This document shows, piece after piece, positions 1 through 41,928 of a DNA stretch of 41,928 nucleotides. This stretch comes from a virus. Both the position numbers and the translations under genes were made by a program. The first letter of the stretch is position 1. Every line of letters starts with the position of its first letter. The notes beneath the pieces are model-generated. The model was not told where the DNA came from. It made no database searches and saw only the letters and a program-made list of their open reading frames with translations. The stretch spans positions 1 through 41,928 of the IMG/VR virus record IMGVR_UViG_3300046511_000163; one strand, 5' to 3'.

Positions 1-1030
1 TGAACTCCCCGATCATCACCGGGTAGGGCAGCCGGCGCATCCGTGACCAGTGCACGACCCGGCACGGGAACCTGGTCACGTCAGAGACAGTGATCACCGT
101 CCAGTCCTGCTCCTTGGCCCAGTCCGCGCTGATCACGTACTCGGCGTCGCTCTTGGGATCCTCGAACCGGTGGACCTGGCGCTCCTTGCTCACCGACTCT
201 CGGATCGCCTCTGCGGGCAGCGAGAACATCTTCTCCACCGACTCCGAGTCGATCGCACGGGAACCGATGCTGGGCTCACCGAGGTCGTACTCCACCCGCC
301 ACATCTCGGCAGGGATCTCACGGCGCTTCTGGTCGATGGTTTCCTGGTCCAGCCAGCCGTCGATCGGGTTGGAGGTGTCCTTGTAGCACCAGGTGAAGAT
401 CGGCAGACCCTCCTCCTGGAACCGCGCGTACTCGTGCGCGAAGGTCTTGTCCGGGTACTGCCAGGTCGAGGACATCGCGGTCCGGGGCCGGATGATGTCG
501 CCCTGCCAGTTCTTCTGGGGCATCGGCTGGCCCTTGGCCGCGTCGAAGATGGCCTGGTCCATCTCGTCGATCTCATCGAGCAGCAGAGTGGGTGGGTGCG
601 GGCCTCGGACCGTCTTCTGGGAGGCCGTGAGCGGCATGATCGTGGCCCGGTTGGTGAGCTTGATCTTGGTCGCCGACTCCTCCCGAACCAGGTAGGAGGG
701 AGCGTTGCTGTGCTCCCAGGCGTCACGGATGGTGTTGTGGATGTTGATCGACTGGTTCAGGGAGCCACCGACGATGTTCACGTCTGAGCCCTGGATGGCT
801 GCCACCGTGAGTCCCAGCACCGAGAGCAGCCTGGACTTCCCGGACAGACCACGAGAGCCGTGGATCAGGATCTGCGGCTCTCGGTTGAAGTAGGCAGTGG
901 CGAAGGCGTCGAACGGTGCATCGTGGTCGGAGCAGACCTTGTGCCTGGGGATGGTGTAGCCCCAGAGGGCCTTGACTACCTCGTAGAGCTCGTCGTCGGT
1001 CCTAGGTCCGCGTCCCAGGATGATGCTCAC
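1..1030 (-). CDS. terL: Terminase large subunit (partial, C-terminus beyond left edge)
   Basis: ATP-driven DNA packaging motor and headful/cos nuclease. The frame is open from a GTG at 1030 to the window edge (343 codons visible). A Walker A-like stretch GSRGLSGKS lies near residue 60 and a Walker B-like LLLDEIDE near residue 150. The start of the nuclease domain, DWAKEQDWTVI, is visible near residue 310, with the aspartate expected for the first metal ligand of the RNase H-like fold. The GTG is preceded by AAGGAG with a 7-nt spacer. It overlaps the upstream gene by 29 nt, so it is probably translationally coupled. The nuclease C-terminus, portal and capsid genes presumably lie to the left. 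A packaging ATPase is the only reading that fits both motifs and context. Confidence 0.9.
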   Translation of the reverse strand, partial: MSIILGRGPRTDDELYEVVKALWGYTIPRHKVCSDHDAPFDAFATAYFNREPQILIHGSRGLSGKSRLLSVLGLTVAAIQGSDVNIVGGSLNQSINIHNTIRDAWEHSNAPSYLVREESATKIKLTNRATIMPLTASQKTVRGPHPPTLLLDEIDEMDQAIFDAAKGQPMPQKNWQGDIIRPRTAMSSTWQYPDKTFAHEYARFQEEGLPIFTWCYKDTSNPIDGWLDQETIDQKRREIPAEMWRVEYDLGEPSIGSRAIDSESVEKMFSLPAEAIRESVSKERQVHRFEDPKSDAEYVISADWAKEQDWTVITVSDVTRFPCRVVHWSRMRRLPYPVMIGEF

Positions 1031-1319
1031 TGACCAGCTCCTTCAGCGTGTACCCGGTCTTGACCCAGGGCACTGAGAGCTCCCAGGCACCCGCCGGCGA
1101 CTCCACACGGTATCGCCACCAGATCACATCGGTATCAGTCGGAGTGAGCTCTACCGCGAAGCTCCCGTCCCGCGCGAGCTGGACTTCCGGTGCCAAGCAG
1201 GCCCAGGCGATCTCTTGCTGGATCACCCAGAGCCTGCTCGGCATGAACCGGACCAGGCCATGGACCGGACGACCGTTCTTGTACTGGAAGGATCCTGTGA
1301 CTGTCACTGTTCTCGGCAT
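1002..1319 (-). CDS. Small beta-rich phage protein, possible minor virion protein
   Basis: A 105-residue protein beginning MPRTVTVTG. The motif GRPVHGLVRFMPS followed by alternating polar and hydrophobic strands resembles the prealbumin-like or carboxypeptidase-regulatory beta-sandwich domains found in minor tail proteins of actinophages. In-frame GTG (1337) and ATG (1328) starts exist upstream; the ATG at 1319 was preferred because AGGA lies 8-9 nt upstream. It sits between the holin-like gene and terL. The virion role is inferred from fold impression and position only. Confidence 0.65.
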   Translation of the reverse strand: MPRTVTVTGSFQYKNGRPVHGLVRFMPSRLWVIQQEIAWACLAPEVQLARDGSFAVELTPTDTDVIWWRYRVESPAGAWELSVPWVKTGYTLKELVSEHHPGTRT

Positions 1320-1336
1320 GGATCCCATCCTATCCA

Positions 1337-1573
1337 CTACACCTGAGGCACAACAGGTGGCTCAACGGGTGGAGTGGCGGTAGGAGCAGCTGCGTTCCCC
1401 TTCAGAGTCACCGCAGCTCCAGTCACGATCATCGCCACGATGGCAGTCACCCACTCACTACCCGTGATCGAGGTGCCTCCATCGGAGTCGCTGAGCACCG
1501 AGCTTCCGATGACCACTGCTCCTGGCACCAAGAACCCGAGGATGCCCTTCCAGTACTCCTGCCAGTTGGCCAT
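1337..1573 (-). CDS. Holin-like two-TM membrane protein
   Basis: A 78-residue protein with two hydrophobic segments, about residues 10-28 (ILGFLVPGAVVIGSSVL) and 40-57 (WVTAIVAMIVTGAAVTL). They are separated by an Asp/Ser/Gly-rich turn and followed by a Pro-rich tail. Size, topology and its place 10 nt downstream of the M23 peptidase gene fit a class II holin, which would release the lytic enzyme through the cytoplasmic membrane. No holin family signature was recognised, so the name rests on topology and context. Another two-TM candidate lies at 29958-30212. Confidence 0.65.
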   Translation of the reverse strand: MANWQEYWKGILGFLVPGAVVIGSSVLSDSDGGTSITGSEWVTAIVAMIVTGAAVTLKGNAAAPTATPPVEPPVVPQV

Positions 1574-1582
1574 GACGGCCTC

Positions 1583-2023
1583 CTACTTCTTCTTCGGCTT
1601 CGGCGGCTGGAAGTCGATCGAGGGCTGTGGGTTGCGCACGATCGCGCAGGACCAGCCTCCGGTAGCGACCGAATGCCGCTCGAAGTGGAGGTGAGGTCCG
1701 GTCACGTTGCCTTCCGCACCGACCTCACCGATCTTGCGCCCAGCCCGGATCTTGGCCCCGTTCGGGACGCTCCGGGTACGCATGTGCGCGTAGAAGTCCC
1801 GAGTACCGTCACCGCGCTTGATCTCCAGCTGGTGGTAGCCGAAGGCAGAGCCGTGGTTGGCGTAGACCACAGTCCCGCCGCGAGCGGCGTAGACCGGAGT
1901 TCCGGCTGGAGCTGGGAAGTCCACGCCGGTGTGGATGCCGTAGCCACGGGAGTCACGTCTGCAGCCCCAGTACGACCCGCGCCGGCCGTACGGAGTTCCG
2001 ATGGGGCCCTTGACTGGTCTCAT
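1583..2023 (-). CDS. M23-family peptidase, probable endolysin (peptidoglycan endopeptidase)
   Basis: A 146-residue zinc metallopeptidase of the LytM/lysostaphin (M23) family. Zinc ligands are visible: His31 and Asp35 in HTGVD, and His113 in HLHFE. His80 (FYAHM) and His111 are the catalytic histidines. The glycine-rich strands GTPVYAARGGTVVYA are typical of the fold. These enzymes cut peptide cross-bridges in peptidoglycan. There is no signal peptide and no cell-wall-binding domain, so the whole protein is the catalytic module; export would need the holin just downstream. The start ATG overlaps the upstream stop (ATGA). It could alternatively be a virion-associated entry enzyme, since tail genes lie immediately upstream. 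Confidence 0.88.
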   Translation of the reverse strand: MRPVKGPIGTPYGRRGSYWGCRRDSRGYGIHTGVDFPAPAGTPVYAARGGTVVYANHGSAFGYHQLEIKRGDGTRDFYAHMRTRSVPNGAKIRAGRKIGEVGAEGNVTGPHLHFERHSVATGGWSCAIVRNPQPSIDFQPPKPKKK

Positions 2024-2202
2024 TCGTCGTCCTCCCCACCTTCGGTGCCCGTGTTGCCGCCCTCACCGGGATCGGCTGAGTCATCGGGCTCGACCTCTTC
2101 GTCACCATCGAAGTCGACGTCGAGACCCTCCTCGGGCTCCTCTTCCAGGTCTTCCTCGACCTGATCGAACTCCGCCAGCGACTCACTCGGGGTCTCGCTC
2201 AC
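2020..2202 (-). CDS. Small highly acidic protein, function unknown
   Basis: A 60-residue protein made almost wholly of Glu, Asp, Gly, Ser and Pro, with no hydrophobic core, so probably intrinsically disordered. GTG start at 2202 overlaps the previous stop by 4 nt (GTGA), and its own stop overlaps the next ATG, so it is embedded in the tail/lysis transcript. Together with the next gene upstream it forms a pair of acidic proteins. Such proteins may act as assembly adaptors or DNA mimics; nothing here distinguishes these. Confidence 0.65.
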   Translation of the reverse strand: MSETPSESLAEFDQVEEDLEEEPEEGLDVDFDGDEEVEPDDSADPGEGGNTGTEGGEDDE

Positions 2203-2486
2203 TCGGTCTTCTCCTCGTCGTCCTCTACCTGCTCCTCGTTCGGACGGTCGGCGGGGTTCTCCCAGCCGCTCTCGTAGGCGGGATCGTCCTCAGCACGCGG
2301 GTCAAGGTGATCCACCTTGCCGCCAGCGAACGCAGCTGCGCGCTCGGCATCGACATGCGGGTCCGGGTACTGGATCTGCCCCGGGATGCCGTAGAACTCG
2401 TCTTCGCCCTCGGGGTCGACGAAGGGCTCCGGCTCGGTCTCTTCGCCAGTCACCTCGGCGGACTCATCCTGCTTCTTGGTTGCCAT
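2199..2486 (-). CDS. Acidic hypothetical protein
   Basis: A 95-residue acidic protein starting MATKKQDESAEVTG. It has an acidic N-terminal half, a short ordered-looking centre (EFYGIPGQIQYPDPHVD) and an acidic tail. The ATG at 2486 follows GAGGATGAAG and was chosen over longer starts that would run into the upstream tail gene. It overlaps the next acidic gene by GTGA. No family recognised; position suggests a virion or assembly role. Confidence 0.7.
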   Translation of the reverse strand: MATKKQDESAEVTGEETEPEPFVDPEGEDEFYGIPGQIQYPDPHVDAERAAAFAGGKVDHLDPRAEDDPAYESGWENPADRPNEEQVEDDEEKTE

Positions 2487-2515
2487 GTCTTCATCCTCAC
2501 TCGTTGGGCCAGTCA

Positions 2516-3625
2516 CTACAGGGCTTCCTCCCACACCAGGTGTAGTTCCCCGCTGTGGAGGTTCGTACTCAACGCGGACATCGAGGAGTAGTCGGCCGGG
2601 AAGGCGTCGGCCTTGATCGGGTCCTTCCAGTCCAAGCCCATCCCCTTGATGTTGGAGTTCAGGTTGTTGCTGAACGCAGCCGGCAGGTTGAACCAGTTCC
2701 CCTGTCCCTTGGCCAGCTGCCCGAGCTTGGTGATCTCGGTCTTCCCTAGCGAGCCACCGGGCGCAGGCAGCCCACTCACGGTGCCGATCGCAGTCCAGAA
2801 CAGGTAGACGTTGGCGTTGGCCGAGCCGTTGTCGTTCTCGCGCCTGATGTAGATCTGGGCGCTCTTGATGGTGACCGTGCCCGACTTGCCGATCGAGTCG
2901 GTGATCTGGTTGCCATACAGCCACAGCCCCACCGAGCGCGGGGACTTCTGCTGGACCAGGTTCCCGCTCTGCCAGCCTGCCGACACCCATGACCCAGAGC
3001 TGTTCGGCTGGATCCGCACCTCCTTGGTGACCACGTTCGGCACGTCCACAGAGTTCTTCGGAACGTGGATCGAGGCCGCGGTGCCCGCGCTCCAGTTCCC
3101 CGCGTCGTCCAGGGCCCAGCCGGTGAAGTGGTAGGTCTGGTCGCCTTGGATGATGCTGCCCGCCGAGGCGTTGCGTGGCCACTGCTTGAAGATCTCCACC
3201 GAGGTGTCGTTGTGTCCGCCGTAGTCGTTGTAGCGCCACTCACTCCAGGGCTCGTTCGGGTAGGTGGAGTCCGCAGCCGAGGTGTAGGTGCCACCGAACT
3301 GGGTGGTTGGTGGCTTCCCCGCGTAGTCGGTGAGCACGCGCGTGAGGCGCGCGTCCGGGTCGTTGGCCGCTCCTGGCAGCCTGACTCCCACCTTGATCCA
3401 GCGCGAGACCAGCGTCTTCACACCCTTGATCGTGTTGAAGTCCTCGGTGATCGCCAGCGAGATCAGCGGTGGCGAGGGCGGAGTGACGTCGAACTCGTAG
3501 GCCCGGACCCAGGCTCCGGCCTGCTTGACGTACGCCTCGGTCACCGCAGTCCAGACCCCGTTCCGCAGCACGTAGGGCCGCTGGCACAGAGTCCAGACAT
3601 CGTTGACCTTCTGGTAGAGGGCCAC
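2516..3625 (-). CDS. Minor tail protein
   Basis: A 369-residue protein. The N-terminus has short Trp/Tyr repeats (VWTLCQRPYVLRNGVW, YVKQAGAWVRAYEF), a modular pattern common at the start of actinophage minor tail and receptor-binding proteins. The remainder is Ser/Thr/Asn/Gly-rich and beta-predicted, with a possible Ig-like segment ending FTGWALDDAGNWSAG. It lies 3 nt downstream of another short tail gene and within the tail cluster. A specific receptor or enzymatic function cannot be read from the sequence. Confidence 0.75.
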   Translation of the reverse strand: MALYQKVNDVWTLCQRPYVLRNGVWTAVTEAYVKQAGAWVRAYEFDVTPPSPPLISLAITEDFNTIKGVKTLVSRWIKVGVRLPGAANDPDARLTRVLTDYAGKPPTTQFGGTYTSAADSTYPNEPWSEWRYNDYGGHNDTSVEIFKQWPRNASAGSIIQGDQTYHFTGWALDDAGNWSAGTAASIHVPKNSVDVPNVVTKEVRIQPNSSGSWVSAGWQSGNLVQQKSPRSVGLWLYGNQITDSIGKSGTVTIKSAQIYIRRENDNGSANANVYLFWTAIGTVSGLPAPGGSLGKTEITKLGQLAKGQGNWFNLPAAFSNNLNSNIKGMGLDWKDPIKADAFPADYSSMSALSTNLHSGELHLVWEEAL

Positions 3626-3628
3626 GGG

Positions 3629-3955
3629 CTACACCTTGAAGAAGACGTCGCCGTTGGCTCCAGAGGAGTTGGCCGGTACCGAGGACCCCGAGGTGATCGC
3701 GGGCTGGGCCGGCGGGAACGGCTGCCAGGCTGCTCCGTCGTAGTACCAGACCTTGTTGGCGTCCTGGGTGAAGGCGAACATCCCCTCCTGGACCCCAGCT
3801 GCGGCGGTCGCCGAGTCGCGCGCGGCAGTGGTGGCGTAGACCCCCATCACCCGCTTCTCGATCTGCTTGGCGAGCTGGGTGATGTCATCAACCACATCCG
3901 GGTCGTCCGTGCTGATCGGCACCCGGAAGGCTTGTGCGGGGGTAGTTCCTGGCAT
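3629..3955 (-). CDS. Small tail-associated protein
   Basis: A 108-residue protein. An N-terminal helix (TDDPDVVDDITQLAKQIEKRV) is followed by GVYATTAARDSATAAA, then a beta part with VWYYDGAAWQPF. This layout is common to small phage tail/fibre proteins that carry a YYDG-W motif. It lies between the giant fibre gene and a minor tail gene, so a tail-tip or fibre-accessory role is inferred. Confidence 0.7.
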   Translation of the reverse strand: MPGTTPAQAFRVPISTDDPDVVDDITQLAKQIEKRVMGVYATTAARDSATAAAGVQEGMFAFTQDANKVWYYDGAAWQPFPPAQPAITSGSSVPANSSGANGDVFFKV

Positions 3956-3989
3956 GTCTGCCTCCTCTACTCAGATGGTCTCATCCTCG

Positions 3990-6900
3990 TCACGTCTTGA
4001 TGATGAAGTTGACGGTCAGGAACGGGGGCCGGTTCTCGTTGGATGTGTTGCCGCTACCAGTGCTTCCGGTGTTCTGCATCTGCGAGGACGCCGTGCGCCC
4101 GCTGATGGCGTGGGTGTGACCGCCGGAGTTGGTCGGGTTGTACGGGCCGGTCGCGCCCGTGTTGGCGATCGTCCCGTTGGTCTTCTGCAGAGAAGACGTG
4201 GAAGAGCCGGTCGTGTTGCCGATGTCGATGGGGTGGACGTGCACGGCACCGGCGTCGTTGTTGGCGTTCAGGGCACCGGTCGAGGAGTTCGGAAACCCCG
4301 GGGAGGAGGTCGCGTTGTGGTAGTGGTCCCCGATGTCGTGGGTGTGACCAGGCATACCAGCCTGGCCACCCGTAGCGTTGAGCGCGTTCAGCGGTCCAAC
4401 ACCTTGTGCGAACTTGTCTCGCATGTCCGGAACGTTCGCGCCGACCACAGCTGCCAGCGCGGGGTAGCTCGCCGTAGATCCACCATCACAGAGGATCCAG
4501 CCAGCCGGCGGGGTGGCGGTCGGCCACATCATCATGCAGCCGGTCGGCACGAACCGTGAGTCGTTCCCTGGTGCTGCCTGGGTGGATCCGGTGCCCAGCG
4601 AGCGCAGCCCCTCGACACCAGCCGCTGGCGACTTCAGCGAGGCGTTGATGTCAGCTGCCACGATCTCGCCATCGTTGATCATGTTCGAGGTGACTCCACC
4701 GACCCCGATCGAGAGCGTGCTCCCGGTCAGCGCCAGTCCGGATCCCACGACCAGCTCAGTGGCCCTGGGGGCGTACGAGGTCGGGACCTCACCGAGCTCG
4801 GCCTGCCAGGCACCGACGATGTAGTACAGCCCGACTGCGGGGTTGGCCTCACTGCCGGACCGCAGTGTGAAGGTGCCACTGGCAGCGGTGATGAACGAGA
4901 CCGACAGCCGAGTCCAGGTGTCTTTGACCGTGGTAGTAGCACTCGGGTTGGTGGTGATCCCAGCGCCGGTGGTGATGATGGCGACCTGCGCAGTGCCACT
5001 CGCAGTCGGGTTGTAGACCCACATCGTGAACGTGTAGGCGGTGTTCGGAGCGAACCGGTTCCCAGCTGCGACCGTCTCGCTGACCACTGCGTAGCTGCCG
5101 ATCCCGAAGGCGTTGCTGGCGTTGGACGAGGTGACCCGCATCGCGCGCCCGTTGCGCCAGGTGGTGGTGGTCTCCTGGGTGATCGCAGCACTGCCGAAGT
5201 TGCTGGCCGCTAGCCCTGTGGTCTCGATGAAGTTGGAGTTGACCAGCAGGTTCCCGCCACCCATCAGCGGGAGCTGCGCCGGCGGTACTCGGGTAGTGGC
5301 GTCCAGAGTGGCCAGGCCGCTGGCTGCTCCAGCTCCCAGATCGGTCTTCGCCGTGGCCGTCGACACCCAGTCAGGAGCGCCCGAGGTTCCAGCCGCTCTC
5401 AGGTAGGTGGTGACCTGCGGGTTGTTGCCCAGCCGGTTCACGCCCATGATCCCGGCACTGATCTGGTTGGCGTTCAGCAGAACCGCGTCTGCCTGCCCAG
5501 AGCCGTGGCTGGCCGCGTGCGCGGTCGGAGTCCGGGCGTCAGTGAACCTGGTGTCGTTGCCGAGCGGGACCGTAGTCGAGGTCTGTCCGGTGGGGATCTG
5601 AGCGATCGGGACCTTGGAGCTGCCGTCCAGGGAGGCGACACCGCTGGCCGAGCCCACCGCCGAGGTGTTCACCTTGGTCGTCAGGGCAGGCACCGTGGGG
5701 TTCGGGTAGGTCCCACCCAGGTCTCCACCTGCAGCCCCGTTCGGAGGCAGCGCAGCAGGAGTGGGGATGGTGACCACGGCCTCGCCAGCCACTCCAGCAG
5801 TCGCAGTGACGCCGGTGCCCTTGAAAGACATCTGGGTGGCGTTGGAGACCACCAGCGTGGTCTCGTCCACCACGTTCACAGAACCCGCTGAGGAGCCTCC
5901 TGGCGGGCCCTGAGCACCGGTAGGACCAGCGGGGCCGGTGATGTTGGTGCGCAGCGTCCAGGCGCTCGCTCCCGTCTTCTCGTAGACATCCCCGTTGGTC
6001 TGGTTCAGGTACCAGTCCCCGACCGCTCCCGTGGCTCCAGACGGAGCTCCAGCACCACCCCACCAGCCCTCGGCCTGACCCGTGGCACCGGTGTTGCCGA
6101 TGGGTCCCTGGATGCCCTGGCTACCGGTCGCTCCCGTGGTGCCCTGTGGGCCCTTGATGTTCCCGCGCAGGGTCCAGGTCGAGGCCCCGGTCTTCTCGTA
6201 GATGTCGCCGGCAGTGGTGTCCAGGTCCCAGTCGTTGACTGCCCCGGTCGCGCCCGAGGGAGCGCCGGCACCCGAGAACCACTTCTCACCAGCCGTGCCC
6301 TGAGCACCGGTGTTACCAGTCGGACCCTGGATGCCCTGAGCTCCAGTCGCACCCTGTGGCCCCTGAGCTCCAGTAGCACCCTGTGGTCCGGTGTTACCGA
6401 TCGGTCCCTGGCCACCAGTGGCTCCAGTCGGACCAGTAGCTCCGGTCGCGCCCTGAGATCCGGTAGCTCCGGTGTCGCCCTTGTCGCCCTTCGGTCCGGG
6501 TGGGCCGACCAGCTTGACGATCACCATCCTGGTGTGGACCGTGCTGAGGGTGATCGTGCCACTGTTGACCTGCGAGGCCTGAGCCTTGAACGTGTGGTTG
6601 CCCGCGGCCATCCCGCTGATCACCCAGCTCTGGTGCACCGTGGCACGAAGGTTGGCCGTGCTACCGCTGTTGAAGGTCGCTACCGCAACCTGGGCCGTGC
6701 CGTCGACCACCAGCTTCCCTGACATCACCGAGTTGTCGCCTGCTCCCGCAGTACGCGCGTCGAACGCGGCTACCACCAGGAACCGATCCGAGGGCCCTCC
6801 CACGGATACCGACGTGGACATCCCGGGGATGTCGGTGTCGGTATTGGTCAGCGTCAGGCCCGCTGTGGCAGCGAGGGTGTAGGTATCCAGCGTGGTCGCA

Positions 6901-9900
6901 CCACCGCTGCCGATCCCGGTCCAGTTCCCGTTGGTGTCCCAGTACGCCGATCCCAGCCGTCCTGAGCCATCCCCGTTCAGCTGGATGAGCGGGCCTACGC
7001 CGTCGAAGGCGTAGCTGGTCAGCTGCGCCGGGTTCGCGCCCGGGAAGCTGGAGTAGTTCGCGTCGGGCTTCCCGTCCAGGCCGAACGCCGGCGCGGCTCC
7101 GGTGGGGTCAGCAGTGATCGTGACGCTGGACGGAGTTGATGCAGCACCGATCAGCCCGATCTGCTTCATCCCCGAACCGCCCGTGAGAGCGGTGGCGCTG
7201 CGCTGGTAGTACAAACCCCACTGGTTCGGAGAGGCGGTCGCCCCCGTGTCCCCGGTCTCGGGCATCGTGATCATCAGCTTGGCCCGTCGCGCCTGGCTGA
7301 TGCTGGCCAGTGCGCCAACCGGAGTCTCGTAGTCCGGAGCGGGCCTGGTGGCGATGGCCGAGGCCCCGACGTAGATGGTCGAGTTGGACTGGGGCCAGTT
7401 CCAGTTCGTGTAGAAGGTGATCTTCCCGGTCGCGTCCACCGAGACGAACTGGGAGCCGTTGTGGCAGAACCCGCGAGCAGCAGCCGGCTTGGACCACTGC
7501 TCGTAGGCACCATCGGTGTTCTTCTGCACCCACGAGGTGTCGAAGATGTAGTTCTGCAGGTAGGTGTCGGCGTCGATGACGTACCGGTTCGCCCCACCGA
7601 CCTGGGTGCCGTAGACCAGCCCGTGCAGCCGCTGGGACAGGCCTCCACCAGCAGCGCTCTGCGTAGTGCTGTCCGAGACTGCTGTGCCCCACAGTCCGCC
7701 CGACCCGACCACACCGTGGAACCGACGTACGTGCAGCGTGCCGTTCGCGCCGCCGTTGGACTGGAACATGATGTAGCGGCTGGCAGCAGCGTCGTACGCG
7801 AGCCCGGGCGGACGGGTGGCCGAGTCCAGGATCCAGCTGGCCGGGATGAAGTTGATGATGCTGGTCCCGGTCGGGGTGTAGCCGAACAGGAAGTACCCGG
7901 TGCCCTGCTGGAACAGGGTCACCAGGTCCCCGCCCACCGGGTCGTAGCAGACGAAGCAGTTGGTCCGCCCGTTCCAGTCGTCGAGCCAGGGTCGACCGGT
8001 GCCCGGGTTGGCCTTGACCGTGCCATTGGCGTTGAACCGCCAGATCCGGAACCCGGCGGACTTCTGCTGGATCACCGCCCAGTAGCCGCCGTAGGCAGTG
8101 ATCCAGGCGATCGAGGTGATCTGGGAGGGATCGAGCGCGAAGGTGCCCAGGTTGTAGTCGGTCGCTGGGCTGTGCGGCGGGTAGGCGTTGGTCCGGTCCA
8201 GCTGCACCGTGTCGTAGACCGCAGCCAGGGTCGGCTGCGCGGTCGGAGCCGTGACCCCAGCGGCCAGCGTCAGCTCGGCCTCGGTGGCGATCTGGTTGTT
8301 GGTGCCGTGCATGGTGAAGTTGTTCTGCACGTCCGCCGACAGCATGTCGAAGTGCGCCTGCTTGACGAAAGCGTCCTGAGACGGGTCCAGTGGGAAGCCG
8401 GTGATCTGGGTGTTGGTCTGGTCGTAGACGAACAGCCCCAGCGGGCTGAGCTCTACCCGTGCGCCCGAGATCGTGCCATCCGGGTTCAGCGCGCCGGTAC
8501 TGATCGTGGACCCCAAGAAGACCTGGCCACTGAACAGGTCTCCGGTCAGCGTGCCACCCACGATGTGCTCCGCCAGCACCGAGCCCACCGTGATGTCCTC
8601 GCCGGTGATCGGCTGCATCGTGCCAGTTACCTGCGCACCCGCGCCCGCGGAGCAGGGGCCGTCAGAGTCTCGGGACAGGATCTTGAAGTAGTACGGCTGG
8701 CCGTAGTTGAACGCGGTGGGCAGTCCAGTGGCCTGGTCGACCGGGATCAGGTTGCGCACCGTGACCGAGAACCCTGTGGTAGTGGTGTAGCGCGTGGTGC
8801 TGGTAGGGCCAGGAGTGGTGTCTGGGGTGAACCCAGAGGTGTCGCTGACGTGCACCTCGTAGGCCACCGGGTCGTGGTTGGTGATCGCCGGCCAGCGCAG
8901 GAAGAACGCACCGATCCCAGCGATCACCTCGGGTGTGGGCGAGCTGGTGGGCGGCAGGTTGTCGGTGGCGACAGCGGCGTACGAAGAGACCTTGGTGACC
9001 ACCGAGTAGCTGTAGTGCGCGTCGGAGTAAGTGGACTTGTCGGTGCGGTACAGCTCGGTGCCCACCGTGTAGGCCGGTTCGAGAGTGGCCCAGGGCGCAG
9101 GCGGAGTCGCCTGGTTGGTGGGCTGGGTGGGAGCTGCTGCTCCGTAGGTGACCGTGGCGAAGTACGGGGTCATCGCGGTGACGCTGACTCCGGGCGAGCC
9201 AGTGCCGCCAGTCGGACCAGTGGGGCCAGTACTTCCGGTGTTGCCAGTAGCGCCAGTGAAGCTGACCGTCCAGGCGAACTGCTTGTTGAAGGTGATCCCA
9301 TCCACCGTGATCGGGATGACCAGAGTGCCGGCCAGGGTCAACGAGGTGGTGACGGTGATCGTGATCCCCGCAGTGGTGGTCCCGTTGTTGGTGATCGCCG
9401 TGGTCAGCCCAGGCTGCTGACCAGTGATCGTGCCGATCGTGGCAGCGACGCGGGTCGCGCCCTTGTAGGCCAGCACGCTGCTGGTGGTGCTGCCAGCGAT
9501 GGCTGCGGTGACCGTGCCCGGGAAGACCGCCGCCTCGTTGGTCAGCAGCACCGTGTAGGCGTCGGCACCAGGTGAACCCGTGCCACCTGTGCTGCCCGGG
9601 TTGCCCGTGGCTCCAGTCGCACCGTTGTAGACCTTGGCCACCGTGAGCGTGTCCGCGATCGTGCCGTTCCCCATCCGGACCGCGATCGTGTTGGCGGTCA
9701 TCGTGGCACCGGTGATGGTGACCACGTTCCCGGCCCGCGACACGCCCGCAGGCAGTGAGGTAGAGAAGGCCCCGCTGTCCACGCTGTAGTCCCAGACCGA
9801 GATCGTGGTGTTCACCGCAGTGCCAGTGACCGTGGCAGTCGCCGGCGTGGTCGCACCTCCGCCCGAGGGAGAGGTGAGGATCTGAGTGGTGGAGGTGAGC

Positions 9901-10856
9901 GTGATGGTGGCCGCGTTCGCCCCAGGCGGACCCTGGATCAGGCTCCACTCGTACAGCGCGGGGTTGGTGGACTCGGTGGGCGTGGTCTTGTTGTAGGCGA
10001 TGCCCATGTAGGTCATGCCAGTCGGATCGTCGTTGATCCCAGCGCCCGTGGAGCTGGTGCCGTACTTGATCCAGGTGTAGGTCGGCTGACCGTCAGCACC
10101 AGTTGGTCCAGGCACACCCTGCGGTCCCACGATCAGCGACCACTGGTAGTCGGAGTAGACGTTGGACTCGGTGGGGTTGGGTTGGTTGTAGGACAGGCCG
10201 AGGTAGGTCTTCCCGGTCGGGCTGTCGCTCATCCCAGTGGTCGGCGTGTCCGCGTACTTGGTCCAGGTGTAGAGCGGCTGGCCGTTCGGTCCGGTAGGAC
10301 CTGGGATGCCCTGCGGCCCAGCTGATCCCTGCGGGCCGGTCGCTCCCGTGTTGCCCGTCATCAGGGCCGGGTTGGTGGTGGTGCTCGTACCGTCGATGCG
10401 GGTGCTGGTGGTGCGCACCCAGATGAACGTCCCAGGCGCGCGAGTAGGCGTGGACGTGGACCAGCCAGTGGTGGGAGCCACCGTCTCACTGGAGCTGACC
10501 GAGTACTCCGTGACCGTGCCGGCCACAGCTCCCGCCACCGCCACGTTCCAGGAGCTGCCATCCCAGACGTAGAGCTTGTAGTTGTCGTCGGAGTCGTACC
10601 AGGTGTCCCCGACCGACTGCGCTACCGGCTGAGTGGCACCGATGAAGGTGAGCTGACCAGCCACTCCACCCGCGACATCGGTCCAGGCCTCAGCCTCACC
10701 GTCGTAGACCTGCAGGATCTTCTCGTCCGAGCGGAAGATGAGCTGACCGGGCCAGGCAGCCTCCGGGATCTCTGTCCCGGAGAACATCCGGACGTAGGTG
10801 GACTCGACCGGAGTGCGCTGGCCCAGACGCGGAGACTGCGCCTGGTCGAACGTCAT
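3990..10856 (-). CDS. Giant tail fibre protein with collagen-like repeats and tail-collar C-terminus
   Basis: A 2288-residue structural protein. In order: an N-terminal module with VYDGEAEAW and WYDSDD motifs (residues 1-85); two repeats of about 60 residues with YTW-K-Y and YNxxxPTES motifs joined by GP-x-G-x-PGPTG linkers (about 185-315); long beta-rich repeats; a fibronectin III-like segment (about 640-740); a region containing GEDITVGSVLAEHIVGGTL (about 750-860); a probable beta-propeller-like region; collagen-type G-X-Y tracts (about 1450-1660) interrupted by two near-identical modules carrying GAGAPSGATGAV and YEKTGAS; a carbohydrate-binding jelly-roll-like segment (about 1865-2035); and a tail-collar C-terminus with GHTHDIGDHYHN and ending PPFLTVNFIIKT. 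It probably trimerises through the collagen tracts and binds the host surface. A 704-codon open frame on the opposite strand is a composition shadow. Confidence 0.92.
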   Translation of the reverse strand: MTFDQAQSPRLGQRTPVESTYVRMFSGTEIPEAAWPGQLIFRSDEKILQVYDGEAEAWTDVAGGVAGQLTFIGATQPVAQSVGDTWYDSDDNYKLYVWDGSSWNVAVAGAVAGTVTEYSVSSSETVAPTTGWSTSTPTRAPGTFIWVRTTSTRIDGTSTTTNPALMTGNTGATGPQGSAGPQGIPGPTGPNGQPLYTWTKYADTPTTGMSDSPTGKTYLGLSYNQPNPTESNVYSDYQWSLIVGPQGVPGPTGADGQPTYTWIKYGTSSTGAGINDDPTGMTYMGIAYNKTTPTESTNPALYEWSLIQGPPGANAATITLTSTTQILTSPSGGGATTPATATVTGTAVNTTISVWDYSVDSGAFSTSLPAGVSRAGNVVTITGATMTANTIAVRMGNGTIADTLTVAKVYNGATGATGNPGSTGGTGSPGADAYTVLLTNEAAVFPGTVTAAIAGSTTSSVLAYKGATRVAATIGTITGQQPGLTTAITNNGTTTAGITITVTTSLTLAGTLVIPITVDGITFNKQFAWTVSFTGATGNTGSTGPTGPTGGTGSPGVSVTAMTPYFATVTYGAAAPTQPTNQATPPAPWATLEPAYTVGTELYRTDKSTYSDAHYSYSVVTKVSSYAAVATDNLPPTSSPTPEVIAGIGAFFLRWPAITNHDPVAYEVHVSDTSGFTPDTTPGPTSTTRYTTTTGFSVTVRNLIPVDQATGLPTAFNYGQPYYFKILSRDSDGPCSAGAGAQVTGTMQPITGEDITVGSVLAEHIVGGTLTGDLFSGQVFLGSTISTGALNPDGTISGARVELSPLGLFVYDQTNTQITGFPLDPSQDAFVKQAHFDMLSADVQNNFTMHGTNNQIATEAELTLAAGVTAPTAQPTLAAVYDTVQLDRTNAYPPHSPATDYNLGTFALDPSQITSIAWITAYGGYWAVIQQKSAGFRIWRFNANGTVKANPGTGRPWLDDWNGRTNCFVCYDPVGGDLVTLFQQGTGYFLFGYTPTGTSIINFIPASWILDSATRPPGLAYDAAASRYIMFQSNGGANGTLHVRRFHGVVGSGGLWGTAVSDSTTQSAAGGGLSQRLHGLVYGTQVGGANRYVIDADTYLQNYIFDTSWVQKNTDGAYEQWSKPAAARGFCHNGSQFVSVDATGKITFYTNWNWPQSNSTIYVGASAIATRPAPDYETPVGALASISQARRAKLMITMPETGDTGATASPNQWGLYYQRSATALTGGSGMKQIGLIGAASTPSSVTITADPTGAAPAFGLDGKPDANYSSFPGANPAQLTSYAFDGVGPLIQLNGDGSGRLGSAYWDTNGNWTGIGSGGATTLDTYTLAATAGLTLTNTDTDIPGMSTSVSVGGPSDRFLVVAAFDARTAGAGDNSVMSGKLVVDGTAQVAVATFNSGSTANLRATVHQSWVISGMAAGNHTFKAQASQVNSGTITLSTVHTRMVIVKLVGPPGPKGDKGDTGATGSQGATGATGPTGATGGQGPIGNTGPQGATGAQGPQGATGAQGIQGPTGNTGAQGTAGEKWFSGAGAPSGATGAVNDWDLDTTAGDIYEKTGASTWTLRGNIKGPQGTTGATGSQGIQGPIGNTGATGQAEGWWGGAGAPSGATGAVGDWYLNQTNGDVYEKTGASAWTLRTNITGPAGPTGAQGPPGGSSAGSVNVVDETTLVVSNATQMSFKGTGVTATAGVAGEAVVTIPTPAALPPNGAAGGDLGGTYPNPTVPALTTKVNTSAVGSASGVASLDGSSKVPIAQIPTGQTSTTVPLGNDTRFTDARTPTAHAASHGSGQADAVLLNANQISAGIMGVNRLGNNPQVTTYLRAAGTSGAPDWVSTATAKTDLGAGAASGLATLDATTRVPPAQLPLMGGGNLLVNSNFIETTGLAASNFGSAAITQETTTTWRNGRAMRVTSSNASNAFGIGSYAVVSETVAAGNRFAPNTAYTFTMWVYNPTASGTAQVAIITTGAGITTNPSATTTVKDTWTRLSVSFITAASGTFTLRSGSEANPAVGLYYIVGAWQAELGEVPTSYAPRATELVVGSGLALTGSTLSIGVGGVTSNMINDGEIVAADINASLKSPAAGVEGLRSLGTGSTQAAPGNDSRFVPTGCMMMWPTATPPAGWILCDGGSTASYPALAAVVGANVPDMRDKFAQGVGPLNALNATGGQAGMPGHTHDIGDHYHNATSSPGFPNSSTGALNANNDAGAVHVHPIDIGNTTGSSTSSLQKTNGTIANTGATGPYNPTNSGGHTHAISGRTASSQMQNTGSTGSGNTSNENRPPFLTVNFIIKT

Positions 10857-10865
10857 GCGCTGATG

Positions 10866-11543
10866 CTAGTGGGGAAGCAGCAGGGCGTACGAGGTGAACC
10901 CGGCGTTCGCCGTGCCCGCAGGACCAGTCGGACCAGCAGCGCCAGTCGCGCCGATCGGTCCCTGAGGTCCAACAGGCCCCTGTGGTCCCGGTGGCCCAGA
11001 CCCAACACGGGTCACCGAGACCGAGCCCATGGAGATGCCCGTGGCCACGGCGGAGAGTGCGTGCACATTGACCACTTCCCCACCAGCAGCTCGGAACGGC
11101 ATCGCCAGGTCCACGTAGAAGATCCCGGTGTCAGCCATCACCGACTTCCGGGCGATGGTCGAGCCGCCGGTCTGGAACCACACCTCGCGCTTGGTGGCCG
11201 TGGCTGCGTCGAAGCGCACCCAGGTCGACAGCAGGTAGTCCCCAGCAGCGGTCAGGGTGATGTTGGAGGTGGAGGTGAAAGCGGACAGGTCGTCGTAGCT
11301 CACCGAGCCGAAGGCCAGCACCGTGTCCGCGCCTGCAGACAGTGGGTTGTTCGACGACACCGAGCTCATCCCCTGGAGCTGCAGGATCTGTCCCTGCGGA
11401 CCAGGGTCACCGATCGGACCAGCCGGACCATCAGGCCCCTGAGGACCGGCCACACCACGCGGGCCCTGAGGTCCGATTCCCTGGATGACTCCAGTGCGGA
11501 CCTGGATCGACCCGCCGTTGACCAGCCGTACGACGTTCGCCAT
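10866..11543 (-). CDS. Collagen-repeat tail protein with C1q/TNF-like central domain
   Basis: A 225-residue protein. G-X-Y repeats at about residues 22-52 (GIGPQGPRGVAGPQGPDGP) and again at 180-212 flank a beta-rich domain (AGDYLLSTWVRFDAATATKR and following) resembling C1q/TNF-like trimeric globular domains. It ends 9 nt before the giant fibre begins, so it is probably a co-assembled fibre or tail-tip protein. Host-surface recognition is an inference from architecture. Confidence 0.8.
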   Translation of the reverse strand: MANVVRLVNGGSIQVRTGVIQGIGPQGPRGVAGPQGPDGPAGPIGDPGPQGQILQLQGMSSVSSNNPLSAGADTVLAFGSVSYDDLSAFTSTSNITLTAAGDYLLSTWVRFDAATATKREVWFQTGGSTIARKSVMADTGIFYVDLAMPFRAAGGEVVNVHALSAVATGISMGSVSVTRVGSGPPGPQGPVGPQGPIGATGAAGPTGPAGTANAGFTSYALLLPH

Positions 11544-11878
11544 CAGAAGGCCTTCCTCACGCGCTTGTTCCCGTTGAACTCCCAGTTCGACCCGGTGCGA
11601 CCACCGTAGGCCGGATACTGCCGCTCCAGCGGTGCGAAGGCCCGAGAACGCATGGGAGAGATCTTGTGCTGGCCAGTCTCATCGTTGCGGTGGCTGCGCT
11701 CAGTCAGGTTCCGGAACTTCCGCGTCCCACGCTGGTAGTAGTCGTTTCTCGCGTTCGAGCGAGGAGTCTTGGGGGCCTTCAAGCGCGCCTTGGTGGCCGC
11801 GTTGGCCGTCTTCCTGGCTACGTCTCCACCCCATCCCTTGCTCACCTCACCGTGGTCGATACCCCAGGCGCTCTCCAT
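11543..11878 (-). CDS. Basic hypothetical protein of the tail region
   Basis: A 111-residue, strongly basic protein starting MESAWGIDHGEVSKGWGG, an N-terminal pattern recurrent in small actinophage proteins near tail or minor tail genes. Many Arg/Lys residues in the C-terminal two thirds suggest nucleic-acid contact or a structural tail peptide. The ATG at 11878 was preferred to a GTG at 11881 because GGGAG then has a 6-nt spacer. The stop/start overlap TGATG couples it to the upstream gene. Function unknown. Confidence 0.7.
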   Translation of the reverse strand: MESAWGIDHGEVSKGWGGDVARKTANAATKARLKAPKTPRSNARNDYYQRGTRKFRNLTERSHRNDETGQHKISPMRSRAFAPLERQYPAYGGRTGSNWEFNGNKRVRKAF

Positions 11879-12273
11879 CACGGACTCCCTAGCTGAGTGA
11901 CGCGCTGGTTCACCGTGACCGAACCGTAGATGATCCGCTGGACCTGGTTCCCGGCGTACTCGTTGCCATCGTTCACGGTCACGAACAGGTCGTACTTGTA
12001 GACCCCTGGGATCAGGGCTGCGGTCACACTGTCCTCGATGTGCAGCTGCAGGAGCCCGATCTCCGAGCTCAGCCCGATGTCCGGGATCGTGCCATCAGGC
12101 ACTACGTCGTCCGGAGTGGACAGTGAGAGCTGGGTCGCGCCAGTGGTGTTCTTGATGTCCAGCCGGCACGGAGCGATCACGTTGTAGGGCTGGTCGAAGT
12201 CATCGGTGTAGACGACCGTGCCCGTCCAGTCCTCGCCCTGGTCGATCTCGATCGGGACGTTGGCAGCGCTCAT
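11878..12273 (-). CDS. Beta-sandwich virion protein (LtfC/p132-like)
   Basis: A 131-residue protein. The opening IEIDQGEDWTGTVVYTDDFDQPYNV, read as two short strands, and the later PGVYKYDLFVTVNDGNE match the pattern of LtfC/p132/Gp6-type beta-sandwich domains of phage tail or baseplate proteins. The latter is a loading-dose-like motif widely seen in actinophages. It precedes the tail genes in transcription order. Family assignment is from motif memory, so moderate confidence. Confidence 0.65.
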   Translation of the reverse strand: MSAANVPIEIDQGEDWTGTVVYTDDFDQPYNVIAPCRLDIKNTTGATQLSLSTPDDVVPDGTIPDIGLSSEIGLLQLHIEDSVTAALIPGVYKYDLFVTVNDGNEYAGNQVQRIIYGSVTVNQRVTQLGSP

Positions 12274-12295
12274 GTCTTCAGTCTCCTGGCCTCGG

Positions 12296-12760
12296 CTAGT
12301 CGCTGTTGGTGGCCCTCAGAGCCGCGATGTAGTCCTCTTCCTTGTCCCCCATCACCAGGACCAGGTTCTTCTGAACGACCGGATCGACCTGCTCCAGACC
12401 AGCCACTTTGTGCGCAGCCATGATGATCCGGACCGCGGAGTCCACGGACTTGGGATCGCCCATCATCGCCGAGGGCCAGACTGCGGCCTTCAGTTGAGAG
12501 AGTGCGATCAGCTCCTGGGCGAGCAGGTACTTCCGGTCCTCACCAGTGAGTCGGTCGGCGTCCTGCTTGAACCGCGTGCTGAGCATCTGGTCGATGATGT
12601 CGACCGTGGTGTTGAAGTGCTCAGCGATCTCAGATGGCAGCTTCCCCGCGATCTGCATCTGGTAGGCCTCGCGCGCCTTGTCCTCGATCTCCTTGGCCAA
12701 GCCGGCTGACCGAGCTCGTGGGCGTCGCTTCGCCGATTCGATAGGTGTGACCTCGTCCAT
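12296..12760 (-). CDS. terS: Terminase small subunit-like DNA-binding protein
   Basis: A 154-residue protein. A basic N-terminus (KRRPRARS) is followed by a helix-turn-helix (QIAGKLPSEIAEHFNTTVD). A helical C-terminal part has LKAAVWPSAMMGDPKSVDS and RIIMAAHKVAGLEQV. That last pattern (WP-x-A-x-x-GDPKxxD..RIM...K..GL) is typical of actinophage small terminase or terS-like HTH proteins, which recognise packaging DNA. The ATG at 12760 has an excellent GGAGGAG with a 7-nt spacer. The gene is inside the leftward transcript but about 11 kb from terL. It could alternatively be a general HTH regulator. Confidence 0.65.
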   Translation of the reverse strand: MDEVTPIESAKRRPRARSAGLAKEIEDKAREAYQMQIAGKLPSEIAEHFNTTVDIIDQMLSTRFKQDADRLTGEDRKYLLAQELIALSQLKAAVWPSAMMGDPKSVDSAVRIIMAAHKVAGLEQVDPVVQKNLVLVMGDKEEDYIAALRATNSD

Positions 12761-13091
12761 TACGGAACTCCTCCACCACGTCTTGGACCGTGGTCTCGCC
12801 ATTGTCCATCATCTTGAAGATCCGGCGACGCACTCGGCCTGAGGTGCCTGCCCAGACTCCGTACTCCTCGCGCGTGGACAACGCCCACGTCAGGCACTCT
12901 GTGAAGACTGGGCAGACGTCGCAGAGCTTAGTTGCAGCTCGCACCTGTCGGATCGACATGGTGGGCTGCTCTTCCTCATCCCCGAAGTAGTACGAGACCC
13001 CTACGCCGGCGCAGTGTGCTTGCAGCTGCCACTCGGGGTAGAGGTCGGAGATGTTGTAGCTGACCCATCGCTCGGAGTCTTCGTCGGGCAT
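12630..13091 (-). CDS. whiB: WhiB-family Fe-S transcriptional regulator
   Basis: WhiB proteins bind a [4Fe-4S] cluster and partner with sigma factors in actinobacteria. Four cysteines are in the canonical layout: AHCAGV, then LCDVCPVFTEC (C-x2-C-x5-C). The signature turn YGVWAGTSGRVRRR follows, the usual GVWGG plus basic tail. The ATG at 13091 begins just after the RuvC stop; the frame is open further upstream but that part overlaps RuvC. The C-terminal 44 residues (beyond about 12760) overlap the terS-like gene in another frame and look like read-through composition, so the functional protein may effectively end near VQDVVEEF. Phage WhiBs can interfere with host WhiB-dependent programmes. 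Confidence 0.85.
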   Translation of the reverse strand: MPDEDSERWVSYNISDLYPEWQLQAHCAGVGVSYYFGDEEEQPTMSIRQVRAATKLCDVCPVFTECLTWALSTREEYGVWAGTSGRVRRRIFKMMDNGETTVQDVVEEFRNGRGHTYRIGEATPTSSVSRLGQGDRGQGARGLPDADRGEAAI

Positions 13092-13116
13092 CCGCTGCCC
13101 GGTCTCATCGAGCCAG

Positions 13117-13599
13117 TCATCCAGAGACCAGGCGGAGCCCGGAGGCCCGTTCTCTGATCTGGAGTCCGTAGAGGGAGATGCTGCAGGCGTCGTAGAGGTC
13201 CTGGTTGCTCCCACAGAGCGCAGCATAGTCAGGGTGAGTGACATGGATGTAGTCCCTCACCGCATCTTTCGAGGCATGACCATCCCCGAGCACCTGCGAC
13301 TTCCAGGTGGCGACGTTCACCAGACGAACGTCAGCATGCAGGGCCAGGGCAGCCATCACAGCTCCCCTGACCTCTGTCAGCTGGATCGAGTACTTGCGGT
13401 TGTTCCCGATCAGGGTGTCCTCGATCCACACCTGATCTACCTGATGGAGGCCGGCCATGTCATGCACGAACGAGCTCAGCTCACACAGCTGCAGCGCGCG
13501 GGAGCCCACGCTGCTCTCCAGAATCTGAGCATCAGGTCGGCCCCCAGGCACGAAGCAGGCGACCTTGTGGATGCCCAGGTCGACCCCCATCAGGGTCAT
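13117..13599 (-). CDS. RuvC-like Holliday junction resolvase
   Basis: A 160-residue RNase H-fold endonuclease. The first catalytic aspartate, Asp7, is in MGVDLG, the second acid is Glu60 in VWIED, and the C-terminal acids are Asp134 and Asp137 in DLYDACSISLYGL. The segment WKSQVLGDGHASKDAVRDY is typical of RuvC-like proteins. It probably resolves branched recombination or replication intermediates before packaging. It starts 5 nt after the previous gene, in the leftward transcript shared with whiB and terS. Confidence 0.82.
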   Translation of the reverse strand: MTLMGVDLGIHKVACFVPGGRPDAQILESSVGSRALQLCELSSFVHDMAGLHQVDQVWIEDTLIGNNRKYSIQLTEVRGAVMAALALHADVRLVNVATWKSQVLGDGHASKDAVRDYIHVTHPDYAALCGSNQDLYDACSISLYGLQIRERASGLRLVSG

Positions 13600-13603
13600 G
13601 CGA

Positions 13604-14044
13604 TCAGCTCAACGGGTTGATCTCGGGCTGGTCACCGGGCAGCGAGTTGTCCGGGTGCGGAGCGTTCGGGTCCGCGGGCACCTCGACCGGGGGCGGCTCT
13701 GCCGGAGGCGTCTCGGTGTCCACCGGCGTGCTCGGGTCAGTCCCGAGCGCGTTGAGGCGGTCCACCTCGGTGCGGATGTTGGCCACCGCAGCCTCTGCAT
13801 CCGCAGCTGCCTGCGCTGCGTCTGCGTCGTCTGCCTGAGCCGCAGCGAGTGCGTCCTCCAGGGCGGCGATCTCCGGGAGCAGGCGCTGGGCCACCCCGTC
13901 GACAGCGTTCTTCAGGTCATCTACGGATGCGCTGAGATCCGACATCTTGTTCTCCATCGTGGTGAGTTTGGGTAGGACGACGTACAGCAGCAGCTGTCGG
14001 TCGGTGAGCTCATCCAGCGGGATCGAGACCTTCTTGGCTGCCAT
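13604..14044 (-). CDS. Coiled-coil protein with Pro-rich tail, function unknown
   Basis: A 146-residue protein starting MAAKKVSIPLDELTDRQLLLYVVL. A heptad-like Ala-rich coiled coil spans about residues 27-98. The tail (about 100-146) is rich in Pro, Glu and Asp and probably disordered. No enzymatic motif is visible. It lies between a membrane micropeptide and the resolvase. An oligomeric structural or scaffold role is possible but not shown. Confidence 0.7.
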   Translation of the reverse strand: MAAKKVSIPLDELTDRQLLLYVVLPKLTTMENKMSDLSASVDDLKNAVDGVAQRLLPEIAALEDALAAAQADDADAAQAAADAEAAVANIRTEVDRLNALGTDPSTPVDTETPPAEPPPVEVPADPNAPHPDNSLPGDQPEINPLS

Positions 14045-14053
14045 GGGTGAACC

Positions 14054-14134
14054 CTAGCGCCGGCGACGGCTGTTGAAGAACCCCGCCAGGACCAACACCA
14101 GGACAACGATCACCAGGATCCAGAGGATGCTCAT
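14054..14134 (-). CDS. 26-residue single-TM micropeptide
   Basis: A very short gene: MSILWILVIVVLVLVLAGFF then a basic tail NSRRRR. The hydrophobic span (residues 3-20) and positive C-terminus predict a single membrane helix with the tail in the cytoplasm. Its ATG overlaps the stop of the RTX-repeat protein gene (ATGA), strong evidence of translational coupling. It is one of three micropeptides in this cassette. Function unknown. Confidence 0.7.
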   Translation of the reverse strand: MSILWILVIVVLVLVLAGFFNSRRRR

Positions 14135-14562
14135 CCGAGCACGAACACCTTCTCGCAGTTCCGGAAGATGTCGTTGTTGGACCCGAAGCACAGATCCTTG
14201 CCCCGGCCACCGTTGAGCACGTCACGCCCAGGGCCACCGCGCAGGACGTCGTTGCCCAGGCCACCGTTGAGGCGGTCGTTCCCGCGACGTCCGATCAGAC
14301 GGTCGTTGCCCGCGCGCCCGTAGATGGCGTCGTTGCAGCGGGTGCCGAACAGCACATCGTTGTGGACCGAGCCCACGATCAGCTTGTGGCAGGTCGGAGC
14401 AGGAGTCGGGGTGGGCGGAGGAGGCGGAGGTCCAGGACAGAACGGAGGATGTCCGTGTCCGTGGTGGTCACACGGGTCCGCGTGAGCAGCAGTGGAGGAG
14501 CCGAGCGTGGTCAGCCCCATGGCAGCGAGTACGGCGACGACGGCCGCGAGCTTTCTGATCAT
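14131..14562 (-). CDS. Exported RTX-repeat calcium-binding protein
   Basis: A 143-residue protein with a signal peptide, probably cleaved at AHA-D near residue 28. A His/Pro-rich linker (HHGHGHPPFCPGPPPPPP) spans about 32-57. At least five, and loosely seven, nonapeptide repeats of the RTX type (GGxGxDxLx; for example GRAGNDRLI and GLGNDVLRG) span about 64-126. RTX repeats form calcium-filled beta rolls that fold outside the cell. There is no catalytic domain, so it may be a binding or surface-decoration protein. It is followed by a TM micropeptide with ATGA overlap. Secretion of such a protein by a phage is unusual. Confidence 0.82.
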   Translation of the reverse strand: MIRKLAAVVAVLAAMGLTTLGSSTAAHADPCDHHGHGHPPFCPGPPPPPPTPTPAPTCHKLIVGSVHNDVLFGTRCNDAIYGRAGNDRLIGRRGNDRLNGGLGNDVLRGGPGRDVLNGGRGKDLCFGSNNDIFRNCEKVFVLG

Positions 14563-14577
14563 GTGCGGACCGTACCC

Positions 14578-14670
14578 CTATCTGACCCTGGTGCGCAGAG
14601 GAAGGGCCAGCAGGATGATGATCACGATGAGTGAGATCACCACGATCCAGTGGAATGCATCGTTGCTCAT
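14578..14670 (-). CDS. 30-residue single-TM micropeptide
   Basis: MSNDAFHWIVVISLIVIIIL followed by LALPLRTRVR: a short polar N-terminus, one hydrophobic helix (about residues 8-24) and a basic C-terminus. It has a perfect GGAGGT Shine-Dalgarno with a 5-nt spacer, the best support that this small frame is translated. It lies 16 nt upstream of the RTX gene in transcription order. Function unknown; possible holin/antiholin-like, secretion-modifying or superinfection membrane peptide. Confidence 0.7.
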   Translation of the reverse strand: MSNDAFHWIVVISLIVIIILLALPLRTRVR

Positions 14671-14697
14671 GGTTCACCTCCGTCCCGAGCTCCCGGA

Positions 14698-14729
14698 GGA
14701 GGGCCCGTCTCTCGGGTAACGAGCCCTCC
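14698..14729 (-). terminator. Weak hairpin between exported-protein gene and micropeptide
   Basis: GGAGGGC (14698-14704) pairs with GCCCTCC (14723-14729) across an 18-nt loop that contains an inner CCCG/CGGG pairing. There is no U-tract on either strand, so it is at best an attenuator or mRNA-stability element between two leftward genes. Confidence 0.3.
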
Positions 14730-14741
14730 CGTTCCGGGGGG

Positions 14742-15179
14742 CTACTTCACAGTCACCGTACGCCGTGAGGCGGAGGAGAAGTAGGTGCCGCTCGGGTCGT
14801 GCGTGACGAACACGGCGTGGTCAGCCACAGCCGTTCCGGCCTGCCAGTTGTACCCACCAGTCGGACGACGCACGGCCACGGTCACCGACTCCGGGTCACC
14901 GGTGCACTCGAAGCCACCGATGTTGGTCTGAGCTCCAGTGGCCTGCTGCACCGTGCCGGCAGGCGTGACCTGGGTGAGCCGCACCGACAGCGCAGCCGAG
15001 TCGGTGTCATCCGAGCACTCCACGGTGATCTTCACGTAGGCGATCCGGTGCGTGGCGGAGCGAGTGACGGTCTTGTGGATGAAGTCGGAGTTGCTGTCGG
15101 CATGGGCCGGAATGGCGAACGCTCCGACTGCAGCGATACTCGCTACCGATGCCAGAGCAGACTTGATGGGCAAGTTCAT
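14742..15179 (-). CDS. Small exported beta-sandwich protein, function unknown
   Basis: A 145-residue protein with a clear signal peptide: NLPIKSALASVASIAAVGAF, cleavage probably at AHA-D near residue 27. The mature part is beta-rich with two cysteines (VECSDD and FECTGD) that could form a disulphide, resembling small Ig-like secreted proteins of actinomycetes. ATG at 15179 follows GGGGGAG with a suitable spacer; a longer in-frame start exists but would spoil the signal sequence. It belongs to the cassette of exported proteins and micropeptides. No enzyme motif. Confidence 0.75.
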   Translation of the reverse strand: MNLPIKSALASVASIAAVGAFAIPAHADSNSDFIHKTVTRSATHRIAYVKITVECSDDTDSAALSVRLTQVTPAGTVQQATGAQTNIGGFECTGDPESVTVAVRRPTGGYNWQAGTAVADHAVFVTHDPSGTYFSSASRRTVTVK

Positions 15180-15292
15180 GGGTTTCTCCCCCGTGCGTGT
15201 ACGAGGGCATCTCCCCCGCAGTTGACCCATCAGGGGTACCACGTCATTCGGCGTGTCGGCCATAGTCCGCAGACACCATCTTCAGGTTTCTT

Positions 15293-15391
15293 TCAGGGAC
15301 CGAACACCCAGTTGAACAGCAGATAGCAGAACACGATCGCAGTCACTACACCGCCTCCAGCAGCGAGGATGACCAACTGCCAGTCCTTCAT
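15293..15391 (-). CDS. 32-residue single-TM micropeptide
   Basis: MKDWQLVILAAGGGVVTAIV followed by FCYLLFNWVFGP: one long hydrophobic stretch with a Gly-rich centre. The ATG overlaps the stop of the upstream HTH gene (ATGA) and is preceded by GGGAGGT. It is the third micropeptide of the cassette. The gap of about 110 nt to the next gene (15180-15292) has no open frame I trust and no clear promoter. Function unknown. Confidence 0.65.
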   Translation of the reverse strand: MKDWQLVILAAGGGVVTAIVFCYLLFNWVFGP

Positions 15392-15768
15392 GAGACCTCC
15401 CAGTTACGCAGATCGCGCAGTCTGTAGCCCAGCAGCAGCTTGTCCACCTTCACCAGACGCTCTTGCAGCACTTCCCGCTCCTCCATCAGCTTGCGCGCCT
15501 TGCTGGCCAGCATCAGAGAGATGTCATCGCCCTCCATCCCGAAAGCCAGGTCATCTAGAGACACACGCAGGATGTCTGCCAGCGAGTAGGCCTCGTAGAC
15601 CCGCAGGTGCCGAGTGCCTGCCTCGGTCATGTACACCTGAGCGTGCTGCCAGTGGGAGTGACCTGCGTTCCGCATGTGCCGACCCAGCAGGTCCCCAGAC
15701 CAGCCCAGCTCCTGACGGAGTCGGAACGCCCGATCTCCCATCGTGACGCTGGTGATGACCTTGGCCAT
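15388..15768 (-). CDS. Xre-type helix-turn-helix protein with coiled-coil tail
   Basis: A 126-residue protein. The N-terminal region (FRLRQELGWSGDLLGRHM and AGHSHWQHAQVYMTEAGTRH) reads as a Cro/C1-type HTH, followed by EAYSLADILRVSLDDLAFGM, typical of Xre domain ends. A charged helix (about residues 85-118) may dimerise. The ATG at 15768 is 1 nt from the upstream stop. It probably regulates transcription, possibly of the neighbouring exported-protein cassette; the target is unknown. Confidence 0.65.
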   Translation of the reverse strand: MAKVITSVTMGDRAFRLRQELGWSGDLLGRHMRNAGHSHWQHAQVYMTEAGTRHLRVYEAYSLADILRVSLDDLAFGMEGDDISLMLASKARKLMEEREVLQERLVKVDKLLLGYRLRDLRNWEVS

Positions 15769-15769
15769 C

Positions 15770-16726
15770 TCACAGCACCTCGCCGCCGGCGTCTCCAGTC
15801 GCAGCTGGGGTCGGGTAGATCTCATCGGTCATGTAGTCCCCGAAGCCCCACCACGCATCACCGTGCTTGATGTCACCTGAGGCTGGGGCAGTGATCGGGT
15901 TCTCGGCCTTGTCCGCGAACGTGAACCGCTCCTGGTACGGGCGATGGTCCGAGCTGCTCACCCGTGCCATCAGGTTGGGTGGCGTGTCGACCTTCAGGCC
16001 CTGGTACAGACTCCCGTCGATGATCCGGTCGCCCTTGCTCACCCCAGGCGCTCCCAGAGGCGCTACAGGCCCGCCGTGCATGCTTCCACCAGAGGTCGGG
16101 AACGCCTGCCAGGCCAGGTGCCAGCTCGGTCCCCAGTGATCCATGATCGTGCTCCTGACCCAGTTCTCCTTCAGGTTCAGGTTCCAGTCAGCTACCAGCA
16201 GGGCTGCGTCCACGTGCTGCTTGCGCACTTGGTCGTTCACGTGGTTCGACCAGCCACCCAGCGCATCCAGGTAGGTGGCCTTGCGGGCCTTCCACTTCTC
16301 CAGATCGGTGCGCCAGCCGTTCTGCCCCTCGATGTGGGCTGGGAAGTGGGCCACGCTCACCAGCAGCTTGTGGCCGGTGTCCACACGCTTCAGTACTGCA
16401 GTGACTGAGTAGATGTAGGTGACTCGCTTGGAGTACGCGCGCATGTAGGTGTGCTTGCTCAGCTTCCTGACCGCACCGTGCAGCTGCTTCCACTTCGTGG
16501 TGTCCCAGCCGATCGCACCATCCGCGGCGTACGGGCCCAGCTTGCAGGCGTAGTAGCCCCAGCCCTGAGCCCGCAGCTGTGAGGCCCGATGGTCGTCCTC
16601 CACCTCGGTGAGGGTGATCAGAGAGCTCTTGGTCTGCCAGTCGGTGATGTCAGCATCCAGAGAGGCAGCTGAGCGGTCGAACCTGGAGCTGCAGTGGATG
16701 TGGTGGAAGCTCGGCAGGTTGGCCAT
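15770..16726 (-). CDS. Endonuclease/exonuclease/phosphatase (DNase I-like) superfamily protein 1
   Basis: A 318-residue protein with the EEP-fold motif order: Glu41 in LTEVED (metal ligand), VSVAHFPAH with His127, VADWNLN with Asp180 and Asn182, KGDRIIDGSL with Asp233, and SSDHRPY with the Asp260-His261 pair that ends the family's active site. EEP enzymes hydrolyse phosphodiesters in DNA, RNA, nucleotides or lipids; the substrate here is unknown. There is no signal peptide. A second EEP gene lies just upstream (17273-18019). It may degrade host nucleic acid or act in nucleotide signalling. Confidence 0.82.
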   Translation of the reverse strand: MANLPSFHHIHCSSRFDRSAASLDADITDWQTKSSLITLTEVEDDHRASQLRAQGWGYYACKLGPYAADGAIGWDTTKWKQLHGAVRKLSKHTYMRAYSKRVTYIYSVTAVLKRVDTGHKLLVSVAHFPAHIEGQNGWRTDLEKWKARKATYLDALGGWSNHVNDQVRKQHVDAALLVADWNLNLKENWVRSTIMDHWGPSWHLAWQAFPTSGGSMHGGPVAPLGAPGVSKGDRIIDGSLYQGLKVDTPPNLMARVSSSDHRPYQERFTFADKAENPITAPASGDIKHGDAWWGFGDYMTDEIYPTPAATGDAGGEVL

Positions 16727-16735
16727 GTGCTCAGG

Positions 16736-16945
16736 TTATCCGCTGGGGTTGACCACGAACTTGCGCTTCGCCGTGGGCTTCTCAGACGGCTGTTGGACCT
16801 TGTCCCTCTCGAAGAGCCCGTACTTGGCCATCCTCGTGAACCACTCGTTCCGAGAGATCCCTCGCTCCTTGGCCCTGATGTCGATCAGGGTCACGTACTC
16901 CTCAGGTAGCCGCACGATGATGGCCTTCTTGGTGATATCACTCAT
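16736..16945 (-). CDS. Ribbon-helix-helix transcriptional repressor (Arc/CopG type)
   Basis: A 69-residue protein. The strand KKAIIVRLPEEYVTLIDIRA followed by helices ERGISRNEWFTRMAKYGL gives the RHH pattern of Arc/MetJ/CopG dimers, with a basic disordered tail. Its start codon lies inside an array of four GTGATATCA sites (16932-16988), the first encoding its residues Ser2-Asp-Ile-Thr5. Autoregulation through these sites is strongly suggested. It separates the two EEP genes, so it may control the downstream EEP gene too. Confidence 0.85.
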   Translation of the reverse strand: MSDITKKAIIVRLPEEYVTLIDIRAKERGISRNEWFTRMAKYGLFERDKVQQPSEKPTAKRKFVVNPSG

Positions 16946-16988
16946 GGTGATATCAAACCACAGGTGATATCACTCGTGGTGATATCAC
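16932..16988. promoter_or_regulatory. Four-copy GTGATATCAC operator array
   Basis: Palindromic decamers at 16932-16941 (GTGATATCAC), 16947-16956 (GTGATATCAA), 16964-16973 (GTGATATCAC) and 16979-16988 (GTGATATCAC). Start-to-start spacing is 15, 17 and 15 bp. The array runs from just after the stop of the upstream gene into the first codons of the RHH gene. Short tandem palindromes overlapping the start of an RHH gene are the classic layout for RHH autorepression by cooperative dimer binding. No separate -10/-35 was recognised. Confidence 0.85.
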
Positions 16989-17276
16989 TCAGGGATGGTG
17001 CTCGCAGCTCCACACCACAGTGAAGTCCCTGGTGCACCAGCGCTTCTGCGTGAGTCGCATCGGGTCTTCCTTGTGCGCTCTGGTGAAGTCCAGCACCACC
17101 TTGGTGCCCATGCCCAGTGAGGTCCGGTAGCGCCATTCCCCAGGTGCGACCTTGACCCCGGTCGCCTCGGTGATGTGATGCACGCGGTAGCGCGTCATCC
17201 CCAGGTCGAGCTGCCTGAACTCGTGTGGGCTGACTGAGCCCGTCATGGCCATCACCAGGGCCACCAGCCAGGTCAC
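16989..17276 (-). CDS. Small exported SmpA/BLIP-like protein
   Basis: A 95-residue protein. The GTG start gives MTWLVALVMAMTGSVS, a short hydrophobic leader. The following FRQLDLGMTRYRVHHITEATG and GEWRYR, then VVLDFTRA and LTQKRW, match the SmpA/BLIP (BamE-like) pattern: helix with GMT-x-x-x-V, then strands. Two cysteines near the C-terminus (WCTRDF, WSCEHH) may form a disulphide. The GTGA overlap couples it to the EEP2 gene. A related protein is encoded at 37538-37885. BLIP-fold proteins can bind and inhibit other proteins; the function here is not known. Confidence 0.65.
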   Translation of the reverse strand: MTWLVALVMAMTGSVSPHEFRQLDLGMTRYRVHHITEATGVKVAPGEWRYRTSLGMGTKVVLDFTRAHKEDPMRLTQKRWCTRDFTVVWSCEHHP

Positions 17277-18019
17277 TTCACAGGTCCTACCTCGAACCCA
17301 CCCTCACACAGCCAGTGGTCGGTGTTCAGGAAGAACTCCTTGTCATCCAGCACCCGCCAGTACTTGCCCTTGACCCGACCGTCGTGGTCGTAGGAGGCGA
17401 TCACGTCGATCGCACCATGCCCAGTGCTCTGCCAGTCCTTCAGCTCATCAGCCAGCGAGGTCATCGGCTGACCGCGGAACGTGTCGCCATCGCGGTCCTG
17501 GATGTTCTGGTCCCCACCGTAGAAGCAGATCTTGGAGCCGGCACCGTGCTTCTTGGCCCAGTCCCCGATCGTCTTGGCCGCCTTGATGTTGGCCTTGTAG
17601 TACTCGTCAGAGGGCTTCTGGCCATGAGTCATGTAGTGGCTGCAGCCCACACTGATCGTGCCCAGCTCCTTGTTCGCGAACTGGACCCAGACCAGCCCAC
17701 GCTCGCTGAACTTCTGACTCCCCGCGCTGCTCGGGAGGGTGGCGATCCAGCCGTCATCCCAGGAGCCACGAGTGATCAGCTCTCGGTTCACCGCGATCCA
17801 GACATCTGAGTGCACCACGAACTTGTAGTTGTGGGCTCGTGCCTCATCCTGGAGTGCCTTCCTCAGGTCGGCACTGGCTCCCATCCCCGCCTCGGTGCCC
17901 GTGATCCAGCCCACCTTCCGGGTCTTGGCGCGGTCGAAGATCTTCTTCGCATCGGCCTTCTTCTGGGCCGTGTTGTCCGAGAACTGCATGGAGCAGTGCA
18001 TGACATGCACAGTGCTCAT
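17273..18019 (-). CDS. Endonuclease/exonuclease/phosphatase-like protein 2
   Basis: A 248-residue protein. EEP motifs in order: Glu43 in ITGTEAG, His128 in VGCSHYMTHG, Asp170 and Asn172 in YGGDQN, Asp205 in AIDVIASYD, and Asp234-His235 in LNTDHW. The layout parallels the EEP protein at 15770-16726, with low overall identity by eye. ATG at 18019 shares its A with the previous stop (TGATG). No signal peptide. Substrate unknown; a phosphodiesterase role is inferred from the conserved acids. Confidence 0.78.
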   Translation of the reverse strand: MSTVHVMHCSMQFSDNTAQKKADAKKIFDRAKTRKVGWITGTEAGMGASADLRKALQDEARAHNYKFVVHSDVWIAVNRELITRGSWDDGWIATLPSSAGSQKFSERGLVWVQFANKELGTISVGCSHYMTHGQKPSDEYYKANIKAAKTIGDWAKKHGAGSKICFYGGDQNIQDRDGDTFRGQPMTSLADELKDWQSTGHGAIDVIASYDHDGRVKGKYWRVLDDKEFFLNTDHWLCEGGFEVGPVK

Positions 18020-18288
18020 CAAGACGCCTTCCGGTTGGTATGGACTTCTACAACGGTAGAGAGATCGCGGACCAAGTAGGGGTGACGCTTCCAGTACAGG
18101 CGTACCGCAGCCTCACTCACTCCCAGGGCTCGTGCGATCTGGGAGTTGTTCCAGCCCTCTGCCCGCGCCTTCATCAGGGCTGCCTCGTAGCGCTCCTTGG
18201 CCACCAGACGTGCTCTGTTCGCCGCGTGGAGGTCGTCTCGCGTCTCATCCCGCGAGTCCTCGTTCCGCTCTAGGACCTGTGCACTCAT
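18019..18288 (-). CDS. Helix-turn-helix DNA-binding protein
   Basis: An 89-residue protein. A charged N-terminal helix leads into ALMKARAEGWNNSQIARALG and VSEAAVRLYWKRH, a sigma-region-4/LuxR-like HTH with the recognition helix at about residues 56-68. It may be a phage transcription regulator or a DNA-binding accessory. The stop overlaps the next ATG (TGATG). Confidence 0.72.
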   Translation of the reverse strand: MSAQVLERNEDSRDETRDDLHAANRARLVAKERYEAALMKARAEGWNNSQIARALGVSEAAVRLYWKRHPYLVRDLSTVVEVHTNRKAS

Positions 18289-18298
18289 GCCTGACTCC

Positions 18299-18661
18299 TC
18301 AGAACATCACTGTGTAGATCTTGACAGTTCTTCCATGTCCCCGTGGGATCACGCTCTGGGTGTACCTACCCGTGAACTTGATCTCTCCGCTCCCCGTCAG
18401 TACCCGGATGATCGGGCCCATCGCTCTGGGCTCATGTGGGGCTTCCACTCCCCGCTTCTCCAGGTCGATCCAGATGTCATCGGTGGTGAAGCTCTCCATC
18501 CGCCTCATCACCCGATCTGCTGCCTTGAACGCCTCTACCCGCCACCACTGCTGAGTATGGTCTTCAACACTGTGGATGGCACGCTCCCGCGCCCTGAGCA
18601 CAGGACAGTACGAGCAACGTCCGTTCCGCCACTCCCCGCAGCAGTAGGTCGGGATGATCAT
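18299..18661 (-). CDS. Zinc/winged-helix-like phage protein
   Basis: A 120-residue protein. The N-terminal CCGEWRNGRCSYC cluster suggests a metal-binding knuckle. The C-terminal half (FTTDDIWIDLEKRG, EPRAMGPIIRVLTGSGEIKF, RGHGRTVKIYTV) follows the winged-helix pattern seen in many actinophage replication-region proteins (ADDVW...PRALG...GLI...G...HGR...VW). It is likely nucleic-acid-binding. The partner gene upstream overlaps by 4 nt. Confidence 0.68.
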   Translation of the reverse strand: MIIPTYCCGEWRNGRCSYCPVLRARERAIHSVEDHTQQWWRVEAFKAADRVMRRMESFTTDDIWIDLEKRGVEAPHEPRAMGPIIRVLTGSGEIKFTGRYTQSVIPRGHGRTVKIYTVMF

Positions 18662-19074
18662 GAGTCACCGTTGCCGGCGTCGTACCGCTGCTCACTGAGC
18701 AGTCGTTCCTGGGTGAGTCTCCTACTCCCGAGATCCGCCATCATCTTGGCCATCTCCATGAAGCTGCGCAGCTGACCAGTGCGGAACCGGTAGTACGGGC
18801 TGCCCCTGATCACTCGTCTGTTCTGCTCCTCCCAGTGGATCAGCATGTCGATCTCCTTAGCCCGCGCGTAGTAGACCGCGGCGACCTCCATCAGATCGAG
18901 ATAGAACCCGTCCAGCTGCAGGGGCGGGTCAGCTCTCCCCAGGATGACGTTGGCGTAGCCCAGCAGCTCGTCCTGGAGCTCTTCGATGTCCGGCAGGCCC
19001 TCGATGGTCTCCACATCGGTGAGGCGGTGGCTGAACCTACGGTCCGGAGCTCTGACCTCCGGGATCACCTTCAT
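18658..19074 (-). CDS. Conserved actinophage protein, function unknown
   Basis: A 138-residue, mainly helical protein. The segment YYRFRTGQLRSFMEMAKMMA, followed by DLGSRRLTQERLL, is a pattern recurrent in actinophage proteins of this size. No catalytic motif or Cys/His cluster. It overlaps both neighbours by 4 nt, so it is part of a tight operon with the winged-helix protein. Role unknown. Confidence 0.7.
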   Translation of the reverse strand: MKVIPEVRAPDRRFSHRLTDVETIEGLPDIEELQDELLGYANVILGRADPPLQLDGFYLDLMEVAAVYYARAKEIDMLIHWEEQNRRVIRGSPYYRFRTGQLRSFMEMAKMMADLGSRRLTQERLLSEQRYDAGNGDS

Positions 19075-19463
19075 CGACTCTCCCCCGCCTTCACCCTGGT
19101 GTCGGCGTAGTCACCCACGAACCAGACCCGGTACGGGTCCTCGCCGTTGCCGTGATGAGGCGCGAAGACCCTGATCCCGTCCACCATGAAGTACTCGCCG
19201 GCCTCGTGCGCCTCCACCTGCCGGATCCGGTCGAACAGCCAGGCGATCCAGTTCACCTCGTTGTAGCTGGCCATCGGCACCAGGAACGAGTGGTTCACCC
19301 GGACGGTCCGTTTTGTGTTGTATGAGTCCGGGGTCTCGCTCACGATGTGCAGGGTGAGCCACCTGTCGTCCTCGTTGTCGGTGCCCAGGTAGATCATCCA
19401 GTTGGGCTTGTAGCTCAGCCGCTTGACCAGCTCCCGCAGCCCGGGTGGCTCCCAGTCACTCAT
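19071..19463 (-). CDS. Conserved actinophage protein, function unknown
   Basis: A 130-residue protein starting MSDWEPPGLRELVKRLSY. Aromatic-rich motifs RVNHSFLVPMASYN, WIAWLFDRI, VEAHEAGEYF and FAPHHGNGEDPY are a familiar actinophage signature without known function. The ATG at 19463 overlaps the upstream stop; the longer in-frame start lies inside the upstream gene. Confidence 0.72.
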   Translation of the reverse strand: MSDWEPPGLRELVKRLSYKPNWMIYLGTDNEDDRWLTLHIVSETPDSYNTKRTVRVNHSFLVPMASYNEVNWIAWLFDRIRQVEAHEAGEYFMVDGIRVFAPHHGNGEDPYRVWFVGDYADTRVKAGESR

Positions 19464-19684
19464 GTCTGCTCCAGGCACTCTGAGCACAGCTCGTAGCCCT
19501 CACACACCAGGTCGTTGCCGCACTCGGTGCAGATGGTTTCACGTGAAACAACGGGTGGGATCAGCCTGTAGGCGTTGAACACCCGACGCGCGGTCACTGG
19601 CTCAGTCACCAGCTGTCCGTCGTTGAGCCGGCACCACCTCACGAAGGCCACCAGAGCCTCGTCGGTGATCTTCTTCTCGCTCAT
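19460..19684 (-). CDS. Small zinc-finger-like protein
   Basis: A 74-residue protein. The helical N-terminal half (ITDEALVAFVRWCRLNDGQL) is followed by a four-cysteine cluster ICTECGNDLVCEGYELCSEC that should hold one or two zinc ions. It probably binds nucleic acid or protein. Tight overlap with both neighbours. Confidence 0.68.
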   Translation of the reverse strand: MSEKKITDEALVAFVRWCRLNDGQLVTEPVTARRVFNAYRLIPPVVSRETICTECGNDLVCEGYELCSECLEQT

Positions 19685-19818
19685 GACAGCACCAACATCT
19701 GGCAGAACTCGCAGTCATCAGGCTTGGTGATGTCGATCACCAGCTCCTTCGCGTAGACCCGGTGCAGCTCCTCGGGCACCACCTGGAGGTGGTCCCAGCA
19801 CAACCTGATGTGATCCAT
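19681..19818 (-). CDS. 45-residue hypothetical protein
   Basis: Begins MDHIRLCWDHLQVVPEELHR and ends with a CEFC pair (PDDCEFCQMLVLS), perhaps half of a zinc site. The ATG shares a base with the stop of the Cas4-like gene (TGATG) and the stop overlaps the next start, so both ends support translation. Function unknown. Confidence 0.6.
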   Translation of the reverse strand: MDHIRLCWDHLQVVPEELHRVYAKELVIDITKPDDCEFCQMLVLS

Positions 19819-20573
19819 CACTTCTCCGCCTCCGCCCAGTCGTAGACGAACAGGCACCGGTCCCGGAACGGGCAGCTGTTGTACTTCCAGCCCTTCTTGT
19901 CCATGCAGTCGCTCAGTGGCTCGCTCAGCACCTGTCGCTGCGTGCTCTCCCACATCTTCTCCGCCTTGATCAGCACCTCGGTCATGGGCAGGTCGTCGGG
20001 GTCCACCACGATCTCGGTGTACTCCTGGGTGTCCTTGTTCTCGTACAGGAAGACGCCCTTCTCCCGAGCTGAGCAGAGCATGTACGTGGCCATCTGGTAG
20101 AGGTGCGGATGCAGTGGTCCGAAGGCAGCGATACGACTGAATCCGTTGGCGTTGATGCTCTTCAGCTCCAGGATGGAACCGTCGTACAACACCCCATCCA
20201 TCGTACCCATCAGATGGTATGCATCACTGTTGATGGGCACCTCAGCGAAGTCCAGCCAGCCCTCGGTCAGGCCCTCCATCTGCCAGCGCAGGTGCATGAA
20301 CGAGCCGTTGGCCATCTTCGCCGCGTTCTTCGCGTCTGGCATCAGCTTGGGCATCCCGATGAACACGAACTGCTGGTACCGCTCGCACTCACCCAGTGAG
20401 CTCGCGCTGAGGGTGCCCTCACGTTTCCTGTCCACCTTGCCCAGTTGTGACTGAGCGAAGTCGACAGCTCGCTGGCTGTACATCGGGTGGTCACTGCCGG
20501 TGATCCACGCCTCGTGCCGCTTGGACAGCACCAGGCCTGGGTCGACGTGCTTGACCGTCTCGGAGAACCTCAT
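19818..20573 (-). CDS. Cas4-family / RecB-like PD-(D/E)XK exonuclease
   Basis: A 251-residue protein. Nuclease core: His94, GTMDGVL with Asp126, ELKS with Glu136 and Lys138, and the QhxxY motif HLYQMATYML (Gln160, Tyr164). Cys63 plus the C-terminal cysteines 223, 234 and 240 (SCPFRDRC) match the Fe-S cluster of Cas4/AddB-type exonucleases. In phages such enzymes process DNA ends in recombination and replication. No CRISPR is present here, so a recombination role is inferred. Overlaps both neighbours. Confidence 0.85.
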   Translation of the reverse strand: MRFSETVKHVDPGLVLSKRHEAWITGSDHPMYSQRAVDFAQSQLGKVDRKREGTLSASSLGECERYQQFVFIGMPKLMPDAKNAAKMANGSFMHLRWQMEGLTEGWLDFAEVPINSDAYHLMGTMDGVLYDGSILELKSINANGFSRIAAFGPLHPHLYQMATYMLCSAREKGVFLYENKDTQEYTEIVVDPDDLPMTEVLIKAEKMWESTQRQVLSEPLSDCMDKKGWKYNSCPFRDRCLFVYDWAEAEK

Positions 20574-20764
20574 CCCGGGTACACCCGCACGTCGTCGCCG
20601 AACGGCTCATCCAGGATCTCGATCTCCATCTCCCGACACTCGTTGGTGAACTTCAGGGCGACCACACCGTGCTGGTTGGCCTGGCACTGGAAGATCGCAG
20701 CCTTGATGTTGGCGTCCTGCTCCTTCATGTGCTGAGCCATCCGCAGGCCCTCTTCCCACTCCAT
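20570..20764 (-). CDS. Hypothetical protein
   Basis: A 64-residue protein starting MEWEEGLRMAQHMKEQDANI, with a helical first half and then beta strands (HGVVALKFTNECREMEIEIL). It is bounded by 1-4 nt overlaps with the HNH and Cas4-like genes. No family recognised. Confidence 0.62.
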   Translation of the reverse strand: MEWEEGLRMAQHMKEQDANIKAAIFQCQANQHGVVALKFTNECREMEIEILDEPFGDDVRVYPG

Positions 20765-21093
20765 CAGACTCGCGCGTCCTCTCCGTAGCGCTCCAGCAGG
20801 TACTCATCGGGCCCGCAGTACAGCGGCTTCCCATCGCGATGCGTGGTCACCGACCCTCTGATCAGCAGGCCACGTCCGAAGGCGTTGCCCTCGTCGTGAG
20901 CCATGTTGTGGTGCTCACGGCACAGGTAGATCTGGTGGTAGGTCTCACCAGCGATGTCCAGGAGCACCCCACCCCGTGCTCTGGTCAGCTTGTGGTGGAG
21001 ATCGGCGTTCTCCGCGCCACAGGGCACGAACATCACGCGGTAGTGCGGGTGTCCGCCACTCTGCTGGCTCACCAGTGCTTCACATCTGTGCAT
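20764..21093 (-). CDS. HNH endonuclease
   Basis: A 109-residue protein. The core reads PCGAENADLHHKLTRARGG, then QIYLCREHHNMAHDEGNAF. His33-His34 form the catalytic His pair, Cys25, Cys58 and His61 are likely metal ligands, and the final His66 completes the beta-beta-alpha fold. It overlaps the end of the polymerase gene by 14 nt. It may nick or cut DNA for packaging or recombination, or be a free-standing homing-type endonuclease. Confidence 0.82.
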   Translation of the reverse strand: MHRCEALVSQQSGGHPHYRVMFVPCGAENADLHHKLTRARGGVLLDIAGETYHQIYLCREHHNMAHDEGNAFGRGLLIRGSVTTHRDGKPLYCGPDEYLLERYGEDARV

Positions 21094-23836
21094 CGTGGAT
21101 CTTCCTCACGTTGGTCAGTACGGTCAGGCATCCGGAGGCGTAGAGCTTCCCCAGGACACCAGTGAGTGACTCGGGAGTGCCGTCGTACTCCTTGTGTCCA
21201 GAAACGGTCTGGGCGGCGGCTCGCTCGACCAGATCGTCCAGGTCCCGGAAGGGCTGGAGAGCCTCCAGTCGAGCGGCGCTGATCGCCCCAACCCCGTCAA
21301 TGGACTGGAGTCCGCGACGGATGGCTCCACGCTGCTCATCGACGGTGTAGGAGGCTCCTGAGGTGTTGATCTCGGGGGCGAGGACTCGTACGCCACGTCG
21401 CTTCGTGGTTTTGAGGTAGCGGTTCTCCTTCTTGCTGTCTCCCTCGCTCGCGACGCCCAGGAGCGCAGTGTGGTACTGCAGTGGATGACGAGCAGCCAGA
21501 TACGCCGCGCGGTACGCCGTGATGCCGTAGACAGTCGCATGAGCACGGTTGAAGCCGTACTCGGCGAAGCCGGCGATGGCGTCGTGGAGGAACTTCTGGT
21601 CATCAGCGCTCATCCCCTCCTGCTCGCAGCGCTCGTGGATCCACTTCTGGTACGACTCGATCACCACGCCAGCGGATCCGATGTCCTTGTTGCTGGCCTT
21701 CACGGCCTTCAGGAACCTGGTCAGGTTGTCCGCGTCCATGCCCAGCCCACGCAGCAGGTCGATCACCTGCTCCTGGTAGAGCATGATCCCGTGCGTGTCC
21801 TTGGTGGCCTTCATGATCAGCTCATGCCGCAGCGGCACTGCGCCACCCCACTTGCGCTCGATGAACGCACGAGTGGCACCGGTGTTCATGGTGGCCGGAC
21901 GGAACAGTGCCATCGCCGCGATCACGTCCTTGATCGAGGTCGGCTTCAGGTCCTTCAGACCCCACTGGGTGCTCCGACCCTCCAGCTGGAACAGCCCATC
22001 GGTGTACCCGCTGCGGATCAGGTTGTAGGTGGGCACGTCCTGGTACTCGATGTCACCGATCCGGTTGATGGGCAGGTCCAGCATCCGCATGCAGTGGTCC
22101 AGCACGGTGAGCGTCTTGCTCCCGAGCGCGTCGAGCTTCACCAGTCCCAGCGCCTCGATCTGGTCCTTGCTGTACTGGGTGACGAACCCACCCTTGTTGT
22201 TGCTGCGTGCCATCCAGGCCATCGGCACCAGACGCTGAAACTCCTCCAGGGTCGAGGTGAGCACGATGCCAGCGGCGTTCGTGCCCATGCCCTTGTACAG
22301 ATGGCGATCGCTGAGGCGTACTAGCATCGCGCGATCTGCCTCAGGCACCTCGGCCCAGGAGGAGGCCCCGTCATCCTTCTTCCCCGAGGCCGAGTAGTAC
22401 CTCACCCGTAGGGACCCTCTTTGAGTCTCTCCATCCACGTCCACGGTCTCGTTGAGGGAGTAGGTGGCCCACGACCCGATCTGGTGTGCGGTGAACCGGG
22501 TGTTCAGCATCGCGAGCAGATCGTCGCGCCGGTCGTGGGCCACGTCCAGGTCAACATCCGGAGGCTTGGTCCGGTCCTTGCTCAGGAAGCGCTCGAAGCG
22601 CAGGTTCCACTTGATCGGGTCGACGTTGCTGATCCCCAGCGTCCAGCACACCAGCGAGCCGGCAGCACTGCCCCTGGTCTGGAACATCACGTCGTTGGTG
22701 CGCAGCCAGTCGGTGACCTGACTGACCAGCATCATGTACCCGGCCATCCCGCTGGCCTCGATCACGTTGAACTCTTCGAGCAGCTGGTTGGCGTAGCGAG
22801 GTGGCACCTTCTTCGGTGCGAACATCCCCTCCAGAGCAGCCACGCATCGGGCCTGCATGGCCTTCTGCGGATTGTCGACTACCTCCGGGACCGAGTAGGA
22901 GTAAGAGTCAAGGACAGGGATCGTGAGTGTGTGGCGACCGAGGAGATCTGCCAGTCCTTCCACTCCTCGCGCAAGGCGACGTTCACTGTGACGGTCGGCG
23001 ATCCACTGGGCATCACATACGTGAAAGCCGTCCCCTGGGAAAACAGCGTCGTCTGGGTCCGGGCCGAAGGAGACGAGGCGTTTGAGCCCATCGTGGTCGG
23101 CACGGTCGCCTTCGTCGAGGTAGTGCGAGTCCTGAGTGATGACCACGGGGAGACCAACTCGGTCAGCCAGTACCACAAGCCCATCAGCCAGCTCATCGTC
23201 GTTCGTCCCCTCGTCGTGTGTGATGTTGTGGTTCTGGATCTCCACGTACACCGAGTCGGGAAACCACTCACTCAACGTGTACAGGAACTGTCGAGCCGCA
23301 TCCTCTCCTTCATGCAGGAGTGTCTGAGCCAGGTAGCCGTAGTAACAGCCGGTGTTTATCGCGAGCCCAGCAGTGCGACCGTCCTCGGCCAGCTGGGCCA
23401 GCATCTGGTAGTCCACCAGTGGCTTGTAGTGGTGGTTCAGGTGAGAGCGAGTGCTCAGGTTGACCAGGTTCTCGTAGCCCTCGGTGGTGTACGCCGAGAC
23501 GCCCATGTGGAACATCGTGGCCTTCTCCCGGCCCTCCTTCTTGCTCGCCCGTACCGCGCGGTACCCAGCGGTGTCGGGGACGAAGTACATCTCTGAGCCG
23601 GGGAACGGAGTGATGCCGGCCTTCATGCAGGCCTGGTAGAGCTCCACGCTCGCGGCCATGTTCCCGTGGTCCTGCAGACCCACTGCCCTCTGGCCCATCG
23701 CGGCTACCTTCTCCACGATCGCCGGCACCGAGGCCATCGCGTCGTTGACTGAGTACCGGGAGTGGGTGTGCAGGGACCACCACCCAGGGGCGGGCGTAGG
23801 TACCACCCGCCACCTGGGAGTCGGGATGATCTTCAT
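21080..23836 (-). CDS. dnaE: DNA polymerase III alpha subunit (DnaE-like)
   Basis: A 918-residue C-family replicative DNA polymerase. An N-terminal PHP domain (LHTHSRYS near residue 22, LQDHGNM near 55) is followed by the catalytic palm with two aspartates in PPDVDLDVAH (near 425) and a third in LVKLDALGSKTL (near 567), matching the three catalytic acids of bacterial alpha. YTDGLFQLEG is near 615. A helix-hairpin-helix (SIDGVGAISAARL) is near 850. It is shorter than host DnaE (about 1160 residues) and ends soon after the HhH, so the OB and tau-binding regions appear to be missing. The ATG overlaps the SSB stop. Confidence 0.93.
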   Translation of the reverse strand: MKIIPTPRWRVVPTPAPGWWSLHTHSRYSVNDAMASVPAIVEKVAAMGQRAVGLQDHGNMAASVELYQACMKAGITPFPGSEMYFVPDTAGYRAVRASKKEGREKATMFHMGVSAYTTEGYENLVNLSTRSHLNHHYKPLVDYQMLAQLAEDGRTAGLAINTGCYYGYLAQTLLHEGEDAARQFLYTLSEWFPDSVYVEIQNHNITHDEGTNDDELADGLVVLADRVGLPVVITQDSHYLDEGDRADHDGLKRLVSFGPDPDDAVFPGDGFHVCDAQWIADRHSERRLARGVEGLADLLGRHTLTIPVLDSYSYSVPEVVDNPQKAMQARCVAALEGMFAPKKVPPRYANQLLEEFNVIEASGMAGYMMLVSQVTDWLRTNDVMFQTRGSAAGSLVCWTLGISNVDPIKWNLRFERFLSKDRTKPPDVDLDVAHDRRDDLLAMLNTRFTAHQIGSWATYSLNETVDVDGETQRGSLRVRYYSASGKKDDGASSWAEVPEADRAMLVRLSDRHLYKGMGTNAAGIVLTSTLEEFQRLVPMAWMARSNNKGGFVTQYSKDQIEALGLVKLDALGSKTLTVLDHCMRMLDLPINRIGDIEYQDVPTYNLIRSGYTDGLFQLEGRSTQWGLKDLKPTSIKDVIAAMALFRPATMNTGATRAFIERKWGGAVPLRHELIMKATKDTHGIMLYQEQVIDLLRGLGMDADNLTRFLKAVKASNKDIGSAGVVIESYQKWIHERCEQEGMSADDQKFLHDAIAGFAEYGFNRAHATVYGITAYRAAYLAARHPLQYHTALLGVASEGDSKKENRYLKTTKRRGVRVLAPEINTSGASYTVDEQRGAIRRGLQSIDGVGAISAARLEALQPFRDLDDLVERAAAQTVSGHKEYDGTPESLTGVLGKLYASGCLTVLTNVRKIHDAQM

Positions 23837-24615
23837 CAGCTCTGGAGCTCCATCAGCCAGTCCACGACAGCGTCAGAGGTCGTCAGAGTCGACGGTGGGA
23901 TCATCTTCATCTCATCGTTGATGAGCTTCACGAGGGCTGTGTGGTCCATGGAGCGAAGGTCCGCCTCGTTGTAGGCCTTCTCCTCCTCAAAAGGGGGCTC
24001 CTCCGGCTGTGGCTTCGGGGTCGCAGCGATGGTGGGGCGCTTCGGGGCCTCGGTGGCCTGGCGGTTCGCGGCAGCCTGGCTCGGGTCACCCCAGGCGTCG
24101 TCCCAGGCCTGCTGGAGCAGGGCCTCGATGTCCTTCCAGTCCTCCTTGCGCAGGTCGATCGGCGTGACCGTGTTGCCCTCCACGTCGAAGTCCCAGCGGT
24201 CGCCCGAGGACTTGTACTTCGTGATCGTGTAGTCGCGGTCGGTGACCGTGCCGAACCTCTTGTAGCGGTTGTCCAGCTTGTCGGCCACCATCGGGCCGAT
24301 CTTCATGGCGTCCACGTACTCCTGGCCGTTGAACGAGTGCAGCACGTTGAAGGCGATCCTGCGGTTGACCTTCTTCATCTTCTCGTTGTCGCTGCTGCAC
24401 CCAGGGCACATGTCCAGGGGGTCGTCCTTGTCCCGTGGGCACGGGAAGGAGAAGCCCGCTGGGGAGAAGTGCTCCCAGTAGTACTTCCACTCCGTGGGCT
24501 CCTGGAGGATGCGGACGGTGTTGTCGCCCTCCTTCAGGTACTTGATGAAGTCGCCTCCACCACCACCGCGGCCAGGCTCTGCCGCGGCTTCCTCTGCCGA
24601 CTTTCCGAACCTCAT
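23836..24615 (-). CDS. ssb: gp32-like single-stranded DNA-binding protein
   Basis: A 259-residue protein. The beta-rich core has WKYYWEHFSPAGFSFPCPRD, then DMCPGCSSDNEKMKKVNRR and FNVL. The Cys cluster CPRDKDDPLDMCPGC fits the zinc site of T4 gp32-like SSBs. The C-terminus is Pro-rich and acidic, as expected for partner-binding tails, and ends with a small helical domain (TALVKLINDEM). It sits directly before the polymerase in transcription order, consistent with a replisome role. Confidence 0.8.
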   Translation of the reverse strand: MRFGKSAEEAAAEPGRGGGGGDFIKYLKEGDNTVRILQEPTEWKYYWEHFSPAGFSFPCPRDKDDPLDMCPGCSSDNEKMKKVNRRIAFNVLHSFNGQEYVDAMKIGPMVADKLDNRYKRFGTVTDRDYTITKYKSSGDRWDFDVEGNTVTPIDLRKEDWKDIEALLQQAWDDAWGDPSQAAANRQATEAPKRPTIAATPKPQPEEPPFEEEKAYNEADLRSMDHTALVKLINDEMKMIPPSTLTTSDAVVDWLMELQS

Positions 24616-24860
24616 GCGTTGAACCTCCGTACTGTCTCTACTGCTTGGGCTACTGCTCTCATGACGCTCTCGTTGACGTGGCCGATGGCCCTAGTCCTTG
24701 CGTCTTCTGCTGCCTCTCCAGGACGAAGCTTGGTGATCGCCTCGTACTTCACCCACGACTTGTCGTAGCCGACCTTGATCTCGTGGGTCATCCCCACCGT
24801 GATCTGGTCGCCGTCGAACAGCTCGTAGGATCCGGTTCCTTGCTTGACCGGTTCGTTCAT
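24612..24860 (-). CDS. Hypothetical protein of the replication block
   Basis: An 82-residue protein starting MNEPVKQGTGSYELFDGDQI. Central strands (VGYDKSWVKYEAITKL) precede a C-terminal helix (RAIGHVNESVMRAVAQAVET). A small alpha/beta protein recurrent beside phage SSB genes. Overlaps both neighbours by 4 nt. Possible SSB or polymerase accessory; unproven. Confidence 0.65.
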   Translation of the reverse strand: MNEPVKQGTGSYELFDGDQITVGMTHEIKVGYDKSWVKYEAITKLRPGEAAEDARTRAIGHVNESVMRAVAQAVETVRRFNA

Positions 24861-25174
24861 CCCTTCCTTCCTCGCTTCTTCGGGACGCGCTCGCCGAAGT
24901 ACTCGGCCAGCTCGTTGATGTCGTCCTCGGTGTAGACCCAGATGATCAGCTCGCCCGACTTCGCAGCCTTGGACGGAGCAGTGAACCGGTCGTTCCCCTC
25001 ACCGTCCTTCGCGCGCGCCAGACGACGGATCGTCTCGATGTTCACCTCGAACCTCTCAGCCACCTGACGCGCGGTCAGCAGACCAGGCGGCAGAGCCTCG
25101 ATCATGCGGGTGGCCGGGGCCTTGCGCGGCTGGCGCTTGACCTCCGACGCATCCACGATCTTCGGGTTGACCAT
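24857..25174 (-). CDS. MerR/excise-like helix-turn-helix protein
   Basis: A 105-residue protein. A basic N-terminus is followed by LLTARQVAERFEVNIETIRR, a winged HTH of the MerR/AlpA/Xis type, then SGELIIWVYTEDDINELAEY and a basic tail ERVPKKRGRKG. It is probably a DNA-binding accessory of replication or transcription. No integrase is present in the window, so an excisionase role is not supported. Confidence 0.72.
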   Translation of the reverse strand: MVNPKIVDASEVKRQPRKAPATRMIEALPPGLLTARQVAERFEVNIETIRRLARAKDGEGNDRFTAPSKAAKSGELIIWVYTEDDINELAEYFGERVPKKRGRKG

Positions 25175-25428
25175 CAGGCTTCCTCTTCCTCACTGGGGGT
25201 GGTGCAAGGCCAGTGCCACGTACCACCGGTGTGCTCGTCGCTCTCCCGCACGTAGCGGTCGAAGAACAGCCCGGTCGGGTTGAGCACGGCCAGCCCGACA
25301 GTGGGCGGGTCCTGAGCAAGGTGTGTCTCGGTGACGATCGCGGCCCGGCACTTCGACTTGTACCGTCCGTCCGCAGAGCCGTACGACGTGTAGTGCACGA
25401 TGCGGTTGATGCTGGGCTGAGTGCTCAT
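25174..25428 (-). CDS. Conserved actinophage protein, function unknown
   Basis: An 84-residue protein. IVHYTSYGSADGRYKSKCRA, then VGLAVLNPTGLFFDRYVRE and GGTWHWPC, form a pattern often seen in actinophage replication/early regions. No known function. Its stop and the next start overlap. Confidence 0.7.
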   Translation of the reverse strand: MSTQPSINRIVHYTSYGSADGRYKSKCRAAIVTETHLAQDPPTVGLAVLNPTGLFFDRYVRESDEHTGGTWHWPCTTPSEEEEA

Positions 25429-25619
25429 GTGGTCTCCTGACGCAGGCAGGAGAGCCAGTGGCCGGGGGCGTAGAAGGCCACGTCAGTCCAGCCCTTCGGG
25501 TTCTCCTCCGGCTTCGCTGGGCCACGCCAGATGATCAGGTTCTGGTGCTCGTCGATGCGGAAGCCGATCACGTCCTCGACCGTCTCCCAGCCTTCCGGGG
25601 TGTTGACCTCTACGTTCAC
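25425..25619 (-). CDS. 64-residue hypothetical protein
   Basis: GTG start at 25619 with GGAGG upstream and a GTGA overlap with the preceding stop. Sequence VNVEVNTPEGWETVEDVIGF then IIWRGPAKPEENPKGWTD; Trp-rich and beta-predicted. No family recognised. A longer open frame through 25868 is a shadow of the neighbouring gene. Confidence 0.65.
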   Translation of the reverse strand: MNVEVNTPEGWETVEDVIGFRIDEHQNLIIWRGPAKPEENPKGWTDVAFYAPGHWLSCLRQETT

Positions 25620-26002
25620 TCCTGGACCTCCTTCTCCCGCAGCTCCAGGTAGGGGCGGCTGGGCTTGATGGTGACGAACCGAGAGACAGTGACCGGGTCG
25701 ATCGCGCCCTCGTCCATGGCCTGCTCCATGGCATGGCGGTCCAGCTTCCGGACCGTGTACTTGTCGAACACCTTCGCGGTCAGCGCACGACGCAGGCCCT
25801 TCTCGTCGATGACGGTCGCGCCCTTCGTGACGTAGGTGACCGCGTGCGACATGCCGTCCGCGGTCCACCGGTACGACTTCCGCTGGTCCTGCTCCATCTG
25901 CTTGATCAGACGGGCCTGGGCCTCGTCCAGGTCGGCCTGAGCCCGGTCCCGAGCACGCCTCGCCTGGAGGAAGTCAGCGACCAGAGGGTCTGTGGTGTCC
26001 AT
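25616..26002 (-). CDS. Hypothetical protein with N-terminal coiled coil
   Basis: A 128-residue protein. The first 40 residues (FLQARRARDRAQADLDEAQA) form a charged coiled coil. The second part, with VTYVTKGATVIDEKGLRRAL and RFVTIKPSRPYLEL, resembles the C-terminal domains of small phage nucleic-acid-processing proteins. No catalytic residues recognised. Confidence 0.65.
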   Translation of the reverse strand: MDTTDPLVADFLQARRARDRAQADLDEAQARLIKQMEQDQRKSYRWTADGMSHAVTYVTKGATVIDEKGLRRALTAKVFDKYTVRKLDRHAMEQAMDEGAIDPVTVSRFVTIKPSRPYLELREKEVQE

Positions 26003-26016
26003 GCATCACACTCTAT

Positions 26017-26835
26017 TCACACGGCGTGCGTGGATACAAGAGCATCGACTACTTTCATCCGGCGTGTCTCGCCGATGTCGTCGATGTCCTTGCCCCAGGC
26101 CTTGGGCCAGGTCAGTCGGGTCACCAGCCGGTGCTTGAACGACCACTCGGTCATCCGGTGTGCCTCCCAGCCGGCGTCGTCCATGTCGTAGCAGGTGTAG
26201 ACCCGTTCGGGGTCGATCCTGTCGATCAGTCTGACCTGATCCACCGACAGTCGGCTGCCGTAGATGGCGAAGGCATCCACTCCGACGTTCCAGAGCGCGA
26301 TCGCGTCCAGCGCTCCCTCGACCAACACCACCGCCTCGCGGTGCTCGGGTGTGTAATGGAAGAGCAGACGACCCACGTCGACCCCATGCGGGTACCTGTA
26401 CTTCGGTCCGTCACCCCCCAAGGACCGTCGTACAACCCCCAGTACCCTCCCGGCTGGGTCACGAAGCGGGTAGGTGGCGGCTCGTGTCTCTGGGTCGTAC
26501 CCGAGCCGGAAGGCACGGGCTGCCGCCTCGCCCACCCGCTCTACCCAATATGGGTGAACCGGGCCGGCATCCCAGCGGGACAGCCAGGACTCGGGGAACA
26601 CCTCTCCCTCGGCCAGCTTGTTGTCGACCCAGAGCTTCATCTGCTGGTAATCCGGCTCGGCCAGTCGGGCCTCACCACCCAGGTCGCCGGTGGCGTGGCA
26701 GGTGTAGCAGTACCACTTCCCCTTGATGATGTTCACCGAGGCGCTGGGACGGCTGTCACCGTGCTCGGGGCAGAGGAAGGACCTCTCGACCCCCCGGCCG
26801 TACCGGAGGGCCTCAGCGAGAGTCAGTGCTCGCAT
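26017..26835 (-). CDS. dnaG: DnaG-like DNA primase
   Basis: A 272-residue primase. A CHC2-type zinc ribbon near the N-terminus (FLCPEHGDSRPSAS and GKWYCYTCHATGD) is followed by a TOPRIM domain with VVLVEGALDAIAL (catalytic Glu) near residue 170 and YTCYDMDDAG (acid pair). It makes RNA primers for the phage replisome. The ATG at 26835 (MRALTLAEALRYG) was preferred to an upstream frame extension. It overlaps the small gene upstream by 13 nt. A separate helicase gene lies upstream, so this is not a primase-helicase fusion. Confidence 0.87.
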   Translation of the reverse strand: MRALTLAEALRYGRGVERSFLCPEHGDSRPSASVNIIKGKWYCYTCHATGDLGGEARLAEPDYQQMKLWVDNKLAEGEVFPESWLSRWDAGPVHPYWVERVGEAAARAFRLGYDPETRAATYPLRDPAGRVLGVVRRSLGGDGPKYRYPHGVDVGRLLFHYTPEHREAVVLVEGALDAIALWNVGVDAFAIYGSRLSVDQVRLIDRIDPERVYTCYDMDDAGWEAHRMTEWSFKHRLVTRLTWPKAWGKDIDDIGETRRMKVVDALVSTHAV

Positions 26836-26960
26836 CGCACATACACGTGGTGCGAGCCATCGCAGTAGGGGTGGACGCACACCCAGGTGAACCTCCCCCA
26901 GGAGATCTTGTGCGTGATCGGCATGCCGATGGTGGGCTTCTCAGCTACAGCAGTGCTCAC
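26823..26960 (-). CDS. 45-residue Cys/His-rich hypothetical protein
   Basis: GTG start at 26960 overlaps the helicase stop (GTGA). It ends ISWGRFTWVCVHPYCDGSHH followed by VYVRCEH: three cysteines and several histidines that could hold a zinc ion. It lies between helicase and primase, perhaps a small replisome accessory; the evidence is context only. Confidence 0.6.
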   Translation of the reverse strand: MSTAVAEKPTIGMPITHKISWGRFTWVCVHPYCDGSHHVYVRCEH

Positions 26961-28252
26961 AACTTGTCCTTGCTCTTGATCACCCGCAGCGCAGGTGGCG
27001 GTGTGGAGGTGTCGGCCAGAGCCTCGGCGTTGATCACCAGGTCCTCGGCGTGGTCGCCAGAGATCTCGGTGTAGGTGCCGGTGTTCGGGTCGAAGGTGGT
27101 GTAGAACCCGATGCCGCTGGGCCCGTGCCGGTTCTTCTCGATGGAGAAGTGGGTGGCCACGTCGTGCGGCTTCGCACGCATCGTGAGCACCACATCCCCG
27201 TCCTGCCCGAGGGCGTCGGACTGGGCCAGGTTCTTCACCTTGGGTGGTGCGTGCCCGGTCTCCCCGTCCCGGTTGATCTGGGCGGCGCACAGGATCGCCG
27301 TCTTCTGGGACAGAGCGGTGTACTTCAGGGAGTTGCTGATGGAGGCCATCACTCGCCAGTCGTCGATCGCTCGCCCGCCCCCGTCCTGGGACATCAGCCC
27401 CACGTAGTCGATGTTGGTCAGGTGGTACTCGCCGCAGCGAGCAGCCACCACTGCAGGTGACACCGGTCCGTCCGCCGGCGTGTGTATGTCCAGAGAGCCG
27501 CCGCAGGCCTGCAGGCGCTCGGCGAGCTCACCGTGGAACCTCCGGTACGCAGCACGGTCCACGTTCCAGGCGCGGAGGTTGCTCAACGTGATCGAGGGGT
27601 AGCCCATCTCAGTCGCCAGGGAGGCATGGAAACGGGCCCTGACCTCGTCCTCGGACATCTCCAAGGAGTAGAACAGGACCCGGTTTCCGGCCAGTACGGC
27701 GTGCTTGCTGATGGACGACAGGTGGGCGCTCTTCCCCTGTCCCGGCCTGGCTGCCAGGTACCACAGGTTCCCGGCCCGCAGGCCTCCTGTGTGCCGCTGG
27801 AGCGTCGCGTAGGGCACCTCCACCGTGTACGGACGGTGATCCCAGTTGTCCAGGTGTGTCTCATCGACCAGCAGCGGCTTCGGCTTCACCACCGCCCGAC
27901 GTGGAGCAGCGTTCACCAGGAGCTGGTGGGCCTGCTCGGTCTCGCCTAGGTGCATCAGCTCCATGGACTCGGTGATCGCGATGGTGATCCGGCGCTTGTT
28001 CGCCTGGGAGTGCACCATGTCCGCGGCCGATCTGACGTCGGCGTGGTCGGAGAACGCGAACCCCGGGAACTTGTGACTGAAGATGTCCCGGGTCGGCTGG
28101 CACCCGTACGTCTCCACGTAGTTGGTGATCCAGTTGTACTCGTCCGAGTACCCCTCGAAGAGCCCAGCGCCGATCCCGTACTTCACCTCCTCGCCGACCG
28201 ACTCGGTGTTCAACAGAGCGGAGATCAGCAGACCTTCGGCGGAGAGTGGCAC
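26957..28252 (-). CDS. dnaB: DnaB-like replicative DNA helicase
   Basis: A 431-residue protein. The N-terminal domain begins PLSAEGLLISALLN, as DnaB N-domains do. The RecA-like core has Walker A ARPGQGKSA, SLEMSEDEVRAR, and later INRDGETG and QSDALGQDGDVVLTM, matching DnaB motifs. It unwinds DNA at the fork and partners the primase. The start chosen is GTG at 28252, which has AGGAG with a 7-nt spacer; an in-frame GTG at 28282 lies within the promoter's inverted repeat and has no Shine-Dalgarno. First gene of the long leftward block. Confidence 0.9.
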   Translation of the reverse strand: MPLSAEGLLISALLNTESVGEEVKYGIGAGLFEGYSDEYNWITNYVETYGCQPTRDIFSHKFPGFAFSDHADVRSAADMVHSQANKRRITIAITESMELMHLGETEQAHQLLVNAAPRRAVVKPKPLLVDETHLDNWDHRPYTVEVPYATLQRHTGGLRAGNLWYLAARPGQGKSAHLSSISKHAVLAGNRVLFYSLEMSEDEVRARFHASLATEMGYPSITLSNLRAWNVDRAAYRRFHGELAERLQACGGSLDIHTPADGPVSPAVVAARCGEYHLTNIDYVGLMSQDGGGRAIDDWRVMASISNSLKYTALSQKTAILCAAQINRDGETGHAPPKVKNLAQSDALGQDGDVVLTMRAKPHDVATHFSIEKNRHGPSGIGFYTTFDPNTGTYTEISGDHAEDLVINAEALADTSTPPPALRVIKSKDKL

Positions 28253-28280
28253 GTGGTAGCTCCTGTCAGATGCGTGTGCC

Positions 28281-28310
28281 ACACACTATGCAGTGTGTGT
28301 GATGGATGCA
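28281..28310 (-). promoter_or_regulatory. Leftward promoter with overlapping inverted repeat
   Basis: On the minus strand, TTGCAT is followed by 17 nt and TAGTGT (the alternative CATTGC-17-CATAGT fits equally), placing a start about 25-30 nt before the helicase GTG. The -10 is embedded in ACACACT-ATGC-AGTGTGT (28281-28298), a perfect 7-bp inverted repeat suited to a repressor or activator. It would serve the whole leftward replication transcript. Confidence 0.55.
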
Positions 28311-28319
28311 ATGACCTGT

Positions 28320-28646
28320 CTACGCTGATCTGCGGTAGAGAGGCATCTGGTTCGTGTCAGGCCACACCCATCGGGTGTGTCCGTGCCGGCTGGTCACCTT
28401 GACCCCGCCGTTGTGCTCACAGGGGTACGGCGACCGACAGGAGTAGCAGTACGGGTGCCGCATCTTGATCTGAGGGGCATCGGGGTAGCACGAGTGGCAG
28501 GGCCTCACGAGCACGTCTTCCAGGTCCACGGCAATCAGCTCGTGACCATCACCCCGGGCCGGTCCCTTGGTCAGCTGACGACAGTCAGGAGACCGGTGGA
28601 ACCTGGTCCGGTGCTTCGGATCACGACGCATCCAGACCGTTGGCAT
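28320..28646 (-). CDS. Cys/His-rich conserved actinophage protein
   Basis: A 108-residue protein. RFHRSPDCRQLTKGPARGDG, DVLVRPCHSCYPDAP, YCYSCRSPYPCEHNGGV and RWVWPD form a recognisable Cys/His-rich pattern with probable zinc sites. Such proteins are common in actinophage early regions and have no known function. No strong Shine-Dalgarno precedes the ATG at 28646; the internal ATG at 28631 is an alternative start. It ends 10 nt before the helicase promoter elements. Confidence 0.68.
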   Translation of the reverse strand: MPTVWMRRDPKHRTRFHRSPDCRQLTKGPARGDGHELIAVDLEDVLVRPCHSCYPDAPQIKMRHPYCYSCRSPYPCEHNGGVKVTSRHGHTRWVWPDTNQMPLYRRSA

Positions 28647-28689
28647 CTGGCGACCGTACTCCTGTTCGACAGGTGACGGTAGGGCCGGG

Positions 28690-28854
28690 TCACGGCTTGT
28701 TCCAGGCGTCTCGGATGTGGGACATCACAGCCACCAGGAGGTGGGCTCCGAACACCGTCACAGCCATCCCGAACCCGATCACGATGATCAGAGCGAGCAG
28801 CACCGGGAGCAGGTCACGCAGCTGCAGCCAGTACCACCATGGCGGTCGTTTCAT
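28690..28854 (-). CDS. 54-residue membrane protein
   Basis: MKRPPWWYWLQLRDLLPVLL then ALIIVIGFGMAVTVFGAHLL: a Trp-rich amphipathic N-terminus and a hydrophobic stretch of about 30 residues, so one long or two short TM helices, with a charged C-terminus. ATG at 28854 was chosen for protein sense, though GGGGGAG is only 2 nt away, so initiation may differ. Function unknown. Confidence 0.55.
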   Translation of the reverse strand: MKRPPWWYWLQLRDLLPVLLALIIVIGFGMAVTVFGAHLLVAVMSHIRDAWNKP

Positions 28855-28871
28855 GTCTCCCCCGGGCATGA

Positions 28872-28910
28872 AGAGGCCCCCGGGAGCTACCACAGCAAGC
28901 GGGGGCCTCT
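28872..28910. terminator. Strong 10-bp hairpin at the upstream edge of a small membrane gene
   Basis: AGAGGCCCCC (28872-28881) pairs perfectly with GGGGGCCTCT (28901-28910) across a 19-nt loop. Neither strand has a U-tract, so it may stop or slow transcription inefficiently, or protect RNA ends. It bounds the leftward gene at 28690-28854. Confidence 0.45.
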
Positions 28911-29202
28911 GTCGCTTGACCCGAGTCTCAGGGCGGGTCTAGCGTGCGACTGTCTGAAGATCGCAGGTTGATGGTATCTGTCATCGCCTGTCGTCTCCAG
29001 TCATCAACTGGACACGATCACGCAACGCCGCGGCGGCGTGAAGCCGATCAGGACCCGGAAGGTCAACCGGAGCAACCCGCGTCAGAGGCGGTTGCGACCC
29101 TGTGCCGGAAAGGTCCCCGGCGGTTCGAGAGCATCCCCCCAACATCGTGGGGGGAGGGGGGGAGAGACACAGTGCGAAGCGCCATGGCTCCGAAGGAGCC
29201 CG
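28911..29202. other. Stretch with no convincing gene
   Basis: Open frames exist on the plus strand (28944-29210 and from 29038), but their composition is poor and no start is well supported. A 6-bp C/G hairpin at 29135-29154 (CCCCCC then GGGGGG) is followed by a second G-run at 29156-29162. A pair of small stem-loops at 28945-28985 looks faintly tRNA-like but lacks a T-loop consensus and a D-arm. Nothing else recognised. Confidence 0.5.
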
Positions 29203-29403
29203 ATGAGTAGAGGTGCTCGCAGAGCCAGGAAGAAGAAGCGAGACTCCCAAGAGAAGCGATGGGCTGCTCGATCAGGTCCCGTCTACATCGTCAGACCAGG
29301 GGACAGACCGAAGATCGACCACCGTCTGGATGGACTGGACCTAGCCCGAGCTCAGATCGCCAGATACACCTCTACTGACCATCCTGTACGCACACGTCGA
29401 TGA
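29203..29403 (+). CDS. Possible small basic rightward protein
   Basis: A 66-residue frame starting [20 protein letters not shown], then [17 protein letters not shown]. It has AAGGAG 4 nt before the ATG. It converges on, and overlaps by 32 nt, the leftward collagen-like gene. It is the only plausible rightward gene in the switch region, but third-position GC is lower than in the neighbours. Function unknown. Confidence 0.35.
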
Positions 29404-29968
29404 TCAGATCCCGATCGACTGGCTGTCGCTGGTGTACTGCCACGGTCTCGAAGGTGTAGCCAGGAGGACACGCACCAGGTGGTGTCGACGGTCCAGGTGG
29501 ACCTGGTTCTCCTGGTGGGCCAGTTGGTCCTACCAGACCAGGTACACCAGGATCACCCTGTGGACCCCGCCGGCCTCTTCGACCTCGCTCACCCTCGGGA
29601 CCTGGCGGTCCACTGGGCCCTCGTGCTCCTGTTGTTCCTGGTGGTCCTTGCGCACCATCCCCGCCAGTAGTACCAGGAGCACCAGCTGGTCCAGTCAGAC
29701 CAGGGATGCCCGTGCCGTTGGCTCCAGTGGCTCCTATGGGACCCACAGGTCCCTGGGGTCCAGTAGGGCCTCTGGGACCCACAGGACCCACTACCAGAGA
29801 CGGTTCTGGACTACTCGGTGCCGTACTGGATGTAGATGACGAAGGAGGTGGTGGAGTCGGTGAGTTCGCTGGTGCAGGTGGGGTAGAGCCAGCGAACACC
29901 GACAGAGCTACTGCACATGCCGCCAGTGCTCCGGAGGAGCCGTATCCGATCCAGCCTCTAGGTCCCAT
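29372..29968 (-). CDS. Membrane-anchored or exported collagen-like protein
   Basis: A 198-residue protein. An N-terminal hydrophobic segment ([14 protein letters not shown], about residues 14-27) acts as signal or anchor. A Pro/Ser/Thr-rich linker follows, then uninterrupted G-X-Y collagen repeats at about 61-165 (for example [16 protein letters not shown]), then a short C-terminal piece with two cysteines (ACPPGYTF and VCVQDGQ). Collagen tracts form trimeric rods, here presumably outside the host membrane. The ATG overlaps the preceding small two-TM protein gene by 11 nt. It is away from the tail cluster, so it is less likely a virion fibre. Confidence 0.78.
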
Positions 29969-30212
29969 CGCTCTCGTCCCGCTGCTTCTTCATCGCCACG
30001 TCTGTTCTCCCAGCCAGGAAACCGGCCAGTAGACCGACCATGGTGGTGAGTAGGTCAGCGATCGTTCTGGCAGCTCCACCGAAGTCGAAGTTGGGGTTCT
30101 TCCAGGCCAGGATGAGAATCCCGAGCATTCCTACGACTACCGACCCGCACACCGTGCCGGCGATCATGATCACCATGATCTCGCCAGTGCTGCGGTCTTT
30201 CATCCTGGTCAT
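29958..30212 (-). CDS. Two-TM membrane protein, holin-like
   Basis: An 84-residue protein. TM1 is about residues 11-33 ([20 protein letters not shown] and following), TM2 about 45-67 ([17 protein letters not shown]). The C-terminus is charged ([16 protein letters not shown]). ATG at 30212 ([11 protein letters not shown]) was chosen because the upstream in-frame part is unsuitable and AGGGGG lies 9-14 nt upstream. It is translationally coupled to the collagen-like gene. Topology resembles class II holins, but it could be a partner anchoring the collagen-like protein. Confidence 0.68.
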
Positions 30213-30249
30213 CGGCTCATACCCCCTGGTCTCACGGTAGGTCACAGGG

Positions 30250-30278
30250 TTGTGCGAATGTCGTGTATAGCGTATAAT
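30250..30278 (+). promoter_or_regulatory. Strong rightward sigma-70-type promoter
   Basis: TTGTGC (30250-30255), a 17-nt spacer, and a perfect TATAAT (30273-30278). Transcription would start near 30285. A 12-bp perfect palindrome TCATGTACATGA (30278-30289) covers the start region and could be an operator. The leftward genes at 30212 and 29968 diverge from this point; TATAC sequences in the same interval may provide their -10. Confidence 0.8.
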
Positions 30279-30284
30279 CATGTA

Positions 30285-30420
30285 CATGAGGTTGTTACCT
30301 CTGAAGATCGACCAGCTCCTTCTGTGTGGAGCCCGATCTTCCGGAGTCACCCGGATAAGTCCTCTACTGAGAGGCACCGACACTCCCGAGCAGGCCGGCT
30401 CCTCTGATCGAGGACCGGCC
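30285..30420 (+). ncRNA. Predicted structured RNA downstream of the first rightward promoter
   Basis: There is no gene. Successive stems are visible: GAGGT/ACCTC (30288-30301, loop TGTT); GAAGATCG (30303-30310) with CGATCTTC about 23 nt later, containing an inner CTCC/GGAG; CCTCT/AGAGG (30361-30374); and GGCCGG plus TCCTC (from 30393) with GAGGA plus CCGGCC (ending 30420), an 11-bp stem with one bulged C. The last stem is followed by CTTG rather than a long U-tract. The run of stems behind a strong promoter suggests a functional RNA or leader; no known family recognised. Confidence 0.55.
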
Positions 30421-30421
30421 C

Positions 30422-30451
30422 TTGTGCGTTATGTAGTGTCTGTGATACAAT
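30422..30451 (+). promoter_or_regulatory. Second rightward promoter
   Basis: TTGTGC (30422-30427), the same -35 as the first promoter, with an 18-nt spacer and TACAAT (30446-30451). Start near 30458. Tandem promoters with identical -35 hexamers suggest the same (host) sigma factor and strong expression of the right arm. Confidence 0.7.
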
Positions 30452-30457
30452 GAACGT

Positions 30458-30571
30458 AGTGCTTCAGGGACCTGTGCCCTGACTCACTACCCTCTCCCGG
30501 ACCCCATGTACGGGGGAGGGGATACGACCCGGTGTCGGAGAAGGCTCATACCCTCTCCGGCACCGGGTTTC
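30458..30571 (+). ncRNA. Hairpin-rich leader with terminator-like final stem
   Basis: Three stems: TCAGGG/CCCTGA (30464-30482), CCCTCTCCC/GGGGGAGGG (30490-30520, one wobble), and a 14-bp stem of CCCGGTG plus TCGGAGA (30528-30541) with TCTCCGG plus CACCGGG (30554-30567, one wobble), followed by TTT. It would act as an attenuator or yield a short RNA of about 110 nt ahead of the first right-arm gene. TGCATGTCC follows at 30572, as after the RNA at 33911-33973. Confidence 0.55.
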
Positions 30572-30594
30572 TGCATGTCCAGACACTGAAAGGG

Positions 30595-30924
30595 ATGAGA
30601 ACGACGAACGAGATCGAGCACATTCACATGGGTCCACCCGAAGAGGGACAGACCCCGATGGAGGACTACGCGCTGCAGTACCTGATCCTCGGCTGTTGGC
30701 GAGGCGCTGCTGCGTTCGAGAGCTTCCCGATCAAGATCGACCACATCGAGGACAACGTCGACGAGGACGGGACCATCCAGTCCTTCACCATCGTCACTGC
30801 CTCTGGTCTGCGGTTCACCACCTACGTGACCTACGAGGGTCCTCCACCGACCCCGAACACCAAGGAGGAGAACATCGAGTTCCGCAAGGACTGGGATGAG
30901 CGAGTCGAGCGGGGAAAGTCATGA
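30595..30924 (+). CDS. First right-arm protein, function unknown
   Basis: A 109-residue protein starting MRTTNEIEHIHMGPPEEGQT, with SGLRFTTYVTYEGPPPTPN later. Acidic, mixed alpha/beta. The ATG at 30595 is directly preceded by GAAAGGG; the in-frame upstream extension lies in the leader hairpin and was rejected. First gene of the rightward transcript, so probably an early, host-directed product. Confidence 0.72.
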   Translation: MRTTNEIEHIHMGPPEEGQTPMEDYALQYLILGCWRGAAAFESFPIKIDHIEDNVDEDGTIQSFTIVTASGLRFTTYVTYEGPPPTPNTKEENIEFRKDWDERVERGKS

Positions 30925-31271
30925 AGACCTGGGTGCTGTGGACGCACTACGACTGCGAGATCTACGTGTCCCTCCATCCCAGCGAGGAGCGTGCCTGGGA
31001 CGAGCTGAAAGCCAACTGGCTGGAGGACTGCGACGAGGACTGTGGTCACAACCCCGAGGAGGGGATGTCGATCTCGGAGATCGCCTCGGCACTGGAGTAC
31101 CACGTCGACGAGCTGGAGTTCGGCATCAGCGAGTTCGAGGTACCTCAGCCAGTCACCGAAGCTCTACAGCTGGCTCTACAGCCCGTAGAGAGCGCGGAAC
31201 GGAACTCGATGCCCGAAGCGACCGCGGGTGATCTGCTGTCGAAGCTGCAGACCTACCAGGGGTCGTCATGA
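30921..31271 (+). CDS. Hypothetical acidic right-arm protein
   Basis: A 116-residue protein starting MKTWVLWTHYDCEIYVSLHP. The N-terminal part has the look of a compact alpha/beta domain, followed by an acidic segment EDCDEDCGHNPEEG and a helical C-terminus. ATGA overlaps with both neighbours show it belongs to a tight unit. No known family. Confidence 0.7.
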   Translation: MKTWVLWTHYDCEIYVSLHPSEERAWDELKANWLEDCDEDCGHNPEEGMSISEIASALEYHVDELEFGISEFEVPQPVTEALQLALQPVESAERNSMPEATAGDLLSKLQTYQGSS

Positions 31272-31381
31272 AGACCCTGGTCTACCGCGCTGTCCACACC
31301 ACTCTCCTGGTGGTGGGGCACATCGGCGGCAAGGTCATGGAGAAGATCACCCGCTCCGAGCAGAGAGGAACCGGCGAGTGA
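31268..31381 (+). CDS. 37-residue hypothetical peptide
   Basis: MKTLVYRAVHTTLLVVGHIG then GKVMEKITRSEQRGTGE: a weakly hydrophobic N-terminus and a charged tail. The ATG overlaps the preceding stop and its own stop overlaps the next GTG, the main evidence that it is translated. Function unknown. Confidence 0.6.
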   Translation: MKTLVYRAVHTTLLVVGHIGGKVMEKITRSEQRGTGE

Positions 31382-31725
31382 ACGTCGAGGAAGAGATGCC
31401 CTGGCTCACTGCCAAGGTCGATCAGCGAGTGGAGTTCATGGTTGAGAAAGGCGCTCTGGACATCGCTCGGGAGGCAGGCACGAACTTCATCATGAGCCTG
31501 CTCGACGAGGGCGAAGAGGACATGCCGGCTGAAGAGATAGAGCGCTGGGAACGGACCTGTGACAACTGCGGGAAGTACGTCCCTCCCGAAGCTGAGAGGC
31601 CGAACTACACCGAGTTCTACAGCGGATATGTCACCCGCACCGTCGAGGGAGTCCAGATCATGCTGGCCTTCGGCGTCTGCGGTACCTGCAAGGAAGACCA
31701 CACCATGAAAGGAACTGACGAGTGA
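31378..31725 (+). CDS. Zinc-binding hypothetical protein
   Basis: A 115-residue protein from GTG at 31378 with AGAGGA upstream. A helical first half (KVDQRVEFMVEKGALDIARE) precedes two Cys pairs, TCDNCGKYV and VCGTCKED, separated by about 45 residues with GYVTRTVEGVQIM. A four-cysteine zinc domain is likely. The final MKGTDE is encoded by the start motif for the next gene. Function unknown. Confidence 0.7.
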   Translation: MNVEEEMPWLTAKVDQRVEFMVEKGALDIAREAGTNFIMSLLDEGEEDMPAEEIERWERTCDNCGKYVPPEAERPNYTEFYSGYVTRTVEGVQIMLAFGVCGTCKEDHTMKGTDE

Positions 31726-32204
31726 GCCAGTACCAGGAGCGCATGGACGCTCTGGACCTGAAGGTGATCGAGGACATCGAGAAGCACGGCTGGTCGGACA
31801 TGAGCATCTTCCCGGTCGAGGGACACCCCGGTCTGCCGTTCAACTACACAGTGGGCTTTTCCACGCATCACGACCAGCCGGAGCTGCTGATCATGGGCAT
31901 GGACCACCGACAGATGCATGGAGTACTCAGCTCGGCCTTCGCACGGATGGAGGACGGTGAGAGGTTCCGTGCCGGCGAGTACTTCAACGAGGTGCTGGTA
32001 GAGCACCGAGTGGCCTTCGTGGAGATCGCTCACCCGGTGGACACCGAGTACCCGATGACCATGACCCGGCGTCTGATGGGTGACTTCAAGGCCTTGCAGT
32101 TGGTCTGGCCAGACATGAACGATCGGTTCCCCTGGCACGTCGGGTTCGACAAGGACTACCTCGATCACCAGGAGCTGCTCGGGCCCTGGAAGGGAGACCT
32201 CTGA
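31722..32204 (+). CDS. DUF4262-family protein
   Basis: A 160-residue protein. EKHGWSDMSIFP, then FNYTVGFSTHHDQPELLIMG and MDHRQMHGVLSSAF, follow the DUF4262 pattern (GW...P...YTVGL....PEL...G). GTG start with the ATGAAAGGAA element 7 nt upstream. DUF4262 is found in bacteria and phages; its activity is not established. It overlaps the next gene by 1 nt. Confidence 0.75.
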   Translation: MSQYQERMDALDLKVIEDIEKHGWSDMSIFPVEGHPGLPFNYTVGFSTHHDQPELLIMGMDHRQMHGVLSSAFARMEDGERFRAGEYFNEVLVEHRVAFVEIAHPVDTEYPMTMTRRLMGDFKALQLVWPDMNDRFPWHVGFDKDYLDHQELLGPWKGDL

Positions 32205-32476
32205 TGTCGATCCATGACCTCCACAAGGCCCCGATCCCGTTCGACCGGCTCACCGAGCTGGCCAACGAGATGCGGGAGGTAACTGAGACCCCGGAGAACG
32301 CCGATGTGAAGGGGATCATCTGTCTCTCCTCTGAGGACCAGGGCGGCATCGTGATGTTCGGGTTCGAGGACAGCACCGAAGCCATCGCGCAGCTGCTGCT
32401 GCACATCAAGGCGATCTTCAACTCCGAGGACAAGGAGTTCGGGGTCATGACCGACCAAGGGTTCATGGTGATCTGA
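32204..32476 (+). CDS. Hypothetical right-arm protein
   Basis: A 90-residue protein starting MSIHDLHKAPIPFDRLTELA, then VKGIICLSSEDQGGIVMFGF and AIAQLLLHIKAIF. A compact alpha/beta domain in appearance, with no catalytic motif. Start overlaps the previous stop (TGATG), and its stop overlaps the next ATG. Confidence 0.7.
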   Translation: MSIHDLHKAPIPFDRLTELANEMREVTETPENADVKGIICLSSEDQGGIVMFGFEDSTEAIAQLLLHIKAIFNSEDKEFGVMTDQGFMVI

Positions 32477-32724
32477 TGGCCGGCGGACAGCTCAGGATCG
32501 ACGAGATGTACGCCTTCACCCAGCTCGATCCCTTGGACAACACCGAAGGAGTCATCGCGTTCCTCGCTGATTCTGGCTGGATACCGATGGTCGGAGCTGA
32601 CATGACCAGGGTCGAGAACCTGAGACCCATGGCCCAACGAGTAGCCAACGAGACGGGGCAGCCAGTGCGGCTGCTCCGTTTCTCTGTTCGTGAGGAGATC
32701 GAGGTGTTGAAGCCAGATGGGTGA
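32476..32724 (+). CDS. Hypothetical right-arm protein
   Basis: An 82-residue protein starting MAGGQLRIDEMYAFTQLDPL, then EGVIAFLADSGWIPMVGADM and RLLRFSVREEIEVL. It reads like a small alpha/beta phage protein known from other actinophages, function unknown. ATG overlap with the previous stop. Confidence 0.7.
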   Translation: MAGGQLRIDEMYAFTQLDPLDNTEGVIAFLADSGWIPMVGADMTRVENLRPMAQRVANETGQPVRLLRFSVREEIEVLKPDG

Positions 32725-32947
32725 CCTCTACGACATCGCTCGTCAGGTCACTGACGAGGTGCTGGGCGAGGGCACGTACGCCGACATCAACAGGGCCAAC
32801 CCAGACCCTGGTGTGCAGGCAGCGATCGAGCGTGCAGAGAAGGGATCCATCACCTGTCCACGGTGCTGGATGACCTCCTACAACCCGAACGACATCCGGG
32901 AGGGCTACTGCGGAAACTGCCATGACTGGACCAGAGGGAAGCCGTGA
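32717..32947 (+). CDS. Zinc-ribbon-like protein
   Basis: A 76-residue protein. The helical first half (LYDIARQVTDEVLGEG) is followed by TCPRCWMTSYNPNDIREGYC and GNCHDWTRG: two CxxC pairs 16 residues apart, a zinc ribbon. A protein with this layout is widespread in actinophage right arms; nucleic-acid or protein binding is likely. Confidence 0.75.
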   Translation: MGDLYDIARQVTDEVLGEGTYADINRANPDPGVQAAIERAEKGSITCPRCWMTSYNPNDIREGYCGNCHDWTRGKP

Positions 32948-33168
32948 GATGTACGGAGACCATGGAGTCTCAGGCTCAGCCTGGGCACACCCACACATGC
33001 ACCGGACACCACGACGGCGTCGATGGTTCCCACTGGTGCTCAAACTGCGAGAGATGGTGGTGGCAACGACCACAGGAGAAACCGAAGAGAACCCGCGCTT
33101 CATCGTCCCGGAAGGCTGCATCTGCCCCCAGTTCACCGACATCGGAGAGCGACGGATCGCAGACCTGA
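32944..33168 (+). CDS. Cys/His-rich small protein
   Basis: A 74-residue frame, GTG start overlapping the previous stop. PGHTHTCTGHHDGVDGSHWC then SNCERWWWQRP suggests a zinc-binding cluster. From about residue 50 onward (KRTRASSSRKAASAPSS) it overlaps the next gene in another frame and looks like shadow composition, so the C-terminus may be untidy or the two frames may be one frameshifted protein. Confidence 0.5.
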   Translation: MRCTETMESQAQPGHTHTCTGHHDGVDGSHWCSNCERWWWQRPQEKPKRTRASSSRKAASAPSSPTSESDGSQT

Positions 33169-33236
33169 CCTGCCCGGTGCACGGAGTCGACGGCGCAGAG
33201 CCCGGAGATGGGTTCTGGGAGGTGAAGGATGAATGA
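33054..33236 (+). CDS. 60-residue Cys-containing hypothetical protein
   Basis: Starts MVVATTTGETEENPRFIVPE, then GCICPQFTDIGERRIADLTC and PVHGVDGAEPGDGFWEVKDE. The CIC...CPVHG part reads as a zinc-site half known from phage proteins, and the C-terminus is convincing. The start lies within the preceding gene (115-nt overlap), so the exact N-terminus is uncertain. Confidence 0.6.
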   Translation: MVVATTTGETEENPRFIVPEGCICPQFTDIGERRIADLTCPVHGVDGAEPGDGFWEVKDE

Positions 33237-33483
33237 TGTGACCAGGACTCACATCATCGAGCTCAACAACCTGACCCTGATGATGCTCCAGCACCTCCGG
33301 GAGCATCAAGCAGAGGAACCGCCGCTGCCCCACGAGAGCGAGGGGCGCTACGAGCATGAAGAGATGACCGCTCTGCACTACGAGTGGTCCCGAACCCACC
33401 AGGCGATCCGGCTACTCCTCGGGGTCCAGCTGGTGAACCTGGCGGTCGAACAGCTAGCTCAGGAAGGAGATGTACCTGGTTGA
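33229..33483 (+). CDS. Helical hypothetical protein
   Basis: An 84-residue protein starting MNDVTRTHIIELNNLTLMML, all-helical in appearance, with QHLREHQAEEPPLPHESEG in the middle and LLLGVQLVNLAVEQL later. The ATG overlaps the preceding stop region by 8 nt with GAAGG upstream. No family recognised. Confidence 0.68.
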   Translation: MNDVTRTHIIELNNLTLMMLQHLREHQAEEPPLPHESEGRYEHEEMTALHYEWSRTHQAIRLLLGVQLVNLAVEQLAQEGDVPG

Positions 33484-33485
33484 CC

Positions 33486-33866
33486 ATGGACTGGCTCGAC
33501 AAAGAGGGGAGGCCGATCTCCACCGAGGAGTGGGGTCGGTTGAAGGAGGATGAGGACTACCACAGGGTCGGTCTGGACCAGGTGGGGCCGTACATGGTCT
33601 CCACGGTCTGGTTGGGCCTGGATCACCAGTTCATGCCAGGCGGTCCGCCACTCATCTTCGAGACCATGGTCTTCACCACTACGGCCTGGAACGCCGATCG
33701 GAGTGAGGAAGACCACGAAGGACTGCTGGATCTGGACTGTGTCCGGTACAGCACTGAACATGAGGCCCGAGTGGGACATCGCGACATGGTGACCCTGATC
33801 CGGGCTACATACGTCGAAGACCCCTACGAAACACCCTCGGAAGCGTCCACAGACCCCGAAAAGTAG
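33486..33866 (+). CDS. Conserved actinophage protein, function unknown
   Basis: A 126-residue protein. WLDKEGRPISTEEWGRL, then RVGLDQVGPYMVSTVWLGLD, FETMVF and RYSTEHEARVGH form a strongly recognisable actinophage pattern of unknown function. The ATG at 33486 has GGAG 14-17 nt upstream, too far, so a TTG at 33480 is possible. Last gene before the promoter/RNA element at 33899-33973. Confidence 0.75.
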   Translation: MDWLDKEGRPISTEEWGRLKEDEDYHRVGLDQVGPYMVSTVWLGLDHQFMPGGPPLIFETMVFTTTAWNADRSEEDHEGLLDLDCVRYSTEHEARVGHRDMVTLIRATYVEDPYETPSEASTDPEK

Positions 33867-33898
33867 TGTTTAGAGTGGTTTTGGTGCTCTAAATAGGC

Positions 33899-33904
33899 TA
33901 TAAT
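33899..33904 (+). promoter_or_regulatory. Rightward promoter -10 element
   Basis: Perfect TATAAT at 33899-33904 in an AT-rich stretch that stands out from the surroundings. The expected -35 position holds T-rich GGTTTT-like sequence, not a consensus hexamer, so activity may depend on an activator or on a strong -10. Start predicted near 33911. Confidence 0.6.
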
Positions 33905-33910
33905 AAGAGG

Positions 33911-33973
33911 GTCAGGGCGACTGCATACCCTGATACGTGCGAAAGGCCTCCAGTTACGGCTGGGGGCCTTTTT
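33911..33973 (+). ncRNA. Predicted short RNA or attenuator with intrinsic terminator
   Basis: Directly after the -10: hairpin TCAGGG/CCCTGA (33912-33933), then a terminator stem AGGCCTCCAG/CTGGGGGCCT (33944-33969, one wobble, 6-nt loop) with TTTT continuing to 33973. About 63 nt in all, with no room for a gene. The first hairpin has the same arms as the one at 30464-30482. It is either a stand-alone small RNA or an attenuator for 34011 onward. Confidence 0.65.
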
Positions 33974-34010
33974 GCATGTCCACCCACAGATACATGAATA
34001 GGAGCTCCCC

Positions 34011-34298
34011 ATGAGCACCAGCACCATCCCCAACGTCGAAGAGATCACCACCTGGTTCACCCAGAGCCACGTGACGATCACCTTCGAGACCGCGAGCGGG
34101 GGTCACTACACCCTGGTCGTGCGTCCCAAGATCGCTGTCCTGATCAAGGACAACGCTGGTCAGGCCTGGCGGGGTCAGACCATCAAGATCCACCAGGACC
34201 ACATCCACCACGATGCGGTCTCGATCGAGCTCTGGACTCCCCAGGGCATGCTGCGTCGCACCACCCCGGTCGTGTCGTTCTACGTCGCGACCAACTGA
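34011..34298 (+). CDS. Small beta-rich hypothetical protein
   Basis: A 95-residue protein starting MSTSTIPNVEEITTWFTQSH, then ITFETASGGHYTLVVRPKIA and RGQTIKIHQDHIHH. Beta-predicted, with no Cys. AATAGGAGCTCCCC precedes the ATG. It is alone between the terminator at 33973 and the hairpin at 34310, so expression depends on terminator read-through or an unseen start. Function unknown. Confidence 0.72.
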   Translation: MSTSTIPNVEEITTWFTQSHVTITFETASGGHYTLVVRPKIAVLIKDNAGQAWRGQTIKIHQDHIHHDAVSIELWTPQGMLRRTTPVVSFYVATN

Positions 34299-34309
34299 TC
34301 TGATTCATC

Positions 34310-34333
34310 GGTCCCCGTCGTCCGGCGGGGACC
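34310..34333 (+). terminator. Intergenic hairpin upstream of start motif
   Basis: GGTCCCCG (34310-34317) pairs with CGGGGACC (34326-34333) across 8 nt. No U-tract follows; ATGGAAGGGAA and the ATG at 34356 come next. One of the recurrent right-arm hairpins. Confidence 0.55.
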
Positions 34334-34355
34334 TCATACATGGAAGGGAAGCACC

Positions 34356-34682
34356 ATGGGAAACGGCAACATCTTCGACTACGCCGAAGTGGTCATCGAG
34401 ACCTGCACCGGCGATGTCCGCAAGGTCCAGTTCGACAGGCCCTCGTTCCGAGAGGCGCGGGCCGAGGCCAACCAGGCGCTGGCCACGCTGTCCATGATCG
34501 GGATGGGTGGCAAGACGCTCGGTCAGTACCAGACCGGCGACATGGAGAACTGGTTCTCGGAGTTCCCGGACTGGTCGCACCTGATGCGAGTGCAGGTGAA
34601 CAAGATGAACCACCACTCCGACAAGGTCCGTCCGTTCGCGGAGCGGGAGTACACCTGCGAGCACACCCAGGAGCCGGCATGA
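34356..34682 (+). CDS. Hypothetical right-arm protein
   Basis: A 108-residue protein starting MGNGNIFDYAEVVIETCTGD, with FDRPSFREARAEANQALATL and FSEFPDWSHLMRVQVNKMNH. Mixed alpha/beta, with no known family. ATG preceded by the start-associated element ATGGAAGGGAA. Its stop overlaps the next ATG. Confidence 0.7.
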   Translation: MGNGNIFDYAEVVIETCTGDVRKVQFDRPSFREARAEANQALATLSMIGMGGKTLGQYQTGDMENWFSEFPDWSHLMRVQVNKMNHHSDKVRPFAEREYTCEHTQEPA

Positions 34683-34939
34683 CCGACTTCGACCAGACGC
34701 GCATGATGCGCATCTACAACAAGCTCGTCGACGCTCACTCACGGGACATCACCTGCCCGTGGTGCGGGGCCGAGCCCCAGCAGCCCTGCCACGTCATCGG
34801 GAACCCGGAAAGGGTCCTCCCCGGCGTCCACGTGAAGAGGAATGAGCACCTTCGGGCTCTGTGGCACAACGGCTATTCGGTCGGCCATTCGGTCGCCTAC
34901 AGGAACGCCCGCGACAACGCTGCGGAGGCTGCGTCGTGA
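34679..34939 (+). CDS. Zinc-finger protein of phage type
   Basis: An 86-residue protein. ITCPWCGAEPQQPCHVIGNP, then GVHVKRNEHLRALWHNGYSV. The CPxCGAxxxxPC....H..R signature is a common single zinc-finger module of actinophage and actinobacterial proteins that bind nucleic acid. ATGA overlap with the previous gene; the next gene begins within its stop. Confidence 0.75.
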   Translation: MTDFDQTRMMRIYNKLVDAHSRDITCPWCGAEPQQPCHVIGNPERVLPGVHVKRNEHLRALWHNGYSVGHSVAYRNARDNAAEAAS

Positions 34940-35079
34940 CGACATCGCTCGACGAGTCCCAGCACGTCCGCCGCACGACCCCAGGTCGCCCCGAGCTCTT
35001 CCTCATGCTCGTGGTCTTCCTGGGCCTGCTGATCGGCATCTCCACCATGGTGATGATGGCGCTCAGCCCGCAGTCCTAG
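34936..35079 (+). CDS. 47-residue single-TM peptide
   Basis: GTG start overlapping the previous stop (GTGA). A charged N-terminus (TTSLDESQHVRRTTPGRPEL) is followed by one TM helix (FLMLVVFLGLLIGISTMVMM) and a short tail. Its stop codon TAG lies inside the first hairpin at 35076-35097. Function unknown. Confidence 0.65.
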   Translation: MTTSLDESQHVRRTTPGRPELFLMLVVFLGLLIGISTMVMMALSPQS

Positions 35080-35126
35080 ACATCTCGGGATGTCTAGCCC
35101 CCGTCACATCGGTGTGGCGGGGGTTT
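35076..35126 (+). terminator. Double hairpin with terminator overlapping a stop codon
   Basis: A perfect 9-bp stem CTAGACATC/GATGTCTAG with tetraloop TCGG (35076-35097) is followed at once by a 10-bp stem, CCCCCG plus TCAC paired with GTGG plus CGGGGG (35098-35123, one wobble), and TTT. An intrinsic terminator or attenuator between the zinc-finger/TM unit and the next unit. Confidence 0.72.
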
Positions 35127-35158
35127 GTTATGTCCACCTCGAAAGGAACAGATAGCAC

Positions 35159-35422
35159 ATGTCGGTTCTCTCACACATCGAGATCCCCGAGGGCAAGCAC
35201 GTCCTGAGGATCCTGGACAACAGCGGTGACTCGGTCACCGTGTACGACCCGAACGTCGACGCGGAGGTCGCGGACGCGATGTCCAAGTTCGACGAGTCGA
35301 TGGCCAAGGGCATGCGCGCCTTCGTCCTCACGGAGGAGGGTGGCGGTGAGGCTCACGTCACGTCCAAGCTGGAGGACACGGCGGTCCACACGGTGGTTCA
35401 GCCGCAGTACGTCGGCGGCTGA
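35159..35422 (+). CDS. Conserved phage protein, copy 1 of duplicated cassette
   Basis: An 87-residue protein. HVLRILDNSGDSVTVYDPNV, then EVADAMSKFDESMAKGMRAF and a final VGG. It aligns by eye with the product of 36321-36566 (H-L-I-D...GD...DP..D-EVA-A...F-E...KGM-A...VGG). ATG preceded by GAAAGGAA. Such proteins are common in actinophages, role unknown. It is followed directly by a second gene that is also duplicated. Confidence 0.75.
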   Translation: MSVLSHIEIPEGKHVLRILDNSGDSVTVYDPNVDAEVADAMSKFDESMAKGMRAFVLTEEGGGEAHVTSKLEDTAVHTVVQPQYVGG

Positions 35423-35423
35423 T

Positions 35424-35888
35424 GTGACGATCGCCCAACAGCGGGCGGCAGCGGAGCAGCGTGCACAAGCGCTGCTCCGCAGCATCGTCCTCCCCGGTGA
35501 GTGGAGGTACGAGCCCAGACGCAACAACCTCGGTCAGATCATGCGTCGCGATCCCACTCACATCGAGTTCCGGGGTCAGCTTGGGCGATGCACGTACCAG
35601 ATCTGGTTGGACGGCACGTCGGAGAACATCCGGCAGATCGACGCCAACGGCTACGACCACGGGATCTGTGGTGGGCCGTACGCCTACAACGACTACGTGT
35701 CCCCGGAGTCCTACCAACGCCGGCGCTACGTCGAGATGAGCAACTCACTCTGGCTGGACGCTCGTCGGGAAGCGCAAGAGCAGGGCACTCAGCCTCTGTG
35801 CCTGCCAGCAGGCGACATCTGGCTGGGGCAGTACCTTGCCCTGAAGTACGACGAGAAGAGGTTCCTGGAGCAAGCGAACATCTTCTAG
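35424..35888 (+). CDS. Conserved phage protein, copy 1 of duplicated cassette (second gene)
   Basis: A 154-residue protein from GTG at 35424, which begins 2 nt after the previous stop. A helix (QQRAAAEQRAQALLRSIVLP) is followed by a beta domain with CTYQIWLDGTSENIRQIDAN and LPAGDIWLGQYLALKYDEKR near the C-terminus. The layout RA-x-x-LL ... NI-x-x-ID ... LP-x-x-D-x-W-x-GQ-x-LAL-x-x-x-E matches the C-terminal half of the 36559-37305 product. Function unknown. Confidence 0.7.
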   Translation: MTIAQQRAAAEQRAQALLRSIVLPGEWRYEPRRNNLGQIMRRDPTHIEFRGQLGRCTYQIWLDGTSENIRQIDANGYDHGICGGPYAYNDYVSPESYQRRRYVEMSNSLWLDARREAQEQGTQPLCLPAGDIWLGQYLALKYDEKRFLEQANIF

Positions 35889-36051
35889 ACCAGTGGGCGA
35901 CGGGCGGTCCCATCCCCCGTAGGGCCGGTACATGGGCCCGTCGTCCACCTCCGCTGTGCCCGGGGGCCATAGCCCATCGCACATCTCTCCAGGGGGGCAG
36001 AGATGTGTGGTGGAGGGTGACCCCCCTCACCCCACACAGAAGGGAAGATCC
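35889..36051 (+). other. Hairpin-rich intergenic region
   Basis: No gene fits. CACATCTCT (35980-35988) pairs with AGAGATGTG (35999-36007), 9 bp. GGGTGA (36015-36020) pairs with TCACCC (36027-36032). The start motif GAAGGGAAG follows at 36039-36047, then ATG at 36052. No U-tract, so attenuation or RNA processing rather than clear termination. Confidence 0.5.
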
Positions 36052-36324
36052 ATGCAAGGAGATCCGTATCAAGTCGCCATCACCTACTGCGACGACCAGG
36101 TGTTCGTTCACGACTACCTGGAAGTCGAGGACGCGATCAAGGACTACGCAGGAGCTCTGCAGGAGGCCTTCGCGCCGACCGAGAGCGAGCACGACCGCCG
36201 GCACATCAGGGAGGTCGTGTTCATGAAGTACGACGAGAAGCAGGTCCTCGTCCGGCACATCGACTCTGGAGTCATGAACGATGACTGCAGCCACCGAGAG
36301 AACACCACGAAGGGAACACAGTGA
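36052..36324 (+). CDS. Hypothetical right-arm protein
   Basis: A 90-residue protein starting MQGDPYQVAITYCDDQVFVH, then EVEDAIKDYAGALQEAFAPT and REVVFMKYDEKQVLVRHIDS. A compact alpha/beta protein with no recognised family. It lies between the two copies of the duplicated cassette. Its last codons carry the start motif for the next gene, whose GTG overlaps its stop (GTGA). Confidence 0.7.
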   Translation: MQGDPYQVAITYCDDQVFVHDYLEVEDAIKDYAGALQEAFAPTESEHDRRHIREVVFMKYDEKQVLVRHIDSGVMNDDCSHRENTTKGTQ

Positions 36325-36566
36325 GCACATCCACCGAAGAGCACATGCTGTCCATCCCGGACAGCACCGGCGACAACCGGATCATGTGGGACCCGCGCGA
36401 CGCCGACGAGGTGGCGATCGCCCGGAAGGCCTTCAACGAGGCCAAGAAGAAGGGCATGCTCGCCTACGCAGTGAACGCGGACGGCGAGAAGACCGGCGAG
36501 GTGATCCGGGAGTTCGACCCGACCAGGTCGAAGATCATCATGACCAAGCAGCTGGTCGGTGGCTAG
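36321..36566 (+). CDS. Conserved phage protein, copy 2 of duplicated cassette
   Basis: An 81-residue protein, homologous by eye to the product at 35159-35422: HMLSIPDSTGDNRIMWDPRD, EVAIARKAFNEAKKKGMLAY, then EVIREFDPTRSKII and the final VGG. This copy fits the common actinophage/actinobacterial form more closely (WDP..D..EV..A...F......KG..AY). GTG start with GAAGGGAA 4 nt upstream. Function unknown. Confidence 0.75.
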   Translation: MSTSTEEHMLSIPDSTGDNRIMWDPRDADEVAIARKAFNEAKKKGMLAYAVNADGEKTGEVIREFDPTRSKIIMTKQLVGG

Positions 36567-37305
36567 CAAGGGCTTCGTGAAGTACCAGCCAGGGGGCCTC
36601 ATCACCACTGGCGAACTTCACGCCACCAAGGAGATCACGTACATCAACGACATCGTCTGGAACACCTGGACGACTGGCACTGCCAGCACGACGGTGACGT
36701 ACGACCTCCAGGCCGACCGAACCTGGTACCAGTGGAACACCACCGCGAGCACCACCACTGGGTTCTACGTCAACGACGAGGCCTGGGTCCGCTGGAACCA
36801 GATGGAGCCGATCAACTTCGGTGCCCTTCTGAGGCCTCCGCAGTACACCGTTGAGGACCTAGCCCAGATGGAGCGGGAGAGGGCGTCCAGGGCGGCTCTG
36901 AGGGCCGCACAGGAGGCCGAATACGTGGAGAAGCGGGTGATGGCCGCATCCAGGGCTCTGGAGCTCCTGGACATGATCCTGACGCCCGACCAGCGTCAGG
37001 AGCGGAAGCAGCATCAGCGGATCACGATCCAGGCTCCATCGGGTCGTCGGTACGAGGTGGAGACCCACCGCGCATCTGTGCACGGCAACATCGTCGAGAT
37101 CGACGCCCACGGGTGTCGGCTCCGGCGAGGTTGTGTCGCACCGGGGATGTACGGGGACGACGGGGCTCTGCCGACAGCCGATGGCTGGGTGGGTCAGGTT
37201 CTGGCGCTGAGGCACAACGAGGCGGAGCTGCTGGTCAAGACCAACTGGTCGAATGTCCAGCAGTGCCGTCAACCGGACGTTCCGATCCTGGAGCGCGCGG
37301 CCTGA
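36559..37305 (+). CDS. Conserved phage protein, copy 2 of duplicated cassette, with N-terminal extension
   Basis: A 248-residue protein from GTG at 36559. The first 90 residues are Thr/Trp-rich and beta-predicted (VTYDLQADRTWYQWNTT), absent from copy 1. Then a charged helix (AQMERERASRAALRAAQEAE) and a domain like copy 1: AASRALELLDMILTP, RYEVETHRASVHGNIVEIDA, LPTADGWVGQVLALRHNEAE. The N-terminal part could be a fused virion-like or binding module. Function unknown. Confidence 0.7.
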   Translation: MASKGFVKYQPGGLITTGELHATKEITYINDIVWNTWTTGTASTTVTYDLQADRTWYQWNTTASTTTGFYVNDEAWVRWNQMEPINFGALLRPPQYTVEDLAQMERERASRAALRAAQEAEYVEKRVMAASRALELLDMILTPDQRQERKQHQRITIQAPSGRRYEVETHRASVHGNIVEIDAHGCRLRRGCVAPGMYGDDGALPTADGWVGQVLALRHNEAELLVKTNWSNVQQCRQPDVPILERAA

Positions 37306-37313
37306 CATGGCCA

Positions 37314-37429
37314 GGACCCCCAGAGGTCGGCATCTCTGGGGGCCCTGCTCACCATGAAAGGAATGAGCTGCCAGCGTAGCTGACATCTCGCAGAGGGGTC
37401 TCTCCAAGGGGAAAGGAGAGGCCCCTCTG
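37314..37429 (+). terminator. Two strong intergenic hairpins
   Basis: Stem 1: CCCCCAGAG (37317-37325) with CTCTGGGGG (37334-37342), 9 bp, with flanking GG/CC. Stem 2: CAGAGGGGTCTCTCC (37391-37405) with GGAGAGGCCCCTCTG (37415-37429), 15 bp with one wobble and a 9-nt loop, followed by GCATGTCC. Between them is a minimal start motif and nine-codon frame. No long U-tract; likely attenuation or processing signals. Confidence 0.6.
37354..37383 (+). CDS. Possible nine-codon leader peptide
   Basis: The start motif ATGAAAGGAA is itself the start of a tiny frame, MKGMSCQRS, ending in TGA at 37383, placed between two hairpins. It may simply be the motif without a gene, or a leader peptide whose translation affects the second hairpin. 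Confidence 0.25.
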   Translation: MKGMSCQRS

Positions 37430-37537
37430 GCATGTCCGGATGGCGTGATCGCTTCCTCTCCGCATGGGGCGAAGAGGAGGTGTTCGAGTCATCCGGCTCA
37501 CACATAGATGCACCACACCATGAAGAGGAAACACATC
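37430..37537 (+). other. Leader of the exported-protein gene
   Basis: An open frame (from ATG 37432) runs through here but is only a shadow of later genes. Just before the next gene, ATGAAGAGGAA (37520-37530) supplies the start element. No promoter recognised. Confidence 0.35.
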
Positions 37538-37885
37538 ATGCACAGCAACATCAAGAAGCTCGTTCTGGCCACCGTCACCGCTGCCGCGGTGGTTTCGCCG
37601 ATGGCCATCACCGGCACCGCGCACGCGGACGCCGGCTCGCTCGGCTGTGTCACCCGGCACGAGTACAGCGAGGTCACCAAGGGCATGTCGGTCGACAAGG
37701 TCGCCCGCATCTTCGGCACCAAGGGCAAGGTCTCGTACTCCTACATCGGCTCCTACGTGTGGGAGGTCGACCGGGAGTACAAGCCCTGCCAGCCCTACAC
37801 CGCCTGGTCGCACGTCGAGGTGGACTTCGGGAAGCGTCACGGCAACGTCGTCGTCACCGGCAAGTCCGCATTCTGGATCTCCTGA
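37538..37885 (+). CDS. Exported SmpA/BLIP-like protein
   Basis: A 115-residue protein. Signal peptide IKKLVLATVTAAAVVSPMAI, cleavage probably at AHA-D near residue 30. The mature part, VTRHEYSEVTKGMSVDKVAR then IFGTKGKV and HVEVDFGKRHGNVVVTG, follows the SmpA/BLIP fold pattern (helix with KGM-x-x-x-V, then strands). Cysteines in LGCVTR and YKPCQP may form a disulphide. The ATG at 37538 was preferred to two in-frame upstream ATGs. It is a divergent relative of 16989-17276. Exported from the host; a binding/inhibitor role is possible. Confidence 0.75.
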   Translation: MHSNIKKLVLATVTAAAVVSPMAITGTAHADAGSLGCVTRHEYSEVTKGMSVDKVARIFGTKGKVSYSYIGSYVWEVDREYKPCQPYTAWSHVEVDFGKRHGNVVVTGKSAFWIS

Positions 37886-37896
37886 TCCACCCAGAC

Positions 37897-37983
37897 TGGG
37901 GAGGCCACCGCGAAGGGAGTGGCCTCCCCATCCAGCTGCCGGGCACCTCTGTCTCCACGGGGGTAGAGCAGGGGTGCCCGGCA
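37897..37983 (+). terminator. Tandem strong hairpins
   Basis: Stem 1: TGGGGAGGCCAC (37897-37908) with GTGGCCTCCCCA (37919-37930), 12 bp perfect. Stem 2: TGCCGGGCACC (37937-37947) with GGTGCCCGGCA (37973-37983), 11 bp perfect. The start motif ATGAAGGGAAG follows at 37988. No U-tract. Confidence 0.62.
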
Positions 37984-38001
37984 CCACATGAAGGGAAGAA
38001 C

Positions 38002-38235
38002 ATGAAACTGACAGTCACAGCAGAAGCAGGTGTGACCGACTCGGGAATCGAGCAGCTGCACACCGCCCCGGTCGAGCTCTCAACCACTGGCGACGTTCGG
38101 ATGGCCCACTTCGAGGTCCCGCACGCTCGCGGTTCGATCATCTACAAGGTGACCCTGGAGCAGGACAGCATCCCGGACATGATCCGGTTCCTGCTCGGAG
38201 TCCTGGTCAAGCGAGTGAAGAACGCGGTGGGCTGA
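38002..38235 (+). CDS. Small beta-rich hypothetical protein
   Basis: A 77-residue protein starting MKLTVTAEAGVTDSGIEQLH, then AHFEVPHARGSIIYKVTLEQ and a basic helix VLVKRVKNAVG. ATG with ATGAAGGGAAG upstream. The stop overlaps the next ATG (TGATG). No family recognised. Confidence 0.68.
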   Translation: MKLTVTAEAGVTDSGIEQLHTAPVELSTTGDVRMAHFEVPHARGSIIYKVTLEQDSIPDMIRFLLGVLVKRVKNAVG

Positions 38236-38510
38236 TGGACCCAGTCCGCGAGATCCCCAAGCCGCACCAGTGCGTGTGCCTGCTGATCCGGAAGATCCCG
38301 GGTCCGATGACCCTCGAAGCCCTGAAGAACCTCGCTGATGGGGAAGCCGGGCTGAGTCAGGTCGTCAGCACTTTCCGCGAGGTCAAGGACAAGTGCCACG
38401 CGATGGTCGACAACCCCGACCAGGCATTCTGTCAGTCCTGCGAGGACGACGAGCACCCCCACGACGAGAACCAGATCGGACTACAGAACATCGTGAAGGA
38501 GTCGGAATGA
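38235..38510 (+). CDS. Cys-containing hypothetical protein
   Basis: A 91-residue protein starting MDPVREIPKPHQCVCLLIRK, with FREVKDKCHAMVDNPDQAFC and SCEDDEHPHDENQIG. Several Cys/His residues could hold a metal ion. ATGA overlap with the next gene. Function unknown. Confidence 0.66.
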   Translation: MDPVREIPKPHQCVCLLIRKIPGPMTLEALKNLADGEAGLSQVVSTFREVKDKCHAMVDNPDQAFCQSCEDDEHPHDENQIGLQNIVKESE

Positions 38511-38713
38511 CCACCCTGTCCTGGCTGGAGCTGTTGCTCTTCGTCACCGTCATTGTCGGTGCCCTGATGTATCACTTCGGACATGCGATCGGGAAAGCGC
38601 AGGCCGAGAAGAACCAGCTCGATGCAGCCATCGAGAAGTGCATGTCCAGGCATCCCGCCGGCAGGCACACCAAGGAGTACAAGGGGACTCATCTCCGGGC
38701 GGTCAAGGAGTGA
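38507..38713 (+). CDS. Single-TM hypothetical protein
   Basis: A 68-residue protein. N-terminal TM (LSWLELLLFVTVIVGALMYH) followed by a charged cytoplasmic helix (KAQAEKNQLDAAIEKCMSRH) and a basic end. Topology resembles small phage spanin-like or membrane-bound accessory proteins. Overlaps both neighbours by 4 nt. Confidence 0.65.
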   Translation: MTTLSWLELLLFVTVIVGALMYHFGHAIGKAQAEKNQLDAAIEKCMSRHPAGRHTKEYKGTHLRAVKE

Positions 38714-38871
38714 GCCTTCGGCTGATCGCTGTGTTCACGTTCTCCATCCTCATGGGACTGCTCTGCGGAGTGGTGATCGGTGGGGTGATGGGCGAACCCT
38801 GGTGGTACGTGTTCCCGATCTCGCTCGCCGGTGGGATCGGGATCGGAATAGCTGGGGGAAGGAGGAAGTGA
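38710..38871 (+). CDS. Two-TM small membrane protein
   Basis: A 53-residue protein from GTG at 38710: LIAVFTFSILMGLLCGVVIG and WWYVFPISLAGGIGIGIAG, ending GRRK. Two short TM helices with both ends on the same side. Overlap with its neighbours (GTGA, TGATG) supports expression. Function unknown. Confidence 0.65.
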   Translation: MSLRLIAVFTFSILMGLLCGVVIGGVMGEPWWYVFPISLAGGIGIGIAGGRRK

Positions 38872-39362
38872 TGTTGCTCGACACCATCCGATGCAGCACC
38901 CCACGCTGCTTCAACGAGTACCGGGAAGACGTGGACAGATGGCATCTGCTCGACGATGCGCTGCTCGCCGGCTGGACCATCTCCGACGATGAGGAGAAGA
39001 CCTGGTGCCCGGAGCACTCGGAGAACCATGACCCGTTCGGTCTCGAACTGAAGTGGGTCGTGGGCTGCCGTACCTGCGACTACGAGGAGGAGTACGACTC
39101 CGAGGAGGACGCGAAGAACGACTACACGCTCCACGAGTGCGAGCCAGACACCTGGATCTGGAAGCCCGAGGAAGTCCAGGCACACCAGGAACGTCGTGCC
39201 CACAACCGACTGGTGTACGCCGAGAAGAAGGCCGCGGAGGACGCAGTGGCCAAGGCCTCGTTCGATCGAGCGATGGCCGAGCAAGACCGGATCCATCGGT
39301 GGGCCAGCAACTGGCTCAGGATCCGCAACCTGTTCCTGTTCTGGGACAGGAAGCACATGTAG
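38871..39362 (+). CDS. Cys-rich hypothetical protein
   Basis: A 163-residue protein. The N-terminal RCSTPRCFNEYREDV, then TWCPEHSENHD, GCRTCDYEEEYDSEEDAKND and LHECEPD give a Cys/His pattern for two zinc sites. A C-terminal charged helix (about 105-160) ends with IRNLFLFWDRKHM. It may bind nucleic acid or act as an adaptor. ATG shares a base with the upstream stop. Confidence 0.68.
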   Translation: MLLDTIRCSTPRCFNEYREDVDRWHLLDDALLAGWTISDDEEKTWCPEHSENHDPFGLELKWVVGCRTCDYEEEYDSEEDAKNDYTLHECEPDTWIWKPEEVQAHQERRAHNRLVYAEKKAAEDAVAKASFDRAMAEQDRIHRWASNWLRIRNLFLFWDRKHM

Positions 39363-39399
39363 CATCCAATCAGATACACCACCCATGAAAGGTATGACC

Positions 39400-39648
39400 A
39401 TGAACGACACGAGAGACAAGCAAGTGCAGGACACCGCCAGCCTCCACGAGAAGGCCGTTCAGGCGGTCGCGAAGGGAGCGGTGGCACCGAGGCCCAGGAA
39501 GGCCCGGAAGAAGGCGGAGAAGCGCAATCACGCCGTCCACAAGCACGTTGTGGTGGACCCGCGAGTGATGAAGGCGGCTAAGGAGCTTCTCGTCGGCTCC
39601 TACACCCGGATCGAGATCGTCGACGCCGAGACCGTGAGGGTGCGATGA
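39400..39648 (+). CDS. Basic hypothetical protein
   Basis: An 82-residue protein starting MNDTRDKQVQDTASLHEKAV. The middle is Lys/Arg-rich (APRPRKARKKAEKRNHAVHK), and the end DPRVMKAAKELLVGSYTRIE, then IVDAETVRVR resembles the C-terminal piece of a family of small actinophage proteins. ATG preceded by ATGAAAGGTA; an in-frame ATG inside that motif (39385) would add five residues. Possibly nucleic-acid-binding. Confidence 0.68.
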   Translation: MNDTRDKQVQDTASLHEKAVQAVAKGAVAPRPRKARKKAEKRNHAVHKHVVVDPRVMKAAKELLVGSYTRIEIVDAETVRVR

Positions 39649-40814
39649 CCAAACGCCAGGACGACGAGGACGAGGAGGAGACCACCACAGATGGTGGTTC
39701 TACTGCTCGTAAGGCCTGGTACGCCGGTCACGCTGAGGCTGAGCACGGCATCAGCGCGGCCTACCGAGGCGTACCAGGCGTGCCTCATGGCGGTTCTCAG
39801 ACCGTCAAACCCGAACAGACCGCCGGCTCGATGGACCTGTGCTGGTGCGGTCAACCGTTCGATCATGACTGGCCGGGCAAGGCTGACGGCCGCAGACACC
39901 CGAAGGAAAGCCAGATGACCACAACCCCCGCTTCAACCGAAGAGCAACCGCGCATCGAGCGGCGCGCTCTCCGGGCCTACCACGCTGACCTAGCGGACAT
40001 CATCCTGACCGCAGTCAACGAGTACGGCGTGAAGTACCGGCTCACCGCGCACAGCGTGATCCTGTTCCCCCCTGACAAGACCCAGCCGTACGCCATCAAC
40101 GCACGCAACGGAGACCGGCAGGTCAGAGGCGCGAGAACCTGGTTCGCCAGGCACTGCGTACCGCTGGACAAGCCGATCAAGGAGGCCGCGAAGCCAGCGC
40201 CCTCCACCAAGCCTGTGGACGAGGAAGCCGTCAAGGAGCTCGCGGAGATGATCAACTCCGAGGAGCACCTCCCCAAGGACGAGCCGGCTAAGGCTGAGCC
40301 CCCCGCTGTGAAGGCAGAAACCCCTGTCGAGCCGCCGGATGGAGAGCCGGCGAGCTCCGAGGAGTGGATGCCGTACTTCGTCGGCAAGAGCAAAGCCGAG
40401 CGCAAGCAGCACCCGTTCTACGTCGTCAACGCTCAGGGCCAGCTGAAGTGCACCAAGTGCGACGAGGTGATCGGTACCTCGCGAAGTGCCGGCGGTCACA
40501 CCAGAACCCACCACACCGATACCGAGTCGCTGTGGGGCAAGGAGGCCAAGCAGAAGGCCATCCAGACCTTCCACAGCGGCAAGCTCGGGAAGCAGGTGGA
40601 GGACGCGATCAAGCTGCTCCAGTCGGCGATCGGTGTAGAGCCAGAGCAGGTCGACACCTCAGCCAAGGACGCGGAGATCAAGACTCTCGGCAAGCAGAAT
40701 GGCGATCTGAAGATGGAGGTCGCTGTCCTGAAGCAGCAGGTCGAGGACCTGACCACGAAGATCGCAGACATGGAAACCAAGGCAGCCCTAGCCCGCGAGG
40801 CGTTAGGGCTGTAA
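39645..40814 (+). CDS. Zinc-finger and coiled-coil protein with possible internal start
   Basis: A 389-residue protein. Acidic N-terminus, then LCWCGQPFDHDW (residues about 65-76). An in-frame ATG at residue 91 (39915) has its own GAAGGAAAG start element. A domain with YGVKYRLTAHSVILFPPDKT and AINARNGDRQVRGARTWFAR (about 125-165) resembles a HicA/dsRBD-like fold. An acidic Pro/Ala-rich linker, a C2H2-type finger (KCTKCDEVIGTSRSAGGHTR then THH, about 268-290) and a C-terminal coiled coil (about 345-388) follow. It may bind nucleic acid. Two products from two starts are possible. Confidence 0.72.
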   Translation: MTKRQDDEDEEETTTDGGSTARKAWYAGHAEAEHGISAAYRGVPGVPHGGSQTVKPEQTAGSMDLCWCGQPFDHDWPGKADGRRHPKESQMTTTPASTEEQPRIERRALRAYHADLADIILTAVNEYGVKYRLTAHSVILFPPDKTQPYAINARNGDRQVRGARTWFARHCVPLDKPIKEAAKPAPSTKPVDEEAVKELAEMINSEEHLPKDEPAKAEPPAVKAETPVEPPDGEPASSEEWMPYFVGKSKAERKQHPFYVVNAQGQLKCTKCDEVIGTSRSAGGHTRTHHTDTESLWGKEAKQKAIQTFHSGKLGKQVEDAIKLLQSAIGVEPEQVDTSAKDAEIKTLGKQNGDLKMEVAVLKQQVEDLTTKIADMETKAALAREALGL

Positions 40815-40825
40815 ACCAGATCTGG

Positions 40826-40856
40826 AGCCGGGCCCCTAGAGGAAGGGGGCCCGGCT
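40826..40856 (+). terminator. Strong intergenic hairpin
   Basis: AGCCGGGCCCC (40826-40836) pairs with GGGGCCCGGCT (40846-40856), 11 bp across 9 nt, followed by TCACC and ATGAAGGGACA. No full U-tract. One of the recurrent right-arm hairpins that precede a start element. Confidence 0.6.
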
Positions 40857-40876
40857 TCACCTATGAAGGGACACAG

Positions 40877-41116
40877 ATGGTCACCATCGGAGAGCAGAAG
40901 ATGTGGCACGACATCGCTTCGATGGCTCGGTCACTGCACACACTCGCGGAGGCGGTCGTGAAGATCGTCGACGAGGAGTACGCAGACCCCGAGCCGGAAG
41001 AGGCACTCCCACTCACCAAGGTCGCCTGGAAGGCCGAGGTAGCCAAGGACAACACCGTGCTCGGCTTCCCCGAGTGGCTGAAGGATCGGCGTGATCTGGA
41101 GACCAGGGATGTGTGA
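40877..41116 (+). CDS. Helical hypothetical protein
   Basis: A 79-residue protein starting MVTIGEQKMWHDIASMARSL, then HTLAEAVVKIVDEEYADPEP, with a second half containing LPLTKVAWKAEVAKDNTVLG. ATG with ATGAAGGGACA 3 nt upstream. The stop lies within the next gene (8-nt overlap). No family recognised. Confidence 0.68.
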   Translation: MVTIGEQKMWHDIASMARSLHTLAEAVVKIVDEEYADPEPEEALPLTKVAWKAEVAKDNTVLGFPEWLKDRRDLETRDV

Positions 41117-41324
41117 GGAAGGGACCCCTCACCTGATCTGGTACGACCACGCCACCAAGCTCAGCTTCGAGTGGGATGGCTCATCGGAGATCCAGGTGAG
41201 CAACGGCGAGACGTTCAAGGTCGAGGGGACGGTCGGAGTCAGGAACGCCTCCATCAAGCGCTGGATGGACTGGTTCCAGCTGGTCTGCACCAACTACACG
41301 CGGTTGAACGTGGTGAGTGGGTGA
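41109..41324 (+). CDS. Small beta-sandwich-like protein, copy A
   Basis: A 71-residue protein: PHLIWYDHATKLSFEWDGSS, then ASIKRWMDWFQLVCTNYTRL. The pattern H-x-x-x-YDHxTxxLxFxWDG recurs in the next gene (AHFCYHDRTVNLTFAWDGFA), so the two are tandem relatives. Function unknown. The GTGA overlap couples them. Confidence 0.68.
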   Translation: MCEEGTPHLIWYDHATKLSFEWDGSSEIQVSNGETFKVEGTVGVRNASIKRWMDWFQLVCTNYTRLNVVSG

Positions 41325-41653
41325 TCTACGTGGAGCAGCCCCAGAACCAGGACGGGGTAGCGCACTTCTGCTATCACGACCGCACCGTCAACCTGACCTT
41401 CGCCTGGGACGGGTTCGCCCACGACATCGACGTCTACCGCGACGACACGCTCGTCGGACAGATGCCGATCCCCGTGGGCTACCTCAGCATGCCCCGGAAC
41501 CCCGGTCGGTGGTTGGCCCACTTCGAGATCCTCTGCCAGCTCTACATCAAGGAGAAGTCGCATGTCGAGATTGCTCTTGGCCCTGATCCCGATCGCCGCA
41601 GTGGCGGTTGGGGTCTGGTTGGGGAGGAAGAACCAGAAACCACCCAGAGATGA
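41321..41653 (+). CDS. Small beta-sandwich-like protein, copy B
   Basis: A 110-residue frame from GTG at 41321: QDGVAHFCYHDRTVNLTFAW, then MPRNPGRWLAHFEILCQLYI. The first 80 residues parallel copy A. The C-terminal 30 residues (PDPDRRSGGWGLVGEEEP) overlap the next gene and look like shadow composition, so the functional protein may end near KEKSH. Function unknown. Confidence 0.65.
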   Translation: MIYVEQPQNQDGVAHFCYHDRTVNLTFAWDGFAHDIDVYRDDTLVGQMPIPVGYLSMPRNPGRWLAHFEILCQLYIKEKSHVEIALGPDPDRRSGGWGLVGEEEPETTQR

Positions 41654-41798
41654 ACATGCAGAGCTCGTCGGGCTGAGAACCATGCGCGAGGAGCTGATGA
41701 CCAAGGCCGCGGAGCACGCCACGTTGGGCGATGACTTCGCGGTCATTGCATTGGGGATCTTGTCCAGGAAGGGGGAGCCAGATGCCCGGGACCGATGA
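41562..41798 (+). CDS. Single-TM hypothetical protein
   Basis: A 78-residue protein. N-terminal TM SRLLLALIPIAAVAVGVWLG, then a basic GRKNQKPPRDEHAEL and a helix (GLRTMREELMTKAAEHATLG). AAGGAG with a 7-nt spacer precedes the ATG, supporting this start although it lies 92 nt inside copy B. Function unknown. Confidence 0.68.
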   Translation: MSRLLLALIPIAAVAVGVWLGRKNQKPPRDEHAELVGLRTMREELMTKAAEHATLGDDFAVIALGILSRKGEPDARDR

Positions 41799-41928
41799 AC
41801 CAGTGCCTCCGATCTGGGAGGCCACTGTCGATGACCACGCCTGGAAGGCACAGGTGGACGGCATCGAGTCCAACAACTACCGAGGTGTCCTCACCGTGCG
41901 CCGGCTCTCTGACGACAAGGAGATCCTC
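41782..41928 (+). CDS. Unknown protein, partial at right edge
   Basis: Forty-nine codons are visible from ATG at 41782 (GGGGGAG upstream): MPGTDEPVPPIWEATVDDHA, then NNYRGVLTVRRLSDDKEI. The frame is open to the window end. The strand pattern (W-x-A-x-V-x-x-x-x-W ... YRGVLTVRR) suggests a beta-containing fold. The gene continues beyond the window; no function assigned. Confidence 0.7.
   Translation, partial: MPGTDEPVPPIWEATVDDHAWKAQVDGIESNNYRGVLTVRRLSDDKEIL

Follow-up and report, generated by a model that had tools for sequence, protein, structure and literature searches.

A conserved locus of two predicted promoters, covarying RNA structure and a terminator-like hairpin precedes the right-arm genes of a group of uncultivated viruses

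The DNA analyzed here (hereafter "the window", 41,928 nucleotides, i.e., the whole 41.9 kb record of an uncultivated virus with 63% GC) carries, immediately ahead of its rightward genes, a non-coding leader locus with two promoters, P1 and P2, and two structured RNA segments, RNA1 and RNA2. Homologous leaders were found in 12 distinct uncultivated viruses (window included), and comparing them computationally shows that promoters, helices, terminator and their order are all conserved. As about a dozen related phages keep this order, with base pairs that survive through compensating mutations, we consider the locus a real RNA control element. It probably consists of promoter-terminator leader cassettes, which would produce structured RNAs and gate the downstream genes by read-through.

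The locus sits at the point where two gene blocks diverge: leftward genes for a giant tail-fibre-like protein, a DnaE polymerase, a primase and a DnaB helicase, and rightward genes (from 30595 onward) that are short and mostly without an assigned family. The first right-arm gene had no PHROG or Pfam match (the start of the protein in L034 resembles that of its product), the second right-arm protein had no match in named phages, and a tRNA search of the window with ARAGORN returned none. Cultured relatives are distant (Gordonia phages, e.g., ChisanaKitsune and GMA6, with ~33% identity for the polymerase and 29% for the helicase), and the sole match in a cellular genome, a 29% polymerase relative in an alphaproteobacterial MAG, is uninformative on the host. 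Just upstream of the divergent leftward gene, at 30230-30240, lies a conserved CTC(C)ACGGTAA element (window variant CTCACGGTAGG), also seen in relatives, which in L004 pairs with CGTTACCGTGGAG as a 14-bp inverted repeat. In some relatives P1 is separated from the leftward gene by inserted rightward fibre/collagen-like genes (L004, 1480-3770; L031, upstream of P1), so that the leader stays with the right arm.

Table 1. Features of the leader locus and of related units in the window, and the homologous loci of other viruses (RBS, ribosome binding site).
Feature	Position	Strand	Description
Promoter P1	30250..30278	+	TTGTGC-17-TATAAT, spacer GAATGTCGTGTATAGCG; profile score 35.0
ATG at predicted +1 of P1 (leaderless AUG)	30286..30288	+	Start site inferred from the -10 box
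RNA1	30286..30421	+	5' hairpin 30288-30301, second hairpin 30303-30341, then conserved core
RNA1 core (model R1)	30341..30427	+	11 viruses at E<1e-6; covariation
Core helix A	30343-30347/30382-30386		
Core helix B	30352-30354/30377-30379		
Core helix C	30361-30365/30370-30374		
Core helix D	30393-30398/30415-30420		
Promoter P2	30422..30451	+	TTGTGC-18-TACAAT, extended -10 (TGA-TACAAT), directly 3' of helix D; profile score 35.7
RNA2	30458..30572	+	Stem-loops 30458-30488, 30490-30520 and terminal 30526-30569, then TCT
Intrinsic-terminator-like hairpin before first right-arm gene	30526..30569	+	Helix covaries (model R2)
CATGTCC motif	30574..30580	+	Just past the T-run
First right-arm gene	30595..30924	+	ORF read from sequence; ATG 25 bases past the terminal stem
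Second cassette	33899..33981	+	TATAAT 33899-33904, hairpin from ~33911, terminator hairpin to ~33970, TTTTTGCATGTCC, RBS, gene
Promoterless cassette relative	35094..35135	+	Hairpin 35094-35127, TTTGTTATGTCC, RBS, gene
Hairpin followed by GGCATGTCC, without T-run	37391..37436	+	Hairpin 37391-37429; without cassette-type promoter
Leader loci in other viruses			G001/L004, G016/L031, G010/L029, G013/L034, G006/L014, G008/L015, G007/L020, G011/L027, G012/L028 (most diverged), G005/L042, G017/L066

Relatives were collected by searching viral contigs with the polymerase, with right-arm proteins and with DNA patterns, and by searching their records with the models, and all those bearing a leader are metagenomic contigs, mostly fragments. 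Viral contigs gave no hits to two strict DNA patterns, whereas looser patterns succeeded; blastn of 29500-31500, of the cassette and of the L029 leader gave no match among named phage records. The order kept in these viruses is P1, RNA1, a GGCC hairpin abutting TTGTGC, P2, RNA2, terminator, T-run, CATGYCC, RBS and first gene, and L028 retains it with another hairpin and a -35 box of TTGCTG. The distance from P1 to P2 ranges from 127 to 267 bases in the viruses measured, and the outer hairpins vary.

Both tandem promoters lie exactly where a preliminary description of this DNA had put them. Under a profile trained on the P1 and P2 sites of nine viruses, the window not among them, their scores (Table 1) compare with 11.0 for the third best site over 42 kb and both strands, and with 6.6-14.7 for Markov-shuffled sequence; TTGTGC-N15-20-TAnnnT otherwise occurs just once in the window, as a poor site at 1353 on the opposite strand. 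Each combines -35 and -10 hexamers within the 16-19 spacing of sigma-70 promoters and has a canonical -10 box, extended at P2 in the window and most relatives. A generic sigma-70 scan nevertheless misses both, because the -35 boxes of the window match TTGACA at just 3/6 positions. That the two -35 boxes are identical, as first described, is true of the window but of only a few other viruses. Each of the 11 other viruses has an ortholog of P1, which usually combines a TTGACA-like -35 box with a TGTsGTGTAT spacer motif, and TTGTGC is nearly fixed at P2 (11 of 12 viruses), where it also forms the 3' flank of the RNA1 hairpin. P1 and P2 share the spacer motif TGTmGTGTAT, with a likeness of 13.9/23 identities (6.9 for shuffles), and this within-virus mean exceeds the 12.5 between viruses (permutation p 0.01), a slight difference which is no more than suggestive of co-variation of the two spacers within a virus.

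In 10 of the 12 viruses an ATG lies close to the predicted P1 start (+1), and in nine AG follows it (ATGAG). P1 could thus yield a leaderless mRNA with a short peptide controlling the leader by translation-coupled attenuation, which we regard as very unlikely: the ATG is absent in L029 and L028, ATGAG may alternatively be the foot of a 5' hairpin, and the open reading frame, 55 codons long in the window, has counterparts of 9, 14, 20, 23, 27, 28, 43, 124 and 130 codons whose peptides resemble each other only in the close pair L015/L027. A protein-coding reading of 30286-30453 was likewise rejected, as neither peptides nor lengths are conserved, and the absence of a gene across this segment stands as originally described.

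Shuffled versions of 30285-30595 fold at -112.9 +/- 6.1 kcal/mol and the segment itself at -148.5 (z -5.8; RNA1 -4.2, RNA2 -6.2), with about seven stem-loops, in line with the "at least seven stems" first counted. Many stable stems do arise in a genome of 63% GC, and the segment might then be an ordinary untranslated region with chance hairpins. Given these z-scores we find this hardly credible, and it is already contradicted by compensatory changes far above all controls. The R1 covariance model of the RNA1 core (83 positions, 23 pairs, built from five viruses) finds six viruses outside its training set with E 3e-7 to 3e-17, E-values of such home-made models being rough. Across the 11-row alignment 95.3% of cells pair and 17 of the 23 pairs show compensatory change (47 cells), counts to be read knowing that the alignment is fitted to the model, which favours it, and that the rows are related, so that compensatory cells are not independent events. 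Shuffled controls average 7.6 pairs and 10.8 cells (0/500 reach the observed values), and controls with a slid structure never exceed 6 pairs and 12 cells.

Folded one by one and without constraints, the cores took the same overall shape in nine viruses, and the hairpin near the RNA1 5' end folds or is readable in most relatives. For the terminal helix of RNA2, aligned with MAFFT and not fitted to a model, 95% of cells pair, with compensatory change in 5 of 15 pairs (8 cells; 1.7 pairs and 1.9 cells in shuffles). Compensation of the stems among relatives, the check proposed at the outset, was therefore clearly passed by both the RNA1 core and the RNA2 terminal helix. The initial statement that no known RNA family is present also holds, with no Rfam match in the window at the curated gathering threshold and below-threshold matches around the locus (L001) being miRNA-type or fragment noise. 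Within RNA2 of one relative (L004, complement 881-816) lies a tRNA-like element (RF00005, 48.1 bits, gathering 29) between hairpins 1 and 2, in which the anticodon stem has 5 bp, its loop only 3 nt, and CCA is lacking; ARAGORN makes no call on it, and it may represent a processing signal or else a tRNA in decay.

Downstream, all 12 viruses have a terminator-like hairpin shortly upstream of the RBS of the first gene, so that the locus shows the GC-rich hairpin and T-run ahead of a gene that characterize an attenuator or terminated leader. The preliminary description had the segment end with a 14-bp stem plus TTT: the long last stem is present, but the T-run of the window is weak (TTTCTG; TTTTT or TTTTTT in most relatives) and termination there may thus be weak. 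Since the 25 bases left between hairpin and gene in the window offer no room for a promoter, right-arm mRNA would come from read-through of P1 or P2 transcripts, or from a later start, and this short gap therefore argues for a terminated leader. These results agree with the earlier suggestion of an attenuated leader or of one or two small RNAs, as the stems covary, both promoters are conserved and the terminator directly precedes the first gene.

The mechanism we propose is as follows. P1 and P2, both sigma-70-like, would start two structured non-coding RNAs, with RNA1 extending from P1 as far as the GGCC hairpin next to P2, and RNA2 from P2 to the strong hairpin and T-run that would end it 25 bases before the first start codon. 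Most transcripts would stop at the terminator and persist as short hairpin-capped RNAs, and the right-arm mRNA would be the fraction reading past it. We infer the transcription, termination and stability of the leader RNAs, and their control of read-through, from the conserved anatomy. Besides the weak T-run of the window, what counts against this scheme is that CATGTCC is conserved past the T-run, and a simple small RNA ending at the T-run leaves it unexplained.

The right arms of most of these viruses also contain a recurrent shorter unit (promoter, hairpin RNA mostly of 70-130 nt, terminator, GCATGTCC), usually with an upstream promoter resembling TGTmGTGTnTGTGATAYAAT. The 25 cassette RNAs measure 70-193 nt, and almost all start with a hairpin near +1 and end in a terminator hairpin. 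Exact matches to the pattern TTTNCATGTCC number 14, spread over 11 virus records, and the reversed pattern has none; every match lies on the right-arm strand, and each one inspected is 3' of a terminator hairpin. The first suggestion, of a switch gating the whole right arm, has to allow for at least one such further promoter-terminator unit within the arm of the window, downstream of the leader locus (33899-33981), with orthologs in G001 and G016 (L047, L048). G009 has two cassettes, yet R1 finds nothing there. Judging from these recurring patterns, this virus group seems to use the cassette as a general means of control. Secondary cassettes in L043, L045 and L059 have structured non-coding sequence (GGAACCTGCGGG...) past the terminator and no obvious RBS soon after it, so some copies would not act directly as the gate of a gene. 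On the opposite strand, a leftward hairpin followed by TCTTCATGCCC and GGGGGAGACATGA (window 28864-28913, minus strand) resembles the right-arm cassettes.

Compact, hairpin-capped RNAs with their own promoters and several paralogous cassettes per virus could also be mainly trans-acting small RNAs pairing with phage or host mRNAs, the terminator and gene being merely adjacent. RNA2 of the five nearest relatives has a C-rich apical loop, CCCCAUG, and C-rich loops of this kind are a loop type known in Gram-positive small RNAs. However, loops and most of the primary sequence are not conserved across the virus group, the next gene invariably follows the terminator closely at the leader locus, and CATG is only mildly above chance in cassette bodies (13/25 vs. 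7.4), which makes this a quite unlikely explanation. CATG as a kissing or binding motif in RNA loops was also rejected, its enrichment being only mild.

The arrangement of RNA1 relative to the promoters allows another, attractive possibility, in which RNA1 is a cis-acting processive antiterminator like HK022 putRNA, such that P1 transcripts carry RNA1 and pass both the RNA2 terminator and those further on, and P2 transcripts lack it and stop as small RNAs. P1 lies upstream and P2 downstream of RNA1 in 12/12 viruses, each virus yields a single strong match to the RNA1 core, where the arm begins, and terminator-like hairpins recur downstream on the same strand. RNA1 is also multi-helical, with conserved unpaired positions between helices, and putRNA provides a precedent as a promoter-proximal structured phage RNA ahead of operon terminators (PMC9378689). 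Suppression of termination by put is experimentally tested, whereas RNA1 is known from sequence and lacks any Rfam match to a known RNA. Its 3' hairpin could moreover itself terminate, and we hold antitermination by RNA1 to be unlikely. A combined scheme, with a multi-copy RNA regulon (promoter of the TGTmGTGTnTGTGATAYAAT type, short hairpin RNA, terminator, CATGTCC tag) and a single RNA1 cis-antiterminator letting P1 polymerase through all units, seems rather unlikely.

Returning to the terminated leader, a close comparison is with the Pleft region of mycobacteriophages L5, D29 and StarStuff, where an early promoter of an actinophage is followed by hundreds of non-coding bases without a conserved ORF and a termination region ahead of gene one of the operon (PMC5712189). 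In L5/D29, Pleft yields a stable non-coding RNA of roughly 500 nt, with about 90% termination ahead of the first gene, and one part of the region resisted deletion (PMC5712189). At the sequence level, our locus has a comparable anatomy, with a promoter-proximal non-coding stretch, no conserved ORF and a significant fold. L5 differs in having one mapped promoter, repressor-bound stoperators and a position at the genome end (PMC5712189), whereas the present locus lies mid-genome at a point of divergence and has two promoters, an RNA core with covariation, a terminator set sharply against the first gene, and repeated cassettes; blastn of 29500-31500 and of the L029 leader detected no similarity to the cluster A right end. 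Another phage leader RNA, IsrK of the Salmonella prophage Gifsy-1, is a small RNA when terminated and an mRNA when read through, but belongs to another phage group and acts in trans on the read-through mRNA and via an antiterminator gene (PMC4825925). Our best reading is that the leader works like that of L5/D29 Pleft or IsrK, by analogy and without evidence of shared ancestry.

The repeated cassettes recall the SAS/ESAS elements of cluster K mycobacteriophages, repeated inverted-repeat elements before a subset of right-arm genes in nearly always one orientation (PMC3203893). ESAS are 17-bp inverted repeats tied to a start-site motif, GGGATAGGAGCCC (the 13-bp SAS; PMC3203893), unlike the cassettes, which comprise promoter, RNA, terminator and CATGTCC. 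By eye, no GGGATAGGAGCCC-type motif precedes the first gene (30526-30600), and a partial ATAGGAGCTCCCC occurs at 33998-34010, before the gene following the second cassette. The Gordonia phages ChisanaKitsune and GMA6 have an unannotated divergent gap of ~1.1 kb at the same place relative to the helicase operon (L039 5806-6967 and L040 5980-7033, respectively), with one strong promoter, a long structured non-coding leader and recurring TACTGCGA...ACGCGAGCT motifs. R1 had no match in these two phages, and R2 none in the divergent gap.

Actinophage leader RNAs such as the L5 Pleft RNA are abundant, associated with host toxicity and unexplained. The locus described here offers an RNA family with covariation-supported structure, an anatomy defined in 12 viruses and a repeated minimal version, making structure-function tests possible, and the R1 and R2 models can be used to annotate a class of phage intergenic regions that is now left blank.
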